64,000 nt of DNA from Bacteroidales bacterium (GTDB lineage Bacteria > Bacteroidota > Bacteroidia > Bacteroidales > Tenuifilaceae), in assembly GCA_013141385.1 (NCBI GenBank), contig JABFRB010000043.1, forward strand, positions 1 to 64,000, written 5' to 3'. The notes beneath the pieces are model-generated. The model saw only the letters and a list, made by a program, of their open reading frames with translations. It searched no databases and had not been told where the DNA came from. This document shows, in pieces, positions 1 through 64,000 of this stretch. The translations under genes and the position numbers were made by a program. Within the stretch, counting starts at the first letter, position 1. The number at the start of each line of letters is the position of its first letter.

Positions 1-525
1 AAGGGTAGCTGCAATTGAGCTACCCCTAGATAACCTTTGGCTTAACTTTTGCCGTCGGTCGTTATTTGGCAACACAAAAATAATTATTCTATTTTACTTG
101 CATATGTCTTAGAATGCTGAGCTCACTACGTTCGGTTCGCAAGCTCAGTTCTAACTATTCAAAACATTATAGTTGTTGAAAAGTTCCTCGTCATGTTGAT
201 ATAAAGTCTTGTAAATATTGGCTTTTGAAAAAAAAATCCTTCAGATTTTGAATTTGCTGAATCCATTAAACCTGAAGGGTTATGAAAGATAAAGCAATGG
301 CAATTTACATTTTTATCGATGATATTCTGTTTCAAAAAGATGAAGTCGAAGACTTGCCTAGCGGAGAATAAAACATCATCTCTATAAAAAACGAAAACCC
401 TGAAGTATGCCGAAGCAGGGACAACAGGGAATAACACCGCAAGTATATAACATGTTTTGATAAAATATAGCATATTATAGACCTATTTTGTATTATTTTG
501 CATAAAACATCAGGTCAACATGAGA
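1..525. other. Gene-poor left edge with two small hairpins
   Basis: No convincing gene is seen here. Two perfect short inverted repeats are visible: an 8-bp stem at 3-10/18-25 with a 7-base loop, and a 7-bp stem at 117-123/142-148. The first could be a terminator for a gene outside the window, although no T-run follows it on the + strand. The second resembles the small palindromic repeats found elsewhere in the window. An open frame on the minus strand at 159-473 has no recognisable domain and unusual composition, so it was not called. Confidence 0.4.
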
Positions 526-822
526 TTAATACCTCTTTCTTTTTGGATGTTGCCTATTGTCGAAGAAGTTTAACAGAATGATTTTATCGTCCTTGATTTT
601 ATAAAAGAGAGTTATTTGCTTAACAATTACAAAACCTCGAATATTCCTTTCCGCATGTTCCAAACTTCCGATTTCTGGGAATTCAATTAGAATATCAAGA
701 AAATCATATACTTTTTTCACAAAAGCTTTTGTTACAGCCTTACCCCATTCCTTCTAAATATAGTCAATAATTTTATCGAATTTTTTGTCAGCTCTCTTAG
801 ACCAATAAATGGTTAAAGCCAT
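526..822 (-). pseudogene. RelE/ParE-type toxin, interrupted by an in-frame TAG
   Basis: Read from the ATG at 822, the minus strand gives a 98-residue RelE/ParE-fold protein starting MALTIYWSKRADKKFDKIID. A single TAG falls after the first 22 residues and before KEWGKAV. The frame is otherwise continuous to 526 (297 nt, 99 codons with stop). The C-terminal part keeps family features: the hydrophobic strand FVIVKQITLFYKI followed by IILLNFFDNRQ. The start overlaps the antitoxin gene by 10 nt, the usual translational coupling. Seen: the stop codon and full frame. Inferred: an mRNA-interferase or gyrase-type toxin, now probably inactive. A downstream start could give only the C-terminal 64 residues, which would lack the N-terminal strand and helices. 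A sequencing error is possible. Confidence 0.75.
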
Positions 823-1055
823 TTCTTATGCTTTTTTTGGATTTCGGTATGGGAAATTAGATTCGATGGGTCGTTTGATTCAATATCTGCCCGAATGAGT
901 TCTTCTTGCTCCTCTTTGGTGAGTCTTCCCCAAAGTTTTCCATCGGCTCTCTCATTCGTTCTTGCCATTATTGCATAGAACTTCGATAGTATATCATCAT
1001 TGTTTATACTATCTATAAGGTGATGGAAATTATTTTTCAGTTCTATGGTAGTCAT
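813..1055 (-). CDS. Antitoxin of the RelE/ParE module
   Basis: An 80-residue protein when started at ATG 1055 (MTTIELKNNFHHLID); an upstream in-frame start at 1076 adds seven residues but fits the family less well. It is the small charged antitoxin type typically encoded just upstream of RelE/ParE toxins, with an amphipathic N-terminal helix and a Glu-rich middle (TKEEQEELIRADIES) that would wrap the toxin. It overlaps the toxin start by 10 nt. With the partner toxin carrying a premature stop, this antitoxin may be an orphan. Function is inferred from size, position and composition; the precise antitoxin family is not certain. Confidence 0.7.
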   Translation of the reverse strand: MTTIELKNNFHHLIDSINNDDILSKFYAIMARTNERADGKLWGRLTKEEQEELIRADIESNDPSNLISHTEIQKKHKKWL

Positions 1056-1180
1056 GTTTTTTTTCCAAATATACAAATCTTGGTTAAAAAAGGCAATTGA
1101 TATCAGTCATTCAATACGCATTAGCCCATGCTAAAGAGTACTTGTAAACTTAGCACCTACACGGATGCTTGTTTTTATTT

Positions 1181-1244
1181 GAATTAGTGCGGTTTAAAAC
1201 CGCTATTTAGAGAAGACAAAGTCGCAGATTTCGCCTAACGAGGA
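1181..1244 (+). repeat. REP-like dispersed repeat, copy A
   Basis: This 64-bp sequence runs from gaattagtgcggtttaaaac to cgcctaacgagg. It contains the palindrome gcggtttaaaaccgc and is nearly the same as 5346-5409. A degenerate inverted copy lies at 52537-52599. It sits between two toxin-antitoxin modules, immediately downstream of the PIN toxin gene. It is a palindromic intergenic repeat; no transposase for it is visible in the window. Confidence 0.75.
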
Positions 1245-1261
1245 GTTGTGCGTTCTCACAT

Positions 1262-1681
1262 TTATTCTATCATATAGTCAGTCCAATAATCTTTAGGACA
1301 TAAAATCTTAGTTCCCTTGTATTCATTCATGGTAAAGTCATTGGTATTACCTGTAATTAGAAAATCAGCGTTACAGGTTTCTGCAAGTTCCAGAAGTTTG
1401 TTATCGTCGGAATCGCTTATTATTTTTAATCGAATTGTTGGATAATATTTGGTTGCTCTTTTCTCAATATCTATAAGTAAAGCCTGAGCATTTGAGATAA
1501 AATCAGGAAATTTTGAGAATTTCTTTCTATTCAGCACATTATAATACTCTGCGAATAGTTCATCAGAAAGGCAAAGTTGAATGTAGTCGTTAGAGAATAA
1601 TTCCTGAACAATGTGATAAGGATAACTACGCTGAATTAGCGCAGAAACAAGAACATTGGTGTCAACTACGATTTTTTGCAT
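1262..1681 (-). CDS. PIN-domain toxin (putative ribonuclease, VapC-like)
   Basis: The 139-residue protein starts at ATG 1681 (MQKIVVDTNVLVSALI), which places the first catalytic Asp in the usual VDTN motif at residue 7. Further acidic residues of the PIN site are seen in LSDELFAEY, in SDSDDNKLLELA and in DFLITGNTNDF. This matches the COG1569-type 'PIN family toxin' proteins, which are Mg2+-dependent RNases. It overlaps its antitoxin gene by 20 nt. A longer start at 1717 would add a basic leader lying entirely within the antitoxin and is unlikely. The RNA target cannot be predicted. Confidence 0.85.
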   Translation of the reverse strand: MQKIVVDTNVLVSALIQRSYPYHIVQELFSNDYIQLCLSDELFAEYYNVLNRKKFSKFPDFISNAQALLIDIEKRATKYYPTIRLKIISDSDDNKLLELAETCNADFLITGNTNDFTMNEYKGTKILCPKDYWTDYMIE

Positions 1682-1889
1682 TTTTCCTAACCGCTTTAAC
1701 TTCTTTAGTGATTTCATCCATTGTCATTCCTGAAAGCCCAAATTTTTCTGCAAGCTTCAAACTTTCATTAAGTCTTTGTTTCGACAACTCTCTGCTTACA
1801 ATATCCAAAAAGTCAGAAAATGAAAGACTTGACTTTAAACCGAACTTATCGAATTCAAGGTCTGATACTGAAACATTTATTGTTTTCAT
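1662..1889 (-). CDS. Antitoxin of the PIN-domain module
   Basis: A 75-residue protein. Its N-terminus (MKTINVSVSDLEFDKFG) resembles the ribbon-helix-helix strand and helix of antitoxins that accompany PIN toxins. A charged helical C-terminus (MTMDEITKEVKAVRKNAKNR) is the likely toxin-binding segment. It lies directly upstream of and overlaps the PIN gene. It probably also represses its own promoter, as is common for the family. The assignment rests on arrangement and fold-like pattern rather than on a specific family match. Confidence 0.75.
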   Translation of the reverse strand: MKTINVSVSDLEFDKFGLKSSLSFSDFLDIVSRELSKQRLNESLKLAEKFGLSGMTMDEITKEVKAVRKNAKNRS

Positions 1890-1917
1890 GATTAAAGCAA
1901 TTATCGTTATCTTCTAA

Positions 1918-2258
1918 TCCCAAATATACAAATTTTTCAAGATCCTTAATTATTTTGAAAAGCAAGCTTGTGAGTTTAACCATCATATCCAACTACAACC
2001 TGCCCCAATAGTACGCCACAGGTGCGCTCCGCTAACCTATGCCAAACCCAATGATTTTTGTTTTAGTTACTTTTAGCCTCTGGCGAACGGGGGGTCTCAA
2101 CGAGTCTCTTGTAAATAGAAATTCCCTTCAAAACCATAAAAACACTTGTAAAAAGCATTTTATTGTTTTGAGGGGAACCCTTAAAGTTAAACTTACCGTC
2201 CCCTAAAAGGCATAACTTTCTATGTATTTCGGCTTGGTATTAACTCTCATTGAACTAT
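1918..2258. other. Intergenic region with a dispersed repeat
   Basis: No gene is seen. Positions 1999-2098 share a long imperfect match with 5236-5328, including ccaaacccaatgatttttgt and gctccgctaac. The rest is AT-rich and separates the PIN module from the lipoprotein gene. Confidence 0.6.
1999..2098. repeat. Dispersed repeat, type 2, copy A
   Basis: About 100 bp similar to 5236-5328. Shared blocks include gctccgctaacctat and ccaaacccaatgatttttgt. In the 5.3-kb copy this block is followed within 20 bp by the REP-like repeat seen at 1181-1244. The two blocks are therefore probably parts of one composite repeat, split here by the PIN toxin-antitoxin module. Confidence 0.65.
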
Positions 2259-3425
2259 TTATTGCCTGCAATCAAGAGAATAGGTACCATCACCTAGCGA
2301 TTTGGCTGAAAAAGCATATCCCATACCTGATCTGTACATTATAATATCACTATAACCGTCGTTGTTGTAATCTAAAGAAATAATACGATCTCTTAAGTCA
2401 TGTAAATCAAAACCAGCAATGCCTTCATTATGGTAAACAGTGGTAAACGTTCCATCACCATTTGATTTTAATAGGTAGCAGGCTGAGCCACGAGGCCGAT
2501 AACACATTATATCGTCTTTGCCATCACCATTATAATCTAACGCAATAGCTTTATCTTGTATTTGGTCAAAATTATAGCCTCCTATACCGTTACCATTTTT
2601 ATAAATATTTGTAAATGTTCCATCTCCATTAGATTTTTGAATATAAACTGTTGGCTTGCTTCCAGTCCTATAACACATTACATCATCTTTGCCATCGCCA
2701 TCATAATCTAATGCTATAGCTAAATCCTGAACTTGGTCAAAATTAAAACCAGCCAGACCATTACTACTTTTTAATATTGCTTCGAATGTTCCATCACCAT
2801 TCCCTTGTAGCAAATATACAGCTTTGTTACCAGGTCGAAAGAACATTAGATCCATCTTTTTGTCTCCATTAAAATCTAATGCAATAGCTCTATCACAACG
2901 ATAGGTAAAATCATAACCACCCATACCATTATTACTTGTATAAGTGGCTGTAAATGTTCCATCTCCATTCGACCTCTCCAAAACCACTTTTCTTGACCCA
3001 GGACTATAGCACATTAAATCGTCTTTACCGTCTCCATCAAAATCAATAGTTATAGCCTGATCATCACTAATAGTTGAATTACCATAGTAATTTGCAAAAC
3101 TAAAGCCATCTAAACCATCCTTGAGAAAAAATACATTAGTAAAAGATCCATCTTTCAGACTTCTATTCAAACAAACCCTACCCAGGCCCGGACGAAACAA
3201 TAATATGTCTTTTATACCGTCACCATTATAATCCAGCGAAATTATTTGGTCATTGTCAGCCCATAAAGTAAATGGACCTGAAATTATTCCATTAACATAA
3301 GATGATTCGTCTACGATGCTCTTTAACATACGATTGTTCTTAGGGACTTGTTGTAAATTCGGATCTTTTGCACAACTAAAGAAGGTAAGAAAAAAAATAA
3401 TCCACAAAAAATCCAATTTATTCAT
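2259..3425 (-). CDS. FG-GAP/VCBS-repeat lipoprotein
   Basis: A 388-residue exported protein. The N-terminus is a lipoprotein signal with the lipid-attachment Cys at residue 18 (LTFFSC). The rest is made of about six roughly 50-residue repeats. Each combines a calcium-binding-like loop (for example DFDGDGKDDLMCY) with a following SNGDGTF turn, the pattern of FG-GAP/VCBS blades that form a beta-propeller. The protein is probably surface- or periplasm-anchored and could bind a ligand or host/substrate polymer, but no enzymatic domain is present. It is a single-gene unit with no functional link to its neighbours. Confidence 0.85.
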   Translation of the reverse strand: MNKLDFLWIIFFLTFFSCAKDPNLQQVPKNNRMLKSIVDESSYVNGIISGPFTLWADNDQIISLDYNGDGIKDILLFRPGLGRVCLNRSLKDGSFTNVFFLKDGLDGFSFANYYGNSTISDDQAITIDFDGDGKDDLMCYSPGSRKVVLERSNGDGTFTATYTSNNGMGGYDFTYRCDRAIALDFNGDKKMDLMFFRPGNKAVYLLQGNGDGTFEAILKSSNGLAGFNFDQVQDLAIALDYDGDGKDDVMCYRTGSKPTVYIQKSNGDGTFTNIYKNGNGIGGYNFDQIQDKAIALDYNGDGKDDIMCYRPRGSACYLLKSNGDGTFTTVYHNEGIAGFDLHDLRDRIISLDYNNDGYSDIIMYRSGMGYAFSAKSLGDGTYSLDCRQ

Positions 3426-3624
3426 ACATCAAAATTTAATAAAGTACCTACTCTTACGATTTTTGGTTTTCTCGTCTTACTCTTTTAAGGATTTTCAGAA
3501 ACCTCCCTTATTCTATGTTAGACTGAATTATTCAAAGGTTAAAAAACATCAAAACGCTAACTTCAAAGTTAGTTCTGAGGATATACTGTGTAGTATCAAT
3601 TCTAAATGCTCGCTTATTTAATCA

Positions 3625-4479
3625 CTACATTATTTTTTCGAATGATTTCGACACGCAATCAAGGCTAAAATCAACATCATTCAATTCCGTTTCTTTCTCA
3701 AATATTACAAAGGTGTGTTTGTTCAATAAATTCTTAGGATTAATATTGGTTTTTAGAAGTTCGGCATATACTTTTCGCTTATATGATTTAGGTATTTCTT
3801 TATGCTTTTTAATGTTTTTAAAATATCGCACATAAGAACTTATAAAGATGATAGGGTAGAAAAACAGAAAGAGTAACAGGGAACTCTTACTTAACCGTAA
3901 ATATTTAATTTCCTTAATCTTAAACCCTGAGAGTTTTGCAATTACTCTTAATTTTTGTAAACCTACTAGGAAAATGTGTCCGTAATAAATTTCCTTAGTT
4001 ACATTTTTGTCTGACATCCATATATCATCTATTTCGTTTGGCGGCATTAGTTTGGTGTTTTCACTTTCAAACAATAAATAGCTGAATTTGGATGCTAAAT
4101 TGGAATACGAGGGTGTTGTAATTAGAAGTTTTCCATTCAGTTTCAAAACGCGGTTAAATTCTTTAAATGTCTTTGTTTGATCGCTAAAATGTTCAATGCC
4201 TTCTTGACATATTAGCATATCAGCATAATTATTAGTTACAGGAATTTTATCAACAATATCAGCACGCTTACACTCTATATCTTTTAGCATGAAATACTCA
4301 GGGAACAAATCATAAGCCTCAACTTTTGCACCATTCTCTAATAATATTTCGGTTGTAGCACCATTTCCCGCTGGTACGTCAATTACAATACGATTTCTTA
4401 ATTCTTCCCTTATACCATCCAAATATTTTTTTACATAAAATTTTGGACTTTTGGGATTGTTCACATAGTTATCAATCAT
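3625..4479 (-). CDS. Class I SAM-dependent methyltransferase
   Basis: A 284-residue cytosolic protein. SAM motif I is seen as DVPAGNGATTE (residues 34-44), with the acidic residue of the second strand in EAYDLF. A Methyltransf_11-like stretch follows (MLICQEGIEHFSDQ, then FNRVLKLNGKLLITTPSY). A hydrophobic segment near residues 205-222 (LLLFLFFYPIIFISSYV) may touch the membrane, as in methyltransferases acting on lipids or glycan precursors. The substrate is unknown. The gene is AT-rich, alone on its strand segment, and lies in the accessory region between repeats. Confidence 0.8.
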   Translation of the reverse strand: MIDNYVNNPKSPKFYVKKYLDGIREELRNRIVIDVPAGNGATTEILLENGAKVEAYDLFPEYFMLKDIECKRADIVDKIPVTNNYADMLICQEGIEHFSDQTKTFKEFNRVLKLNGKLLITTPSYSNLASKFSYLLFESENTKLMPPNEIDDIWMSDKNVTKEIYYGHIFLVGLQKLRVIAKLSGFKIKEIKYLRLSKSSLLLFLFFYPIIFISSYVRYFKNIKKHKEIPKSYKRKVYAELLKTNINPKNLLNKHTFVIFEKETELNDVDFSLDCVSKSFEKIM

Positions 4480-4986
4480 TTTTTAAACATTTTAATATGA
4501 AGTTAATTGTTTTTCTGATTATACAAAACCAGAAGTTGTTTTTTGTCGACTTATAATTTGTTAAAAAAAGTTAATTTAATTGATTCTGCTTCTTAACTAC
4601 CTCAAAACAATAGGCATTTTATATGAACTGTTAGATTGAATCAATTATCATAAACTTACGCATACTCATTACAACCACCTCGTTATGGGTGCAGGAAAAA
4701 CAAATTCAATTCTATTCAAAACTGCTAATTTCTGAATTGATTGAAATTTTAGGAACCCATCAAAAAATTTAATTGTTTTTTTGCTATGGTGATAGTCAAT
4801 AGTTAACCAATAAATTTAGAAACGAACTCTGCATAGCGAATTGCTTTTGTATTCGTTTCCAAATTTTTTAAGCGATAAATTAGAAAATAAAGTTGCAACA
4901 ACGAATATCATTTGTAATAATGATACTATTCAATCACCACTAACTACCAGATTGGTTGCCTTGTGCAAATGTATATAATTATTCAT

Positions 4987-5126
4987 TAAAACCTCACCCT
5001 TATCATCACCCTCAAATCATTCTTTTGGTTGCTGCTGATTAGGTCGAGGCCTTGGCCTATTTCATTAACATCGGAGTAGTAGGTTTGTGACCAACGTAGC
5101 CAGCAATCGATACGGCTTGTTGGGCT
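4987..5126 (-). pseudogene. Displaced 3' end of the helix-hairpin-helix gene (direct repeat)
   Basis: These 140 bp align without gaps to 8894-9033, the last ~46 codons of the helix-hairpin-helix protein gene, at roughly 90 percent identity by eye. Orientation is the same, so the two copies form direct repeats around the radical SAM/TIR operon. Homology ends abruptly at both sides of the copy. The simplest reading is an original gene tail displaced when a block of DNA bringing its own replacement tail inserted at the gene's 3' end. A segmental duplication is the alternative. Confidence 0.75.
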
Positions 5127-5235
5127 TTATGTAATAAGAGTTTTTTTATTAACTCGGGTTGGATATCTTTGTTAAAAAAATAAAGTCTCTGTTTTCATTT
5201 AGCAGTTGTATTGAAGGTCTTGAGTTATGGCTCAG

Positions 5236-5409
5236 CCTGCCACAATAGAACGATGCAGATATGCTCCGCTAACCTATACCAAACCCAATGATTTTTGTGT
5301 TAGTTGTTTACAGTCTCGGGCAAACGCAGTATGGCTTGTTTTTTTGAATTAGTGCGGTTTAAAACCGCTATTTAAAAACGACGAAGTCGCAGACTTTGCC
5401 TAGCGGGGG
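5236..5409 (+). repeat. Composite dispersed repeat (type 2 block plus REP-like block)
   Basis: 5236-5328 matches 1999-2098, and 5346-5409 matches 1181-1244 almost exactly, including the gcggtttaaaaccgc palindrome and the cgaagtcgcaga block. The two blocks are adjacent only here. The repeat lies between the displaced gene tail and the TIR gene, so it is within or at the edge of the putative island. Confidence 0.75.
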
Positions 5410-5460
5410 CGAATTTATGCTCCGCTAAACTTTGTCACAATTGGACTTTATTCTTTATCG

Positions 5461-5895
5461 TTAAAATATTAAGCATTTAATCCCATTAACAACATTTAAC
5501 CACCCTTCATCAATAATATTCCAAGTAATAATTGGTTTGCCATCAATTGGTAATGCCTTTAATATACCAAACGGTGCAGTATGCCAATCACACGGTCTAA
5601 GAATAATAGGAATTACTCTTGCTTCTTTATTTTCATGCCTCTTCATCGCAATTTCCATTTCAATACCCCAGCAAAAATCAGAATTAATAAAATTTACACT
5701 AATTAGTAAGATAATAATATTTGCAGAATTTATATTATCCAAAATGGATTGTTTCCATTCATCTCCTGAATCAATCATTTGATCATGCCATTGAAATAAT
5801 TTTCCTTGACGTTCAAGTAATTTAATATGCGAGATAAAGGAGTCTTTAAAGTCGCTGTCCTTATGAGAATAACTTATAAATAATTTACTTTTCAT
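5461..5895 (-). CDS. Stand-alone TIR-domain protein (putative NADase effector)
   Basis: Started at ATG 5895 (MKSKLFISYSHKDSDF) this is a 144-residue protein consisting only of a TIR domain; a start at 5919 would add eight residues. The strand-A FISYSHKD motif, the WHDQMIDSGDEW loop and the FINSDFCWGIEMEIAM helix are all present. The helix carries Glu79 in the position of the catalytic Glu of NAD-cleaving TIRs. The motif VIPIILRPCDW typical of bacterial TIR_2 proteins follows. Family members are usually fused to sensor domains, whereas this one ends just after the domain. It is the last gene of an operon behind a TIR-TPR protein and a radical SAM protein, so it may be the effector of that system. 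NADase activity is inferred. Confidence 0.8.
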   Translation of the reverse strand: MKSKLFISYSHKDSDFKDSFISHIKLLERQGKLFQWHDQMIDSGDEWKQSILDNINSANIIILLISVNFINSDFCWGIEMEIAMKRHENKEARVIPIILRPCDWHTAPFGILKALPIDGKPIITWNIIDEGWLNVVNGIKCLIF

Positions 5896-5952
5896 TTTAC
5901 ATACTAAATATTTCAACATGAAAAAATATTAATTAGTATTGATAAAAAGCTA

Positions 5953-7614
5953 TTACGGTGTAATAATTTTTGCAATTGCCTCATATTCAAAATATTCTCT
6001 TGTAATAATATTCTTTGAAAGTAGGTCATCAATATAAAATGACACCCTTTTTCGAATTTCAATATTTTTATTATCATCGAGATTCTTCTCTTTGGAGCTA
6101 ATTAAAAGCTCAATTTTTTCAGCCCACCATTTTGCCTCAACCAATTTATAAAGACGTTTAGCCACTTCATAATAATAGTATGTTTCTTGACCATTCTTAC
6201 TTCTCATAGTGGCAATCCACTCATGACTTTGGGCAATTCGAAAAAAATCTGAAGTGGAAACACCATCCATCATTGCAGAAAAAAAGAATCTTTCTGCATC
6301 TTCAATTTGTCCCAATTGAAAATAACACTGACCAATACTTAATGAAATTGAAAAGATTTCTCGAATTTCATCTGCTTCCTTAGCTATGTTTGAAGCTTCT
6401 TTTAGCAAAGGCAGAGCTTTAACTGGAAATTTTAAAGCAAGATAAACTTGCGCAATTCTATGTTTTGCATAACCAATACCTCTTAAGTTATCATATTTCA
6501 ATGAAAGTGACAATCCTTCTTCTGCATGTTTAAGTGCAGATATATAGTCATTTGAAGATATATTACAACTAGAAAGGCTTCCTAATGCTATTCCTAGATG
6601 TCGATTAATTTTATTCTTTTCATCTTCATTTTTTTCATATATAGCAAGTTCTCTTAATCCTATTGTAGATTCTGAAATCAAAGTTGTCGCCAAGTCAAAG
6701 TTGCCAATTCTCCTATAAGTAGAGCCCAAATTTATTTTTAAATTACATTTGGCTATGATATTAGTTATGTCAATAAGTGCTAAAGATTTTTCATAATATT
6801 TAATTGCTTCACGCAGATTACCTTGTTCTTTAAAAATATTTCCAATGCAACTTAAAGATAAGGACAAAAATGTTTTATTGTTATTCTTCTTTGCAATATT
6901 GAATGCGTTAATATAATTCTGATAAGCAGCCGTTTGTGCTCCAGTTTTTTGTTGACATTTACCAGTCTCTATTAATAAGGAACATGTTGTATCTTCATCT
7001 TCGCTGACTTTTGTTCGTAGTAAACTTTCCAGATAAAACCTTGCAAGTTTATTTTGTCCAATTTTTATAAGTTCCTCTATTTCTGTTTTTTTTGATTTTA
7101 TATTTAACAAATCAGAAGGCGAGTAAATTTCTCGAATAAAATTTGCACGTTTAACAATTTCCTCTCTAATAGATTTGTATAAATTATTTTTTCGACCATG
7201 ATCATTAAAATCACTATATATACTTAATCCATAAGGTGGAAAAAAATTTAATCTTCTGAACCAAGAAGAATCATCAATGCTACAATTATAAGCTAAAACA
7301 GGAATTATTTCAAGTTTATTATCTTTAAACTTTTTTTCTATTATTGGAAATAGATGTGTCGTAACAAAATCTGAATCCAACCAAAACTGACTAACAATTA
7401 AAACTAAAATTCTTGATTCTTCAATAAATCTGATTATAGTCTTAATCTCCTCATCTCCCGGTTTAATATCATTCTCAGAATTTACATTGATTCCTTGAAG
7501 TTTAAGTCCTGAAAGATAACCAAGTAGTTCATCATCATTTAAAAAACATCTTTCCGATGAATGACAATGAAAAAATAAATTAATACTACTTGATTTGTTT
7601 TTTAATAGATCCAT
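5953..7614 (-). CDS. TIR-like domain plus tetratricopeptide-repeat protein
   Basis: Start chosen at ATG 7614 (MDLLKNKSSS), 10 nt after the radical SAM stop; an open frame continues to 7677 inside that gene. The product has about 553 residues. Residues ~10-150 form a TIR-like domain (INLFFHCHSSERCFLNDDE, NDIKPGDEEIKTII, RILVLIVSQFWLDSDFV). The Glu expected after SDF in NADase TIRs is replaced (SDFVTTHLFPII), so this copy is probably not catalytic. From ~190 to ~480 there are TPR-type helical repeats (ALSYIGNIF-like, AIKYYEKSLALID, GQCYFQLGQIEDAERFF). TIR-TPR proteins usually act as sensors or scaffolds. Position between the radical SAM gene and the TIR-only gene suggests it recruits or senses for both. 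Confidence 0.8.
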   Translation of the reverse strand: MDLLKNKSSSINLFFHCHSSERCFLNDDELLGYLSGLKLQGINVNSENDIKPGDEEIKTIIRFIEESRILVLIVSQFWLDSDFVTTHLFPIIEKKFKDNKLEIIPVLAYNCSIDDSSWFRRLNFFPPYGLSIYSDFNDHGRKNNLYKSIREEIVKRANFIREIYSPSDLLNIKSKKTEIEELIKIGQNKLARFYLESLLRTKVSEDEDTTCSLLIETGKCQQKTGAQTAAYQNYINAFNIAKKNNNKTFLSLSLSCIGNIFKEQGNLREAIKYYEKSLALIDITNIIAKCNLKINLGSTYRRIGNFDLATTLISESTIGLRELAIYEKNEDEKNKINRHLGIALGSLSSCNISSNDYISALKHAEEGLSLSLKYDNLRGIGYAKHRIAQVYLALKFPVKALPLLKEASNIAKEADEIREIFSISLSIGQCYFQLGQIEDAERFFFSAMMDGVSTSDFFRIAQSHEWIATMRSKNGQETYYYYEVAKRLYKLVEAKWWAEKIELLISSKEKNLDDNKNIEIRKRVSFYIDDLLSKNIITREYFEYEAIAKIITP

Positions 7615-7624
7615 ATTAAAAATC

Positions 7625-8671
7625 TTAAATAAAATCAAATACAATTTCATCCCACACACCATTACTAACACCACCAAGAGGATTTAAAGTTGTTTTAATA
7701 AATGGGCAAACGGGAAAAAATTCTTTATATTGAGTATTATATCTTTTGATAATAATTGGGCACATCCCATTGCAATCCTTATTTTCTTCAAACAGGGACT
7801 TATCTTTGGGTGATTCACTTAATATGTTTTGATTTTTAATGTTCCATGCAAAAATATTTTCATTTACCAGAAGAGGGCATCGGTAAACATTGCCGGAAGG
7901 GAATAAATTAAATGTATCATAATACTTTGAAGGACAATCTATGTTTTTATTTTTAATTTCTAGCACATATTTTAAAGGCATAAAACTTATCGGTGCTCTT
8001 AAAAATATTTTTGTCTCTTTTGCAACTGTAAGCCAATCTTTAAATTGAGTAATCCATTCTTCGGGAGATAAAGAAATATTTTTAACATTTTCCGTTTGAT
8101 GATTAAGAATTTCAAGTCTATGAATATTTATTAAGTTAATATTTTTAGTCTCTGCAAACCTTACTAAAGGGTAGATGTCATTCATATTTTCTTTAGTAAT
8201 AACTGTTGAAATTCGTATTGGTAAATTAAAAGATGAAGTTTCATCTATTTTCCTTATAACTTCTTCAGTTGCTCCTTTGAATCTATTTGTATCATTTATT
8301 TTTGGGTCTAATGAGTCTAAACTAAAAGATATATATACAACTCTTAGTTTGGTCAAATGAAACAATTGTTCCTTAGAAAGTGAACCATTAGTATGAACTA
8401 TTAAATTGAATCCCAAATCTGAGATTGTTTGCGTAATAATATTAAAATTCTCTAATAAGGCGGGTTCTCCACCAACAAGAGTAACATATCCAACATTTAA
8501 TTTTTTAAAAATAAGGAGATATTTTACCAACTCATTTAATGGAATGGAATATTTGTTTTTCCTACTCTTACTTGGTAAATAACAATAACCGCAAGATTTG
8601 TTACACAAAAGGGATGTACTACAAAACAGATGCTTTATTTCACTAAAATGTGCTCGCGATAGATCATTCAT
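7625..8671 (-). CDS. Radical SAM protein with SPASM-like C-terminus
   Basis: A 348-residue enzyme. The [4Fe-4S]/SAM motif CxxxCxxC is seen as CNKSCGYC (Cys23, 27, 30), followed by the GGEP motif (residues 67-70) and the usual alternating TIM-barrel pattern. The C-terminal part has a SPASM-like spacing (Cys-x13-Gly-x4-Cys in the DCPSKYYDTF...GNVYRC region) and later Cys residues in DCNGMC and PVC, suggesting an auxiliary Fe-S cluster. SPASM enzymes modify peptides or proteins. No precursor peptide gene was found nearby. It is the first gene of an operon with TIR-TPR and TIR proteins, a composition reminiscent of actinobacterial FxsB/FxsC systems. The CN-CxxC resemblance to viperin is superficial. 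Confidence 0.85.
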   Translation of the reverse strand: MNDLSRAHFSEIKHLFCSTSLLCNKSCGYCYLPSKSRKNKYSIPLNELVKYLLIFKKLNVGYVTLVGGEPALLENFNIITQTISDLGFNLIVHTNGSLSKEQLFHLTKLRVVYISFSLDSLDPKINDTNRFKGATEEVIRKIDETSSFNLPIRISTVITKENMNDIYPLVRFAETKNINLINIHRLEILNHQTENVKNISLSPEEWITQFKDWLTVAKETKIFLRAPISFMPLKYVLEIKNKNIDCPSKYYDTFNLFPSGNVYRCPLLVNENIFAWNIKNQNILSESPKDKSLFEENKDCNGMCPIIIKRYNTQYKEFFPVCPFIKTTLNPLGGVSNGVWDEIVFDFI

Positions 8672-8892
8672 AATCCAATTTTAAAACTAATTACAATCAG
8701 AGATTATATTTTAGTTATTTTTTCTTTAAATAATTAACTCATTTATGACCTCACCAAGAGCACGACAGTATAACTAAAAACATATGTTAAACTCCACCCT
8801 TGGTCTCATTTACTCTCAAATATAAAGAATTAATCCTAATAATCAAAGGATTGTTTTTCCCCTATCTCCTTGATATAGATAACAACCACACC

Positions 8893-10962
8893 CTAAAACC
8901 TCACCCTTACCATCACCCTAAAATCATTCTTTTGGTTGCTGTTGATTAGGTCAAGGCCTTGGCCTATCTCTTTAACGTCGGAGTAGTAGGTTTGTGACCA
9001 ACGGAGCCAGCAATCAATGCGGTTTGTTGGGCTATAGGCCAGCATTATGTAGGTGCGGATCCCCTTGGAGGAATAGGCAGGAACGGAGAAGGTGTAGAGC
9101 ATATCGCTCTCGTAGCTGTAAATTCGGGTGTTCCACGAGTCGGTATCGAATATTGCAAACCGAAACGATACGGAAATTGGGTATTTGGGGTGGGTGTAGC
9201 CAATATCCTGCGAAAGGGCATAGCCACGTTCACGACCTGTGCTATCGTTACTAAATTCTGTGAAATCGAAGCGACTCCGAAGCATTAGCCGCTTATCGGG
9301 AGCGTAGGTTAACTGAACCCTTGCGGATTGTGAGATTTGGGGAATAACAACCACCATCCTATCGCATTCTGCGATATAGTTCTGCTCCGCTCTCTTTAAT
9401 CTATAGCGTATCTGCCCTGTAAGCGTTGCGCTAAAGCGATATTCGGATTGTACTAGGTACTCGTGCCCTGTGGAGGGCGCATTTACCCTATACTTCAGCC
9501 ATGGGAACGAGAAAATATCAACATACCCCGATAGGGTTAACCGTTTAATTGGAAACAGTGTAATGCCTGTGAATATCCCCTTCTCGTTGTATGCCCCGCT
9601 GCCCTCGGCAAATGCTGATGTGTAGATATTTGTATAGCCTCGGGTGTAGCTCCTGCCAAGTACCGAGAATTCTACTAATGGTGATAGTTTAAACAGCCCA
9701 CCAATAAGTACAGCGTGTTCAGAGGTTTTTGGTTCTATGGCTGCTTCGCCAAAGAGGAGGTGATTTTTAATGTATCGCTGGAGGTTGAAGCCAATATTTG
9801 TTCTGCCTATGGGCGATGGGCTGTAGAGTTTGTACAGTGAACTATCAACCCTAAAGCCACCATCAATCCTAACATGCGAGATGGTTATTCCGCCATTTAT
9901 CTTTCGCCCTTTGTAGGATATGTTACCTCCGGCAATCAGCTCGTCCAGTGCGCCCTTGCTCAATAACTCCTTTGGGGTTCGGTGCAACCCCGATTGGGGT
10001 AACGAGGTGAAGTATTTTTGACCATCAATTAGAGTATCCTCAGGGCTTGCATCAATTTTTTTGTATGAACCGAAGATTGTAAAATCAAACTTTTTTATTG
10101 GAATAGTCACACCAGCACCTCTCAGAAATATATTTTCATTCGCCGAGGAGTGCTTTACCAGCCCACGGGGTCGTTTTCGTATGCCTAGAGGGTTGGATGA
10201 TTTCCCGGCAGACAGATTGCTCCAAAACGTTAATCCTTGCCCAAATTCGGCATCAAAATCGCCAACAACGAGTTTTTTTATCACCCCAACTTTTGAAAGG
10301 GTAAAATAGCCCGATAGGTAATCGAATCCTTTCTGATTTGCGCCCTTAAAGAATTGCTCTCCTGCATCCTTCTCCACTATCAACCCAAACGCTATTCTAT
10401 CCTTGGCCTGAAAACCATAGCGAGTGTAAAGGGAATATTTACTTCCCAAGTATCTTGATGCTTCGGGTGTTGAAGGGTTTTTATAACCAGCCTGATTTTC
10501 GAGGATTGTGCTTGATTTTACACTTACCTCGTGTCTTCCATTTCTTAAAAGATATTTAAGCGGCTCTAAATCGTTAGGGTTACCCAGTTTAATGAATGGG
10601 GCAATTCGTTGTATATCCTCACGCTCAAAACCAAATATCAGCTGTAGCTCGTAAATACTCAATAAATTTCCGTTTGTTTGAATATAATCCCAAAGGCTCT
10701 TTACCTGAAAATCGGAGAGAAATGCCAATTTGGATAGATCCTCGATGCTGCACTGGTTAATGTTTAGTGGATTTTCGAACAGGTACATCAAATCCTCAAC
10801 AATTGGAGTATAATCAATCTCCTGATCCGTTTTTGATGACATATCCTCAATAATATCGGATATCAGCTGCTGCGGATCAACCCCAACGCCCTGTGACCAA
10901 ACCTTTTGCATAGCAAAAAGGAGAATCAGGATAAATGCGATTTTGTATCTATTCAGGCACAT
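8893..10962 (-). CDS. Helix-hairpin-helix (ComEA-like) outer-membrane protein
   Basis: A 689-residue exported protein with a signal peptide (cleavage likely after KVWSQ). Residues ~70-135 hold repeated helix-hairpin-helix motifs (LNINQCSIEDLSKLAFLSD, LLSIYELQLIFGF). The remainder alternates aromatic beta strands and ends in a charged Arg-Phe strand (RVMVRVRF), as in outer-membrane beta-barrels. This architecture is common and mostly uncharacterised in Bacteroidota. A role in DNA binding or uptake at the surface is only a guess from the ComEA-like motif. The last 140 bp are duplicated at 4987-5126, so the 3' end may have been supplied by an inserted element. Bases 8894-9033 are the conserved tail. 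Confidence 0.8.
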   Translation of the reverse strand: MCLNRYKIAFILILLFAMQKVWSQGVGVDPQQLISDIIEDMSSKTDQEIDYTPIVEDLMYLFENPLNINQCSIEDLSKLAFLSDFQVKSLWDYIQTNGNLLSIYELQLIFGFEREDIQRIAPFIKLGNPNDLEPLKYLLRNGRHEVSVKSSTILENQAGYKNPSTPEASRYLGSKYSLYTRYGFQAKDRIAFGLIVEKDAGEQFFKGANQKGFDYLSGYFTLSKVGVIKKLVVGDFDAEFGQGLTFWSNLSAGKSSNPLGIRKRPRGLVKHSSANENIFLRGAGVTIPIKKFDFTIFGSYKKIDASPEDTLIDGQKYFTSLPQSGLHRTPKELLSKGALDELIAGGNISYKGRKINGGITISHVRIDGGFRVDSSLYKLYSPSPIGRTNIGFNLQRYIKNHLLFGEAAIEPKTSEHAVLIGGLFKLSPLVEFSVLGRSYTRGYTNIYTSAFAEGSGAYNEKGIFTGITLFPIKRLTLSGYVDIFSFPWLKYRVNAPSTGHEYLVQSEYRFSATLTGQIRYRLKRAEQNYIAECDRMVVVIPQISQSARVQLTYAPDKRLMLRSRFDFTEFSNDSTGRERGYALSQDIGYTHPKYPISVSFRFAIFDTDSWNTRIYSYESDMLYTFSVPAYSSKGIRTYIMLAYSPTNRIDCWLRWSQTYYSDVKEIGQGLDLINSNQKNDFRVMVRVRF

Positions 10963-11021
10963 AACTTAGTAGTAGTTCCTTTTGGGAGAAAAATATTCGT
11001 GTTAGTTTCGATTTAATAGTT

Positions 11022-11211
11022 CACGCAAAGTCGCAAAGTTCGCGAAGAAGAAAAAACTAAAAGTTTTTTCCCTTTGCGTTGATTAATTGTCAACATTATA
11101 AGGTTCTCAATTTTTTCGATAAAACAATATTAGTATGTTTTTACTACTACTTTTCCTATAACCTTTAAAGAGGAAAACCTTAATTTCTTTGCGGCTTTGC
11201 GACTTTGCGTG
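11022..11211. repeat. Foldback element with 17-bp perfect arms
   Basis: cacgcaaagtcgcaaag at 11022-11038 is the exact reverse complement of 11195-11211, with ~155 bp between. Further partial copies of the cgcaaag word lie next to each arm. The element occupies most of the gap upstream of the helix-hairpin-helix gene. It looks like a small non-autonomous foldback/MITE-like repeat; a related but larger one lies at 22322-22475. Confidence 0.7.
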
Positions 11212-11239
11212 CAAATCTGCTCTATTTTTAATCCAATTC

Positions 11240-12115
11240 TCATTTCTCAGGCTTATCCTGTTTGCTGGTTTTGCTATTGAATGTATAGGAAACCGATAGG
11301 AACGGGGTATACCCCAAAACTTCGTGGTAGGAGAATGCCAAATCGAAATCTACTGATTTTACCTTCCACCCAAGCCCGAATGCCAACGACATAGGATTCG
11401 AGGACATCCCCGCCCGAAAATATAAGTTTTTAGCGGGCGAATACTCAAGTCCCGTTCTGAAAACTGGGCTGGATTGGGTGTTGTCGTCACCTTGAAGGGT
11501 AATAAGAATGTATTTGGATGGTCTGTATGTCAATCCAATACCAAAAAAAGTAGCGAGTTTCTGATTATTCCCAAGCGACGAATGTGTTGGATTAAAAAGG
11601 TAAGCCCCAATCGCAACTTTTTCGAGAGGTTGATAGATGATTCCCCCTTCGGCGGTTAGGCAATTCGAACTGCCGTATCCTCCTGCTAATTGCACCGTGT
11701 GATAGTTAAACCCAACACCAGCAGCAATAGTCTTGGTAAGCATCATTCCATAAGAAAGTCCAAATCGTGATTGGCTGTACTGGCTGTAGCCAAAATGGGT
11801 AATAGCAATCCCAAAAGTTCCCGGTTTTACAGGAATACAACCACCCAACGAGCTATAATTGAGTTCCTTTACAAAATATCTATTCTCGTGGTAAACGCCA
11901 GCCCAGTAATCGCGCTGCCATCCCAACCCAGCCTGATTATTGAATATCGACCAAGAGTCCGTTAGGGCAATTGCGCTATTCCCCAAACCAGAAGCCCGTG
12001 CTCCAATAAGCTTATCGGGCTCTGATGAATATGAAAGTAGTGGAAAAAGTAGTGGGATTAGAAAAAGTTTGCTTGTATTGATAAAATCAAAAGGCTTAAA
12101 TCTGGAAAAAATCAT
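11240..12115 (-). CDS. PorV/PorQ-like outer-membrane beta-barrel protein
   Basis: A 291-residue exported protein with a hydrophobic leader (LFLIPLLFPLLSYS). The start of the mature part, GARASGLGNSAIALTDSWSIFNNQAGLG, reads like the FadL/PorV/PorQ-type barrels of Bacteroidota: a Gly-Ala-Arg entry followed by an asparagine/glycine turn. Alternating beta strands continue to SFLSVSYTF-type C-terminal aromatic strands. Known relatives serve in the type IX secretion system or as general barrel proteins. No other T9SS genes are nearby, so only the barrel nature is claimed. The gene starts 2 nt after purE ends, so the two are probably cotranscribed. Confidence 0.7.
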   Translation of the reverse strand: MIFSRFKPFDFINTSKLFLIPLLFPLLSYSSEPDKLIGARASGLGNSAIALTDSWSIFNNQAGLGWQRDYWAGVYHENRYFVKELNYSSLGGCIPVKPGTFGIAITHFGYSQYSQSRFGLSYGMMLTKTIAAGVGFNYHTVQLAGGYGSSNCLTAEGGIIYQPLEKVAIGAYLFNPTHSSLGNNQKLATFFGIGLTYRPSKYILITLQGDDNTQSSPVFRTGLEYSPAKNLYFRAGMSSNPMSLAFGLGWKVKSVDFDLAFSYHEVLGYTPFLSVSYTFNSKTSKQDKPEK

Positions 12116-12116
12116 G

Positions 12117-12629
12117 CTAATTCACTTTATACTCAAACTTAACTTTAGATAATTCCTGATTTGCAGATATTACCTTTTTTGCAAGACTTTGCTTGAACTC
12201 AATCATTTGCTTTTGAACCTCGGGTTCGCCAGTTCCAATAATTTGGATGGCAAGAATACCCGCATTGCGAGCACAATCTAGAGCTACCGTTGCCACTGGA
12301 ATTCCTGATGGCATCTGGAGAATAGAGAGGATTGAATCCCAACCATCAATCGAATTTGACGATTTAACAGGTACTCCAATTACTGGAAGTGGAGTTAATG
12401 CGGCAATAACACCTGGAAGGTGAGCGGCTCCGCCTGCTCCAGCAATTATCACTTTAATTCCACGGGTATGAGCATTGCGGGCAAAATCCAAAACCTGATC
12501 GGGTGTGCGGTGTGCCGATAGGGCATTCATCTCAAATGGAATCTTCATCTCATTCAGTATCTTTGCAGCCTCTTCCATAATAGATAAGTCGGATGCACTA
12601 CCCATAATTATGCTTACTTTAGGATTCAT
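12117..12629 (-). CDS. purE: N5-carboxyaminoimidazole ribonucleotide mutase
   Basis: Started at ATG 12629 (MNPKVSIIMGSASDLS) this gives the usual ~170-residue PurE. The upstream start at 12686 would add a non-conserved basic leader. Family motifs are the GSASDLSIMEEA nucleotide loop, SAHRTPDQVLDFA and the AGGAAHLPGVIAALTPLPVIGVP loop with the catalytic His. It converts N5-CAIR to CAIR in de novo purine synthesis. No purK is adjacent; the following gene is an unrelated outer-membrane protein separated by only 1 nt. Confidence 0.95.
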   Translation of the reverse strand: MNPKVSIIMGSASDLSIMEEAAKILNEMKIPFEMNALSAHRTPDQVLDFARNAHTRGIKVIIAGAGGAAHLPGVIAALTPLPVIGVPVKSSNSIDGWDSILSILQMPSGIPVATVALDCARNAGILAIQIIGTGEPEVQKQMIEFKQSLAKKVISANQELSKVKFEYKVN

Positions 12630-12933
12630 TTTATGTTTTTTTAGGATTTTAAGATACAGATTTGTTAACAAACCACCAAATTTCAAAAAAAATAGTAATT
12701 GGAAGAATTTTTAAAAAAATGCAGAGTTCGTGCAATTTACATAAAGCAAAAAACCTGAATAAATTAGTATTATAACTGTTTAATTATCATAATGAAACAA
12801 ATTAGATAACTCCTCTCGATTTTTATTTTGTCCATGAGTACAATAGTGCTTTTTTATTTAATATAACTAGAGTTTTATTCTGCAAATGGCACACACATAA
12901 CATTATTGTTCAAAACATTTGTCAAAAAAGAAA
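12630..12933. other. Gene-free AT-rich stretch
   Basis: About 300 bp between purE and the decayed transposase. It would contain the purE promoter; no clear TAnnTTTG box or other feature was identified. Confidence 0.4.
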
Positions 12934-13698
12934 TTACAATCCATTCAAAAAGTACTCTTTGGTTACATGAAACCGATTAAAGACGATAGCTGCACTCGGA
13001 AGGTTTTCATTCACCCCAAGGATGAATGCCGGAGACATATCGCAAGAAATCTGTGTTATGCTTTCAGGTGTGCCCTTATGCAGCTTAAGGTCTTCATGAA
13101 CGCTTCAACCACCTCATGATCTCTCCCCAGGGTGACAAAGAGCGTTCTCTTCTCTTTAAGGTCTATGAAGAGCGTAGCGTAATCATGACCCTTGCGAGCC
13201 GATGTCTCGTCAACACCGATGCTGGTTACCTGAGAGTAGTCCTCCAGATCACGGCACGTCCAGGTATACAGCTGCAGCATGTTCCATACCTTCTGATCGT
13301 AAGTGCTCATGAGTTTGCTTGCTTGGTGGATGGGCATTTGCTTGACCAGCTCAAGGATAAGGGCTTCGAATAAAAGGGTAAAACTGCTACTTATGCCCTC
13401 CCATGGTGTTTGAACCAAGCGTACATTCCCTTTTTCAACCCTAACTCGCGGCTCCCATGCGGGTAGGTAATACTGGTACTGGAAGAAGTTTAAGTGTTGC
13501 CAGATTTTTTTCACGGTATCGTAGGCTTTATAGCTGCCTTCAATGCCGTTCTCTTTGTTTTGGTAATAGAATGATGATCCCCGCTCAAAATCTATCCAGA
13601 TGTCCAGTTTGCCTTGCTCTAAATCAAATTGTACTTTCATGGACGAATCATGGCTTTCCAATCATCAATGCCTTCGCAAATAAATCTTTCTGTGTCAT
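12934..13698 (-). pseudogene. Decayed ISL3-family transposase
   Basis: Several frames together reconstruct an ISL3-type DDE transposase. From ATG 13698 it reads MTQKDLFAKALMIGKP and then a TGA where the family has a Trp. A frame change leads into the main open segment (13056-13661) with IDFERGSSFYYQN, AWEPRVRVEKG and the diagnostic SIGVDETSARKGHDYATLF. Another frameshift near 13075 continues as SCDMSPAFILGVNENLPS and FNRFHVTKEYF, then a stop at 12934, far short of full length. The N-terminal zinc-finger Cys residues have been lost. It is a dead insertion-sequence remnant; terminal repeats were not identified. Confidence 0.85.
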
Positions 13699-13779
13699 TT
13701 GGGTATGAATCAAGTGTTATGTAAATTTACAAATAACATTTACCCATTCATTTTTATAAAGAACCAAAATCATTTAGTT

Positions 13780-14385
13780 ATGGCAAAATCATTTATTGAT
13801 AAAGATTTTTTGAGTCAATTAACATTCGAACCTTTAAACCCCAATAATTGGATGAAGTTTGTTCAACTTTTTGGGGCAAAGGGGGCTTGTGGGAATTGTT
13901 GGTGCATGTATTATCGCCTTAAAAAGGTGGATTTTGTTGAGGGAAAAACGGATGAAGGGAATAAAGAGGCGATGAAAAAACTTGTGATGGAAAATAAACC
14001 AACAGGAATCCTTGGCTTTTACGACGGACAACCAATTGCATGGTGCGCATTTGCTCCCAGAGAACACTTTTTAAAACTCGAAAAGTCACGAGTTCATAAA
14101 CGTATCGACAATAATTCCGTTTGGTCAATACCCTGCTTTTTTATTGATAAAAAATTTAGGCGAAATGGCATTTCAGTTGAACTTTTGAAAGGCGTTATAA
14201 AGTATGCCAAAGAGAATGGTGTTAAAATTATAGAGGCATATCCAACTATTCCAACTAAAGAAGGTCTTCCCGATTCATTTGCATGGATCGGATTATATAA
14301 ATCCTTTGAACGTGCAGGTTTTGAGATTGTAGATAGAACATCTAAAAACAGACCAATGGTTCGCTATTATACAGATAAGCAATAA
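13780..14385 (+). CDS. GNAT-family N-acetyltransferase
   Basis: Started at ATG 13780 (MAKSFIDKDFLSQ) it encodes 201 residues; an in-frame start at 13699 would add 27 residues that run into the transposase remnant. The GNAT core is visible around residues 110-170: WSIPCFFIDKKFRRNGISVELL contains the strand-4/acetyl-CoA pyrophosphate loop (R-x-x-G-I-S), and WIGLYKSFERAGFEIVDRT is the C-terminal part. The N-terminal segment GACGNCWCMYYR is Cys-rich and typical of a GNAT subgroup often annotated as plain acetyltransferase. The substrate is unknown. It is a single-gene unit converging on the cytochrome bd operon. Confidence 0.85.
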   Translation: MAKSFIDKDFLSQLTFEPLNPNNWMKFVQLFGAKGACGNCWCMYYRLKKVDFVEGKTDEGNKEAMKKLVMENKPTGILGFYDGQPIAWCAFAPREHFLKLEKSRVHKRIDNNSVWSIPCFFIDKKFRRNGISVELLKGVIKYAKENGVKIIEAYPTIPTKEGLPDSFAWIGLYKSFERAGFEIVDRTSKNRPMVRYYTDKQ

Positions 14386-14460
14386 TTTCAGCAGGGACTT
14401 TTAAAATCAATAGTTCGTTAAAGTTTTATTATTGATTTGTAACATATTGTTTTTGTGATA

Positions 14461-14525
14461 TTTTGTGTTTTCGTGATTTGGTGGCAAAAATTTTATAATA
14501 GCCACAAAATCACCAAGTCACAAAA
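14461..14525. terminator. Imperfect inverted repeat between convergent genes
   Basis: The arm gtgatttggtggc pairs with gccacaaaatcac across an AT-rich loop near 14485-14501, with outer pairing of ttttgtg and cacaaaa. It lies between the GNAT gene (+) and the cyd operon end (-), so a bidirectional terminator is plausible. It also resembles the window's other foldback repeats. Confidence 0.5.
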
Positions 14526-14573
14526 ATTCACCAAAAAGATTACCGAACCATTGTAAAATATTATAGCCAATTT

Positions 14574-14702
14574 TTACTTGCTTGATGAACCGTTTTTCTC
14601 TTTTGTTTCATAATATCTAAGGGCTAAAATAGAAATCCTGTAGCTGATATAAATTAACATTGGCCATGTTAATAACCAGAGTATTTGAGGTAAGTATATC
14701 AT
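14574..14702 (-). CDS. 42-residue membrane peptide behind cydB (candidate CydX-like subunit)
   Basis: A short frame from ATG 14702 to a TAA at 14574, 57 nt after cydB ends and on the same strand. It starts MIYLPQILWLLTWPMLIYIS, has one hydrophobic helix with two Trp residues, then RYYETKEKNGSSSK as a charged tail. Size and topology match the small single-helix subunits (CydX, CydS, CydH/CydY) that stabilise cytochrome bd oxidases, and the position after cydB is the CydX position. There is no clear sequence match to CydX, so this is a candidate only. Nothing else in the region would explain this conserved-looking peptide. Confidence 0.6.
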   Translation of the reverse strand: MIYLPQILWLLTWPMLIYISYRISILALRYYETKEKNGSSSK

Positions 14703-14759
14703 AAGTTTAAGGATAAATAATTTGAAATCAGATTATAACTTTTCATTATTCATTTTCCA

Positions 14760-15911
14760 TTAATAAACATGTCCTTCGTTTTTCATCTCATCAGCATCAA
14801 TCTTTTTACCATTGATTAACCTCCATGTATGCCATATATAGGCCAATACAAACGGAACAAGCAACGAAACAAAACTCATTACCGTTAGGGTAAACTTACT
14901 TGAGGAGCTGTTGTAAATAGTAAGCGAATTCTGCAAATTGAATGTTGATGGGTAGTACGCTGTATTATTATAACCTGCAACAAGAAATATCCCTAAAACA
15001 GTAAGAACAGTTCCAATGCCCGAGAACCAAATTCCTTTGGTGTAATTGGCTACTAATGATTTGAAAATTCCCCAAAGTACAAGCAGAACCCCAGTTAGGA
15101 AAACCGCTAAAACTATTGGCATTGCCAATAAATTGTGAAGATATTTGAATGATTCCATAGAAACATTCCCGTTTGTTGGATCCACCGCAAATCCATTGCG
15201 AAGAATTAACCAAATAACAAAGGTTAAAAAGAATACTAAGAATGGAATTGTGTTGATTAGTAATTGCTTTTTTGCTCTTGAAAAGATGCTCTCGCTACTA
15301 ACGCTATTCATAAAATACAGAATTGCTAAAACCCTAGCAAGAAAAAAAACTGCTAATCCAAGCGATAGGTTATGAAGATTAAGCGCAGCCTCTAACCCAT
15401 GCCATGGGGTTTGCCATGATGAGATTACGGGGTTTCCAATATTTGTTAAATTCATCTTTGTAACTGAGAATAAAGAACCCGTAAAGAATGTTGCCACCGC
15501 TGTTCCCAGTAGAATTGTTCCTAACAGTCCATTGATAAAAAGGAATACCTCAAAAGTGCGTTGTCCTAAAAAGTTGTTAGGTTTTGTACGATATTCATAG
15601 GATATAGCCTGAATTATAAAGCAGAAAAGTATTGCAATCCATACCCAGTAGGCACCACCAAAACTTGTGGAATAAAATAGCGGGAACGATGCAAAAAACG
15701 CACCACCAAAGGTTACAAGCGTTGTGAAAGTAAATTCCCATTTACGTCCAAGTGCATTTACAAGCATTGTACGTTCCGATTCGTTTTTACCAAGAGTGTA
15801 AATCAACGTTTGTCCTCCCTGAACAAAAAGAAGAAATACAAGCAGTGCTCCAAGCAGAGAAACAATAAACCACCAGTAATGCTGTAGTATGATGTACGTA
15901 CTATCTATCAT
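14760..15911 (-). CDS. cydB: Cytochrome bd quinol oxidase subunit II
   Basis: A 383-residue membrane protein with about eight to nine hydrophobic helices, the normal CydB length. The start WWFIVSLLGALLVFLLFVQGGQTL carries the Gln-Gly-Gly pattern of helix 1. Other CydB features are LVNALGRKWEFTFTTLVTFGGAFFASFPLFYST and SFVSLLVPFVLAYIWHTWR near the C-terminus. With CydA it forms the high-affinity oxygen-reducing quinol oxidase of the inner membrane. Its start lies 2 nt from the cydA stop. Confidence 0.95.
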   Translation of the reverse strand: MIDSTYIILQHYWWFIVSLLGALLVFLLFVQGGQTLIYTLGKNESERTMLVNALGRKWEFTFTTLVTFGGAFFASFPLFYSTSFGGAYWVWIAILFCFIIQAISYEYRTKPNNFLGQRTFEVFLFINGLLGTILLGTAVATFFTGSLFSVTKMNLTNIGNPVISSWQTPWHGLEAALNLHNLSLGLAVFFLARVLAILYFMNSVSSESIFSRAKKQLLINTIPFLVFFLTFVIWLILRNGFAVDPTNGNVSMESFKYLHNLLAMPIVLAVFLTGVLLVLWGIFKSLVANYTKGIWFSGIGTVLTVLGIFLVAGYNNTAYYPSTFNLQNSLTIYNSSSSKFTLTVMSFVSLLVPFVLAYIWHTWRLINGKKIDADEMKNEGHVY

Positions 15912-15913
15912 GA

Positions 15914-17479
15914 TTAGTTTCCTCCCTCTTTTGGTCCAAGTTTAATTTGTTTAAACATAATTTTTAGCTCCGCTATAAGTAGAATTGTAAAGATTATAAA
16001 GAAAAGGAAGAATGTAACCTGTACCGCTCCAACTCCAATATTCGATACGGCGGCAGAAGTGGGCAGAATATCCTGTATAACCCAGGGTTGACGACCAACC
16101 TCAGCAACAATCCAGCCTGCTTGACTGGCAAGGTAGGCTAGGGGTATCATAAAGATTGAAGTTTTTAGTAGCCATCGTTTTTGTTCAAGATTCTTTTCGA
16201 GAATCAAGAATAAAATCAGACCAAAAAAGACAATAAATAGTAATCCTAGCCCAACCATCATCCTAAAGCTGTAAAAAACCAGAGGGACATTGGGAATGGT
16301 ACTAGATGGGTCTTTAAGATAGCCGTATCCAAAATATTCAAAATTTTCGTTAAGGATATTCTTGTGGTAAGCCATCATCTCCTTGTTTCCTTCTGCTGAT
16401 GAGGTTGTATAATCGGCAAGAGCCTGAATGGCTAACTTTCCTTTTTCAATTTTCTGAGCAGCGGAAGGAGCAACAACCTCTTTGCCATTTTTATTCTTGT
16501 AAGTGTATCCACCCTCAATTATATCTGTAATACCTGGGACAAAGGCATCCTTATCATGATATCCGAGAATTGAAAGCATCTTAGGAATTTGGATTTTAAA
16601 AATATACGGATCTTTATTGTCGTTATAAACCTTACCAGGTGTGGGAGCACCAATTACAATTAGCCCTACCCCTTCACTTCCTTTGTAAAGCCCTTCCATG
16701 GCTGCAAGTTTCATGGGTTGCTTGTGGGCAACCTCTATTGCTGAACCATCGCCAGTAAATCCTACAAATACTGATGAAATAAGTCCAAAAACCGATGCAA
16801 TTATAATACTTCGCTTTGCTAAAAGGATGTGTCGCCCTTTTAACATATACCATGCGCTTATTCCAATTACAAAAACCGATGCAAGTAAAAAGCTAGATGT
16901 AATAGTGTGTAGAAATTTATTCACTGCCACAGGAGATAATAAAACCTCCCAGAAATTAACCATCTCATTTCTCACCGTGTCGGGATTGAAATGCATACCA
17001 GCAGGGTATTGCATCCATGCATTGGCAACTAAAATCCATAAAGCCGATAGGTTTGCGCCTATAGCAACAAGCCATGTTGAGATAAGGTGAAACCTCTTAC
17101 TGACCTTATTCCAACCAAAAAACATTACTGCTATAAAAGTAGTTTCCATGAAAAATGCCATGATACCTTCAATGGCCAGAGGTGCTCCAAAAATATCGCC
17201 AACAAACCACGAGTAGTTGCTCCAGTTGGTTCCAAACTCAAACTCAAGGATTATACCCGTTGCAATCCCAATGGCAAAGTTTATCCCAAAGAGTGTCATC
17301 CAGTATTTTGTAATCTTTTTCCACTCCTCGTCCCCTGTTTTGACGTAGAGGGTCTCCATAAAGGCAATTATAAATGCCAACCCAAGGGTTAGTGGAACGA
17401 ATATCCAATGATACATGGCTGTAAGCGCAAACTGGGCTTTTGACCAGTTGACTAGCGAAAGTTCCAAACTTTCAATCAT
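15914..17479 (-). CDS. cydA: Cytochrome bd quinol oxidase subunit I
   Basis: 521 residues, the length of long Q-loop CydA proteins such as the E. coli enzyme. The N-terminal helix has the heme-ligand His in TAMYHWIFVPLTLG. A second His lies in the TITSSFLLASVF region context, the Met heme ligand in FYSFRMMVG, and the signature WIVAEVGRQPW is intact. The periplasmic Q-loop between ~240 and ~385 is long. The enzyme oxidises quinol and reduces oxygen to water with high affinity, allowing growth under microaerobic conditions and protection from oxygen. It sits between DUF4492 and cydB, with 2 nt to cydB. Confidence 0.95.
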   Translation of the reverse strand: MIESLELSLVNWSKAQFALTAMYHWIFVPLTLGLAFIIAFMETLYVKTGDEEWKKITKYWMTLFGINFAIGIATGIILEFEFGTNWSNYSWFVGDIFGAPLAIEGIMAFFMETTFIAVMFFGWNKVSKRFHLISTWLVAIGANLSALWILVANAWMQYPAGMHFNPDTVRNEMVNFWEVLLSPVAVNKFLHTITSSFLLASVFVIGISAWYMLKGRHILLAKRSIIIASVFGLISSVFVGFTGDGSAIEVAHKQPMKLAAMEGLYKGSEGVGLIVIGAPTPGKVYNDNKDPYIFKIQIPKMLSILGYHDKDAFVPGITDIIEGGYTYKNKNGKEVVAPSAAQKIEKGKLAIQALADYTTSSAEGNKEMMAYHKNILNENFEYFGYGYLKDPSSTIPNVPLVFYSFRMMVGLGLLFIVFFGLILFLILEKNLEQKRWLLKTSIFMIPLAYLASQAGWIVAEVGRQPWVIQDILPTSAAVSNIGVGAVQVTFFLFFIIFTILLIAELKIMFKQIKLGPKEGGN

Positions 17480-17488
17480 ATTTGATAA

Positions 17489-17707
17489 CTATTTTTTATT
17501 CGTTAGCTGTTCAAGTACGTGGCGACTTCTATCTTCGTCGTTTTTAAAGTTCTTCTTTAATAAATCAGGAAAAAAGAAGAGTTTGAGGATAAAAAACATT
17601 ATGAAAAGTTTGATGATTATGATTGTCCAAAGGGTCTTCCCAATGGTCATGCTTTTAAAACCATCATAATAAAACCGAATTATGGATTTGATTGGATTGT
17701 TCGACAT
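17489..17707 (-). CDS. DUF4492 family small membrane protein of the cytochrome bd operon
   Basis: A 72-residue protein with a single strongly hydrophobic helix (TLWTIIIIKLFIMFFILKLFFF) preceded by the conserved-looking IIRFYYDGFKSMTIGKTLW segment. It matches the DUF4492 pattern: short proteins encoded directly upstream of cydA in Bacteroidota and some Campylobacterota. The gene ends 10 nt before the cydA start, so it is cotranscribed. Role unknown; assembly or stabilisation of the bd oxidase is the obvious guess. Confidence 0.85.
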   Translation of the reverse strand: MSNNPIKSIIRFYYDGFKSMTIGKTLWTIIIIKLFIMFFILKLFFFPDLLKKNFKNDEDRSRHVLEQLTNKK

Positions 17708-17727
17708 TTTACTGTTATTTATATTAT

Positions 17728-17735
17728 CAAAAATA
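17728..17735 (-). promoter_or_regulatory. Promoter -7 box of the cytochrome bd operon
   Basis: Minus-strand TATTTTTG fits the Bacteroidota TAnnTTTG box. It ends 20 nt upstream of the DUF4492 start, leaving a short leader. No convincing -33 TTTG was seen. Confidence 0.5.
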
Positions 17736-17932
17736 AGGTTTTTATAAATACCATGGGCTAAAGGATTGTACTAAAATTATTGTTTAAACAACAAATGAAA
17801 GGTTAAAATGATTAGCAGGGTTAGAAATAAATTCAGAAAAGTTGATTCGGGGTAGCGGTTTGGCAAATTGAAAAGAAATAATCATTTTTACAATCGCTGA
17901 TTTAATAATGTATTCATTGATTTTATTTTACT

Positions 17933-19285
17933 ATGCCTACAGATAGAGAGAGAATTGAGCAATGGTCACTTGGTTATCACTTGTTGAAATCGTATCACGA
18001 TTTTTTTTTCAAAATCTACTTTAATACAACTGTTGTTGGTATTAAAGATATTCCATTTGATAAAAGTTTGATACTTGCAGCTAATCATCAAAATTCGTTG
18101 GTTGACGCATTAGCAGTGCTCAGCTCCCGTAGATGGCAACTCGTTTATTTGGCAAGGGCTGATGTGTTCAAAACATCAACTTTAAGGAAAATTCTGACTT
18201 TCATTAAAATTATGCCTGTATACCGTATTCGTGATGGGTATCAGAATCTACAGCTAAATGATGATATATTTCGAAAAACTTTAGATGTTCTAAAAAACCA
18301 TCGAGGTATAGGCATTCTACCTGAAGGTAACCATTTTGGACAACGTAGACTTCGTCCGCTAAAGAAGGGGATTGCCCGAATTGCATTTCAAGCCGAAGAT
18401 GCTTGCGAGGGTAAACTGAATATTCATATAATTCCTGTTGGCCTAAATTATAGTAATTACGTTAATTTCAGGAGTAAACTACTTGTTCGTTTTGGTCAAC
18501 CCATTGATATCAGCAAATATCTCGATTTATATCGCCAAAACCCAGCTCTTGCCTATAATGCCCTTATAGAGGAACTTGAGGTTGGGATGAAGGCTGAGAT
18601 GATTCAGATTGATGATGAGGCGTACTATGATGAGTACGAGATGCTCAGAGAGATATTTACCCCAATGCATATCAAAGATAAAAAGTTGCCTAAACACCTA
18701 AACTCTCAGTTTGAGGTAGACAAAAAAATGATTGCTGCCGTTGATAAATTCAAAACAAATAGTCCTGGGCAATTTCAAAACCTAATGGACGAAGTTAAAT
18801 CCTACTCAAAGCTGATATCTGAAACAGGTTTATCGTCCAATTCGATTCAAGCAAAAGGTATTAAACTTTGGAGTTTGCTGATAAAACTTCCATTACTTTT
18901 AATCACTCTCCCTCTATTTGTTGGTGGGTTTGTAAATAATATAATTCCTATTGCTGTTACTAACAAAGCCAGTAAAAAAATTAAAGATGTTCAGTTTATC
19001 AGTTCTATTCGGCTTGTAGTGGGAATGTTTATTTTCCCAATTATGTTTATAATTCAAACTCTAGTTTTTTGGGCAATATCAGGAAATGGGATTTATTCAT
19101 TGTGCTATTTAATTAGCCTTCCGTTGGGAGCAGTTATGGCTTACTTATGGCGTAAATATGCTTTAAAGGCTATTGAAGATATTAAATGGGTTATTTGTAA
19201 GTTTAGAAATCCCGAAAAGACAACAAGGTTGATTCAACTTAATAATTCAATTTACAATACGATATCACCATCAATAGAAAAATAG
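17933..19285 (+). CDS. Large PlsC-type acyltransferase (1-acyl-glycerol-3-phosphate family)
   Basis: 450 residues. The N-terminal ~220 residues are a PlsC acyltransferase domain: the catalytic region NHQNSLVDAL (His with Asp) and the LPEGNHF block, which replaces the more usual EGTR. A long helical linker follows, then three hydrophobic segments between ~315 and ~415 (LPLLLITLPLFVGG, LVVGMFIFPIMFIIQTLVF, SLCYLISLPLGAVMAYLW). This domain layout is common in Bacteroidota, where such proteins are annotated as phospholipid/glycerol acyltransferases of the inner membrane. It transfers an acyl chain to a lipid acceptor; the exact acceptor is unknown. Separate from the smaller PlsC at 20395. Confidence 0.85.
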   Translation: MPTDRERIEQWSLGYHLLKSYHDFFFKIYFNTTVVGIKDIPFDKSLILAANHQNSLVDALAVLSSRRWQLVYLARADVFKTSTLRKILTFIKIMPVYRIRDGYQNLQLNDDIFRKTLDVLKNHRGIGILPEGNHFGQRRLRPLKKGIARIAFQAEDACEGKLNIHIIPVGLNYSNYVNFRSKLLVRFGQPIDISKYLDLYRQNPALAYNALIEELEVGMKAEMIQIDDEAYYDEYEMLREIFTPMHIKDKKLPKHLNSQFEVDKKMIAAVDKFKTNSPGQFQNLMDEVKSYSKLISETGLSSNSIQAKGIKLWSLLIKLPLLLITLPLFVGGFVNNIIPIAVTNKASKKIKDVQFISSIRLVVGMFIFPIMFIIQTLVFWAISGNGIYSLCYLISLPLGAVMAYLWRKYALKAIEDIKWVICKFRNPEKTTRLIQLNNSIYNTISPSIEK

Positions 19286-19302
19286 TATCATTCCAAAATA
19301 AA

Positions 19303-19335
19303 AAAGAGACTTTAGTTGAAGTCTCTTTTTTTATT
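19303..19335. terminator. Bidirectional rho-independent terminator
   Basis: Stem aaagagactt / aagtctcttt (19303-19312 and 19319-19328) with a 6-base loop, T-run after it on the + strand and A-run before it. It lies between the convergent acyltransferase and proline dehydrogenase genes and can serve both. Confidence 0.85.
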
Positions 19336-19336
19336 T

Positions 19337-20335
19337 TTATCCCCTAAAAAACAATGCTTTTATTATGAGGCTTGCCATTTTGGGATTCTCCTTTAAACGA
19401 CGTGTTGAGTAGCCAAACCATTGCTTGCCGAATGGAACGTATACTCGCATTGTATGTCCTTTGCTTAATATAGATTTTCGTAATTCAGGGGTTACACCAT
19501 AGAGCATCTGGAATTCATACAAGTTTTTTGGTACACTATGCTTTTGGATGAGTTTATATGCGCCATCTATCAAGGGTTTATCATGCGTGGCAATTCCGGG
19601 ATAGACACCATTCTTAAACATAAAATCAAGATCCTCAAGGTAATGCTCATTCACCTCCTCGTATTTCTTATATGCTATTGCAGCGGGTTCAACGTATATG
19701 CCTTTACATAAGCGGTAGCTGAGGGGAACTTCTCTAGTATGGATGTCCATTAAGTCCTGAAGATCTTGCAAGGTGCGTTTAAGATACGCCTGTACAACCA
19801 ACCCCACATTTTTAGGGAATTCTACTTTCAATCTACGATAAAGTTCTATCTCCATATCGGTACAAGGCGAATCCTCCATATCAACTCTAATAAAATTGCC
19901 ATACGATGCAGCCTTCGCAACAATCTCGCGGATATGATTGTAGCAAACCTCCTTGTCCAAGAGCAATCCGAACATGGTTGGCTTTAATGAGTAATTCCCA
20001 TCAATATTCTCCTTCTGAATTTTATCTATTAGTTCAATATACTCAACCTTATTCCTTTGAGCTTCATCAAGGGTTTTTATGAATTCGCCAAGGATATCAA
20101 TGGTTACTTTAATTCCTTGAGCATTCAGCTCCTTAGATGCTCTAATTGCATCCTCAACACTCTCGCCAGCGATATATCGCTTCGAAAAAATCCAGATTAG
20201 TTTCTTAGGGAAATAGGGCAACATTGCTGCAATCATCTTATTAAACATCCCTATCAATTTAAATAGTTTGTAGTCAAATTCAAAAAATTTTTCCGTGCCG
20301 ATACTTTTAACAACGGAAGGCAAAAAAGGTTTCAA
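19337..20335 (-). CDS. Proline dehydrogenase
   Basis: 332 residues, the single-domain PRODH form rather than the PutA fusion. FAD/proline-site motifs are in order: RVDMED, LVVQAYLKRT, YRLCKGIY, GIATHD, EFQMLYGV and the C-terminal YVPFGKQWFGYSTRRLKENP, whose Arg pair binds the proline carboxylate. It oxidises proline to pyrroline-5-carboxylate and passes electrons to the quinone pool, which fits the nearby bd oxidase. The P5C dehydrogenase partner is not in the window. Confidence 0.92.
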   Translation of the reverse strand: MKPFLPSVVKSIGTEKFFEFDYKLFKLIGMFNKMIAAMLPYFPKKLIWIFSKRYIAGESVEDAIRASKELNAQGIKVTIDILGEFIKTLDEAQRNKVEYIELIDKIQKENIDGNYSLKPTMFGLLLDKEVCYNHIREIVAKAASYGNFIRVDMEDSPCTDMEIELYRRLKVEFPKNVGLVVQAYLKRTLQDLQDLMDIHTREVPLSYRLCKGIYVEPAAIAYKKYEEVNEHYLEDLDFMFKNGVYPGIATHDKPLIDGAYKLIQKHSVPKNLYEFQMLYGVTPELRKSILSKGHTMRVYVPFGKQWFGYSTRRLKENPKMASLIIKALFFRG

Positions 20336-20394
20336 AAACTTTATGATAGAAAATAATAAAAATAGCTAGTATGATAGATTAATTTAGAAATGTG

Positions 20395-21162
20395 CTAACT
20401 GTAATACTTCGGGGCTATCTTCTTATGCTCTTCTGTAAGTAGCTGATGCATCTCTTTCGAAATATCTGCAAGACTTTTATCCTTAAATGAATCGTAAGGT
20501 ATCTCTGGTAGAACATGTATTACAAAAGTTTGACGGCCTCCAACCATGCCGCTTTTAGGAAGCGTTTCTAGCGTTCCGTTAATAACCACTGGAAGAATGG
20601 CAACCTCTGCTCTTTTTGCTATTATAAATGCCCCATCTTTAAATCGTTTGATAACTCCATCTTCCGAACGTGTTCCTTCTGGGAAAATAAGGATTGAACT
20701 ACCCTGATTCAAATGGTTAACGGCTTTCTGCATCATCTCTAAAGCACTTTTAGGGCTATTCCGATCAATTGGGACATGTTTGTTAAGTCTTAAATTCCAA
20801 CCTACAAAGGGAACTTTAAAAAGTTCACGTTTAGCTATCCATTTAAAATGGGTTAGCAAGCGATAGAGCACTACAATATCCATAGCGCTTTGATGATTGG
20901 AAATAATCACATATGTTTTCTTTTTCTTGATGTTTTCACCCCCCTTTATATTGATCTTCCAAAGTGGGTTTAACCAAACATATATTAACGCCCAGAAAAT
21001 AGAATACCTATGTAGAACCCAGGTTCGTTTATCCCACCAAAAAGTCAAAAGCCAGATAATAAAATCAACTATAAAAAGAGGAAAACATGATATGATCATG
21101 AATGACCAAACTATTATTGAGTAGATTATCTGAACTATTTTGAGGAACGGATTTGTTCTCAT
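20395..21162 (-). CDS. 1-acyl-sn-glycerol-3-phosphate acyltransferase
   Basis: 255 residues with N-terminal hydrophobic helices (IVWSFMIISCFPLFIVDFIIWLL) and the full PlsC signature: NHQSAMD (HX4D), RNSPKSALEMM, FPEGTRS and LPVVINGTL. This is the classical lysophosphatidic acid acyltransferase making phosphatidic acid at the inner membrane. A second, divergent family member lies at 17933. It could be called plsC, but with two homologues near each other the symbol is left blank. Confidence 0.9.
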   Translation of the reverse strand: MRTNPFLKIVQIIYSIIVWSFMIISCFPLFIVDFIIWLLTFWWDKRTWVLHRYSIFWALIYVWLNPLWKINIKGGENIKKKKTYVIISNHQSAMDIVVLYRLLTHFKWIAKRELFKVPFVGWNLRLNKHVPIDRNSPKSALEMMQKAVNHLNQGSSILIFPEGTRSEDGVIKRFKDGAFIIAKRAEVAILPVVINGTLETLPKSGMVGGRQTFVIHVLPEIPYDSFKDKSLADISKEMHQLLTEEHKKIAPKYYS

Positions 21163-21230
21163 ATCAATGATTTGCTATTTTTGAAAATTAGATGCAACAA
21201 AAATAAGATAACAAAAAAAACTAAACAAGT

Positions 21231-21569
21231 ATGCAGCCATTCAAATACGGACAAGTTATTGCCATGTGGTTACTCCGAATAACCCTAGCACTTTACTTAT
21301 TCCTCAGCTATATTAACAAATTAAGTCCAATTAATTTTGAAAGCATTCGGTTTTATATTGCATTGGCATTTGTAATTTTTGCGGTTCTGCTGCTTATCGG
21401 AGGATTTCTATCAAAGCCTGGTTTGACCGTGATATCAGGCCTAATAATTTTCTTGCTCTCGGTTTATCAAATAGTTATTTCGTTTAATGGTCGAATTGAT
21501 ATAGGCTTAGCGATGTATCTTTTCCCTCTTTCAATAGGATTCTTTTTCTTATGTCAAGGGAATAAATAA
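21231..21569 (+). CDS. Four-helix membrane protein, DoxX-like, unknown function
   Basis: 112 residues with four predicted transmembrane helices (VIAMWLLRITLALYLFLSYIN, FYIALAFVIFAVLLLIGGFL, TVISGLIIFLLSVYQIVI, LAMYLFPLSIGFFFLC). The size and spacing resemble DoxX/SURF4-like small membrane proteins, but no diagnostic motif is clear. It is divergent from the plsC gene, 69 nt apart, and 109 nt from the next gene. No function is assigned. Confidence 0.6.
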   Translation: MQPFKYGQVIAMWLLRITLALYLFLSYINKLSPINFESIRFYIALAFVIFAVLLLIGGFLSKPGLTVISGLIIFLLSVYQIVISFNGRIDIGLAMYLFPLSIGFFFLCQGNK

Positions 21570-21677
21570 TTGTAACTATTTTTCTCTTTGATTCGTTATG
21601 CCTATATGTTAAATTTAGATTTTAATTAATGGGTACTTGGCATTGACTTTGTGTATTTATAACAAAATCATACTATT

Positions 21678-22259
21678 ATGTTTAAACTATTCAAAAGGGT
21701 TAGTATACTAAAGCATATTTTACTATTTCTCTTTATTATGCTTTTGGCATTTTCAGGATGGAGCCAGAATGCCACAGAAAAAGCGGACACCATAATTCTT
21801 GTTAGCGGGAAAAAACTTTTGGGCAAAATTCACGGAGTATCTTCCTCAAAAGTCTCATACTACCCATTAAATAAATCGAAGATGGAGGAGTTGGCTCGGA
21901 AACAAATTCACAAGATCCGTTATAGTACAGGTAGAGTTGAGATGTTCAATAAACCAGCCTTTGAAATGGTTGCGGTGGGTGATTTTAAAACCATTGTTTT
22001 AACTGATAACCCAGAAGAGGTAAATGGTTTATATGAATTAGGTAAAGTTGATGCCCAATCATCAAAGAATGCTAGGGATGCCAAATCGGCACAGCAAAGT
22101 GCAAACATTCGACTCCAGAAAAAGGCAGCCAATATGGGTGCATACATGGTACTAATTAAGAAGAGAGAATCAAAGGGTGGTTATGGTGAAGTTCCCACAC
22201 ATCTCGTTGAGGGTGTTGCCTATGGTCTGGAGCCACCCAAAGAGCAACCGAAGAAATAG
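21678..22259 (+). CDS. Exported protein of unknown function
   Basis: 193 residues with a clear signal peptide (HILLFLFIMLLAFSGWSQ, cleavage probably after WSQ). The mature part begins with ADTIILVSGKKLLGKIHGVSSSKVSYYPL, a small beta-rich motif seen in several exported Bacteroidota proteins that describe 'a key and a value'; then an Ala/Ser/Lys-rich helical segment (SSKNARDAKSAQQSANIRLQ). No enzymatic motif is recognised. It is a single-gene unit followed by a foldback repeat. Confidence 0.6.
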   Translation: MFKLFKRVSILKHILLFLFIMLLAFSGWSQNATEKADTIILVSGKKLLGKIHGVSSSKVSYYPLNKSKMEELARKQIHKIRYSTGRVEMFNKPAFEMVAVGDFKTIVLTDNPEEVNGLYELGKVDAQSSKNARDAKSAQQSANIRLQKKAANMGAYMVLIKKRESKGGYGEVPTHLVEGVAYGLEPPKEQPKK

Positions 22260-22321
22260 AGTGACTTTTTCATGCTACTCACTCTTTAAAGCATCAAAAT
22301 ATTTCTCGTAAAAACATAAAC

Positions 22322-22475
22322 AAAGAGGCTGTCCAAGAAGTCAATTAACCGCAAGGTATTATAAGATTTCGCAAAGTTCGCAAAGAATGTATTGTTTAAT
22401 GATTATTTGCGCTCTTTGCGTTTTTTTCTTCGCAGGCTCTGCGGTTAATAGTTAATCTTTTGGGACAGCCTCTTT
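22322..22475. repeat. Nested foldback / MITE-like element
   Basis: The outer arms aaagaggctgtcc (22322-22334) and ggacagcctcttt (22463-22475) are perfect complements. Inside, ttaaccgca-type (about 22345) pairs with tgcggttaa (about 22438), and cgcaaagttcgcaaag pairs loosely with ctctttgcg. The whole 154-bp unit can fold into one long hairpin. It is between the exported-protein gene and the MBL gene and may serve as terminator for both. Confidence 0.75.
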
Positions 22476-22512
22476 TATTTATATCAAGAAAATGCTTTGT
22501 CTAAAAGTTAAA

Positions 22513-23424
22513 TTATTTCTCAACAGGTATTGTAACAAGTGCATCCCCATTCCTTTCAATACGAACCATTTCTGGCAAATGTGCTGCGGCAATAATAGCA
22601 TGTGATATAGCCGCACGGCTAAAAAAATCGATACGTGTAGCAATTGCCATTTTACCATCGCTGTCGAATGCAACACCAGCCGATGGGTGCTTGAACTGAA
22701 CGGCACCAAAATGGATTAAATCGCCAATGCACCAAAGCTCACTGCCTTTCGATGAAAACGAAAATACCGTATGCCCGGGAGTATGACCGAACGCAGACAG
22801 AGCCTTAATGCCATCGCCAAGATCCTCGCTGGGTTGAAAAGTTTTGTATGAGTTTGCCGAGAGGTATGGAGTCAATATAGCCTTAATTTTTGCTGCCCGC
22901 TGGCGTAAATTTGCAGGTATCAAAGAAGAGTCTTGCATCCAAAAATCACTCTCCGTTTGCGATGCACGGACAATTGCATTTGGGAATAAACGTTTTCCAT
23001 CAGGCGAAACCAATCCGCCGATATGATCAAAATGGAAATGGGTGATAAGTATAAGATCGATTTTGGAAGGATCAACCCCTGCATTTTTCAGCTGTTCCAA
23101 AAGATACCCCGAATCCTCGCCGGGATATTTTCCAACCCCAGCATCAACTAAAACTATATGGTTTGGGGTTTGCACAAGATAAGCATTCACTGGAGTCCAT
23201 GCCGAGTCAACGCCCCCCGTTAAGCTAAGCGCATCTTTTTGGTCAATTCCCGAAAGGAGGGATAGCTTAAGGTACATTTGAGCATCCTGAAGCGTGCGAA
23301 CTTTAACATCACCAACCACTATATCATGGTTCATATACTTAATTTGTCCGGTTGATATTGAGGTGAACATTACTATAGCCATAGCAGATAGAAATACATC
23401 TCGGGAAATAGTTTTTATACCCAT
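22513..23424 (-). CDS. Exported metallo-beta-lactamase-fold hydrolase
   Basis: 303 residues from ATG 23424; the start is fixed by a strong ribosome-binding site (AAAGGAGG, positions 23432-23439), even though an open frame extends to 23568. A signal peptide follows (FLSAMAIVMFTSISTGQ). The zinc motif HFHFDHIGG (HxHxDH), the later His in HTPGHTVF and Asp in CIGDLIHFG are all present. This matches quorum-quenching/AttM-like MBL-fold hydrolases but not a true beta-lactamase with certainty. It would hydrolyse a lactone, thioester or similar bond in the periplasm. No operon partner. Confidence 0.85.
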   Translation of the reverse strand: MGIKTISRDVFLSAMAIVMFTSISTGQIKYMNHDIVVGDVKVRTLQDAQMYLKLSLLSGIDQKDALSLTGGVDSAWTPVNAYLVQTPNHIVLVDAGVGKYPGEDSGYLLEQLKNAGVDPSKIDLILITHFHFDHIGGLVSPDGKRLFPNAIVRASQTESDFWMQDSSLIPANLRQRAAKIKAILTPYLSANSYKTFQPSEDLGDGIKALSAFGHTPGHTVFSFSSKGSELWCIGDLIHFGAVQFKHPSAGVAFDSDGKMAIATRIDFFSRAAISHAIIAAAHLPEMVRIERNGDALVTIPVEK

Positions 23425-23431
23425 TTTAATT

Positions 23432-23439
23432 CCTCCTTT
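23432..23439 (-). promoter_or_regulatory. Strong ribosome-binding site of the MBL hydrolase
   Basis: Minus-strand AAAGGAGG seven bases upstream of ATG 23424. Such a perfect site is unusual in this window and decides the start. Confidence 0.8.
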
Positions 23440-23587
23440 AGTTTTTAATAGATCTAATTTTGATACAAAAATACAAACATTTTTGTGGCGAAAAATGTTT
23501 GGTGATTTAAGCAGATTGTCATAGTTAGTGTGAACTTGATGTAAGCATAACATATAGATCCTGACCATAGTGATAGATTATTACTTT

Positions 23588-23640
23588 GTCATGCTGAACG
23601 GAGTGAAGCATCTAAGATCCTTCGCTTCGCTCAGGATGAC
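23588..23640. repeat. Dispersed foldback repeat, copy 1
   Basis: The left half gtcatgctgaacggagtgaa and the right half (ending gctcaggatgac) are imperfect reverse complements over ~26 bp. The same unit occurs at 60597-60663 with an 14-bp longer centre, and similarity continues outward into ttacattga-type flanks. This word family is widespread in intergenic DNA of Bacteroidota. Confidence 0.8.
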
Positions 23641-23700
23641 AGTTTACATTGAACTTACGTTAAAATAACAATTCTTAAGTAAACAACATTGATTCAGAAA

Positions 23701-24681
23701 TCAGAATAACCCCATTAAAATCCTATCTACAGTTAGGTTTGGATTGATTTTTTCTAACCCAGCGGTTGATATTTTTTCTGCAATAGCATCAATATCATGA
23801 GGGCAATCAGTGAGCGTTTGCTCAATTTTTAAAAGATATTCTTTATTCAACAAATTTCCATTCAGCTTAACTTCACGAATTATTCCCTTATCAACGCTAA
23901 TCATAACTCCTAAAATATTCTCCCCAATAAGAATTTCTTTATTCAATGTATAAGTAGGGGAGTAGCCAAAATTCCATTCCCATGTTGAGTACTTAGTATC
24001 TACTAACCCATTAATTATATTGATATCGTTGTTGCTAAGTTGATAGCTTTTGCTGCTCTTAAAGACTTGTTTTATATGGGTGGCAATTAAGTCGGCAAAT
24101 TCGGTAATGGTAATTGGTTCTTTTAAAAACTCGGAGATGTTCGCAACTTGGCTTCGGATAGATTTTACCGCCTTATCGGAATAGGTATTCGGGTTGATTT
24201 TAATAGATTCATTCAACTCATCCAGATTCGAGGAGAATAGCAATGTTCCGTGATGAAGAACCCTGTTTTTATAAACATGCTCCGCATTTCCCGATATCTT
24301 TTTATCACCAACCCTGATATCGTTTTTACCTCCCAGTTTAGCACCAATGCTCAGTTTTTGAAGTACATCGATAATTGGCTGTGTGAACTTTTTGAAATCT
24401 ACCAGATTTCCTTCCGAACCGTTAGCAATGAAGGTGTAGTTAAGGTTGCCTAAATCGTGGTAAACAGTTCCACCACCCGATAATCTACGGATAACATTAA
24501 GTTTATTCCTCTTTACGTATTCAAGATTTATTTCAGCCAGAGTATTTTGATGCTTCCCAACAATAATGGATGGTTCGTTACGATAAAGAATAAAAATGTC
24601 ATCGGAAAATTTTTTTAGCAAATATTCCTCTGAGGCAATATTGAAGTAGGGATTTGTTGATGTTTGTTGAATTAGGAGCAT
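23701..24681 (-). CDS. lplA: Lipoate-protein ligase A
   Basis: 326 residues with the LplA signatures RRLSGGGTVYHDLGNLNYTF, the lysine-binding KKISGNAEH segment and HHGTLLFSS, followed by a C-terminal accessory domain (~250-326). It activates free lipoate with ATP and attaches it to E2/H proteins. The genome also carries the biosynthetic pair lipB/lipA at 57-58.5 kb, so both salvage and de novo routes exist. No operon partner. Confidence 0.9.
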   Translation of the reverse strand: MLLIQQTSTNPYFNIASEEYLLKKFSDDIFILYRNEPSIIVGKHQNTLAEINLEYVKRNKLNVIRRLSGGGTVYHDLGNLNYTFIANGSEGNLVDFKKFTQPIIDVLQKLSIGAKLGGKNDIRVGDKKISGNAEHVYKNRVLHHGTLLFSSNLDELNESIKINPNTYSDKAVKSIRSQVANISEFLKEPITITEFADLIATHIKQVFKSSKSYQLSNNDINIINGLVDTKYSTWEWNFGYSPTYTLNKEILIGENILGVMISVDKGIIREVKLNGNLLNKEYLLKIEQTLTDCPHDIDAIAEKISTAGLEKINPNLTVDRILMGLF

Positions 24682-24684
24682 ATA

Positions 24685-24715
24685 AAAGTGCCTAGAGTTA
24701 AAAGTGCCTAGAGTT
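24685..24715. repeat. Short tandem direct repeat
   Basis: Two copies of aaaagtgcctagagtt in tandem just upstream of lplA, with an inverted ttaaggcacttt at about 24760. Word typical of Bacteroidota spacer DNA; possible role not evident. Confidence 0.6.
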
Positions 24716-24791
24716 TGTAGTGTGTAAAATATAAAGTTTTCAAGTACTCCAAACTTAAGGCACTTTCTAACATGAATATTAAAGACCTAAA

Positions 24792-25355
24792 TTACTCCAA
24801 CCTCTTACGGTTGATGAAATGGCTTGCAGGTAACCAAATACTTATTCCAATCCCAGCACCAACAATTGCTCCGCATAGAACATCTCCTGGGTAATGAACA
24901 CCTAAGTAAATCCTGCTATAAGAAACGAATGCAGCCCAGAAAAGGAGACCAATGGTAGCCCATCTGTTTTTGAAAAGAAATGATAGGAATACAGCAACAC
25001 CAAATGTATTAGCAGCATGTGATGATATAAACCCATATTGACCCCCGCATTTTCCAACTAAATGCATTAATCCTTGCAAATCGGGATTATGGCAGGGTCT
25101 TAATCGGTGGAATCCGTTTTTAAATATACCCGAAGAAATTCGGTCTGTTGCTACAACAACAATAGTAATGGCAAGTAACCACCATAGCGTTTTCCATCCA
25201 TATTTACGGGCAATAAAGTAGATTAGTAGCAGATAAAATGGTAACCATTGAATTTTCCCCGATACAAAAAGCATAATGGGATCCCAGAATGGGGAATTAA
25301 GACCATTTAGGAATAGGAATAGTTGAGTATCCAGATGTTGAATTATATCAACCAT
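24792..25355 (-). CDS. PAP2-family phosphatase
   Basis: 187 residues with five or six membrane helices. The PAP2 phosphatase motifs are complete: the KNGFHRLRPC region for the K-x6-RP signature, GFISSHAANTFG (PSGH-equivalent, SSHA) and SRIYLGVHYPGDVLCGA (SR-x5-H-x3-D). Acts on lipid phosphates or undecaprenyl-pyrophosphate at the membrane. Its start is 5 nt from the obg stop, so it belongs to the hpt-adk-obg unit. Confidence 0.9.
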   Translation of the reverse strand: MVDIIQHLDTQLFLFLNGLNSPFWDPIMLFVSGKIQWLPFYLLLIYFIARKYGWKTLWWLLAITIVVVATDRISSGIFKNGFHRLRPCHNPDLQGLMHLVGKCGGQYGFISSHAANTFGVAVFLSFLFKNRWATIGLLFWAAFVSYSRIYLGVHYPGDVLCGAIVGAGIGISIWLPASHFINRKRLE

Positions 25356-25359
25356 GAAT

Positions 25360-26352
25360 TTATTCGTTATTGAGTTGCTCCCAGAGCAAATCCTTTAATT
25401 CGGTTATTCCAATGTCAGTTAATGCTGAAATAAAAACAGTTGGTAATTTAGGTAGATCTTTTTTAATGCCTTTCTTGAGTTCATCATCAATCAGGTCGCA
25501 TTTGGAAATAGCAAGCACCCTTTTCTTATCCAACAGCTCGGGGTTATACATTTTTAGCTCGTTAACCAGTATGTCGTACTGTTTACGAATGCTATCGCTA
25601 TCGGCAGGTACCATAAATAATAGCATTGAGTTTCGCTCAATATGTCTAAGGAAACGAAGTCCCAGACCTTTTCCCTCGTGTGCACCCTCAATTATTCCCG
25701 GAATATCAGCCATTACAAACGATCTGCTATCGCGGTAGGATACAATTCCAATGTTGGGAACCAGGGTTGTAAATGGGTAATCGGCAATTTTTGGTTTTGC
25801 TGCTGAAACTACTGATAGTAAGGTCGATTTTCCGGCATTAGGAAATCCAACTAGCCCAATATCGGCAAGTATTTTTAGTTCAAGAATAATGTGCCCTTCA
25901 ATTTCCGGTTCTCCGGGTTGTGCAAATCTAGGGGTTTGTAAAGTGGCTGTTCTGAAATTCCAATTACCTTGTCCGCCTCTTCCCCCTTTCATCAGCATAA
26001 CCAATTCATCTTTACTGGTGATTTCGCAGATTACCTCATCAGTATCGGCGTTTTTGGCTACAGTACCAAGTGGAACCTCAATGATGATATCCTTAGCATC
26101 AGAGCCAGAACAGCGAGCACCGCTCCCCGATTGACCACTTTCAGCAATGATATGCCGTTTATACTTGAGGTGGAGTAGTGTCCACATCTGTTCGCTACCC
26201 TTTAGGTAGATATGACCCCCACGGCCTCCATCTCCGCCATCGGGACCTCCTTTGGGGATGAATTTCTCCCTGCGGAAGTGTACACTTCCTGCGCCCCCTT
26301 TACCCGAACGACAGTAGATTTTTACGTAATCAATAAAATTCGATGATGCCAT
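25360..26352 (-). CDS. obgE: Obg-family GTPase
   Basis: 330 residues: N-terminal Obg glycine-rich domain ([20 protein letters not shown], then GGDGGRGG), followed by the G-domain with GFPNAGKST (G1), [20 protein letters not shown] (G3) and SKCD (G4). It lacks the C-terminal OCT domain of some Obg proteins. An essential ribosome-associated GTPase linked to 50S assembly. Cotranscribed with adk and hpt. Confidence 0.95.
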
Positions 26353-26384
26353 GGTTTCTTCCCTACAAATCTCTAGTAAATCAA

Positions 26385-26957
26385 TTATAACTCTTTAATC
26401 GTCTTGCAAAGCCTTTCGAATATTTCATCGATGCTACCCATGCCATCAATTGCTTTAAATTTATTCTGTGCTTTGTAGTAATCAGCAACAACTTGGGTGT
26501 ATTCGCTATATATTTTAATTCTATTTTCAATTACAGTTTCATTCTGGTCATCGGGGCGGGCCGAAATAAGCCCTCGGTTAAGCAATCTTTTAACCAATTC
26601 CTTATGATCAACCTCCAGAGCCATCATAAGGGTTATGGAAATGCCTTTGCTACTCAACATTTCATCGAGTTTTTGTGCCTGAATTGTAGTTCTAGGAAAA
26701 CCGTCGAAAATAAACCCTTTCACATTTTTATGAACATCAAGTTCCTTTGCAATAAGGCCGATAACAGTTTCATCGGGAACTAGTTCGCCTTTATCAATGA
26801 TTTTTTTTGCTTCCAGCCCAAGTGGAGTTTGGTTTTGAATTGCTTTACGTAAAATATCTCCGGTTGATAGGTGTTTTAAGTTGTATTTCTCTATCAATTT
26901 TTCGGATTGCGTTCCTTTGCCCGCACCAGGAGGGCCAAATAAAACGATATTTAGCAT
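26385..26957 (-). CDS. adk: Adenylate kinase
   Basis: Started at ATG 26957 ([17 protein letters not shown]) it has 190 residues, the normal short-LID Adk; a start at 26996 adds an unlikely 13-residue leader overlapping hpt. Motifs: P-loop GPPGAGKGT, the NMP-binding STGDILR, FDGFPRT and RPDDQNE of the LID. No zinc-LID Cys residues. Interconverts AMP+ATP and 2 ADP. Confidence 0.95.
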
Positions 26958-26988
26958 AGGGTAATTATTAGGATTTATTACTTTTGAT

Positions 26989-27528
26989 TTATTCAACTAT
27001 GGTGTAAATATCGGGTAAATTCCTTCCCAACCCATCATAATCAAGCCCGTACCCTACAATAAAATCATTTGGAATGGATTTGCCAATATAATCTACTTTA
27101 ATGCTACCCTTGTAAGCATCTGGTTTAAATAAGAGCGTGGCAATAAGTAATTGTTCTGGATTTTTTTTTGTTAGTTCTTCGTATAGTTTTTGGAGTGTAA
27201 GACCAGTATCTACAATATCTTCAAGAATAATAACAGTGCGCCCTTCAATAATATCAGTTAGCCCAATAATTTCTTTGATTGTACCTGTTGAAGATGTTCC
27301 TTCGTATGAGGCTAATCTAATAAACGAAATCTCGCAAGGGAATTGAATACGCTTCATCAGATCAGCGGTAAACATAAATGCTCCGTTAAGAATTGACAGA
27401 AATAATGGAGGATTAGTGTTTTTAAAATCGTGGTTGAGTTTGGATGATAATACATCAATGTCCGATTGAATTTCTTCGGAGGTATAGCATAGCTTAAATT
27501 CTAAATCTTTTATTCTCACATTCTTCAT
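26989..27528 (-). CDS. hpt: Hypoxanthine phosphoribosyltransferase
   Basis: 179 residues with the PRPP motif VIILEDIVDTGLT and the SILNGAFMF segment. Salvages hypoxanthine (and guanine) to nucleotides. First gene of the hpt-adk-obg-PAP2 unit. Confidence 0.92.
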   Translation of the reverse strand: MKNVRIKDLEFKLCYTSEEIQSDIDVLSSKLNHDFKNTNPPLFLSILNGAFMFTADLMKRIQFPCEISFIRLASYEGTSSTGTIKEIIGLTDIIEGRTVIILEDIVDTGLTLQKLYEELTKKNPEQLLIATLLFKPDAYKGSIKVDYIGKSIPNDFIVGYGLDYDGLGRNLPDIYTIVE

Positions 27529-27550
27529 AGTTGCATTTGCTTACATTCAG

Positions 27551-27579
27551 CAAAGGTATAAAATAAAGCGATTTGGCAA
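27551..27579 (-). promoter_or_regulatory. Promoter of the hpt-adk-obg operon
   Basis: Minus-strand TACCTTTG (27551-27558) fits the TAnnTTTG -7 box of Bacteroidota, with TTG 18 bases upstream as the -33 element. It lies 23 nt before the hpt start. Confidence 0.65.
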
Positions 27580-28402
27580 TCGATTTTGGATTTGTTGAGA
27601 TAGGAATTCATGTGTTATTCAGAATGTTTAATAGATATCGCACCTTTGGATATGGGCTTTGACGTTTTAATGAGAGAGACAAAAGACTAGTTGTATGTTA
27701 GAAACTTTAGGAATAAACTGATATTTCCCTGCAAATTTTAAGAAACGACTCAAATTCTTATAGTTTGATATTTAAAACTATTAAGTTTTATTTGGTGAAG
27801 AAGGATTTGGTTATGCCAAAGAATTTATCCAAATTCGTCTTCAAGTTGTGCATAGGTAGAATAATGAATTGATATCTATTTTTAACTAAAACATTATTAT
27901 GCATTGTGTTATGCGATTTTTATTCCATTTTTTCAATGGTACAACACGTTAGGGAAAATTAAAATACGACTTAGTTTCTAGTAAATTAATTGCGGTATAT
28001 TATTGGCGAAATTGTTTTGACATATGTCTTTAATAGAAATAGTTAGCAATATTTTGAAATAATTCAAAAATAATTATTTGTTCAAAGATTAATTTAACTC
28101 TCCCTTGCATCTATTCATTAGATATTATACCGATTAGATTGTAATCATGCTGATTGTTAGTGCTAAATATTACTAACTGATGCCTAATCTATATAAAATT
28201 TAATGTAAATACTAAAACACTATTGCCTTTATGGATGAACTGAGAAGTGATGGTTAATTTGTTTCGTTATGATAACGAAGCATTTAATACAAAATGATTT
28301 TTATACGACTATCAGCCCATTATTAAATCTACTAAAAGTAGACCGATCATCATAAATAGGTGCAATTGTTTAGTGATTGAAAACAGTAAAAAAGTAAAAC
28401 CT
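27580..28402. other. Gene-free AT-rich stretch
   Basis: About 820 bp without a convincing frame on either strand, repeat or hairpin. It separates the hpt operon from the 3' end of the symporter gene. A short coding-looking stretch (GYAKEFIQIRLQVV) near 27810-27855 ends at a stop and matches nothing known to me. Confidence 0.4.
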
Positions 28403-29827
28403 TTACTCTACGGTTTTGGGGTTTGGATCAAACTCCCCTTCCCAACGAGCAATAACGGCTGTGGCAAGACAGTTCCCAAGTACATTAACGGAGGTTCTAG
28501 CCATGTCCATCAGTTCATCAATCCCAAGGATAATGTAAATAGGCCATGTTGGCAATCCGAAACTAGCCGCAGTTCCAAGTAATATAACAAGCGATGCTCT
28601 TGGAACACCCGCAACACCCTTGCTGGTAAGCATCAATGTAAATACAATTAGCAATTGTTTATCGATTGAAAGGTGTATCCCACAAACCTGTGCTACAAAA
28701 ACAGTTGCAAGGGAAAGGTAGAGCGTAGTACCATCGAGGTTAAAACTATACCCAGTAGGCATTACAAATGCAACAATTTTACGAGGAACTCCAAATTCCT
28801 CCATACGCTCCATGGCAATAGGCAAAGCAGATTCTGAACTGGTTGTTGCGAAAGCAATGGTCACTGGTTCGGATACGGCTTTAATAAATCCACGGATAGG
28901 AATCCTAAAAAGTAGCGCAATAGGCAATAGAATTCCAAGCACAAAGATTGTAAGCGATACGTATAGCGTTGCCAACAGTTTAAATAGGTTAAAAAGTATA
29001 TCGAGCCCCATGTGTCCAATGCTGTAGGCAATTGCAGCAAAAACAGCAAATGGAGCAAAGTACATAATCACTTGGGTGAATTTGAACATTGTCTCAGCAA
29101 GTGATTCGGTGAATCGAATCATCGGATTTTTGTGCTTATCTTTCAGCATAGCAACTGCAATACCAAATAGTATGCTGAATACAACAATTTGCAGCACCTG
29201 CCCTTCGTAAATCGATTTAGCAATGTTTTCGGGGAAAACATGTAGGATAATATCGCTACCCGTTACGGCTGGCACTTCTTGAATATTGGCCTGGTTTATT
29301 GCTTCTGGAATCTTAACACCTACACCTGCCCCACTCAAATTAATAGCAAAAAGCCCAATAATCAGTGCAAGTGTAGAAACAATTTCAAAATAAACTAACG
29401 ATTTCCATCCCATTCGACCAACCTGTTTTAGGTTGGAATGACCAGCAATTCCAACTACAATGGTTGCGAATAAAAGAGGGGCAATAATGGTTTTTATTAA
29501 TCGGAGGAATATCTTGCTAACAACCTGCATATTTATTGCTATCTGGGGTAAATCGTGTCCAAATTCTGCCCCAACAATCATGCTTATAAGAATCCAAGTA
29601 GTCAACGATTTACGGAATATAGCATAACCTACAATACCTATAATTGCTATCCACCGAAAAATCATAAGAACAGTACTATCTATACTGATAATATCATAGT
29701 GATTAACTAGAGTAAGAATTGAAACTACGAATAAAATCGATAGTAGAATAATTATATAGTAAGCTGGCACCTTACTATTATCCAATTTCTTTATATCGAG
29801 ATTAGGAGAATTATTATTGTTTGTCAA
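28403..29827 (-). CDS. Dicarboxylate/amino acid:cation symporter
   Basis: 474 residues of the DAACS (GltP/DctA) family with eight helices plus re-entrant loops. Signatures seen are the serine-rich loop AFATTSSESALP and the substrate-site helix VMPTGYSFNLDGTTLYLSLA. Residues NLDG and the downstream TSKGVAGVPRAS loop are characteristic. It imports glutamate, aspartate or C4-dicarboxylates with Na+ or H+. The N-terminal region is extended by about 60 residues with two extra hydrophobic helices compared with the shorter GltP proteins. Single-gene unit. Confidence 0.9.
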   Translation of the reverse strand: MTNNNNSPNLDIKKLDNSKVPAYYIIILLSILFVVSILTLVNHYDIISIDSTVLMIFRWIAIIGIVGYAIFRKSLTTWILISMIVGAEFGHDLPQIAINMQVVSKIFLRLIKTIIAPLLFATIVVGIAGHSNLKQVGRMGWKSLVYFEIVSTLALIIGLFAINLSGAGVGVKIPEAINQANIQEVPAVTGSDIILHVFPENIAKSIYEGQVLQIVVFSILFGIAVAMLKDKHKNPMIRFTESLAETMFKFTQVIMYFAPFAVFAAIAYSIGHMGLDILFNLFKLLATLYVSLTIFVLGILLPIALLFRIPIRGFIKAVSEPVTIAFATTSSESALPIAMERMEEFGVPRKIVAFVMPTGYSFNLDGTTLYLSLATVFVAQVCGIHLSIDKQLLIVFTLMLTSKGVAGVPRASLVILLGTAASFGLPTWPIYIILGIDELMDMARTSVNVLGNCLATAVIARWEGEFDPNPKTVE

Positions 29828-29971
29828 TTTGTTTAAATTTTAGTTTAACCTCAATTGCAAACATACTTAATAATTTTATTCGAGCAATTATTGAACCGTC
29901 CCAGTAATTTAATGAGAAATTATGTTTTGGGTTAAAATAAAAACGATTTCCGATTATTGCAATTACTATTG

Positions 29972-31231
29972 TTAATGCAATATTCTACTAATCACTGGCA
30001 TTAGTAATAACATTAACGATAGACCAACCAGAATACCAATTGTGGACCAGCCAATGATATTGTTGATGGGTTTATTCACGTATTGCCCCATTATTTCTTT
30101 TTTATTTACCAATAATATCATACAAACTAAAACTACTGGTAGTAATAGCCCATTTAGCACTTGTGACCAGAGGGATATTTGAATTAATGGTGCATTTGGG
30201 AGAAGGATGATTCCAGCCGCAATAACAAGAATACTTGTGTATAAGGTATAAAATTCAGGTGCTTCTTTCCACTTTTTATCAATCCCCGCTTCAAATCCAA
30301 AGGCTTCGGAGATGTAAAAAGCGGTGGCTAAGGGTAATATTGTAGCAGAGAATATTGAAGCTATAAAAAGTCCAAATGCAAATACTTGAGAAGCAATTCT
30401 ACCTGCCAACGGTTTTAGTGCTAATGCAGCATCCTTTGCCTCATTAATCTGAATACCATTTTTATGAAGAGTTGAAGCGCAAGCAACTACAATAAAGAAG
30501 GCAACAACAACAGTAGCCGTACATCCAACAACGATATCAATTATGGTGTACTTATAATTCTTCATCTTAAGCCCCTTCTCAATTACGGACGATTGCATAT
30601 AGAATAGCATCCATGGGGCTATGGTTGTACCTACGAGTCCAATTATCATCGCAATACTGTCCCCATTTACTTCGAACTGAGGACGAACTATTGCATTGCC
30701 AATTTCACCCCACTCAGGTTTACCCATTAATGCTGAAACAACATACATCAAGAGTGAAATGCTAAAAAGCAAGAAGATACGTTCGGCAATTTTATAGGTT
30801 CCTTTTACAACTAATAGCCACACAAGCATTGCAACAATGGGTACGGAAATATACTTGCTTACCCCTAAAACCTGCATACTACCTGCAACTCCAGCAAATT
30901 CGGTGGTTGTATTTCCAATATCACCAATTAGAAGGCCAAAAAATATAAAAAAGGTAATCTTTACACCAGCATTTTCACGAATTAAATCGGCCAAACCTTT
31001 CCCAGTAACAACGCCCATTCGTGCATTCATCTCCTGAATAACAATTAGGACAATAAACGAAGGGATAAGAGTCCATATTAGGTTATACCCATAAATTGCA
31101 CCCGCAACAGAGTAGGTGGTGATTCCTCCTGCATCGTTATCGACACTCCCTGTGATTATTCCTGGGCCTAGAATTGCAAGAAAAACTGCTAGTCTCCTGA
31201 AAAATCTTTTATTCTTTATCTCTAATGTCAT
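29972..31231 (-). CDS. NRAMP-family divalent metal transporter (magnesium-type, NRMT-like)
   Basis: 419 residues with about 11 helices. The first-helix metal site reads GSVDNDAGG (Asp33-Ala-Gly-Gly36) where Mn/Fe NRAMPs have DPGN. The sixth-helix site reads TIAPWM (near residue 205) where they have MPHN-type Met. The loss of Asn and Met (to Gly and Ala) is the pattern reported for NRAMP-related magnesium transporters, which bind a hydrated ion. It starts 6 nt after an MgtE-like sensor domain gene, so both are made together. Transport of Mg2+ is therefore more likely than Mn2+ or Fe2+; this is inference from residues and context. Confidence 0.8.
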   Translation of the reverse strand: MTLEIKNKRFFRRLAVFLAILGPGIITGSVDNDAGGITTYSVAGAIYGYNLIWTLIPSFIVLIVIQEMNARMGVVTGKGLADLIRENAGVKITFFIFFGLLIGDIGNTTTEFAGVAGSMQVLGVSKYISVPIVAMLVWLLVVKGTYKIAERIFLLFSISLLMYVVSALMGKPEWGEIGNAIVRPQFEVNGDSIAMIIGLVGTTIAPWMLFYMQSSVIEKGLKMKNYKYTIIDIVVGCTATVVVAFFIVVACASTLHKNGIQINEAKDAALALKPLAGRIASQVFAFGLFIASIFSATILPLATAFYISEAFGFEAGIDKKWKEAPEFYTLYTSILVIAAGIILLPNAPLIQISLWSQVLNGLLLPVVLVCMILLVNKKEIMGQYVNKPINNIIGWSTIGILVGLSLMLLLMPVISRILH

Positions 31232-31237
31232 CCCCTT

Positions 31238-32515
31238 TTACCTTTTGAAAGTTCTACGCTTATTCACCAAATCCTCAACAACGTCATCAATAACAACCAT
31301 TCCCTGTAGGATGTTATTTTTATCAATAACAGGAATTGCAAGGAGGTTGTACTTCGAAATAATCTCAGCAATATCATCAATCCCTTGATCATCATAAAGG
31401 TATATGGGTTCCTCTTTCATAATCTGGTTGATTGTTGTCTCTGGTTCGGAGACAATCAAATCGCGAAGCGTAAAGAAACCAATAAGCTCATCATTAGCAT
31501 CGGTAACAAAAAGATTATATAATTCAACAGCCTCAGGTTTTCTGTGACGAATCTCCTTTATAACATCATCTACAGTTTTTGCTGGGTTGTATGCAAGAAT
31601 TTCGGTTGTCATAATACTGCCCACGGAGTCGTCCTCATATTCAAGCAGTTCGCGCACCTCTTGTGACGATTCTGCCTCCATCTCCTTTAGCAAACTTTCG
31701 GCCTTATCATCTTCTAATTCATCAAGGATATCGGCAACCTCATCGGCGGGCATCTTCTCAAGAACGTCGGCAACTTTGCCAATTGGCAAACTTTCAACCA
31801 GATGGATCTGTGCTTCAGTTTCAAGTTCTTCGAGCACATCAGCAGCCTGTTCCTCATCAAGTGCATTGAAAAGGGTTTCGCGTGATGGTCTGCCAAGCTC
31901 CTCCATAATATCTGCTAAATCCGATGGGTGGAGGGTATTAAGTTTTGAGTAAACCTTGGATAGTTTAATGCTATGACTGGAGAAATCGATGGCCTGCACA
32001 TCATCCCATAGGATGAATTTTGCTGGTATGCTGATTCCTAAAAGTGATAGGATGAACTTAATGGGTTTTTCAATGTCAATTCTACGGAGTAACCCTTCAA
32101 TCCCAATATCAACGGCAATGGCAAATGTACCAGCAGGTAAATCAACTAGTCTGATATCGTTAACCCTTACAAGTTTTCGCCCGTTGAGGTCGACAATCTG
32201 TTTGTCCAACATTAATTGCGCCAGGGAGAAACCGTTGTTTCTTACCTCCTCGGTTAATTCAACCAGATTATTGCACTTAACGGTAAGTCGCCCCTCTATT
32301 CTAAACACATCGAAAAATTCGAATGAAAAGAATTTCACGCCCTTTTTTGTTTTGACTTTAACGCCAATAACCTTGGGCTTATCGGGAATATCGTTAGGGT
32401 TGGCTGTAAGAGTATCAACCATTAAATCCTTTACAATACCAATTTTTTTACCTTCGGCATTGTAAACCCTTTTTCCAATAATACGGCTTAAATAAAAAGT
32501 TGAAAGATTTGCCAT
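31238..32515 (-). CDS. PRC-barrel + MgtE cytosolic (N and CBS) domain protein without membrane part
   Basis: 425 residues from ATG 32515, where AGGAGG lies 5 nt upstream (a GTG at 32521 overlaps that site and is less likely). Two PRC-barrel-like regions come first (SRIIGKRVYNAEGKKIG; VDLNGRKLVRVNDIRL). Then comes the MgtE N domain (HPSDLADIMEELGRPSRETLF, ADVLEKMPADEVADILDEL) and two CBS motifs (GSIMTTEILAYNP; LLAIPVIDKNNILQGMVV). The MgtE transmembrane domain is missing. In MgtE this part senses cytosolic Mg2+ and gates the pore. It is followed directly by the NRAMP-type gene and may gate that transporter in trans. Cytosolic. Confidence 0.85.
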   Translation of the reverse strand: MANLSTFYLSRIIGKRVYNAEGKKIGIVKDLMVDTLTANPNDIPDKPKVIGVKVKTKKGVKFFSFEFFDVFRIEGRLTVKCNNLVELTEEVRNNGFSLAQLMLDKQIVDLNGRKLVRVNDIRLVDLPAGTFAIAVDIGIEGLLRRIDIEKPIKFILSLLGISIPAKFILWDDVQAIDFSSHSIKLSKVYSKLNTLHPSDLADIMEELGRPSRETLFNALDEEQAADVLEELETEAQIHLVESLPIGKVADVLEKMPADEVADILDELEDDKAESLLKEMEAESSQEVRELLEYEDDSVGSIMTTEILAYNPAKTVDDVIKEIRHRKPEAVELYNLFVTDANDELIGFFTLRDLIVSEPETTINQIMKEEPIYLYDDQGIDDIAEIISKYNLLAIPVIDKNNILQGMVVIDDVVEDLVNKRRTFKR

Positions 32516-32642
32516 ATTCACCTCCTAATTTTTTACACACAGAAGGCGGATTGGCTTAAAGCAAACTACCTGCCTGTATGCGGGTTAATAATTTGTATCG
32601 CAGGGTCGTCGTCCATATAAATTTTAATACTGATTAGCGTTG
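32516..32642 (-). promoter_or_regulatory. Leader region of the MgtE-like/NRAMP unit
   Basis: About 120 nt lie between the predicted start of transcription and ATG 32515. It carries short complementary words (cctgcgatac and gcatacaggcagg) and ends in AGGAGG. No M-box consensus could be found. A metal-responsive leader is possible but unproven. Confidence 0.35.
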
Positions 32643-32673
32643 CAAAAGTAGGTCTCTCTTTTTATTATCCAAA
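32643..32673 (-). promoter_or_regulatory. Promoter of the MgtE-like/NRAMP unit
   Basis: Minus-strand TTTG, 19 nt spacer, then TACTTTTG (positions 32673-32643): a full-consensus Bacteroidota sigma-ABfr promoter. It is the best promoter seen in the window. Confidence 0.75.
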
Positions 32674-32901
32674 AAAAAAGCGCAAAATTTTGTTAAGAAA
32701 AATGAACAGTAAAAACGGGAAGTATATGTTTTTAATTTGTTTGCTGATTAAACTAACAGGTGTTCAATTTTATCGGAAAAAATAAATCTATTTCTAACTG
32801 TTTTTATAGAACAAGATTTATAAAATAGCACAACCCATTTATTCAACAACCATCATTTAAACAGTGAATATTCAAATAGGTTCTAATTTATTTCCGTTAA
32901 T
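32674..32901. other. AT-rich spacer
   Basis: No gene or repeat seen between the promoter and the 3' end of the VOC gene. Confidence 0.4.
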
Positions 32902-33297
32902 CTACAGATCATTTGGTTGTATTAAATCCCATTTATTTCCATAAATATCTTTGAAAACAGCAACTCTTCCGTAGGATTCATCGGATGGTTCCCGTTCAAT
33001 AACGATTTTTTGTTCGATTAAATTTTTATAATCCCTCTCGAAATTATCAGTGAATAGGAACAAGAAAACTCGCCCACCAGTTTGGTTGCCAACTCTATCT
33101 ATCTGCTCTTTGTCCGATGCTTTTGCAAGAAGTAAGCAACAATCGCCATTTCCATTTGGTTTTATTCGTACCCATCGTTTTGTTTCGCTCAGTTTGGTGT
33201 CCTCAACTAATTCGAAATTTAGTTTTTTAGTATAGAACTCAATTGCTTCATCATAATCTGCCACTAAAATTGAAATATATGCTATTCTCTGATTCAT
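32902..33297 (-). CDS. VOC-family (glyoxalase-fold) protein
   Basis: 131 residues from ATG 33297 (MNQRIAYISILVADYDEAIEFY); a start at 33330 overlaps the Fic stop by 4 nt and is possible. The vicinal-oxygen-chelate fold pattern is complete: DYDEAIEFYTKKLNFEL, WVRIKPNGNGDCCLLLAKA, GRVAVFKDIYGNKWDLIQ with the final DxxGNxxDL metal-loop. Small metal-dependent enzyme or binding protein; substrate unknown. Downstream of and possibly coupled to fic. Confidence 0.85.
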   Translation of the reverse strand: MNQRIAYISILVADYDEAIEFYTKKLNFELVEDTKLSETKRWVRIKPNGNGDCCLLLAKASDKEQIDRVGNQTGGRVFLFLFTDNFERDYKNLIEQKIVIEREPSDESYGRVAVFKDIYGNKWDLIQPNDL

Positions 33298-33326
33298 CGT
33301 TTTTTTTAGATTAAGTATTGTGTTTA

Positions 33327-34403
33327 TCATCGTTTGGATAGAAGTTCAAACAATGGTTGATTAATATAATAATTCCCTGTTCCTAGTTTTTCTTTTCGTA
33401 ACAGTCCATCCTCTGATAGCTTATTTAAATAATTCGCAGCTGTTATTCTTGAAACATTTAGATCCTTAACAACAAACTCAATTTTGGTATAGGGATGTTT
33501 AAAAAGGTTATTCAGTAAATCTTGACTATAAAACTTGTAATTTTCTCTTAATGTGTGCTTGTATTTCATCATCAGATCACGGATTTGAATGATTAATGTT
33601 ATGGTCTCTTTTGATGTTTTTTCAACTCCGTGAATCATAAAAAGCAGCCACTCCTCCCAACTATTTTCGTCTCTAACCTGCTGCAACAACCTATAGTAAT
33701 CAGTTTTATTCTTAATTATATAATTGCTCAAATATAAAATTGGTAAATTCTGAAGGTCTTGAATAAGTAGGTATAGTATGTTAATTATTCTTCCTGTTCT
33801 CCCATTACCATCATAGAAAGGGTGAATGCTCTCGAACTGGTAATGAATTATAGCCATTTTTACCAAGGGATCGTAATCGCACAATTCATTTTGGTTTATA
33901 AATTGTTCCAAATTTGTCATTAAACGACTTATTTCGTCAAAATCTTGTGGTGGTGTATAAATGGTTTCGCCAGTTACAGAACTTTTCAGAGTAGTTCCCG
34001 GCAGTTTTCTAAAACCAGCTTTATTGCTTTCCAACTCTTCCTGGATTTCAAGAATAATTCTATTGGTAAGAAGTCCATTTTCTGTAATCAACTCAAATCC
34101 CTTTTTTAGAGCAGATATGTAGCTCTGCACCTCTTTTGCATTTAAAGAATTAAAACCCTCAAGATTTAATTCAGATTTATACAAATCATCGTGCGTAGTT
34201 ATAATGTTTTCAATTGCTGAGCTGTCCTTTGCTTCCTGTAATCCAAGAGTATTTAGTAGGATAACCTGATTCGGAATGGTTGTTGCAATTCCTTTCAACT
34301 CTGCCAATGCGGCATGAGCCGAAGGTAAAGATTTCAACACTCTTTTGGTTTCTATATCAATCTTTAATGGAAGTTCGGCTAATTTCCAATCTTCGTTTTT
34401 CAT
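33327..34403 (-). CDS. Fic-domain protein (putative AMPylase)
   Basis: 358 residues: Fic N domain, then the catalytic motif ESIHPFYDGNGRTGR (HPFxxGNGR) near residue 190, and a C-terminal winged-helix domain (LNVSRITAANYLNKLSEDGLL). The N-terminal SSAIEN segment (S-x3-E-N) fits the inhibitory alpha helix of class II Fic proteins, which blocks ATP binding. The enzyme transfers AMP or another nucleotide to a protein target. Followed by a VOC gene with a 4-nt overlap if that gene uses its upstream start. Confidence 0.92.
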   Translation of the reverse strand: MKNEDWKLAELPLKIDIETKRVLKSLPSAHAALAELKGIATTIPNQVILLNTLGLQEAKDSSAIENIITTHDDLYKSELNLEGFNSLNAKEVQSYISALKKGFELITENGLLTNRIILEIQEELESNKAGFRKLPGTTLKSSVTGETIYTPPQDFDEISRLMTNLEQFINQNELCDYDPLVKMAIIHYQFESIHPFYDGNGRTGRIINILYLLIQDLQNLPILYLSNYIIKNKTDYYRLLQQVRDENSWEEWLLFMIHGVEKTSKETITLIIQIRDLMMKYKHTLRENYKFYSQDLLNNLFKHPYTKIEFVVKDLNVSRITAANYLNKLSEDGLLRKEKLGTGNYYINQPLFELLSKR

Positions 34404-34565
34404 TATGTAAAGATTTTTATCATTTCTTTACAAACATACACCTATTTGTAAAGAAAATCAAATTTTCTTATCATAACATCCTTGTAATGTATAATTTTTA
34501 GATTTTTTTATACAGAGTATGTTAAAGACAAATCTTATTGGAGGTAGTCTTTCGATGAAAGGATA

Positions 34566-35172
34566 CTATCTTTTCCTTGCTTTTGTAAATGGTATTAGCA
34601 TTGGCACTTCGCGTTGATATGCGATATATGAATCGCCAAATTCTAAGATAAGTTTATCCTCTTCGAGTTTTGTTCCAATAATAACGTAAATGGTAAGTAT
34701 TGTATTCGCAACCACATCGCACATTCTATGTGTTTGGCACCACAAATAAATGATTAAAGCAAGATACATCGGATGTCGCATAATGCCGAGCAAGCCGTGC
34801 TTTTTTATTTCATTGGTTGAATCTGTTTTTGCTTGTTTACCGAAATTCAATATTTGGCGTATTCCAAAAAACGATAATGAATCATAATCGATGAAAAAAG
34901 CCCAGAAAAACAATAACAACGAACCAGTAGTGAGTACATATCGAATAATACTTAACACGGGGGTGTAGGCTATAATTACTTCACTCTCGAATTGTGTAGA
35001 ATAGTTAAAATGGAATAAGCAGAATTATTGAAATGAGTATGTAAAATAGCCGATAAAAAGCGTAGTACTTTTTTAATAACCTACTCATCAGATTGGTAAA
35101 CCTGATGCTGATTAGATAGCTATGAAGTGCACAGTATGCTATCCATAATACTGAAAACATAAGGTATTTCAT
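34566..35172 (-). pseudogene. NnrU / isoprenylcysteine-methyltransferase-like membrane protein, frameshifted
   Basis: The reading frame from ATG 35172 (MKYLMFSVLWIAYCALHSYLI) ends at a TAA after ILLIPF. The next frame continues as NYSTQFESEV and joins the open part at 34566-34958. The break is in a run of T (complement of aaaa at 35007-35010), which has one base too many; total length 607 nt. Together they form a ~201-residue protein with four or five helices and the C-terminal block HGLLGIMRHPMYLALI and KLEEDKLILEFGDSYIAYQREVPMLIPF. That block matches the phospholipid/isoprenylcysteine methyltransferase (NnrU/ICMT) family, with the SAM-binding GIxRHPxY motif. A sequencing error in the homopolymer could restore it. 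Confidence 0.75.
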
Positions 35173-35344
35173 ATCTAAAGTTTTAGTTTGTTGTAATGTT
35201 TGATTATCCTGAAATCTGCATTATTGGGTTTTAACCATTCAGTTGTACGATTATTTCGTACAACTTAGAAAACCCTTCTGAATAAAGTTTTTTTTAAGAT
35301 CACTCCAGTACCTTTAGGGGTTTAGCTCTAGGTCGACACACATA

Positions 35345-35815
35345 TTATTTTTTCCTTATCCCTTTAACTTCATATTTATCATACATACCATTTAACCCTA
35401 ATTCAATTTTTATAATAATTGTATCTAATCCAACAAAATAACCTTGAAAAAAATTACGCCCACCCAATGGATAATTTGTCTGTGATAAAACTCCATCCAA
35501 TGAAACAACAGGGTACATTGTTTGTGTTATAAAAACATTATCTACTTTACCCATTGTATCGTTTCCGAACTTAATGGCTAATCTATTGGTATCATATAAC
35601 CCAATATTTGAAGTAGTTGTTTTAGTACTAAGAATTGTATTTCTCCATCCATTTATACAATCCGAGGATAAATCATAACACATGCCAACACTGCTTTTAG
35701 TTGTTGTGAAATTGAATAATCCAGTATACTGTTTTCTAAAATTCCCATTATCGGAATCATTCTTTTTATCACAACCAAAAAATAAAAAAGGAATTAGAAT
35801 TATTAATTTTTTCAT
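35345..35815 (-). CDS. Small lipoprotein of unknown function
   Basis: 156 residues with a lipoprotein signal (MKKLIILIPFLFFGC, lipid Cys at residue 15). The mature part starts with Asp/Asn-rich linker and contains two Cys residues (GMCYDLSSDC) which may form a disulphide. No known domain recognised. AT-rich single gene in an accessory patch. Confidence 0.7.
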   Translation of the reverse strand: MKKLIILIPFLFFGCDKKNDSDNGNFRKQYTGLFNFTTTKSSVGMCYDLSSDCINGWRNTILSTKTTTSNIGLYDTNRLAIKFGNDTMGKVDNVFITQTMYPVVSLDGVLSQTNYPLGGRNFFQGYFVGLDTIIIKIELGLNGMYDKYEVKGIRKK

Positions 35816-35914
35816 ATTATATAAATTGGTATTGCTTTTTTGGTTCTACTCCAGCACAGGCTAAAAATCTGCGCTAGCTGGGGGTGCATTGGTTGCTGTA
35901 TTTTATTGTATTTT

Positions 35915-36799
35915 TCATCTTAGTTTCTTTAAATCTATTTCACCTATTTCAATATCATGTTTTCTATTTGTAGGGAAACTAGTAAAACCAGGCCTTACAA
36001 TATCAGTTCTAGTCTCATGATGATATGCAGATAAAATCCCAGTTATTAAAAATTGAAGTCCAAAATGAAATTCATTTTCATCCGAATGATTAAAACCCAA
36101 ATATTTTGCTTTTTTGTCAAAGTTATCCTCACTATTTGGTCGCTTTTTAAATATTGAAAATGAGTCCAATGAAATTATCTGACCTATACACCTATCGAAA
36201 TAATCATCTGTATGAATTTTCTTTATTTTGGCAAAAATCCATTTGCATCTATCGTCAAAACTCTTGTCTATCTTAATTTTATTTGAGAATGAAATTAAAC
36301 AAGAATTAGGACTTCTAACTATATTTTTTTCTCTGTTTTTAAAACTACATAATTCAACTGCTTCTGCTAAAGATTTTAATTCATCTTCAAGTTGGCTCTC
36401 ATATAGATTTTTCTTAACCGAGATTATTGAAATAACACCCTCAGGTGGAACAATTACAAATTCCTCAAATTGCTCATAAATCGGATAATTCGTTGAATCA
36501 TATACTATAATATCAAGTTGAGAACTATGTCTGTCTACTTCATCATTACGTCGAGTCCTATCATGGTCTCCTACTTTTGTAGCTGGTCTCAAAATGAATC
36601 CAGAATATGCTCTTAAGTTTTTTGGTAAATGTTTATTCAGGAATGACCTTAAAATACTTTCAATATACCGACCTTCCTCCGCAACATGATCAGAACCTGT
36701 CTTTTTCTGAGATGGAATCAAGGTTTCAATATTTTTGTAAATCGCAAGAATTGATTTTGTCTCTGCGTTAAAAAATTCTCTAACTCTTTCTCCTTTCAT
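35915..36799 (-). CDS. DUF6602-like protein (putative nuclease)
   Basis: 294 residues. The conserved core RHSSQLDIIVYDSTNYPIYE, then PPEGVISIISVKKNLYESQLEDEL has the Asp...Glu-x-Lys spacing of a PD-(D/E)xK-like fold, and the N-terminal SDHVAEEGRYIESILRSFLNKHLP matches DUF6602 proteins. Such proteins are often near phage-defence genes. It is 34 nt from the FRG gene on the same strand, so the two are probably one operon. Nuclease activity is inferred. Confidence 0.7.
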   Translation of the reverse strand: MKGERVREFFNAETKSILAIYKNIETLIPSQKKTGSDHVAEEGRYIESILRSFLNKHLPKNLRAYSGFILRPATKVGDHDRTRRNDEVDRHSSQLDIIVYDSTNYPIYEQFEEFVIVPPEGVISIISVKKNLYESQLEDELKSLAEAVELCSFKNREKNIVRSPNSCLISFSNKIKIDKSFDDRCKWIFAKIKKIHTDDYFDRCIGQIISLDSFSIFKKRPNSEDNFDKKAKYLGFNHSDENEFHFGLQFLITGILSAYHHETRTDIVRPGFTSFPTNRKHDIEIGEIDLKKLR

Positions 36800-36833
36800 G
36801 ATGCAGTGAGTGTCTTGTTAATATTACAATAAA

Positions 36834-37718
36834 CTAACCGTTAGCGGTTGGCATTTTGGTTCTTCTATGATGTGTTGTTTCAAATTTCGAAAATTGTCTC
36901 CTTAAATATTTAGCCTGATTCTCTATTTCAGGAAATAAAGTACTTTCATTAATTCCAAGTGCATCAAGATCATCAAGTAATTGCCTTTTACATTTCTTAT
37001 CCGTTTTCAGGTTAATTCCGTTTACTTCTAAATTCAAAATCCAATCACTTGGAATTGTGGCTGGGTCTTTCTTAGAACCATTTATACCAAAAATTAAAAA
37101 TGCTCCATTCTGTTTTAATATTCTATTGTTATTGAGTTTAACTTTAACGGCTACAACTCTTGCAAAGTCCTGATGATAAATTACTGGAAGAAATTGTGGC
37201 TTTTCTTCTCGAATTTCATGTAGCAAATATTGTATTGGGACTTCATTGTTAAATGCTTTCGTTGTTGACTTTTCAAGAGAGTCGATTTCAAAATCATAAG
37301 GTCGCTTTGAAATGTTTGCAAGTATGCTAACGGTGTCGCTGTCATAGAATTTTATGTCAGTTTTAGGTATTTTGAAAACTAAAACTTCACCATCTGCCTT
37401 ATCAGCTAACTCATTGCATGCGAAGTAAAGTGCAACAAGCGGATTAGTTGTAATATCAAGAATCCTTGTTGGAATACCATAATGCTGCATTTTTACTAAT
37501 TTTTCCAACGCTGTTTTTTCGTTAATGAAGTCATTGGGTGTTCGAAGAATGATTTCTTTAAAAAACCTATCTTCATTTCGAATAAATCTTCGTCTATAAA
37601 TGCTTGGTTTTAGTTCAAAATCCTTATCAGAATGTCCACGATAATAATATTCGTAGTTATTGGATTTCGAAATCTTCTGCAGTTGGGTGATAAAATCGAG
37701 TATTTTTTCTATAGCCAT
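36834..37718 (-). CDS. FRG-domain protein
   Basis: 294 residues. The FRG domain spans ~15-230 with its signatures: YYYRGHSDKDFELKPSIYR, KMQHYGIPTRILDITTNPL and VALYFACNE. The conserved Arg-Gly and His-Tyr-Gly are reminiscent of ADP-ribosyltransferase folds, and FRG proteins recur in defence islands. C-terminal ~60 residues are charged and helical. Upstream partner of the DUF6602 protein. Function unknown. Confidence 0.8.
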   Translation of the reverse strand: MAIEKILDFITQLQKISKSNNYEYYYRGHSDKDFELKPSIYRRRFIRNEDRFFKEIILRTPNDFINEKTALEKLVKMQHYGIPTRILDITTNPLVALYFACNELADKADGEVLVFKIPKTDIKFYDSDTVSILANISKRPYDFEIDSLEKSTTKAFNNEVPIQYLLHEIREEKPQFLPVIYHQDFARVVAVKVKLNNNRILKQNGAFLIFGINGSKKDPATIPSDWILNLEVNGINLKTDKKCKRQLLDDLDALGINESTLFPEIENQAKYLRRQFSKFETTHHRRTKMPTANG

Positions 37719-37867
37719 TATTGATGTTTTAAAATGTGATAAAGGTTCATTTCTTTTGAACTTAATATGCTTGCCCCTAACTCTTCAGACCCATAAACCC
37801 AAATTAAAAGTCCAAGTCCGATATTCCAATCCCCTTTACGAAATTATAAATAATTGTTAAACAACCA

Positions 37868-37902
37868 AATAAAAAAGGGTTGGAAAATTCCAACCCTTTT
37901 TA
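37868..37902 (-). terminator. Rho-independent terminator after the TPR gene
   Basis: aaaaagggttggaa pairs with ttccaacccttttt with a T-run on each side; 20 nt downstream of the TPR gene stop, ends the citrate synthase-TPR transcript. Confidence 0.85.
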
Positions 37903-37921
37903 GTTATAGAGATTAGTGATA

Positions 37922-38596
37922 CTACAAATCCATAAGGAATTCGTACATCTCCGAGGCGTTTTTGTTTTCGGGATCGAGTTCCATGGCTCTTTTGAAATGA
38001 ACTTTGGCTTTTTCGTAGTTGAAGTTTTTCATGTAGGTGCGGCCTAAGTGGTACAGCGCGGAGATATGCTGATCACAGGTGGAGCAGCTGCTCAAAAGCT
38101 TCTCGAAATGATCAATTGCTTCATCGTATTTTCCTGCCGATTTTAGGGCAACGCCCATGTAGTAGTTAGCCATTTGCGTTTCGGGGCAGTATTCGAGTAG
38201 CTTCCTATACGATTCAATGCTCTGCTCCTCCTTCCCTAGGTGGTAATAGCATAATCCTAGCCAGAGGTAGGTCATTGGTAGGTATTTACCCGAATCGATG
38301 ATTTTATTAAATACTTCAGTTGCTTCGATAAAAAGGGTGGATCTGTACAGAACAACTCCCATCCTATACAAAACATATGGACTGTTAGGTTTAATATCGA
38401 GCACTCTTTTATAGCAGCTGATTGATTTAACCATCTCGCCAAGTATGTAGTAAATATTGGCTAACTCCATCAAAAGATGGATGCTATCGGGATGCTCTTT
38501 CAGGTTTGCCTCAAATTGTTCTGCTGATTCTTTTAAATTACCCTCGAGTAATAAATCGTATGCTTTTTCAAGTCGTTTATCTAAATATTGGTTCAT
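37922..38596 (-). CDS. Tetratricopeptide-repeat protein
   Basis: 224 residues made of about five TPR motifs (AYDLLLEGNLKESAEQF, IYYILGEMVKSISCYKRVLD, GVVLYRSTLFIEATEVFN, GLCYYHLGKEEQSIESYRKL, MGVALKSAGKYDEAIDHFEKLL, then KAKVHFKRAMELDPEN). No signal peptide, so cytosolic. It follows the citrate synthase gene by 17 nt; protein-protein scaffold, partner unknown. Confidence 0.85.
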   Translation of the reverse strand: MNQYLDKRLEKAYDLLLEGNLKESAEQFEANLKEHPDSIHLLMELANIYYILGEMVKSISCYKRVLDIKPNSPYVLYRMGVVLYRSTLFIEATEVFNKIIDSGKYLPMTYLWLGLCYYHLGKEEQSIESYRKLLEYCPETQMANYYMGVALKSAGKYDEAIDHFEKLLSSCSTCDQHISALYHLGRTYMKNFNYEKAKVHFKRAMELDPENKNASEMYEFLMDL

Positions 38597-38613
38597 AGTT
38601 TTTGTATATTAGA

Positions 38614-39984
38614 TTAAGTTAATTCCTGACGGTTTACAATTGGAACATAATCCTGTTTTCCGAAAACGCTCTTAAATGCAGGGCGTATAATTCGCTTTCC
38701 AGAGAATGTTAACTCTTCGATACGGTGTGTACACCATCCAGAAATTCTCGCCATTGCGAAAAGAGGCGTGAATAGCTCCTTGGGTATATCGATACAGGAA
38801 TAAACAAAGCCAGAGTAAAAATCAACATTTATACATACAACTTTAGTTGATTGTTCGCCCTTGAATATTCTAAATACCTCTGGTGTAATACTATCGACCA
38901 GTTCATAGAGTTGGAATTCGTCCAACCTGTTTTTCTCAATTGCCAGCTCCCTTGCTTTCTCTCTTAGGAGTGCAGCACGAGGATCGGAGATTGTGTAAAC
39001 CGCATGGCCTATGCCATAAATCTTCCCAGTTTTATCGAATGCTTGTTTGTTCAATATCTTCAAAAGGTACTGCTCAACCTCTTTTGTGTCTTTCCAATTG
39101 GTTACATTCAATTTTATATTATCCATCATGTCCAAAACCTTCAGGTTGGCACCACCGTGTAAAGGCCCTTTTAATGATGCAATTGCCGATGTAACTGCTG
39201 AGTATATATCCGTTTCGCTTGAGCTGGTCACCCTCATTGTAAAGGTTGAGTTATTCCCCCCACCGTGCTCTGCATGAAGAACAAGTGCTAGATCGAGCAA
39301 ATCCGCTTCAAGTTTGGTATACCTTGAGCATTCCCCTTTTACCATATATAGGAAGTTTTCGGCAACGGTAAGATCTTCGCGTGGATATCGGATAGATAGT
39401 GTTTTCCCTTGGTAAGCATGGCTAAACGCTTGATATGAGTAGGCAATAATTGATGGAAATTTTGCAATGATATTCAGGGTTTGCGTAATCATGTTGGGGA
39501 GAGAGATATTATCTGCCTCGTCATCGAGAATGTAAAGTCCTAGAACAGAACGGGCTAACATGTTAAGCACATCCTTCCCTTTCATCGAGAGTATCATATC
39601 CTTAATAAACGAATCAGGAAGCGCTCTTAGGTGAGCCATGTGAGCGGAAAACTTTTTGAGTTCCTCCTTGGTTGGGAGTTTTCCTGTTAGGAGCAGAAAT
39701 ACCGTTTCGTCGAATCCATGGCGATCCTCTTTCTGAAATCCTTGGGTTATATCCTCAATATTAATTCCTCTATAAAGCAACCTTCCAGGGATAGCCACAA
39801 CCTTATCATCCTCCTTCTTGTACCCTACAACATCTCCAATATTGGTTAATCCGGCTAATACACCTGTACCATCTCTATTCCTAAGGCCTCTTTTAACGTC
39901 AAACTTCTCGAAAAGTTCTGGATCAATTTTGCATGATTGTTTAATTGAATCGCTTAGCTGAGATAAAAACTTTGTGTCTTCCAT
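38614..39984 (-). CDS. gltA: Citrate synthase
   Basis: 456 residues, the longer form found in Bacteroidota. Catalytic-site features are LHAEHGGGNNSTFT, LKGPLHGGANLKVLDMMD and GIGHAVYTISDPRA with the three His/Asp positions. The N-terminal 60 residues (KIDPELFEKFDVKRGLRNRDGTGVLAGLTNI) are an extension. It condenses acetyl-CoA and oxaloacetate. Forms a cluster with isocitrate dehydrogenase and aconitase (aconitase, isocitrate dehydrogenase, citrate synthase order on the minus strand). Confidence 0.93.
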   Translation of the reverse strand: MEDTKFLSQLSDSIKQSCKIDPELFEKFDVKRGLRNRDGTGVLAGLTNIGDVVGYKKEDDKVVAIPGRLLYRGINIEDITQGFQKEDRHGFDETVFLLLTGKLPTKEELKKFSAHMAHLRALPDSFIKDMILSMKGKDVLNMLARSVLGLYILDDEADNISLPNMITQTLNIIAKFPSIIAYSYQAFSHAYQGKTLSIRYPREDLTVAENFLYMVKGECSRYTKLEADLLDLALVLHAEHGGGNNSTFTMRVTSSSETDIYSAVTSAIASLKGPLHGGANLKVLDMMDNIKLNVTNWKDTKEVEQYLLKILNKQAFDKTGKIYGIGHAVYTISDPRAALLREKARELAIEKNRLDEFQLYELVDSITPEVFRIFKGEQSTKVVCINVDFYSGFVYSCIDIPKELFTPLFAMARISGWCTHRIEELTFSGKRIIRPAFKSVFGKQDYVPIVNRQELT

Positions 39985-40002
39985 AGTACAAGGGTTTGAA
40001 TG

Positions 40003-41274
40003 TTATGATTTGATGTGAGATATAATAGCGTCTGCAAATTCAGAGGTTTTAAGCAGGGTGGCATTATCCATTAATCGGTGAAAATCGTAGGTAACTTTTT
40101 TGCTTAGGATTGCTTGCTCAAGTCCGCTATAAATTTTCTGAGCAACTTCGTTCCATCCAAGGTATTCGAACATCAATGCACCTGAAAGGACTACTGATCC
40201 TGGGTTTACTTTATCCTGATCGGCATATTTTGGGGCAGTTCCATGGGTTGCCTCAAATATTGCATGACCCGTTTCGAAATTGATATTTGCACCGGGGGCA
40301 ATGCCAATACCGCCAACTATGGCTGCAAGGGCATCGGAAATGTAATCGCCATTGAGATTCAGAGTGGCAATAACCGAGTACTCTGCGGGTCGGGTAAGGA
40401 TTTGCTGTAGGAAGGCATCAGCAATTACATCTTTTATAATCACTTTGCCCGAAGTTTCGGCTTGTTTTAATGCATCATTTGCGGCTGATTCGCCTTTTAC
40501 TTCGGCAATTCTCTTATGCTGATTCCAGGTAAATACCTGATTGCCAAATTCCTTTTCGGCAAGGGCATAACCCCATTTCATGAAAGCTCCTTCGGTATAT
40601 TTCATGATATTCCCTTTGTGAACAAGGGTTACAGAAGGTAGTTTTTTGCTGATAGCGAATTTTATTGCCTGCCTAACTAATCTCTCAGTTCCCTCAAGCG
40701 ATACTGGTTTTATCCCAATTGATGCGGTTAAGGGAAATCTAATCGATTTTACCTTCATCTCATCAAGTAGAAATTTCTTTATTTTCTCGGCTTCGGGTGT
40801 GCCGTGCATGTACTCAATTCCAGCGTATATATCTTCTGTATTCTCCCTGAAAATATGCATGTTTACAAACTCAGGATGCTTTACAGGGCTAGGAACTCCT
40901 GCAAAATACCGAACGGGCCTGTAGCAGGTATACAAATCTAATTCCTGACGCAGGGCAACATTCAACGAGCGCATTCCACCACCAATGGGTGTTGTTAATG
41001 GTCCTTTGATACCAACCAAGTATTCCTTGAAATCGGATAAAGTCTCCTCTGGCAACCAACTTCCAGTTTTATTGAAAGCTTTTTCACCAGCAAGAACTTC
41101 TCTCCACATTATCTTCTTTTTCCCTTTGTACACATTTTCAACGGCAGTATCGAATATTCGTACGGATGCTTTCCAAATATCAGGTCCTGTTCCATCCCCC
41201 TCAATGAAAGGAATTATTGGGAAATCGGGTACAGTTAAATTACCATTGTTTACTTTTATTTTTTCTGCTTGCAT
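40003..41274 (-). CDS. icd: Isocitrate dehydrogenase, NADP-dependent
   Basis: 423 residues, E. coli Icd-like. Substrate loop [19 protein letters not shown] with its Ser, [27 protein letters not shown] and [17 protein letters not shown]; the Lys-Tyr in APKYA is the NADP determinant. Makes 2-oxoglutarate and NADPH. The gap to citrate synthase is 18 nt. Confidence 0.95.
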
Positions 41275-41360
41275 AGGGTTAGGATATTTTGTTTTTTTAT
41301 TGCTTTTTGCTTGTGTTATATTGAGGTAAAAGGGGCTATAACAGAGTGGTGTCGTGGTTT

Positions 41361-41382
41361 CCCCTCCTTTTTTAAGGAGGGG
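41361..41382. repeat. Short palindrome in the aconitase-isocitrate dehydrogenase gap
   Basis: cccctcct pairs with aggagggg around a 6-base T/A loop, followed by gggtaggggtgg. A frequent intergenic hairpin in Bacteroidota; it may attenuate or process the message. Confidence 0.6.
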
Positions 41383-41425
41383 GTAGGGGTGGTTTGATAT
41401 TAGTTTTTATAGTTAACATACTCGT

Positions 41426-43699
41426 TCACAACTTATTTTCACTTGCCTCTCTTATCAAATTCAAAGCACTTCCTGCCTTAAACCACTCAATTTGCGATTC
41501 ATTATAGGTATGGTTTGCAAGGATTATCTCCTGCTTTCCATCTGAGTGGTTTAAAACAATTTTGAGCTGATTTCCTTCCGAGAAATTGGCTAAGCCAGTA
41601 ATATCGAGCCTATCGCCTTCCTGAAATTTGTTGTAATCATCCTTATTTGAGAATGTGAGTGCAAGAACGCCCTGCTTTTTCAGGTTTGTTTCGTGGATAC
41701 GGGCAAACGATTTCACTAGCACCGCTTTAACATTTAAAAATCGGGGCTCCATTGCAGCGTGCTCTCTCGACGATCCTTCTCCAAAATTCTCCTCGCCCAC
41801 TACAATAGAACCTAAGCCCGATTCTTTATAATACCTTGCAACCTGAGGCACTGCCTCGTATTTCCCCGATATCTGATTTAAAATGCAATTTGTTTGATCG
41901 TTAAATGAATTTACTGCACCAATCATGTAGTTATTCGAAATATTATCGAGATGTCCTCTGTATTTTAGCCAAATACCTGCCATTGATATATGATCGGTGG
42001 TGCATTTCCCCTTGGCCTTAATTAGCAATGGCAAACCTATATAGTCCTTCCCATCCCATCTCTGAAATGGTTCGAGAGCCTGTAAACGCTCGGAATTTGG
42101 ATCGATTTTTATTGATATATTACTTTTATCCTTTGCAGGATTTTGGAATCCGCTGTTGATATTTCCGAAACCTTGAGGGGGAAGATCAAACCCTTTGGGT
42201 TCACTTAGTTTTACCTGTTCTCCTTCGGCGTTGATTAGGGTATCGGTTAGTGGGTTGAATGTTAAATCTCCAGCAATTGCAAGAGCAGTAACTATTTCGG
42301 GCGATGCAACAAATGCATTGGTGTTAGGGTTTCCATCGGTTCGTTTTGCAAAATTCCTGTTGAATGAGTGTATTACAGTGTTTACCTGTTTTTTGTCAGC
42401 ACCTTCCCGATCCCATTGCCCAATACAAGGTCCACAGGCGTTAGCGAATAGTTTTCCGCCTATTCTTTCAAATGTGTTAATAAAACCATCGCGAACTGCG
42501 ATAGATCGAATTTGTTCGGAACCTGGGGTGATTGTAAACCCTGCCTTTGTCATTAATTTTTTTGTTATGGCATCCCGTGCTATTGATGCTGCACGTGAAA
42601 GATCTTCGTATGATGAGTTGGTACACGATCCAATAAGTCCATACTCAATTTTTGTAGGCCAACCGTTCTTCTCAGCAGCCTCTTTCATCTTGGATATTGG
42701 GGTTGCCAAATCGGGTGTGAATGGGCCATTTATGTATGGCTCCAGCTCCGAAAGGTTAATTTCTATAAGTTGATCATAGTATTTTTCAGGATCAGCATAA
42801 ACCTCTGGGTCGGCAATTAAATGTTGTTTGATATTCCCTGCCAAATCCGCAACCTCTTTACGACCAGTTGATACTAGGTATTTCGACATTGCCTCGTCAT
42901 ACCCAAATATTGAGCAGGTTGCGCCAACCTCGGCACCCATGTTGCATATTGTGGCTTTGCCAGTGCATGAAAGCGATTCAGCACCCTCACCGAAGTATTC
43001 AATAATACATCCAGTTCCCCCTTTAACCGTTAGGATTCCGGCCACTTTTAGTATGATATCTTTAGCGGTAGCCCATCCATTCAATCGCCCGGTTAGCTTA
43101 ACTCCTATAAGGTTAGGGAATTTTAGTTCCCATCCCATACCCGACATTACATCAACGGCATCGGCTCCGCCAACACCAATTGCTATCATGCCCAATCCGC
43201 CTGCATTCACGGTGTGCGAATCGGTACCAATCATCATTCCGCCAGGGAATGCGTAGTTTTCCAGAACAATCTGGTGAATTATACCTGCTCCTGGTTTCCA
43301 AAAGCCAATATCGTACTTATCGCAAATTGTGCTAAGAAAATCGTAAACCTCTTTATTGGTAATGTTTGCTGTGTTTAAATCGGCCGCAGAACCTTCCTTT
43401 GCCATAATTAGGTGGTCGCAATGAACGGATGTTGGTACTGCACTTTGATCCTTTCCTGCCATTATAAATTGGAGTAATGCCATTTGAGCTGTTGCATCCT
43501 GCATGGCAACCCTATCGGGAGCAAATTCCACATAATCAACTCCTCGCTTTAATGGATGATAGCTATTTTTTGTGAATAAATGGCTATACAGAATCTTCTC
43601 GCTCAAAGTTAAAGGTCTACCAAGATCTTTCTTAACTTTTGAGATTATGAGGGGTAGTCCATCATAAAATGATTTTATCATCTGGAGGTCGAATATCAT
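41426..43699 (-). CDS. acnA: Aconitate hydratase
   Basis: 757 residues, the mitochondrial/AcnA-like form. The [4Fe-4S] Cys ligands are in [12 protein letters not shown] and [11 protein letters not shown]; active-site [22 protein letters not shown] and [19 protein letters not shown] also present. Isomerises citrate to isocitrate. First gene of the TCA cluster; the following gap has a short palindrome. Confidence 0.95.
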
Positions 43700-43915
43700 A
43701 AAATGATTATTTTTATTTTATTGATGAAAAATGTTTTATCAAGGCATCACTGAAAAACCTTGTATGTGTTATGAAACATTAAGGAAGGCGTTTTGTTTAC
43801 TTTTCAACAAGAAAAAGCTGCTCGTTTTTTAGCTAAAAATCCTTTTCTGGAAAATATCATCCCCGAAGGTGCATTTTTATCACCAAAGGGAATGATATAT
43901 CATCCTAAACCAAGC

Positions 43916-45238
43916 CTACAATACAAGATCTTTTTCGAATTGCTCCTTGTCAAACTTGTATTTATTTCCAAGAAATTCCATCAATTTTAAGGTATCCTCA
44001 AATGCATTTCCTAAACAGGTTGATGCCCCGGGCGAAGGGGTAATATTGAAGATGATATTTTCTCCAACTATCTTGGCCTCACCCATTTCAAGTTTTTTGG
44101 TGGTATTATTTATAATCTGAGGTCTTGTTCCTCCAATACCTTTTGCAAACTTTATTTCATCAAGTTTGATATTAGGAACAATCTTTTTAATCTCTTTTAA
44201 GAACGCACGTTTACCAATTGACGGTAAATCGTAAATAACGTTTTTAATAAGATAATTGAATATCACCTTATCAAATGTGATATTCAAAATGCTAATTATA
44301 GGTTTAATGCCAATGCCAAATGTTTTCCAATATTCGAAAAAGGTTGAGTTATTATACCTTTCAAGCAATAGAATTGGTTTTGCGGTAGGTCCAAACCTTG
44401 TAACATTCTCATCGTGTACTTCGGGATCGCCATGAATGGCGGCAAAAGGAAGTTTTGCAACCTGCATGGTATAAACCTTTCCGTTGAGTACCTTGGGCCC
44501 TGTGTAAAAACTTCCCGACATGGAGAGTATTGAGAAATTTTTACCATAACCAAGCGATTTTGCAATCTTTAAACTATGGCTACCAGCGGCAATTACAACG
44601 GCATTTGCCTCAAACTCGCCTTTATTGGTAAACAACTTGAAAGAATTGCCCTGCTTAACAATTTTTAAAACTTTTGTATTAAGATGAAATGATATATCTG
44701 GGTTTAGCTCTTTAGCATGGTCAACAAAGCAATGGCTTAACCTTCCAAAATCAACGGTATAACCATCTTCAGTGACTAAAGCTAAAAGTTCCTGACTTGG
44801 ATCTCGTCCCTCTAAAACCCTTGGTTCAATTCTACCAATCTCCTCCTTACCAATCATCCTGAGATTAGGAAAAAGCTGGCTGAATGTTTTATACCGTTCT
44901 CCTAATGTTTCAACCTGTTCCTTCCCAACTGCCAGAACCATCTTAGGAACCTTGATAAAGTAATTACACTTACAATCCCGAAATTTTTCATTTTCCAGAT
45001 ATTTCATCACCATATCAGCCATACGCTTAACCTTTTTGGCTTTTTCGAAGGTGTAATTGGTTTCAATATCACCAAAATGAAGGGTTTGGCTATTCATAGT
45101 AGAAGCAGAATTTACCAAACCAAAATCTGAATACTTTTCAATTAGGCCAATGTTTTTTACATCAGTGTATTTGCTTAAAGTGTAAAGAAGGGCTGTTCCA
45201 CTTACTCCGCCCCCAACGATTAAAACATCATGTTTCAT
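43916..45238 (-). CDS. FAD-dependent malate:quinone-oxidoreductase-like protein
   Basis: 440 residues. N-terminal FAD motif VLIVGGGVSGTALLYTL, followed by the Mqo-like block NSASTMNSQTLHFGDIETNYTF. The C-terminal NITPSPGASTCLGNAFED also fits this family. It would oxidise malate to oxaloacetate with electrons to quinone, feeding the citrate synthase next door. A related 2-hydroxyacid or glycerol-type dehydrogenase cannot be excluded. Separate transcript from aconitase by its direction of spacing (~217 nt). Confidence 0.8.
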   Translation of the reverse strand: MKHDVLIVGGGVSGTALLYTLSKYTDVKNIGLIEKYSDFGLVNSASTMNSQTLHFGDIETNYTFEKAKKVKRMADMVMKYLENEKFRDCKCNYFIKVPKMVLAVGKEQVETLGERYKTFSQLFPNLRMIGKEEIGRIEPRVLEGRDPSQELLALVTEDGYTVDFGRLSHCFVDHAKELNPDISFHLNTKVLKIVKQGNSFKLFTNKGEFEANAVVIAAGSHSLKIAKSLGYGKNFSILSMSGSFYTGPKVLNGKVYTMQVAKLPFAAIHGDPEVHDENVTRFGPTAKPILLLERYNNSTFFEYWKTFGIGIKPIISILNITFDKVIFNYLIKNVIYDLPSIGKRAFLKEIKKIVPNIKLDEIKFAKGIGGTRPQIINNTTKKLEMGEAKIVGENIIFNITPSPGASTCLGNAFEDTLKLMEFLGNKYKFDKEQFEKDLVL

Positions 45239-45393
45239 ATTTGATTAGAATAAACAAGGTTAATATTCAAATTTTTATTTAATTAACTTAAAACCATTTA
45301 TTGTGCTTTCCCATCATATTATCTTCACAATTAATATTTCTCTAAACAGAAAGACATTTCTTTATTTCTACTATTTATCAATTGTCTTCTTTA

Positions 45394-45430
45394 AATCATT
45401 CAAGGGGTCTTGAAGGCTTCTTGAATGATT
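45394..45430 (-). terminator. Stem-loop after the exported-protein gene
   Basis: aatcattcaag (45394-45404) pairs with cttgaatgatt (45420-45430), starting next to the stop codon of the exported protein. A nested ttcaag/cttgaa pair gives an alternative fold. Likely a transcript end. Confidence 0.7.
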
Positions 45431-46135
45431 TTACTTCTTTTTAATCATTGCCTTTTCGTATGCCTTCATGTCTTTATCGATTAACTCATTAGTATTTTCA
45501 ATTAAAGAAGTTTTGAAGGGTTCGGCTAATGACTTAGCGGGAAAGTTTTGTACAAAACATGCATAATCATCGCATTTTTGAGTATTAATAGGCTCTGTGT
45601 GCTTATATGATAACATTATTTGATCATACATTTCTATTTTCCCATCTTTAAGGTAATAAATGGTAAGGTATGATTGAATCGCCTTAGAGTTCTGTTTACC
45701 TGTGGGAGTCATATCAACAACATACTCACCCCATGTAGAGACAAAATTTTTTAAAGGTTTACCTAATGCAACCCAATCAGGTTCTTTTTTTAGGGATACT
45801 GATGTTCTTACTGGAACTTTAGAGAAATCACCAGCAACAAAAGCAGTGGTATTAAAGTCTTTATTTAGAAGTTCAAGTAACCCATTAACCGCATTAGTAT
45901 ATTCTATAGGTAATGGGGTGGTTTCACTAAAACTCTCACAATTCGTACTAGGTAAATTACTACCAACTTGAGGTATGGTATTTGGGTTATGGCCAATATT
46001 GTCATATTTGAAATAAACTTTAACTTCTTTCGCCAACTCTATCCTTTCCTTCAAGGTTTGTCCGAACACATAAAACACTGTGCTCGATAAAACTATCAGG
46101 GCAAATGCAAACTTTATAAACTTTTCCACAGTCAA
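45431..46135 (-). CDS. Exported protein of unknown function
   Basis: 234 residues with a signal peptide (FIKFAFALIVLSSTVFYVFGQ). The mature part begins TLKERIELAKEVKVYFKYDN, with two Cys residues (QKCDDYACFVQ), and ends in Lys. No domain recognised. Single-gene unit with its own stem-loop terminator. Confidence 0.6.
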   Translation of the reverse strand: MTVEKFIKFAFALIVLSSTVFYVFGQTLKERIELAKEVKVYFKYDNIGHNPNTIPQVGSNLPSTNCESFSETTPLPIEYTNAVNGLLELLNKDFNTTAFVAGDFSKVPVRTSVSLKKEPDWVALGKPLKNFVSTWGEYVVDMTPTGKQNSKAIQSYLTIYYLKDGKIEMYDQIMLSYKHTEPINTQKCDDYACFVQNFPAKSLAEPFKTSLIENTNELIDKDMKAYEKAMIKKK

Positions 46136-46532
46136 ACAGGTTTAAAAAATTCTCAAAACAGTTAATAATTATGCGCAGAATTCAATTTATAAATACACCC
46201 TTTTGGTTAGGCAATTTCGCATTAAATGATCCATTATGCTATTTTATTAATATGACATTTATCATAAACAGGAATGATTGATCATGCAATTCAAGCCTTT
46301 TCTTATCGCCATTCTGTTAGATTCTTAAATATTAACTTGCTTTCAACATTTCTAATCTAAAACAAAAAAGACAGTTAGCTACATTACTTAATTTATTAAA
46401 CATAAATATTTTGGCTTTGTTTAAACATCAAGAATTTATTTTTCCGCCCATCAATTTTATTCAGAAAATCTTATGAAGATTAAACAATTTCAAATAATAT
46501 TGTAATTTATTTACCATATTAAATAAAATACA
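46136..46532. other. Gene-free divergent promoter region
   Basis: About 400 bp between two divergent genes. AT-rich; no clear box, repeat or small gene identified. Confidence 0.4.
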
Positions 46533-47675
46533 ATGAACCTAGAATTTACAGAAGAACAAAAAATGATTCAACAGTCTGCTAGAGACTATACTCAGAGAGA
46601 ACTCCTAAAAGATATTCTTGAAAGAGATGAAAAATGCATTTTTCCTGCGGAGCATATTAAAAAACTGGCTGAACTAGGATTTTTAGGCATGCTAGTTAGT
46701 ACAAAATACGGTGGCAGCGGGATGGATACCATTTCATACGTATTGGCAATAGAGGAGATTTCTAAAGTTGATGCTTCCGTTGGGGTTATCATTTCCGTTA
46801 ATAATTCATTAGTTGCTTATGAATTAGAGGAGTTTGGTACAGAGGAGCAAAAACAAAAATATTTAGTACCTCTAGCTACAGGAGAAAAACTAGGTGCTTT
46901 TCTTTTATCGGAACCAGAAGCTGGTTCTGATGCAACTTCCCAGCACACAAAGGCCATTGATATGGGAGATCATTACCTCATGAATGGTACTAAAAACTGG
47001 ATTACAAACGGTGGTTCAGCTGACACTTACATTGTTATTGCACAAACCGATGCATCAAAAGGGCATAAAGGAATCAACGCATTTATTGTTGATAGGAACT
47101 CAAAAGGGATAACCATTGGGCCACACGAGAATAAAATGGGCATGCGTAGTTCCGATACCCATTCAGTAATGTTTAATGATGTTATTGTTCCAAAGGAAAA
47201 TAGGCTGGGTGAAGACGGTTGGGGTTTTAAAATAGCCATGAAAACCTTAGAGGGTGGTAGGATTGGAATAGCGGCACAAGCACTAGGTTTGGCTTCTGGA
47301 GCCTTAGAACTTGCAGTTAAATATGCAAAAGAGCGAAAAACTTTTGGGACTGAAATAATCAACCACCAAGGCATTGCCTTTAAGCTAGCCGATATGGCTA
47401 CTGAAATTGAAGCGGCTAGGTTTTTATGCCTAAAAGCAGCTTGGCTTAAGGATAATAACAAACCCTATGGTACTGAAAGCGCAATGGCTAAACTATTTGC
47501 TGCTGAAACAGCAATGAAAGTAACTACAGAGGCTGTTCAGATACATGGTGGGTATGGGTATGTAAAAGAATATCACGTTGAAAGGTTAATGAGGGATGCC
47601 AAGCTAACCCAGATATATGAGGGAACTTCTGAGATTCAGAAAATTATTATTGCACGAGCTTTATCTGGAAAATAA
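46533..47675 (+). CDS. Acyl-CoA dehydrogenase (short-chain)
   Basis: 380 residues with the full FAD-dependent family pattern: FLLSEPEAGSDATS, MNGTKNWITNGGSAD, MGMRSSDTHSV, GGRIGIAAQALGLA and the C-terminal catalytic Glu in QIYEGTSEIQKII. Resembles butyryl/isobutyryl-CoA dehydrogenases. Upstream of icmF and the butyrate-kinase-like gene, which points to a C4 acyl-CoA such as isobutyryl- or butyryl-CoA. Confidence 0.9.
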   Translation: MNLEFTEEQKMIQQSARDYTQRELLKDILERDEKCIFPAEHIKKLAELGFLGMLVSTKYGGSGMDTISYVLAIEEISKVDASVGVIISVNNSLVAYELEEFGTEEQKQKYLVPLATGEKLGAFLLSEPEAGSDATSQHTKAIDMGDHYLMNGTKNWITNGGSADTYIVIAQTDASKGHKGINAFIVDRNSKGITIGPHENKMGMRSSDTHSVMFNDVIVPKENRLGEDGWGFKIAMKTLEGGRIGIAAQALGLASGALELAVKYAKERKTFGTEIINHQGIAFKLADMATEIEAARFLCLKAAWLKDNNKPYGTESAMAKLFAAETAMKVTTEAVQIHGGYGYVKEYHVERLMRDAKLTQIYEGTSEIQKIIIARALSGK

Positions 47676-47750
47676 AGTTTAATAACTCACCGCAAAATTT
47701 CAAAATTCAAATTGATGGATTCCTGCATGCGTAGGAATGACAATAAAGAT

Positions 47751-47758
47751 TATTTTTG
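47751..47758 (+). promoter_or_regulatory. Promoter -7 box of icmF
   Basis: TATTTTTG matches TAnnTTTG, 37 nt before the start. No clear -33 box. Suggests icmF may also be transcribed independently of the acyl-CoA dehydrogenase gene. Confidence 0.45.
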
Positions 47759-47795
47759 TAGCTATTTTTAACATTGATTTTAATTAACGCTTTTT

Positions 47796-50700
47796 ATGAC
47801 TACCACCGATCCTTATAAGCCAAAAAATCAAATTCGGATTATTACTGCAACCTCTCTCTTCGATGGGCACGATGCTACAATCAATATCATCCGAAGAATT
47901 ATACAATCAACAGGTGGCGAGGTAATTCATCTCGGACACAACCAATCTGTTGACGATATTGTTAACTGTGCAATTCAAGAAGATGCTCAGGCAATAGCAA
48001 TAACATCTTACCAAGGGGGACACATGGAGTTCTTTAAATACATGTATGATCTCCTCAAGCAGAATGGCTGCGGACATATAAAAATTTTTGGTGGTGGCGG
48101 TGGAGTAATCCTTTCCGATGAAAAGGAGGAGTTACTAAAATATGGGATTGCTGGTTTATACTCGCCCGATGATGGCCGAACCATGGGCCTACAGGGGATG
48201 ATAAATGATCTTTTACAAAAATCAGATTTTCCCTTAGGTGAAAAAAAGATCGATCTGAAAAAGGTTAGCAAAAAGGATCACTACGAAATTGCTTCGTTAA
48301 TATCAAAAGTTGAGAATTTCCCTGAACTTGCAAAAGAGTTCCAACCCCTATTAGACGAACAATCCAAGAAATCAAAAACTCCCATTATAGGAATAACAGG
48401 AACAGGTGGTGCTGGCAAGTCTTCGCTGGTTGATGAACTCGTACGCCGATTTTTTGATTTATATCCCAATTTAGCCATTGGAATTGTATCTGTTGATCCA
48501 TCGAAACGGAAAAGTGGCGGTGCGCTTCTCGGCGATAGAATTAGGATGAACGCTATTAACCATCCAAATATCTACATGCGCTCCCTTGCTACCCGGCAGG
48601 CTAATTTAGCACTATCAACACATGTTCATGATACAGTAAATATTCTGAAATATGCTGGCTATGATTTAATAATTCTCGAATCATCGGGCATTGGGCAGTC
48701 AGATACCGAGATTGTTGATCACAGTGATATTTACTGCTACGTGATGACACCTGAGTATGGTGCTCCTTCTCAGCTTGAGAAAATTGCTATGCTCGATTAT
48801 GCCGATATTATCGCTCTAAATAAATTCGATAAACAGGGTGCTTTGGATGCCATCCGCGATATTAAGAAACAGTATCAGCGAAATTGCAAACTATTCGATA
48901 TAGATACTGAAAATATGCCTGTTTACGGCACTATTGCATCCCAGTACAATAACGAAGGCTTGAATATCTTTTTTGAGAAACTAAAAGATATTATCACCAA
49001 AAAAACTGGTTTTACTTTTCCCATAACCCATCATACTCTTAGGCTAAATAATCATACCGAACACATAATACCAAGCAGTAGGGTCAGATACCTAGCGGAG
49101 ATTGCTCAAACAGCCCGTGATTATAACCAAAAGGTTGAAGAGCAGGCAGAATTGGCTAATAGATTGCAAGCATTAACCCAATCTCTGAAGGAATTCAAAG
49201 ATTATCCAGATGCACAAATCCTTATTAGACAAATAAACGAAAAGATATCCTCGATTAAGGATGAGATTAGCAAAGAGAACATATCAACTATTGAGAACTG
49301 GGAGCAAAAGAAGAAACGATACAGAGATGAATACTATGAGTACGAGGTAAGGGGTAAAAAGATAAGGGTTGAAACCCACGTCAAAACCCTTTCAAACTCA
49401 ATAATTCCTAAAATTGCCATGCCCTCATATACATCTTGGGGCGATATCCTTAAATGGACTTTAAGAGAAAATGTTCCCGGAGAATACCCTTACGCAGCAG
49501 GTGTATTCCCATTTAAGCGGGAAAACGAGGATCCAACCCGAATGTTTGCCGGAGAGGGTGGCCCCGAAAGAACCAATAAGCGATTCCACTACCTCTCTGC
49601 TGGACAAAAAGCAAAGCGGCTCTCAACCGCCTTTGACTCGGTTACCCTGTACGGTGCCGATCCAGATATTCGTCCCGATATCTTTGGAAAAGTTGGTAAT
49701 TCAGGGGTTTCAATTGCATGTTTAGATGATGCAAAAAAACTCTATTCTGGTTTTGATTTGCTAGATATTTCCACATCTGTATCGATGACCATTAACGGCC
49801 CTGCACCAATTATGGTTGGGTATTTTTTGAATGCCGCTATCGATCAGCGGTGTGAGAAATATATTAAAGCGAATGGTCTTGAGAGTGAGGTAAATGCTAA
49901 AATCGACAAGATTTTCAAACAAAGAGGAATAAAAAAACCTGAATATCAGGGTCAATTACCCGATTCAAATAATGGTTTAGGTTTAATGTTACTGGGTGTT
50001 ACAGGCGATCAGGTTCTACCAAAAGATATATACGATAAACTTAAAACCGAAACTCTTCAAACCGTAAGAGGTACAATACAAGCGGATATCTTAAAGGAGG
50101 ATCAGGCGCAGAATACCTGCATCTTCTCTACCGATTTTGCCCTAAAAATGATGGGGGATATTCAGGAATATTTTATCAAGCATTGTGTTAAGAACTACTA
50201 TTCTGTTTCGATATCCGGCTATCATATTGCCGAAGCGGGCGCAAATCCAATTTCCCAACTTGCGTTTACGCTTGCAAATGGGTTTACCTACGTTGAGTAC
50301 TACCTATCAAGAGGAATGCATATTGATGATTTTGCACCAAACCTCTCATTCTTTTTCTCGAATGGAATAGATCCTGAATACTCCGTAATTGGTCGTGTTG
50401 CTAGGATTATCTGGGCAAAAGCCATGAAACATAAGTATAAAGCAAATTCTAATTCTCAGAAACTTAAATATCATATTCAAACATCGGGAAGATCTTTACA
50501 CTCACAGGAAATTGAGTTTAATGATATCCGAACAACCCTTCAAGCCTTATCAGCAATTTACGACAACTGTAATTCGTTACACACAAATGCCTACGACGAG
50601 GCTATTACAACTCCAACCGAAGAATCTGTTCGTAGAGCAATGGCAATACAGATGATTATTAACCACGAGTATGGTTTGGCGAAAAATCAGAACTCGCTCC

Positions 50701-51167
50701 AGGGCTCATTTATAATCGAAGAGTTAACTAATCTTGTGGAGGAGGCAGTACTTCAAGAGTTTGAAAGGATTACAGAAAGAGGAGGTGTTCTTGGGGCAAT
50801 GGAAACCATGTACCAACGTGGTAAAATTCAAAGCGAATCCTTGTACTATGAGACAATGAAACATAGCGGAGAATTGCCAATTATGGGCGTAAATACATTT
50901 TTATCGTCAACGGGCTCTCCAACTATTGTTCCTAAGGAGGTAATTAGAGCCACCCAGCAGGAGAAAGACTATCAGGTAAGTATGGTTAAATCAATCCATA
51001 AAGCCAATAGGGATATTTCAACTGGTCTTCTTTCCGACCTAAAGAATGCTGTACTTGAAAACAAAAATACATTTGATTATCTACTTGAGGCTGCTAAGTA
51101 TTGTAGTATTGGGCAGATAACCCAAACACTTTACGAGGTAGGTGGGCAGTATAGAAGGAATATGTAG
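47796..51167 (+). CDS. icmF: Fused isobutyryl-CoA mutase (IcmF)
   Basis: 1123 residues in IcmF order: B12-binding domain (~13-145, with [13 protein letters not shown] carrying the lower-ligand His), then a MeaB-like G domain (P-loop GTGGAGKSS near residue 205, later NKFDKQGA), linker, and the mutase TIM barrel from ~550 ([38 protein letters not shown]) to the end. The [12 protein letters not shown] block is the IcmF form; methylmalonyl-CoA mutase reads FRPWTIRQ-like here. Interconverts isobutyryl-CoA and butyryl-CoA with coenzyme B12 and self-chaperones with GTP. Neighbours are acyl-CoA dehydrogenase and a butyrate-kinase-like gene. Confidence 0.93.
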
Positions 51168-51265
51168 CAAAGCAAACATTACATTAAAACAAGAACGATT
51201 CAACCTGTAACAAGTAAATTGATCAAAAGATCAAAATTGTTTATTTTTATTAATAATTTGCAGTC

Positions 51266-52363
51266 ATGAACTATAAAGTAAGTTACTCACAATCGAACCT
51301 AATCCTTGCGATTAACCCTAGATATCCGTTCACCAAAATTGGCGTTTATAACAATAATAAATTGATCTTTCTTAAAAAGGTAAATCATTCTGAAGACAAT
51401 TTAAGAATCTTTAAAGATTGTAGAAAACTAGCTATTATTAGAAAAAATGCTGTTTTAAAGGAGTTGGTTGATAACAATATTCCTTTGAATGATATAAGAG
51501 TTGTTATTACACGTGGTGGGCTTACAAAACCTGTTAAATCGGGGGTGTATCATATTAACGAAAATGTGGTAAAGGATCTTGGCGACTGCAAAATGGGTAA
51601 GGATATTGTAAACATTGGGGGTCTAATTGCATCCGCAATATCTAAAGAACTCCTTAATGCTCATGCTTTTATTGCCGACTCCGTTGTTGTTGATGAATTT
51701 GATGATCTTGCCCGCGTAACTGGTTTACCAGAACTACAACGACGATCAATATTTCATGCCCTAAATCAAAAAGCGGCTGCACGTAAATACGCCCTGTCCA
51801 TTGGAAAAAAATACGAAGATCTTAATCTGATTGTTGCATATCTGGGAACAGGTATTACTGTTAGCGCTCATAAGAAAAGCTTAGTTGTTGATTCTAATAC
51901 AGGATTCGATGGCGATGGCCCCTTTTCACCAATTAGAGCCGGTAGTTTACCCACGGGAGATTTAATAAATCTCTGTTTTAGCGGGAAATACACTCAGGAT
52001 GAGTTACTAACAAAAGTAAGCATTGAGGGTGGGTTGTATGCACATCTCGGAACATTTAGCGGAGAAGAGGTGGATTCTAGAGTTCAAAATGGAGATCAGA
52101 AAGCCGCTTTTATTTTTGAAGCAATGGCATATCAGGTTTCTAAGGCGATAGGTTCAATGTACCCTGCGCTTAATGGAGAAGTAGATGCAATTATTATTAC
52201 TGGCGGTATTGCCCATAGTCAATGGTTTGTGCGTAAAATAACTGAACGGGTAAATAAACTAGCACAGGTAATTGTTTACCCCGGAGCCGATGATATTGAA
52301 ACTCTGGCAATGAGAGGTCTTTCGGTTATAAACGGGGATGAAGAGGTGCATGAGTATGAATAA
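51266..52363 (+). CDS. Butyrate/branched-chain-fatty-acid kinase homologue with an altered first motif
   Basis: 365 residues of the acetate/butyrate kinase (ASKHA) family. Conserved: ITRGGLTKPVKSGVYHIN, ARVTGLPELQRRSIFHALNQ, LIVAYLGTGITVSAHKKS, GDGPFSPIRAGSLP and IIITGGIAHSQWF. The N-terminal phosphate-binding motif, normally NPGSTSTKI, reads NPRYPFTKI (residues 17-25), so the Gly-Ser-Thr-Ser loop is lost. The enzyme would make butyrate or isobutyrate and ATP from acyl-phosphate, consistent with icmF upstream; activity with this loop is doubtful. No phosphate butyryltransferase in the window. Confidence 0.8.
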   Translation: MNYKVSYSQSNLILAINPRYPFTKIGVYNNNKLIFLKKVNHSEDNLRIFKDCRKLAIIRKNAVLKELVDNNIPLNDIRVVITRGGLTKPVKSGVYHINENVVKDLGDCKMGKDIVNIGGLIASAISKELLNAHAFIADSVVVDEFDDLARVTGLPELQRRSIFHALNQKAAARKYALSIGKKYEDLNLIVAYLGTGITVSAHKKSLVVDSNTGFDGDGPFSPIRAGSLPTGDLINLCFSGKYTQDELLTKVSIEGGLYAHLGTFSGEEVDSRVQNGDQKAAFIFEAMAYQVSKAIGSMYPALNGEVDAIIITGGIAHSQWFVRKITERVNKLAQVIVYPGADDIETLAMRGLSVINGDEEVHEYE

Positions 52364-52452
52364 AGAATGGAATAATGGAAAAGAATGTTTAACACTCACA
52401 ACTCCAATATTCTATCATCCCATTTAAAAACAATTGTTGAAATCTTGCCGCT

Positions 52453-52538
52453 CTACTTTTGAGCCACACTCTTAATAGTATCCTCAATATACTTATCGGA
52501 TACTTGAATCGCAACCACTTCGCCTTTAACGGTAATCC
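52453..52538 (-). pseudogene. C-terminal remnant of an unknown gene
   Basis: The minus strand reads SGITVKGEVVAIQVSDKYIE and then DTIKSVAQK before a stop at 52453. It is open only up to the edge of the REP-like repeat, which seems to have replaced the rest. Parent gene not recognised. Confidence 0.35.
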
Positions 52539-52669
52539 CGCTAGGCAAAATCTGCGACTTCGTCTTTTTTAAACAGAGATATCCTGACCGCACTAATTAA
52601 AAAAAAATTATACTAGCGTATAACTCAACAAGCCATATCGATTGTTGGCTATCTTGGTTGCAAAACTAA
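52537..52669 (-). repeat. Degenerate inverted copy of REP-like repeat plus helix-hairpin-helix tail fragment
   Basis: 52537-52599 is the reverse of the 5346-5409 unit with the palindrome region replaced. 52628-52669 is the reverse of part of 5083-5126/8989-9033 (for example caacaagccatatcgattgt). The order of both blocks is the mirror of the 5-kb locus, with the material between deleted. Confidence 0.6.
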
Positions 52670-52757
52670 TACCCTATCGATGAAATTCTCAGATGCTGCT
52701 GACATAGGGTTGACACTAATGGGTGTTTAATTTGCTTGAAAATTGAAATAGTAAATT

Positions 52758-53738
52758 ATGATAATAGAAAACTTTAGGCCATTTGACGGTCAACACTGTG
52801 AAACAACAGCAACTGGGACTTTATTGCGACAATTAAATATTGATTTGACAGAACCAATGCTTTTTGGTTTGGGCGAAGGGCTCGGTTTTATTTTTTGGAA
52901 CATGAAAACGATGGACTTTCCTTTCATTGGCGGTCGAGTAAAGCCAGATGCAATAACTCATAATATTGCTAAAAACTTGAACCTTGAGTTGATAGTTAAA
53001 GAAACATCATCTCAGCAAAAAGCGTGGGATAATGTAAAATGGTTTATAGACAGGGGGCAAGTTGTTGGGTTGAAATTAGATTGTTATCATCTTGAATATT
53101 TTTCAAGACCTTTTCATTTTGCAGCCCATTATGCTGCTTTATATGGATATGACAATGATACTGCATATTTGGTTGATACTATGCAACAAGGAGGTAAAGT
53201 AAAAACATCGTTGAAGAGTTTAGCATTGGCAAGAGCAGAAAAAGGATCAATGTCCTCCAATAGTTTGTATTACACTATTAATAAATCTGACAAATCCATA
53301 GATTTAAGAAATGCTGTAATGACGGCAATTAGAAACAATGCCAAAGAATATCTTAATCCACCAATTACAAACATTAGTTACAAAGGAATTTTAAAGACAA
53401 GTTCAGAAATAATAAAATGGTTTCATCGCAGCAAAAATATTGAAAACGAATTTCAAACCACCGCTATGCTTATGGAAAAAGCTGGTACTGGTGGGGCATT
53501 GTTTCGAAATCTTTATCGAGATTTTTTAGGTGAAAGTTTTGACCTGCTTAAACTTGATAAAATAAAAGCTGGACATGTTGCATTTACAGATATTGCATCT
53601 CTTTGGATTTCTGTGTCTGAACTATTTGAAATGACGGCTAAAACAAATGACATAAAATATCTAAATAAAGCATCGGATATAATGAAAGATATTTCAGCGA
53701 AGGAAAAAGGTGCAATGGAAATACTTATAACAATATAA
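52758..53738 (+). CDS. BtrH N-terminal-domain/DUF4872-like protein
   Basis: 326 residues. It begins FRPFDGQHCETTATGTLLRQ, with a Cys in the position of the BtrH nucleophile, then LFGLGEGLGFIFW and HYAALYGYDNDTAYLVDTMQ. This matches BtrH_N (butirosin acyl-transfer protein H) followed by the DUF4872 segment. BtrH moves an acyl group from an acyl-carrier protein to an aminoglycoside; here no antibiotic-synthesis genes are near, so the role is open (peptidase- or acyltransferase-like). Single-gene unit. Confidence 0.75.
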   Translation: MIIENFRPFDGQHCETTATGTLLRQLNIDLTEPMLFGLGEGLGFIFWNMKTMDFPFIGGRVKPDAITHNIAKNLNLELIVKETSSQQKAWDNVKWFIDRGQVVGLKLDCYHLEYFSRPFHFAAHYAALYGYDNDTAYLVDTMQQGGKVKTSLKSLALARAEKGSMSSNSLYYTINKSDKSIDLRNAVMTAIRNNAKEYLNPPITNISYKGILKTSSEIIKWFHRSKNIENEFQTTAMLMEKAGTGGALFRNLYRDFLGESFDLLKLDKIKAGHVAFTDIASLWISVSELFEMTAKTNDIKYLNKASDIMKDISAKEKGAMEILITI

Positions 53739-53988
53739 TCAGCACATAACATACTAACAATCAATGATTCAGTATTCGAAGAAAAAAAATTAGAGGAACT
53801 CCATCAAATAAAATAAATGGAGTGATTTTTAATTACATTATTCCATTGCATAAAGCATGTTTTCGGTATTTTATTCACTCCTTAATAAGGATTAGATTAT
53901 TGTTCTTATTCTCTGGAAATATTTGTTTGATGAAAATAATCAAATTCTAATATTTACAGTATTATCTTGCAAACAAAAAATAACTACT

Positions 53989-54459
53989 ATGTCATCAATA
54001 GACACAACTGACAAAATTATTGCCATTACAGCTATTTTAAATTGCTCGGCTGATACTGCATTTAATTACTTTGTTAGCAATGCCCATTTGGAAAAATGGC
54101 TGACAATAAAAGCTGATGTTGAGCTAAAGGAGAGCGGGAAATACGAATTGTTTTGGAGTCCAGACGATCCAGACAGGACGAATAATAGCACTTTCGGTTG
54201 TAAGATTTTATCTTTTGAAAAGCCTAACTATTTAAATTTTGAATGGCGAGGCAATTCTGAACAAAAGGAATTTATGAATAATGTGAGACCACTTACCAAT
54301 GTAACAGTGATTTTCTCCAAACTTGATAAGGAAAAAACAAAAGTTACTGTATTACATACTGGTTAGAAACAGGATGAGGATTGGGAAAAGGCACGTCAAT
54401 ATTTTATTAGGGCATGGACTGGTGCTATAAAACAACTTGAAGTATTAATAAACCATTAA
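53989..54459 (+). pseudogene. SRPBCC/AHSA1-family gene interrupted by TAG
   Basis: From ATG 53989 (MSSIDTTDKIIAITAILNCS) the frame stops at TAG 54364-54366 after VLHTG, then continues in the same frame as KQDEDWEKARQYFIRAWTGA to a TAA at 54457-54459. Family proteins have a Trp at the stop (HTGW-x-x-x-x-W), so TGG probably became TAG. Full frame 157 codons. SRPBCC proteins bind lipids or hydrophobic ligands; loss of the C-terminal helix should inactivate it. Confidence 0.75.
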
Positions 54460-54564
54460 TAGTACACCCTGAGTTTCTTTAGCCGTAACGCATTAATAAT
54501 TAAATGCTTTGTACGAATAAAGTTAAACAACTCCTAACAGAATTGATGTTAAAATACTTTACTT

Positions 54565-55089
54565 ATGAGCAATGAAGATTACACTATACGCAATGCAAAG
54601 CCTGGTGAATTTGAAGAAATAGGAAAACTTATGGTTTTGGTCTATTCACAATTAGATGGATTTCCAAAAATCTCCGAGCAACCAGAATACTATAAAATGC
54701 TTGCCAATGTTGGAGAATTGACAAAGAAGCCCGAAACGGAGCTTTTGGTAGCTGTTTCAGGTGAAGGAAAAATTGGAGGATGTGTTGTGTATTTTGGTGA
54801 TATGCAGTATTATGGCTCTGGAGGTACTGCAACTCAAGAGAAAAATGCCTCGGGATTTAGGCTATTAGCAGTAGATCCTTCAATTCGAGGGAAAGGACTT
54901 GGTAAACTTTTAACCATCGCATGCATCAACAAAGCGAGAGATAAAAATCAACCTCAAATGGTTATTCATACAACAACGGCCATGCAAACCGCTTGGAAAA
55001 TGTATGAAAAACTAGGTTTTAAAAGGTCAGAAGATGTAGACTTTATGCAAGGAAAACTTCCTGTATTTGGCTTTAGATTAATGCTTTAG
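54565..55089 (+). CDS. GNAT-family N-acetyltransferase
   Basis: 174 residues. GNAT core: LLVAVSGEGKIGGCVVYFG, FRLLAVDPSIRGKGLGKLL (acetyl-CoA loop R-G-x-G-x-G) and MYEKLGFKR. The N-terminal 30 residues carry YTIRNAKPGEFEEIGKLMV typical of the family. Substrate unknown. Short intergenic distance on both sides. Confidence 0.88.
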   Translation: MSNEDYTIRNAKPGEFEEIGKLMVLVYSQLDGFPKISEQPEYYKMLANVGELTKKPETELLVAVSGEGKIGGCVVYFGDMQYYGSGGTATQEKNASGFRLLAVDPSIRGKGLGKLLTIACINKARDKNQPQMVIHTTTAMQTAWKMYEKLGFKRSEDVDFMQGKLPVFGFRLML

Positions 55090-55140
55090 TATAGGTCAAG
55101 AACATCCATGATAGGTTAAATGATTCGTTAAAATTGATTC

Positions 55141-56907
55141 TTAAAGAAGATAGCTCTCCTTCTTTTTTGGTTCATCGAATTTATCGGTTTGGTACATTTC
55201 GAACTTAATGTCTTTTACCCTAATTTGAAGAGTTGTTTCTCCTCTAAAAATATTCTCAGTAATGGTATAACAAACATCAAAGGGTTTTCCTTCGTGAATA
55301 GTTCTGTAATGCTCAGCAAGTTGAAATGCAATAGCAGGATAAGATTTTGTTTTATCGGTATGAACCAAGGATAGTTTGATATGCTCCTTATCAGGACCAA
55401 CTAGGCGACCATCACCATTATCAGTAACGTTTTCGGTAACGAATACAGGCGACATGTTACCTGGACCAAAAGGTTGAAACTGTTTGAGAATCCGAAAGAA
55501 TTTATCGTTGATATCATCAAGCGATAGCTGCGCATCAATATCAATTTGAGGGATTAATAGCTCAGGGGTGATGGTTCTACTAACAATATCTTCAAACCTA
55601 TCCATGAATTGTTGAACCTTACTAACTTTCATGGTTAAACCTGCTGCGTACATGTGTCCTCCAAAACTTTCGAGCAAATCGGAGCACGATTCAATTGCTT
55701 GGTATAGGTCAAATCCATTAACCGAACGAGCTGAGCCAGTGGCTACGTCTCCCGATTGTGTAAGTACAACAGTTGGTCGATAGTAGGTTTCAATCAACCT
55801 TGATGCTACAATGCCCACAACCCCTTTGTGCCATGATGGGTTGAAAAGCACCGTTGCATTTCTATGTTGTGCCTTAGGATCTGATGCAATCATTCGGAGT
55901 GCCTCGTGGGTAATTGTGCGGTCTACGTTTTTGCGATCGTTGTTACAGGAATTTATTACCGATCCCATCTCAAATGCAACAAGATCATCACATGCACAAA
56001 GAAGATCAACAGCTGATTTCCCCGATTCCATTCTACCAGCAGCATTTATCCTTGGGCCAATTCGAAATACGATATCATCAATGGCAATCTGTTGCTTTTC
56101 AATACCTGCAATTTTTATAATAGATCGAAGTCCACGGCTTGGATTCTCATTCAATTTTTTTAAGCCGAAAAATGATAATACTCGATTTTCATCAATAACA
56201 GGAACAATATCGGATGCAATGCTAACCGCAACCAAATCGAGGTATTGGTAAAGTTCCTCCATTGGTATATTATTCTTCTGACAATACGCTTGAAGTAGTT
56301 TAAAACCCACACCGCACCCCGAAAGCTCTTTGAATGGGTATTTACAGTCGAGTCGCTTAGGATCAAGAACGGCAATAGCTTGTGGTATTAGTTCACCGGG
56401 TAAGTGGTGATCGCAAATAATAAAATCGATTTTACGGAGATTGGCATAAGTTATTTTTTCGTTGGCTTTAATGCCACAATCAAGCGCAATTATTAGACTA
56501 TATCCATTCTCGGCAGCGTAATCAATACCTTTTAGAGAAATGCCATACCCTTCGGTGTACCTATCGGGGATGTAGTATCCAATTTTTGAGTATTTTTTTT
56601 GGAAGAACGAGTAGATAAGTGCAACAGCAGTTGTTCCATCTACATCATAATCACCATAAACCAAAATCCTCTCATTGCCGCGTATTGCCCTCTCTATGCG
56701 CTCTACAGCAGCCTGCATATCCTTCATCAGATATGGATCGTAGAGATCTTCAAGGGCAGGGCGGAAGAATTTTTTTGCCTCGTCATAGGTTGATATTTCG
56801 CGCTGAACCAGTAGCGTTGCAAGAACTCGTTCAACCCCAAGCACCTCTGCTAAATGATTGATAGTGTCAGGGTTTCCCTTATCCTTATATACCCACCTTT
56901 TTTCCAT
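55141..56907 (-). CDS. recJ: Single-stranded-DNA-specific exonuclease RecJ
   Basis: 588 residues, DHH superfamily. Motifs: VYGDYDVDGTTAV, IALDCGI, FIICDHHLPGE, and the DHHA1 region VVGIVASRLIETYYRPT then FGGHMYAAGLTM. Normal length. 5'-3' exonuclease acting in recombination and repair. Divergent from no close neighbour; single-gene unit between GNAT and lipB. Confidence 0.95.
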   Translation of the reverse strand: MEKRWVYKDKGNPDTINHLAEVLGVERVLATLLVQREISTYDEAKKFFRPALEDLYDPYLMKDMQAAVERIERAIRGNERILVYGDYDVDGTTAVALIYSFFQKKYSKIGYYIPDRYTEGYGISLKGIDYAAENGYSLIIALDCGIKANEKITYANLRKIDFIICDHHLPGELIPQAIAVLDPKRLDCKYPFKELSGCGVGFKLLQAYCQKNNIPMEELYQYLDLVAVSIASDIVPVIDENRVLSFFGLKKLNENPSRGLRSIIKIAGIEKQQIAIDDIVFRIGPRINAAGRMESGKSAVDLLCACDDLVAFEMGSVINSCNNDRKNVDRTITHEALRMIASDPKAQHRNATVLFNPSWHKGVVGIVASRLIETYYRPTVVLTQSGDVATGSARSVNGFDLYQAIESCSDLLESFGGHMYAAGLTMKVSKVQQFMDRFEDIVSRTITPELLIPQIDIDAQLSLDDINDKFFRILKQFQPFGPGNMSPVFVTENVTDNGDGRLVGPDKEHIKLSLVHTDKTKSYPAIAFQLAEHYRTIHEGKPFDVCYTITENIFRGETTLQIRVKDIKFEMYQTDKFDEPKKKESYLL

Positions 56908-56962
56908 GTTCTAAAAATACGTTTTTTAAAGCTAAACTCAAACGGAAAGAATGAAGCAATTT

Positions 56963-57643
56963 TTATTTTTTATAATTAAAGTCAAATTCACTGACAAAGA
57001 GTTTTTTAAGGTCGTTTTTTACTGCCAACATGTCAATTTGTCTCCCAATCTCTTGTTGCAAAGAGGTTACCCCTTTATCCATAAAACCGCAAGGGTTTAT
57101 ATAGCCAAAATAATCAAGGTTTGTATTGATATTAAATGCTAACCCGTGCATTGTAACAAAACGGCTTGCCCTTACACCAATAGCACAAATTTTGCGCTCT
57201 CGACCTTTAATACCAACATCTAGCCAAACACCAGTTGCTCCTTGAAGTCTAGTTGCTTTTATACTATAACTCTCAAGGAAACGAATTATTACCTCCTCAA
57301 GTTTATGAATATAATCCTTAAGGGTAATTCCAAATGCTTCCAAATTGAGGATTGGGTATATAACTATTTGCCCTGGGCCATGGTAGGTAATATCACCTCC
57401 TCTATTGATCTTGTAATATGTGGCGTTGATTTGCTTGAGCATCTCTTCGCTGATGAGTAAATTGGATCTCTCGCCACTTTTGCCGAGTGTATACACATGT
57501 GGATGTTCGCAGAAAAGGAGGTAGTGCAAATCACCTTTTGCGGTCATTTTTTGTTGTATCACCTTCTCGAAAAGTTCCTCCTGATAATCCCAAGCCTTTT
57601 TATAATCAATTAATCTAAGATCTTCAAAAATTACTTGTTGCAT
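56963..57643 (-). CDS. lipB: Octanoyltransferase LipB
   Basis: 226 residues. Motifs: YTLGKSGERSNLL, RGGDITYHGPGQIVIYPILN, KICAIGVRASRFVTMHGLAF (active-site Lys) and INPCGFMDKGVTSL (active-site Cys). Transfers octanoyl from ACP to lipoyl domains. Followed upstream by lipA on the same strand. Confidence 0.94.
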   Translation of the reverse strand: MQQVIFEDLRLIDYKKAWDYQEELFEKVIQQKMTAKGDLHYLLFCEHPHVYTLGKSGERSNLLISEEMLKQINATYYKINRGGDITYHGPGQIVIYPILNLEAFGITLKDYIHKLEEVIIRFLESYSIKATRLQGATGVWLDVGIKGRERKICAIGVRASRFVTMHGLAFNINTNLDYFGYINPCGFMDKGVTSLQQEIGRQIDMLAVKNDLKKLFVSEFDFNYKK

Positions 57644-57692
57644 TTATATTGTTAACTTTATTTATATACAAACAATGCAAACGGTTAAAGTG

Positions 57693-58556
57693 TTAACCAT
57701 TGTTTTGGTTTTTTAAATGAGCCTGTTCTGCGTGGTACGATGAACGAACCAATGGGCCAGATTCGGCAAATAAAAAACCTTTTTCCAGTGCGGCCTTTTT
57801 GTAAAATTCAAATTCTTCAGGCTCAACATACCGCTCAACCTTTAAATTACCATTACGTGGTTGAAGGTACTGGCCAATTGTAATATACTTACAGCCTACT
57901 GCAATTAAATCATCTAAAGTCTGTAAAACCTCCTCCTTGGTTTCACCTAACCCAAGCATGATACCCGATTTAGCAACATGATCCTTTTTACCAATATGTT
58001 CAATAACGCTTAAACTGGTACGGTATTTTGCCTTAGTACGAACCAGCGGGGTTAATCGTTCAACCGTTTCTAGGTTGTGTCCAATTATGTGAGGTTTTGA
58101 CTCAAGGAAGATATCTAGTAATTCAATTTTGCCACTAAAATCGGGTATTAGAACCTCAACTCTAGTATTTGCATTTTGTTTTTTTACCTCTAAGATAGTT
58201 TCACGCCAATGTGCAGCACCCTGATCTGCAAGATCATCACGGGTAACCGAAGTGATTACGCAGTGCTTTAGCTCCATCAGTTTAACTGACATTGCAACAT
58301 TAAAAGGCTCTAGTGGATCGGGAGGAAGTGGTTTTCCTGTGGCTGTTGCGCAGAATCCGCAAGAACGGGTACAGGTATCACCCAGAATCATAAAGGTTGC
58401 AGTTCCATTTCCCCAGCATTCTCCTATATTCGGGCACATTCCACTGCTGCAAATCGTATGTAACTTATGATTTTTTACAATATTACTTACCCTTGTGTAA
58501 CCCTCACCGCTTGGTAATTTTATTTTGAGCCATGAGGGTTTTCTTGGAGCATTCAT
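57693..58556 (-). CDS. lipA: Lipoyl synthase LipA
   Basis: 287 residues, radical SAM. Auxiliary cluster Cys pattern in CSSGMCPNIGEC, SAM cluster in CTRSCGFC, and the C-terminal GPLVRSSYHAE with the serine ligand. Inserts two sulphurs into octanoyl-lysine. 49 nt from lipB, so the pair is cotranscribed. Salvage by lplA also present in this genome. Confidence 0.95.
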   Translation of the reverse strand: MNAPRKPSWLKIKLPSGEGYTRVSNIVKNHKLHTICSSGMCPNIGECWGNGTATFMILGDTCTRSCGFCATATGKPLPPDPLEPFNVAMSVKLMELKHCVITSVTRDDLADQGAAHWRETILEVKKQNANTRVEVLIPDFSGKIELLDIFLESKPHIIGHNLETVERLTPLVRTKAKYRTSLSVIEHIGKKDHVAKSGIMLGLGETKEEVLQTLDDLIAVGCKYITIGQYLQPRNGNLKVERYVEPEEFEFYKKAALEKGFLFAESGPLVRSSYHAEQAHLKNQNNG

Positions 58557-58802
58557 TAACGGAAAATTTGTGCAAAAAAACGAAAAAAAAATGGTTTAAT
58601 CTTGGTAATTGAGTAGAATCATTCTAAAAAAGATTTATTCCTACTTCTGCTTAGTGAGTTACTAAGGCAGCTATTTATTTAAGATGGTACACCTTCTTTG
58701 ATTGTAAAAAAATGCAGGAATGAAAATGCGTTGGCTAAATTTATATCTAATATTACATTGATAATCAGGTGATAAATAAAATAAAAATTAATAATTATAA
58801 AA

Positions 58803-58837
58803 ATAGTTGTATGACTATAAAGATAGTTATAAATTTG
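58803..58837 (+). promoter_or_regulatory. Putative BlaI operator and promoter
   Basis: An imperfect dyad atagttgtatgactat (58803-58818), a second atagttat at 58823-58830, and the -7-like box TAAATTTG at 58830-58837, only 4 nt before the BlaI-like start. The dyad could be the autorepressor site; a leaderless or near-leaderless message is implied if the box is real. Confidence 0.45.
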
Positions 58838-58841
58838 TTCC

Positions 58842-59225
58842 ATGGAAAGTAAAGAGTTAACAAAAGCGGAAGAACAAGTAATGCAATATCTATGGAACAT
58901 TAAAAAGGGTTTCTTAAAAGATATTGTCGATCAATTCCCCGAACCGAAACCTGCCTATACAACCGTTTCTACAGTTATTCGGGTTATGGTGAAAAAGGGG
59001 TTTATCGGGTTTAATTCATATGGTAAAATTCACGAATATTTTCCTTTGATTGCTAAAGGTGAATATTTTCAGAACCATGTAAAATCGTTAATTAATAATT
59101 ATTTTAATGGTTCTGCCCCTGAGTTTGCATCGTGTTTTGCAAACGAACAGTTGAATCTTTCAGAGCTGGAAGAGATTAAAAAGTTAATTGATGAGAAGAT
59201 AAAGAGTATTAAATCAAATAAATAA
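58842..59225 (+). CDS. BlaI/MecI-family transcriptional repressor
   Basis: 127 residues of the penicillinase-repressor type: winged-helix start ELTKAEEQVMQYLWNIKKGF, PKPAYTTVSTVIRVMVKKGF and the C-terminal dimer region ending SELEEIKKLIDEKIKSIKS. Represses its own operon and is released by cleavage when the adjacent M56 sensor is activated. The stop is 2 nt before the M56 gene, so the two are co-translated. Confidence 0.9.
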   Translation: MESKELTKAEEQVMQYLWNIKKGFLKDIVDQFPEPKPAYTTVSTVIRVMVKKGFIGFNSYGKIHEYFPLIAKGEYFQNHVKSLINNYFNGSAPEFASCFANEQLNLSELEEIKKLIDEKIKSIKSNK

Positions 59226-59227
59226 TC

Positions 59228-60541
59228 ATGATCATTTACTTTTGGTATCTTATTAAGGTATCTATTTGCCTTATAGTACTATATGTATTCTATATTACAG
59301 TATTAAAGCATAGTACATTTTTTATTTTAAATAGAATTTATCTTATAACAGGCCTTCTTCTCTCTTTTACTATTCCAATTCTAAAGTTATCAATATTTGA
59401 GGTTCAATCGTCCTCTATGCTATCAACAATATCAGGTATAGTGTCGGATGAGCCGGAGTATTTAATTTTTCAATCACAAACCTTATCGAATGGTATAAAT
59501 ACAATAAACTACCCGTTGGTACTGACAATAATCTATTTTTTCGGGGTATCAGTACTACTTTTTAAACTTTTACTTTCCATTTCCAAGGTTATTTTGGTAA
59601 AGGGTAAAGTGGAAAATTATCGGATAGGCATGTTCAGAATTGTAAAAACGGATTCAATAATACCTTTTTCGTTTTTTAACATGATTTTTTTACCGAAAGC
59701 TGAAAGCAACCCAATGATCATTGAACATGAGATGGCGCATGTTAGGCAAGCCCATTGGTTCGATTTGATCTTAACCGAAATAGCCTCAATATTACTTTGG
59801 TTTAACCCTTTTGTTCCTCTTTACAAAAGTTCGCTCAAACTTCAGCACGAGTATCTTGCCGATTCGTATGTAGTTAAAAATAATAAACGAATCGAAAATT
59901 ATCTCGATTGCATGTTAAAGCAAATACAGATTGTGAGTTCGGGCGTTCTTACCAGTCAATTTTATTATAAAACAATTAAAAAGCGAATTACTATGATCAC
60001 TAAAAATAAAACATCTTTAAAATATTTGGGAGTTTACTTTTTGGCTTTGCCGCTTGTTTGCATGTTACTATTTGCTTTTACAACGAACAATTACAAATCG
60101 CCATTGACTCAGAGTAACATTGCAATTATAGACTCCGATGAGTTTCAACCATCTATCTACCCAATTAATAAAAAGAGCGTGAAGATGACTGCTAATTATG
60201 GTGAGTGGGTAAATCCTGTTTCCAAGAAAAAGGATTTTCACTACGGAATCGATTTAGCAGCAAAGGAGGGAGAGGAGATAATGAGTACGGCAAAAGGAAC
60301 AGTCGTTGAGGCTACATTCGATTCAAAGAAGGGTAATTATGTGTTGATTAAGCATAACGATATGTTTTCTACTTTTTATTCCCATTTAAAAAGTATTTCG
60401 GTAAAGGTTGGCGAAACCCTAGAAAAAGGTCAAGTTATTGGCTATGTTGGAAGTTCAGGTATTTCAACTGGATCGCATTTACACTATGAGGTTATTAAGA
60501 ATGGCGAGAGAGTAAATCCTAATGATTATATACCTAAATAA
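59228..60541 (+). CDS. BlaR1-like M56 peptidase fused to an M23 (LytM) domain
   Basis: 437 residues. Four membrane helices (ISICLIVLYVFYITVL, IYLITGLLLSFTIPIL, ...) with the cytosolic M56 zinc motif IEHEMAHVRQAHWFDLI (HExxH near residue 166). After a further helix (YLGVYFLALPLVCMLLFAFT) the exported C-terminal ~160 residues are an M23 peptidase: HYGIDLAAKEGE (H-x3-D), TFYSHLKS and GSHLHYEV (HxH). The usual beta-lactam-binding domain is replaced. The exported domain may sense or cut peptidoglycan, and the M56 part would cleave BlaI. Confidence 0.88.
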   Translation: MIIYFWYLIKVSICLIVLYVFYITVLKHSTFFILNRIYLITGLLLSFTIPILKLSIFEVQSSSMLSTISGIVSDEPEYLIFQSQTLSNGINTINYPLVLTIIYFFGVSVLLFKLLLSISKVILVKGKVENYRIGMFRIVKTDSIIPFSFFNMIFLPKAESNPMIIEHEMAHVRQAHWFDLILTEIASILLWFNPFVPLYKSSLKLQHEYLADSYVVKNNKRIENYLDCMLKQIQIVSSGVLTSQFYYKTIKKRITMITKNKTSLKYLGVYFLALPLVCMLLFAFTTNNYKSPLTQSNIAIIDSDEFQPSIYPINKKSVKMTANYGEWVNPVSKKKDFHYGIDLAAKEGEEIMSTAKGTVVEATFDSKKGNYVLIKHNDMFSTFYSHLKSISVKVGETLEKGQVIGYVGSSGISTGSHLHYEVIKNGERVNPNDYIPK

Positions 60542-60596
60542 CGTGAATTCGATTTAAGTATTCATCTTGATTTTAAGAATAGCTGATTGTTGCTTT

Positions 60597-60663
60597 GTCA
60601 TGCTGAACGGAGTGAGGCATCTGTTTTATCGATGACCAGATCCTTCGCTTCGCTCAGGATGAC
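60597..60663. repeat. Dispersed foldback repeat, copy 2
   Basis: Same unit as 23588-23640 (gtcatgctgaacggagtgag... ...gctcaggatgac), with 14 extra bases in the centre (including ttttatcgatga). Flanks tgctttgt and ttacattga are also shared. Inverted-repeat arms of ~26 bp. Confidence 0.8.
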
Positions 60664-60735
60664 ATCTTACATTGAGTTGAGGTTAAATATCTTCATTTTT
60701 CATTTTTCATTATTCTCTATTCCCTTTCCTTTTGG

Positions 60736-60743
60736 TATATTTG
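60736..60743 (+). promoter_or_regulatory. Promoter -7 box of lysS
   Basis: TATATTTG fits TAnnTTTG and lies 19 nt before the start. No -33 TTTG. Confidence 0.5.
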
Positions 60744-60762
60744 CGGGCTAATTATTTTAAAA

Positions 60763-62484
60763 ATGAATGGTTTAGAACTAAACGAGCAGGAGATAATCCG
60801 CCGTCAATCGCTTGACGAATTAAGGAAGTTGGGTATTGATCCTTATCCTGCAGCACAATTCCCAGTATCGCATCTTTCATCAGATATCATTGCGAATTTC
60901 GAAAAGATGTGTGAGGATAAGGCTGAGGTTATTGTTGCCGGAAGAATTATGGCACGCCGTATTATGGGTAGCGCATCCTTCTTCGAACTTCAGGATGAGA
61001 AAGGAAAGATCCAGATTTATGTGAAACGTGATGATATTTGTCCCGATGAAGATAAAACTCTTTACAATACTGTTTTTAAGAGACTTTTAGATATTGGAGA
61101 TATAGTAGGCGTGAAGGGCTTTGTATTTCGCACTCAGATGGGTGAGGAATCGGTTCATGCTCAGGAGTTAAAACTTCTATCTAAATCAATAAAACCCCTT
61201 CCAATTGTTAAGGAGAAAGATGGTCAGGTATTCGATGCGTTCTCTGATCCAGAGCAGCGTTATCGCCAGCGTTATGTTGATTTAATTGTTAACCCTCAGG
61301 TTCGTGAAGTATTCATTAAGAGAACCAAACTGATGAATACTCTAAGAGATTTCTATAATTCAAAAGGTTATATAGAGGTTGAAACGCCTATTCTACAGCC
61401 TATTCCAGGGGGAGCAACTGCCCGACCATTTATAACACATCATAATGCTCTTGATATTCCATTATACCTGCGTATAGCCAATGAACTTTACCTAAAACGT
61501 TTAATTGTCGGCGGATTTGCAGGAGTATACGAGTTCTCTAAGGATTTCCGTAACGAGGGGATGGACAGAACCCATAACCCAGAGTTTACCGTTATGGAGA
61601 TTTACGTTGCCTTCAAGGATTATTTCTGGATGATGGATTTTACCGAGGAGATGATTGAGCGTGTAGCCATGGCTCTTCACGGAAAAACCAAGGTGCCAGT
61701 TGGCGAAAATGAGATTGACTTTAAACGCCCTTACCGCCGTATCACAATGATTGATGCAATTAAGGAGTACGCAGGAGTTGATATTAGCGGAATGGGAGAG
61801 GAGCAGCTACGTAAGGTTTGTAAGGATTTAGCCATTGAGGTAGATAATACAATGGGTAAGGGCAAGCTGATTGATACCATTTTTGGGGAGAAGTGCGAGC
61901 ATAACTTTATCCAACCAACATTTATAATGGATTACCCCATTGAGATGTCACCACTGTGTAAACGCCATAGGAGTAATCCAGAGCTAACAGAGCGATTCGA
62001 GCTGATGGTTAATGGCAAGGAGCTTTGCAACGCATACAGCGAACTGAACGATCCAATCGATCAGCTGGAGCGATTCCAAGATCAGCTTAAATTAAGCGAA
62101 AAAGGCGATAACGAGGCGATGTTCATTGATATGGATTTTGTTCGTGCTTTGGAGTATGGTATGCCAACCTGCTCAGGTATGGGTATTGGTATTGATAGGT
62201 TGACGATGTTTATGACCAACCAACCATCCATTCAGGATGTGCTATTTTTCCCACAGATGCGCCCAGAGAAGAAGGCTGTTAAGGATTCCGATGAGGCTTA
62301 CACCGCAAAGGGTATTCCTGCGGAATGGGTTCCAGTACTTCAAAAGATGAGTTTTACTACAGTTGCTTCATTATCCAATGTTGCACCGGGGAAACTCTTT
62401 AATGATATTTGCGGTTATAATAAGAAGAATAAGCTTGGCCTACAGAATCCTTCCATGGAGGATGTTAAGAAATGGGTTGAGTAG
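60763..62484 (+). CDS. lysS: Lysyl-tRNA synthetase (class II)
   Basis: 573 residues. OB-fold anticodon domain ([21 protein letters not shown]), class II motifs [15 protein letters not shown] and the C-terminal [15 protein letters not shown]. An extra ~70 residues after motif 3 ([26 protein letters not shown]...) resemble a helical/HhH-like tail found in Bacteroidota LysS. Charges tRNA-Lys. Followed by a strong terminator. Confidence 0.96.
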
Positions 62485-62503
62485 TATTTTAAACGATAAA
62501 AAG

Positions 62504-62540
62504 AAGGGTGTCCAACTAGCGGAGGACACCCTTTTTTATT
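62504..62540 (+). terminator. Rho-independent terminator of lysS
   Basis: aagggtgtcc / ggacaccctt stem (62504-62513 and 62524-62533) with a 10-base loop, then a T-run. Confidence 0.9.
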
Positions 62541-63138
62541 TGTACCCCCTTTCCGATAAGGTTTCCAAATATTCAATTCCCAGAAATTTAATTTTCTTCA
62601 TGGATAGCTCCAATCAGCATTTATGAAGAGGACATTAATCATTTACGCAGATATTTAGACAATCTCTCAATTGTATATGACAATGAAGAAATTAAAATCG
62701 ACATGAGCGAAATGATAATTGACAGACGAGAAACAGCAATCGACATGAGAGAAATAACAATCGACAGATGAGAAACAACAATCGACATGAGAGAAATAAT
62801 AATCGACAGACGAGAAACAACGATCGACATGAGAGAAATGACAATCGACAAGAGGGAAATTAAAAATTAAAAGTGAAAAGTGAAAAATTAAAGGTGAAGG
62901 GTGAAAAGAGGGAGGAGGGAAATGAAAAGATAAAAGTGAAGAGTGAAAAATGAAAGATGAAGAGTGAATAGAGGGAGATATTGATTCAAATCTTACAGAT
63001 GATATTGTTTAATTGAATATCGATATATTAAGATTAAAAAATGTTTTTAAAATATTTGGTGGTTTTCAATGAGTTTTATAATTTTATGATAGGAAATGTA
63101 ATTTATATCTATTGGATAATCAATTAAAAGGTTGATGT
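62541..63138. other. Repeat-rich region upstream of the last gene
   Basis: 62541-62690 no gene. 62690-62860 holds 21-nt tandem repeats; 62860-62985 is purine-rich with gtgaa-type words; 62986-63138 AT-rich. Both strands are nearly open over the tandem repeats because the unit is a multiple of three; no real gene is inferred. Confidence 0.6.
62690..62860. repeat. 21-nt tandem repeat array
   Basis: About eight units alternate between two related forms, atcgacatgagagaaataac-like and atcgacagacgagaaacaac-like. Each is 21 nt, so every frame is periodic: one strand would read IDMREITIDRRETT-type peptide (with one TGA), the other MSIVISLMSIVVSRLSI-type. Followed by a purine-rich tract of aagtgaaaagtg words. 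Confidence 0.85.
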
Positions 63139-64000
63139 ATGAATATACGGCAGGAGAGTAAGGATAGGATGTATCTTGTGGTAAAGCAATATCTAACTGC
63201 AAATGACCAAGCGGTAAGCGAACTACCAAACTATTTGGAGTATTTTACAATTTTTCAAGGCATTATTGATGAGATAGATGTTTGGGCGGAACAACAGATG
63301 ATAAGTAAGAAAGGGATTTCTGTACATAAGAAGAAGCAGCGGGCAGCACTTGTTGTACTATGTGCCGATACATCGAGAAGGATAACAGCTTACGCAAAAC
63401 ATGCGAATGATCTGGTTTTGCTGAAAGAGATTAGGTTTACGGAGAGCGAGCTGAAAAAGACGGCCGATACGATTCTTAGGGATAATGCACAGGGTATATA
63501 CGATCGTACACAGGTAAATCTAACCGCACTTGAGCCTTACGGGTTAACGGCTGCTACACAAACAGCTCTTCAGAATGCGATTAACGCTTTTGTTACCTCA
63601 ATTCCAAAACCACGGTTGGGTATTACGAATAAGAAGCAGAGCACTGCTAAGCTGGCAAAATTATTTGATGCTGCCGATGAGGCGTTGGATAGTATTGATA
63701 CTATTATTGAGATTGTGAGGGTTGCTGATGCAAATTTCTATAATGGCTACAAAACTGTACGGAAGATTATTGAATTGGGTAAGGGCTCACTGGTGCTAAA
63801 GGTTCTTGTAACCGATGCGCAAACGGGTGAACCGCTAGCCAATGTTACCCTTACCATTACACCCGATGATGGGCAACAGAGGAGTGCTAGCCAAACCGCT
63901 AAGCAGAGTATAGTTCATAAAACGGCTAAGGGGGGAGGGCTAAACGTGAAGAGCATGGAGGATGGTAAGTATGTGGTTACCGCACAGAAGCCTGGGTATA
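63139..64000 (+). CDS. Large uncharacterised protein, 5' part (runs off the window)
   Basis: From ATG 63139 the frame is open to the window end, giving 287 residues. The first ~210 residues are helical and cytoplasmic-looking (MNIRQESKDRMYLVVKQYL, KKKQRAALVVLCADTSRRI). Then follows a segment beginning LVLKVLVTDAQTGEPLANVT, which looks like a carboxypeptidase-regulatory-like or Ig-type beta domain. No signal peptide. Function not recognised. The tandem-repeat block immediately upstream often accompanies such genes in Bacteroidota, to my recollection. Confidence 0.75.
   Translation, partial: MNIRQESKDRMYLVVKQYLTANDQAVSELPNYLEYFTIFQGIIDEIDVWAEQQMISKKGISVHKKKQRAALVVLCADTSRRITAYAKHANDLVLLKEIRFTESELKKTADTILRDNAQGIYDRTQVNLTALEPYGLTAATQTALQNAINAFVTSIPKPRLGITNKKQSTAKLAKLFDAADEALDSIDTIIEIVRVADANFYNGYKTVRKIIELGKGSLVLKVLVTDAQTGEPLANVTLTITPDDGQQRSASQTAKQSIVHKTAKGGGLNVKSMEDGKYVVTAQKPGY

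Follow-up and report, generated by a model that had tools for sequence, protein, structure and literature searches.

A pore-less MgtE-type gene, an NRAMP-related Mg2+ transporter gene and a conserved leader peptide form a candidate Mg2+ feedback module in Bacteroidota

The pairing of an NRAMP-related Mg2+ transporter (NrmT or NRMT) with a neighbouring gene resembling the N-terminal part of MgtE was published in 2014 by Shin et al., together with the idea of a feedback on transport (PMC4072509). In the passages of that paper on which we draw, the NrmTs of C. acetobutylicum were functional without the MgtE-like gene, co-expression of the Acidobacterium capsulatum pair had no effect, and the A. 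capsulatum NrmT behaved as a Mn2+ importer, complementing a mutant in Mn2+ transport. A possible chaperone role was named for the MgtE-like protein and its role was left open; we found no later test of it in the open-licence papers searched. Two leader peptides are also relevant here: as described in the sections used here, MgtL carries Glu2 and Asp4 within its EPDP stretch (PMC11282234), and MgtQ carries Asp2, Pro4 and Glu5 (PMC8092293).

We analysed a stretch of 64,000 nucleotides from a Bacteroidales bacterium (GCA_013141385.1, contig JABFRB010000043.1), hereafter the window, in which all the features discussed lie on the minus strand. The gene at 29972..31231 (-) encodes a 419-residue protein of family PF01566 (Pfam, E 2.1e-97), whose closest solved relative is EleNRMT (phmmer, E 2.8e-112), followed by MntH at about 2.1e-26. 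At the metal site, its NDAGG and IAPWMLF align to NDAGG and IAPWMMF of EleNRMT, where Deinococcus MntH shows DPGN and VAPH; an earlier note, made from the letters alone, had read DAGG and APW as replacing DPGN and MPH, and the alignment bears this out. The phylogeny which that note had proposed as a check also places the transporter with EleNRMT, apart from the Mn/Fe-type MntH, with long branches and a support of only 80 at the EleNRMT node (the tag 'no_sensor' of EleNRMT and DraNramp in this tree reflects a lack of neighbourhood data, not of a sensor). A pattern search in 80 related NRMTs recovered DAGG in 77 and APW in 79, and a second NRAMP of the same genome (L001) is of the DPGN type. By site and sequence the window transporter is an NRMT, with Mg2+ import suggested by its family.

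The preceding gene, at 31238..32515 (-), encodes a 425-residue pore-less MgtE-type protein, called the sensor below, with two PRC barrels, an MgtE_N domain, a CBS pair and the start of a plug helix. Its open reading frame spans 31238-32521 (-) if counted from a GTG, but an AGGAGG ends 5 nt 5' of the ATG at 32515, so we prefer the ATG; the earlier note had chosen this start too, and its coordinates for both reading frames hold. As it had also reported, six nucleotides separate the two genes (AAGGGG, 31232..31237 (-)), which probably serve the NRMT gene as its ribosome site. Pfam finds PRC, MgtE_N and two CBS stretches in the sensor but recognises only one PRC barrel; the AlphaFold2 model has two beta barrels, at residues ~7-83 and ~97-187. 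Since the match list of the full model was dominated by CBS proteins, the PRC half (31952..32515 (-)) was modelled and searched alone, and it matched the PRC-barrel proteins CdpB1/CdpB2 (8qzo, E 1.8e-6). The full model superimposes on the MgtE cytosolic domain with an rmsd of 2.7 over 239 residues and a Z of 25.5 to the Mg2+-bound form. The MgtE pore (PF01769) was found neither in the protein by Pfam nor in the genome by a whole-genome search, so the sensor is no MgtE channel. The domain content given in the earlier note, MgtE N and CBS domains with PRC barrels and no pore, is thus confirmed by Pfam and the model together.

Are the Mg2+ sites of MgtE retained in a protein that has lost the channel? 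The window sensor keeps the acids of Mg4 (D91, D247), Mg6 (D95) and Mg7 (E59) as D260, D413, D264 and D228, while Mg5 (D226, D250) has become N392 and E416, with one of its two acids gone. Among 79 sensors lying upstream of the NRMT, D91 is Asp in 75, D247 in 78 and D95 in all 79, and E59 is acidic in 69. Counted against gating are the Mg5 aspartate D226, which is Asn in 59 of the 79, and the loss of D91 in sensors of the reversed gene order (Ala in 28/30); the MgtE acids at 214, 216 and 217 are mostly lost as well. ATP sensing was dropped as a candidate function because the ATP-site residues vary across the aligned sensors. We consider it rather unlikely that the MgtE-like protein accompanies NRMT as a buffer for Mg2+, as a chaperone or as a scaffold and does not regulate transport. 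Such a role would fit the ineffective co-expression and the chaperone suggestion of Shin et al. (PMC4072509), as well as the sensors that lack Mg4 acids and still adjoin an NRMT, but it fits less well with Mg4 and Mg6 acids retained in 75 to 79 of the 79 upstream-order sensors and with a complete MgtE cytosolic fold resembling the Mg2+-bound form (Z 25.5).

The PRC barrels are likely the part by which the sensor would dock onto NRMT, and the open-licence literature searched holds no description of a PRC barrel together with MgtE and NRAMP. Eight residues of the second barrel (D106, Q108, K116, R119, N121, D122, D138 and R147) were considered as a docking signature. All eight are present in 7/7 sensors from NRMT genomes outside the defining alignment, and also in two sensors from genomes with no NRMT match (L179, L185) and in a second sensor copy (L162); sensors L178 and L180 retain seven. 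The signature is kept as a lead only.

The sensor adjoins an NRMT gene in 73 of 77 testable loci. The survey covered 80 loci from named genomes, and three of the seven that were not adjacent are cut at the contig start; at the other four (G299, G304, G305, G306) a sensor was found elsewhere in the genome. Two gene orders exist, with the genes adjacent in both. In the window's phylum, 38/38 full-length sensors among the matches listed adjoin a co-oriented NRMT. Clostridia have a sensor in 6/6 NRMT genomes, and the class of Desulfosporosinus in 38/38, versus 3/44 of its NRMT-less genomes. These linkage counts place the pairing above chance, and the earlier note's co-occurrence check, that the two genes be linked in most relatives, came out positive (73/77 adjacent, and both genes present in 38/38 NRMT genomes of the Desulfosporosinus class). 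A mirror-tree comparison of sensor and NRMT gave r 0.458 (0/2000 permutations), a correlation that is little informative for genes inherited side by side; for the three pairs whose genes are not linked, the true partner came 3rd, 23rd and 4th among 38. For the neighbouring SDF symporter, glyoxalase and phosphoribosyltransferase genes, tblastn gave no match in any of the 80 loci, 15 of which are shorter than 6 kb and could hide them; these neighbours are therefore excluded from the module.

Some sensors occur in other settings. No NRMT match was found in 7/13 sensor-bearing Clostridia genomes (one sensor lying at a contig end) and in 3/41 of the Desulfosporosinus class; five of the NRMT-less Clostridial loci adjoin ygiQ-type radical SAM genes in divergent orientation, and second copies without a listed NRMT alongside exist in G302 and G300. 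The sensor could be a Mg2+-responsive adaptor of general use, NRMT being only the commonest of its several clients. These Clostridial loci and second copies favour such a role, which we nonetheless hold to be fairly improbable: a sensor is found in so few NRMT-less genomes of the Desulfosporosinus class, and an NRMT-linked sensor (L173) nests within the NRMT-less clade of the tree, a position that also fits loss of NRMT. The earlier note's central proposal, an in-trans Mg2+ sensor for an NRMT, stands in part. Linkage and the retained Mg4 and Mg6 acids speak for it; on the other hand the idea was already put forward in 2014, co-expression had no effect in the experiments reported in the passages of Shin et al. 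used here, and some Clostridia have sensors without an NRMT match.

Upstream of the sensor gene we found a short uORF, 32566..32616 (-), encoding the putative leader peptide MDDDPAIQIINPHTGR, with acidic residues and proline within residues 2-5 and placed before genes whose Mg2+ role rests on family. Farther upstream, TACTTTTG at 32643..32650 (-) matches the Bacteroidota -7 promoter box. The uORF pattern lies upstream of 35/39 Bacteroidota sensor genes (0.22 expected), with codon 2 and two of the three bases in codon 3 set by the search pattern itself. A blind search of 395 genomes with a leader model returned three matches: besides the window itself, a sensor gene (MDSDPANTNNLITCA) and a corA gene (MDEGPNKNNLKY). 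The leader was missing at 4/5 same-phylum loci from the whole-genome search, the model had no match before the CorA gene of the same genome, and no leader was seen in 40 regions upstream of MgtE genes, at 14 sensor genes of Ignavibacteriota, Spirochaetota and Omnitrophota, at four more distant Clostridial pairs or at three unlinked sensors. With a looser pattern, an acid/Pro uORF also appears at one Spirochaetota locus (L102). At NRMT-first loci such a uORF occurred in 1/24 (0.2 expected) and was rejected. No prior description was found in the open-licence literature searched, including the portion of PMC6429828 consulted; the leader peptide is apparently undescribed, and may switch the pair on at low Mg2+.

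In Bacillota, an M-box riboswitch (RF00380) is present at 12/14 NRMT loci, 11 times before the pair and once before a lone NRMT, and an MDxDP uORF lies 3' of the M-box at 7/14, with SD-like stretches upstream. A second Bacillota set, which repeats one place of the first, has an M-box before 18/20 pairs and a leader in only 5/30. Rfam returned no match in the window, neither an M-box nor any catalogued leader, and no M-box in the eight Bacteroidota loci scanned.

The leader region contains two mutually exclusive helices. Helix B (32519..32548 (-)) pairs an anti-SD at ~32540-32548 with the SD AGGAGG at 32521-32526 and belongs to the minimum-free-energy fold; helix A (32536..32580 (-), hand-mapped from alignment columns) joins a 5' arm at ~32570-32580 to a 3' arm at ~32536-32546 that holds the anti-SD. 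Both covary across 36 leaders: helix A scores 0.440 versus 0.285 when shuffled (0/500), with two-sided changes in 8/10 pairs, and helix B 0.289 versus 0.205 (0/500). Taken alone, the window leader folds no better than its shuffles (z 0.25); helix A is the better of its two forced folds and the SD hairpin its free fold. SD pairing is no higher than with a shuffled upstream part in 5/36 leaders. An MgtQ-like 1:2 stem over the uORF start was poorly supported across the alignment and was discarded.

The covariation of both helices, together with a codon 6 near-fixed as GCG at the nucleotide level (29/36 leaders), would suit an RNA element that is not translated, senses no Mg2+ and reads MDDxPA at its start by chance. 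We find this distinctly unlikely given the codon pattern: the wobble base varies in codons 3, 4 and 5 whereas the first two bases of codon 5 are almost constant, this codon being Pro in 35/36 leaders through CCT, CCG and CCC, and its pairwise differences are 307 synonymous against 35 non-synonymous. The Bacillota versions, moreover, follow the same peptide pattern and are preceded by SD-like stretches. That the pair instead serves Mn2+ or some other divalent ion, to which the sensor too would be tuned, is very unlikely, for although a mutant in Mn2+ transport was complemented by the A. capsulatum NrmT (PMC4072509) and Mg5 is altered in the sensors, the window's site and sequence match EleNRMT, M-boxes stand at most of the Bacillota loci (12/14 and 18/20) and the genome has a separate DPGN-type NRAMP.

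We lean slightly towards reading the operon as a Mg2+-import module with two-level feedback, by a sensor protein in trans and by an expression leader. The genes, their linkage, the conserved residues, the conserved uORF and the two covarying, exclusive helices are observed; how the parts respond to Mg2+, how they dock and in which direction control runs we infer as follows. NRMT would import Mg2+, and the pore-less protein would be the MgtE cytosolic gating unit on a tandem PRC base. High cytosolic Mg2+ would bridge its N and CBS/plug parts through the Mg4, Mg6 and Mg7 acids into a closed shape, which would inhibit NRMT in trans, docked by the PRC barrels. In the leader, a ribosome would translate MDDxP; at low Mg2+ the acidic-proline nascent chain would, as in MgtL, cause early drop-off by intrinsic ribosome destabilization, the uORF end would be uncovered, and helix A could form and take the anti-SD, freeing the SD. 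At high Mg2+ the ribosome would finish the uORF and cover the 5' arm of helix A, so that helix B would hide the SD and the pair would be off.

The evidence leaves it evenly balanced whether an MgtL/MgtQ-like leader peptide that senses Mg2+ (M-D-[D/E]-x-P or M-D-x-D-P) controls the operon of sensor and NRMT in Bacteroidota, where it would work with a two-state switch at the ribosome site, and in some Bacillota, where it lies 3' of the M-box, as well as corA in one genome. If so, a single importer would be under two feedback loops for Mg2+, one through the leader and one through the in-trans sensor, and nascent-peptide Mg2+ sensing would either go back much further than the enterobacterial cases imply or have arisen more often. 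The leader suggests that Mg2+ is read out through ribosome stability on an acidic-proline chain outside enterobacteria, which a single reporter could test; a test of gating can readily be built on the PRC barrels, the unlinked cases and the pattern of kept and lost Mg sites.

How does this locus compare with known systems? With the NrmT/NRMT and MgtE-N pairs (PMC4072509; EleNRMT 7QIA, PMC8806188) it shares the transporter family, the site residues, the neighbour gene and the proposed feedback; the portions of these papers used here hold no PRC barrels, kept or lost Mg sites, unlinked cases or leader peptide. With the MgtE gating domain, as covered by the sections consulted (PMC5882242, PMC8104411, PMC5529423), it shares the MgtE_N and CBS fold and the Mg4, Mg6 and Mg7 acids, but the window sensor has no pore, a shortened plug helix, N-terminal tandem PRC barrels and a lost Mg5 aspartate. 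The M-box riboswitch precedes the same gene pair in Bacillota and is absent from the window and the eight Bacteroidota loci scanned, which carry the leader peptide instead. In the accounts of MgtL and MgtQ drawn on here, as in the window, a short uORF with acids and proline in residues 2-5 stands before a Mg2+ transporter gene. MgtQ acts through mutually exclusive stem-loops, by which the SD is either sequestered or exposed, as we propose for the window leader (PMC8092293), while MgtL, unlike our proposal, acts through Rho-dependent termination (PMC11282234). The phyla and the downstream gene family differ, and the likeness is one of pattern between short peptides.

The sensor and transporter genes of the window form an operon on the minus strand, with a leader of its own. 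A box, TACTTTTG (32643-32650, minus), is followed by a uORF of 16 codons (32566-32616, minus), and the uORF, MDDDPAIQIINPHTGR, together with two mutually exclusive RNA helices makes up an apparently conserved operon leader (32513-32616, minus). The sensor gene starts with the ATG at 32515 and stops at 31238 (minus), and the NRMT transporter gene (31231-29972, minus) lies 6 nucleotides 3' of it. The transporter belongs to PF01566 according to Pfam, and by far its closest solved relative is EleNRMT, a Mg2+ transporter (phmmer E 2.8e-112); the next entry is a Deinococcus MntH, at E 2.1e-26. At the metal site it shares the stretches NDAGG and IAPWM with EleNRMT in the alignment, and among related NRMTs of the named genomes pattern matching found DAGG in 77/80 and APW in 79/80. 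In a 56-row tree the transporter falls with the NRMTs, apart from MntH, with a support of only 80 at the EleNRMT node and several long branches. The genome of the window also has a second NRAMP, of DPGN type, and one CorA, and yielded no match to the MgtE pore. The earlier note's description of a DAGG/APW transporter beside a pore-less MgtE-type gene, and the placement it sought among known NRMTs, are thus both upheld.

Pfam detects PRC, MgtE_N and two CBS stretches in the sensor. An AlphaFold2 model (54 sequences, pLDDT 86.6, pTM 0.52) has a pair of beta barrels, then a helical N domain, a CBS pair and a terminal helix, residues 411-426, which in this model is the predicted start of the plug helix. 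The model superimposes on the Mg2+-bound cytosolic domain of MgtE (2yvy) with a Z of 25.5 and an rmsd of 2.7 over 239 residues. Modelled separately (pTM 0.80), the N-terminal half matches the PRC proteins CdpB1/CdpB2 in a structure search (E 1.8e-6), with weaker matches to reaction-centre H subunits and RimM (E 0.004 and above). Two modelled barrels and these PRC-protein matches show that 'PRC barrels' had rightly been put in the plural. Some sensors are split into two ORFs (L166 in G305, L098, and L167 in G296), the break in G305 separating the PRC half from the MgtE_N-CBS half; a C. acetobutylicum homologue is also split, according to the section of Shin et al. consulted (PMC4072509).

How constant is the association of the two genes? 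Our survey of 296 genomes of the window's own phylum placed all 38 full-length sensors beside a co-oriented NRMT, among the matches listed, and 38 of the 40 listed NRMT rows of at least 233 bits adjoin a sensor; the other two are near contig ends, one showing a cut sensor. Six of the 38 pairs have the sensor first and 32 the NRMT first. No sensor was found at five rows checked below 233 bits, namely four at 186-216 bits, which are of DAGS or DPSG rather than DAGG type, and a 143-bit contig-end fragment. The named-genome loci, being the best 80 of 579 relatives, represent a near clade: 73/80 have an adjacent sensor (incomplete or split in L081 and L098), three loci are uninformative at a contig start, and the four genomes without an adjacent sensor all carry one elsewhere (as two ORFs in G305), with no listed NRMT beside it. 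Among 245 Clostridia genomes, 6/6 with an NRMT (rows at 1e-150 or better) have a sensor and 6/7 NRMT genes adjoin one; two further genomes, whose weaker rows (1e-62) do not show DAGG by pattern and which have no sensor, were not counted as having an NRMT. The 82 genomes of the Desulfosporosinus class, at 300 bits or more, have an NRMT in 38, a sensor in 41 and both in 38 (Fisher P-value 6e-20, kinship ignored), and 36/42 NRMT rows adjoin a sensor; ten rows at 234-258 bits were left out, and counting G597 and G604, where these are the sole rows and a sensor is lacking, would give 38/40. From these four sets of counts, an NRMT of the DAGG kind is nearly always accompanied by a sensor, linked or unlinked, so that the proposed survey bears out the pairing. 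One locus, L101, holds two complete pairs on opposite strands, each with an MDDDPA leader.

The association of sensor with NRMT is weaker than that of NRMT with sensor. Of 13 Clostridia genomes carrying a full-length sensor, seven (one of them at a contig end) gave no NRMT match at 1e-60, and in the Desulfosporosinus class 3/41 sensor genomes lack an NRMT. Such genomes have either lost the NRMT or have a sensor that serves other clients. Five of the NRMT-less Clostridial loci, together with the second copies L184 and L167, are transcribed divergently from a ygiQ-type radical SAM gene. These PRC-MgtE_N-CBS genes without adjoining NRMT (L178, L179, L180, L181, L182, L184, L167) are followed by a cell-wall-hydrolase gene in 4/7 cases. 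Two of six ygiQ-side sensors, L180 and L184, are preceded at about 230-255 nucleotides by uORFs starting MEGDP or MEDGP (0.03 expected). A second full-length sensor without neighbouring NRMT in a Desulfosporosinus genome (L162, G302) is followed by a 648-residue amino-acid-permease-type protein (PF13520).

We mapped the Mg2+ sites, named as in the portion of PMC5882242 used here, onto 79 sensors of upstream order (sensor first), 30 of reversed order and 12 same-phylum MgtE proteins, rows with a cut sensor match having been removed beforehand. In upstream order the Mg4 acids are retained (D91 in 75/79, D247 in 78/79), as are the Mg6 acid D95 (79/79) and, as an acidic residue, Mg7 E59 (69/79); among 225 ranked columns, D95 is first in conservation, D247 8th, D91 14th and E59 only 71st. 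The Mg5 aspartate D226 is lost (Asn in 59/79), its partner D250 is still acidic in 72%, and positions 214, 216 and 217 are acidic in 24 to 47% of sensors versus 83 to 92% of the MgtE set. Judging from these residues, the loss of D226 and, mostly, of the other three acids would fit a gating unit that has been separated from the MgtE pore. A reversed-order subfamily (L009-L032 and relatives) has its Mg4 acids replaced, D91 by Ala and D246 by His, each in 28/30. Its sensors hardly share the same mode of Mg2+ sensing and, since these acids are lost, may read another signal or metal.

The note's reading of an in-trans Mg2+ sensor for the NRMT is likely, and is already in print as the proposal of Shin et al.: the excerpts of Shin et al. 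2014 at hand (PMC4072509) describe, at most NrmT genes, a neighbour homologous to the N-terminal cytoplasmic domain of MgtE, many such neighbours being controlled by magnesium riboswitches, and propose a role in cytoplasmic feedback or as a chaperone. They also report that C. acetobutylicum NrmTs function without this neighbour, that A. capsulatum NrmT rescued a Mn2+ mutant, and that its MgtE-like partner brought no gain in Mg2+ rescue. We add to this the counts, the unlinked cases, the record of which Mg2+ sites are retained or lost, the paired PRC barrels and the leader; novel here are the leader peptide and the two-state RNA that goes with it.

An independent RNA link of the pair to Mg2+ is provided by the M-box riboswitch. 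It occurs in 12/14 Bacillota NRMT loci scanned, 11 times before the pair and once (L143) before an NRMT with an unlinked sensor, and before 18/20 pairs in a second Bacillota set, where L192 duplicates L095 from the first set. Of 16 other loci a single one, L141 (also Bacillota), carries it, and an Rfam scan found none in the window.

The window leader has a uORF of the pattern M-[DE]-[DE]-x-P or M-[DE]-x-[DE]-P, sought within about 450 nucleotides of the sensor gene. In the named set such uORFs precede 35/39 Bacteroidota sensor genes (shuffled sequence would give 0.22), and one of five additional same-phylum loci outside that set has one too; L128 is doubtful among the 35 (GTG start, MEDSP, far upstream), and in L077 (MDESEP) the proline is shifted one place later. 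A TAnnTTT[GA] box lies at most 60 nucleotides upstream in 34/35 (5.5 expected). The search pattern itself fixed codon 2 and bases 1 and 2 of codon 3, which are therefore no evidence. In an alignment of 36 leaders (L034, without recognisable SD, was excluded), codon 5 is Pro in 35 (CCT 21, CCG 13, CCC 1), with 307 synonymous to 35 other differences, and codons 7 to 12 vary freely. M-D-x-D-P uORFs, preceded by an SD-like stretch, also occur upstream of 7/14 Bacillota sensor genes (0.10 expected; L089, L095, L117, L120, L121, L126, L138), all with an M-box, the uORF lying by coordinates between M-box and sensor gene. The second Bacillota set has 5/30, one being the same place as L095. No such uORF was found in four more distant Clostridial pairs, three unlinked sensors, or sensor-gene upstream regions of Spirochaetota (0/4), Ignavibacteriota (0/6) and Omnitrophota (0/4).

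Two helices compete for the same anti-SD columns in the 36 leaders and are mutually exclusive. Helix A, from RNAalifold, has 88.6% of cells paired and two-sided changes in 8/10 pairs, with a covariation of 0.440 (shuffles 0.285 on average, 0/500 as high; slid versions at most 0.234). Helix B, which pairs anti-SD with SD and was named from single folds, has 80.6% paired, changes in 7/11 pairs and a covariation of 0.289 (shuffles 0.205, 0/500 as high; slid versions at most 0.158). Forced folds make helix B the more stable in 22/36 leaders. The SD is paired with a mean probability of 0.85 versus 0.67 with the upstream part shuffled, and higher in 31/36. In the window the free fold is an SD hairpin, but the leader as a whole folds no better than shuffles (z 0.25). 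The uORF stop lies -20 to +15 nucleotides from the start of the helix A 5' arm in 33/36 leaders, so that a ribosome finishing the uORF would cover that arm.

A covariance model built from the 36 leaders and run on 395 genomes of the phylum, with strict filters that may miss weak copies, gave three matches at E 0.01, one in the window, itself a training row, and one each in G731 and G722. In G731, MDSDPANTNNLITCA stands ahead of a sensor gene, its peptide falling outside our initial DNA pattern. In G722 (L222, 1501-1599, plus), MDEGPNKNNLKY directly precedes corA (PF01544, E 2.7e-52), which would link the leader element to Mg2+ transporters of another, unrelated kind. Both leaders form a 12-pair hairpin covering the SD (z -2.61 and -3.82). 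The leader was absent from 40 MgtE upstream regions. A second, weak match in the window (43531-43662, minus; 13.7 bits, E 0.39) is probably due to chance.

We consider it highly probable that the leader uORF is real and conserved, and give about even chances to its sensing Mg2+ through ribosome drop-off. Two known leader peptides are similar, in the extracts available to us: the EPDP motif of MgtL (PMC11282234) contains its Glu2 and Asp4, the same spacing as in the M-D-x-D-P uORFs, and MgtQ has Asp2, Pro4 and Glu5 and acts by way of stem-loops through which the mgtB ribosome site becomes free (PMC8092293).
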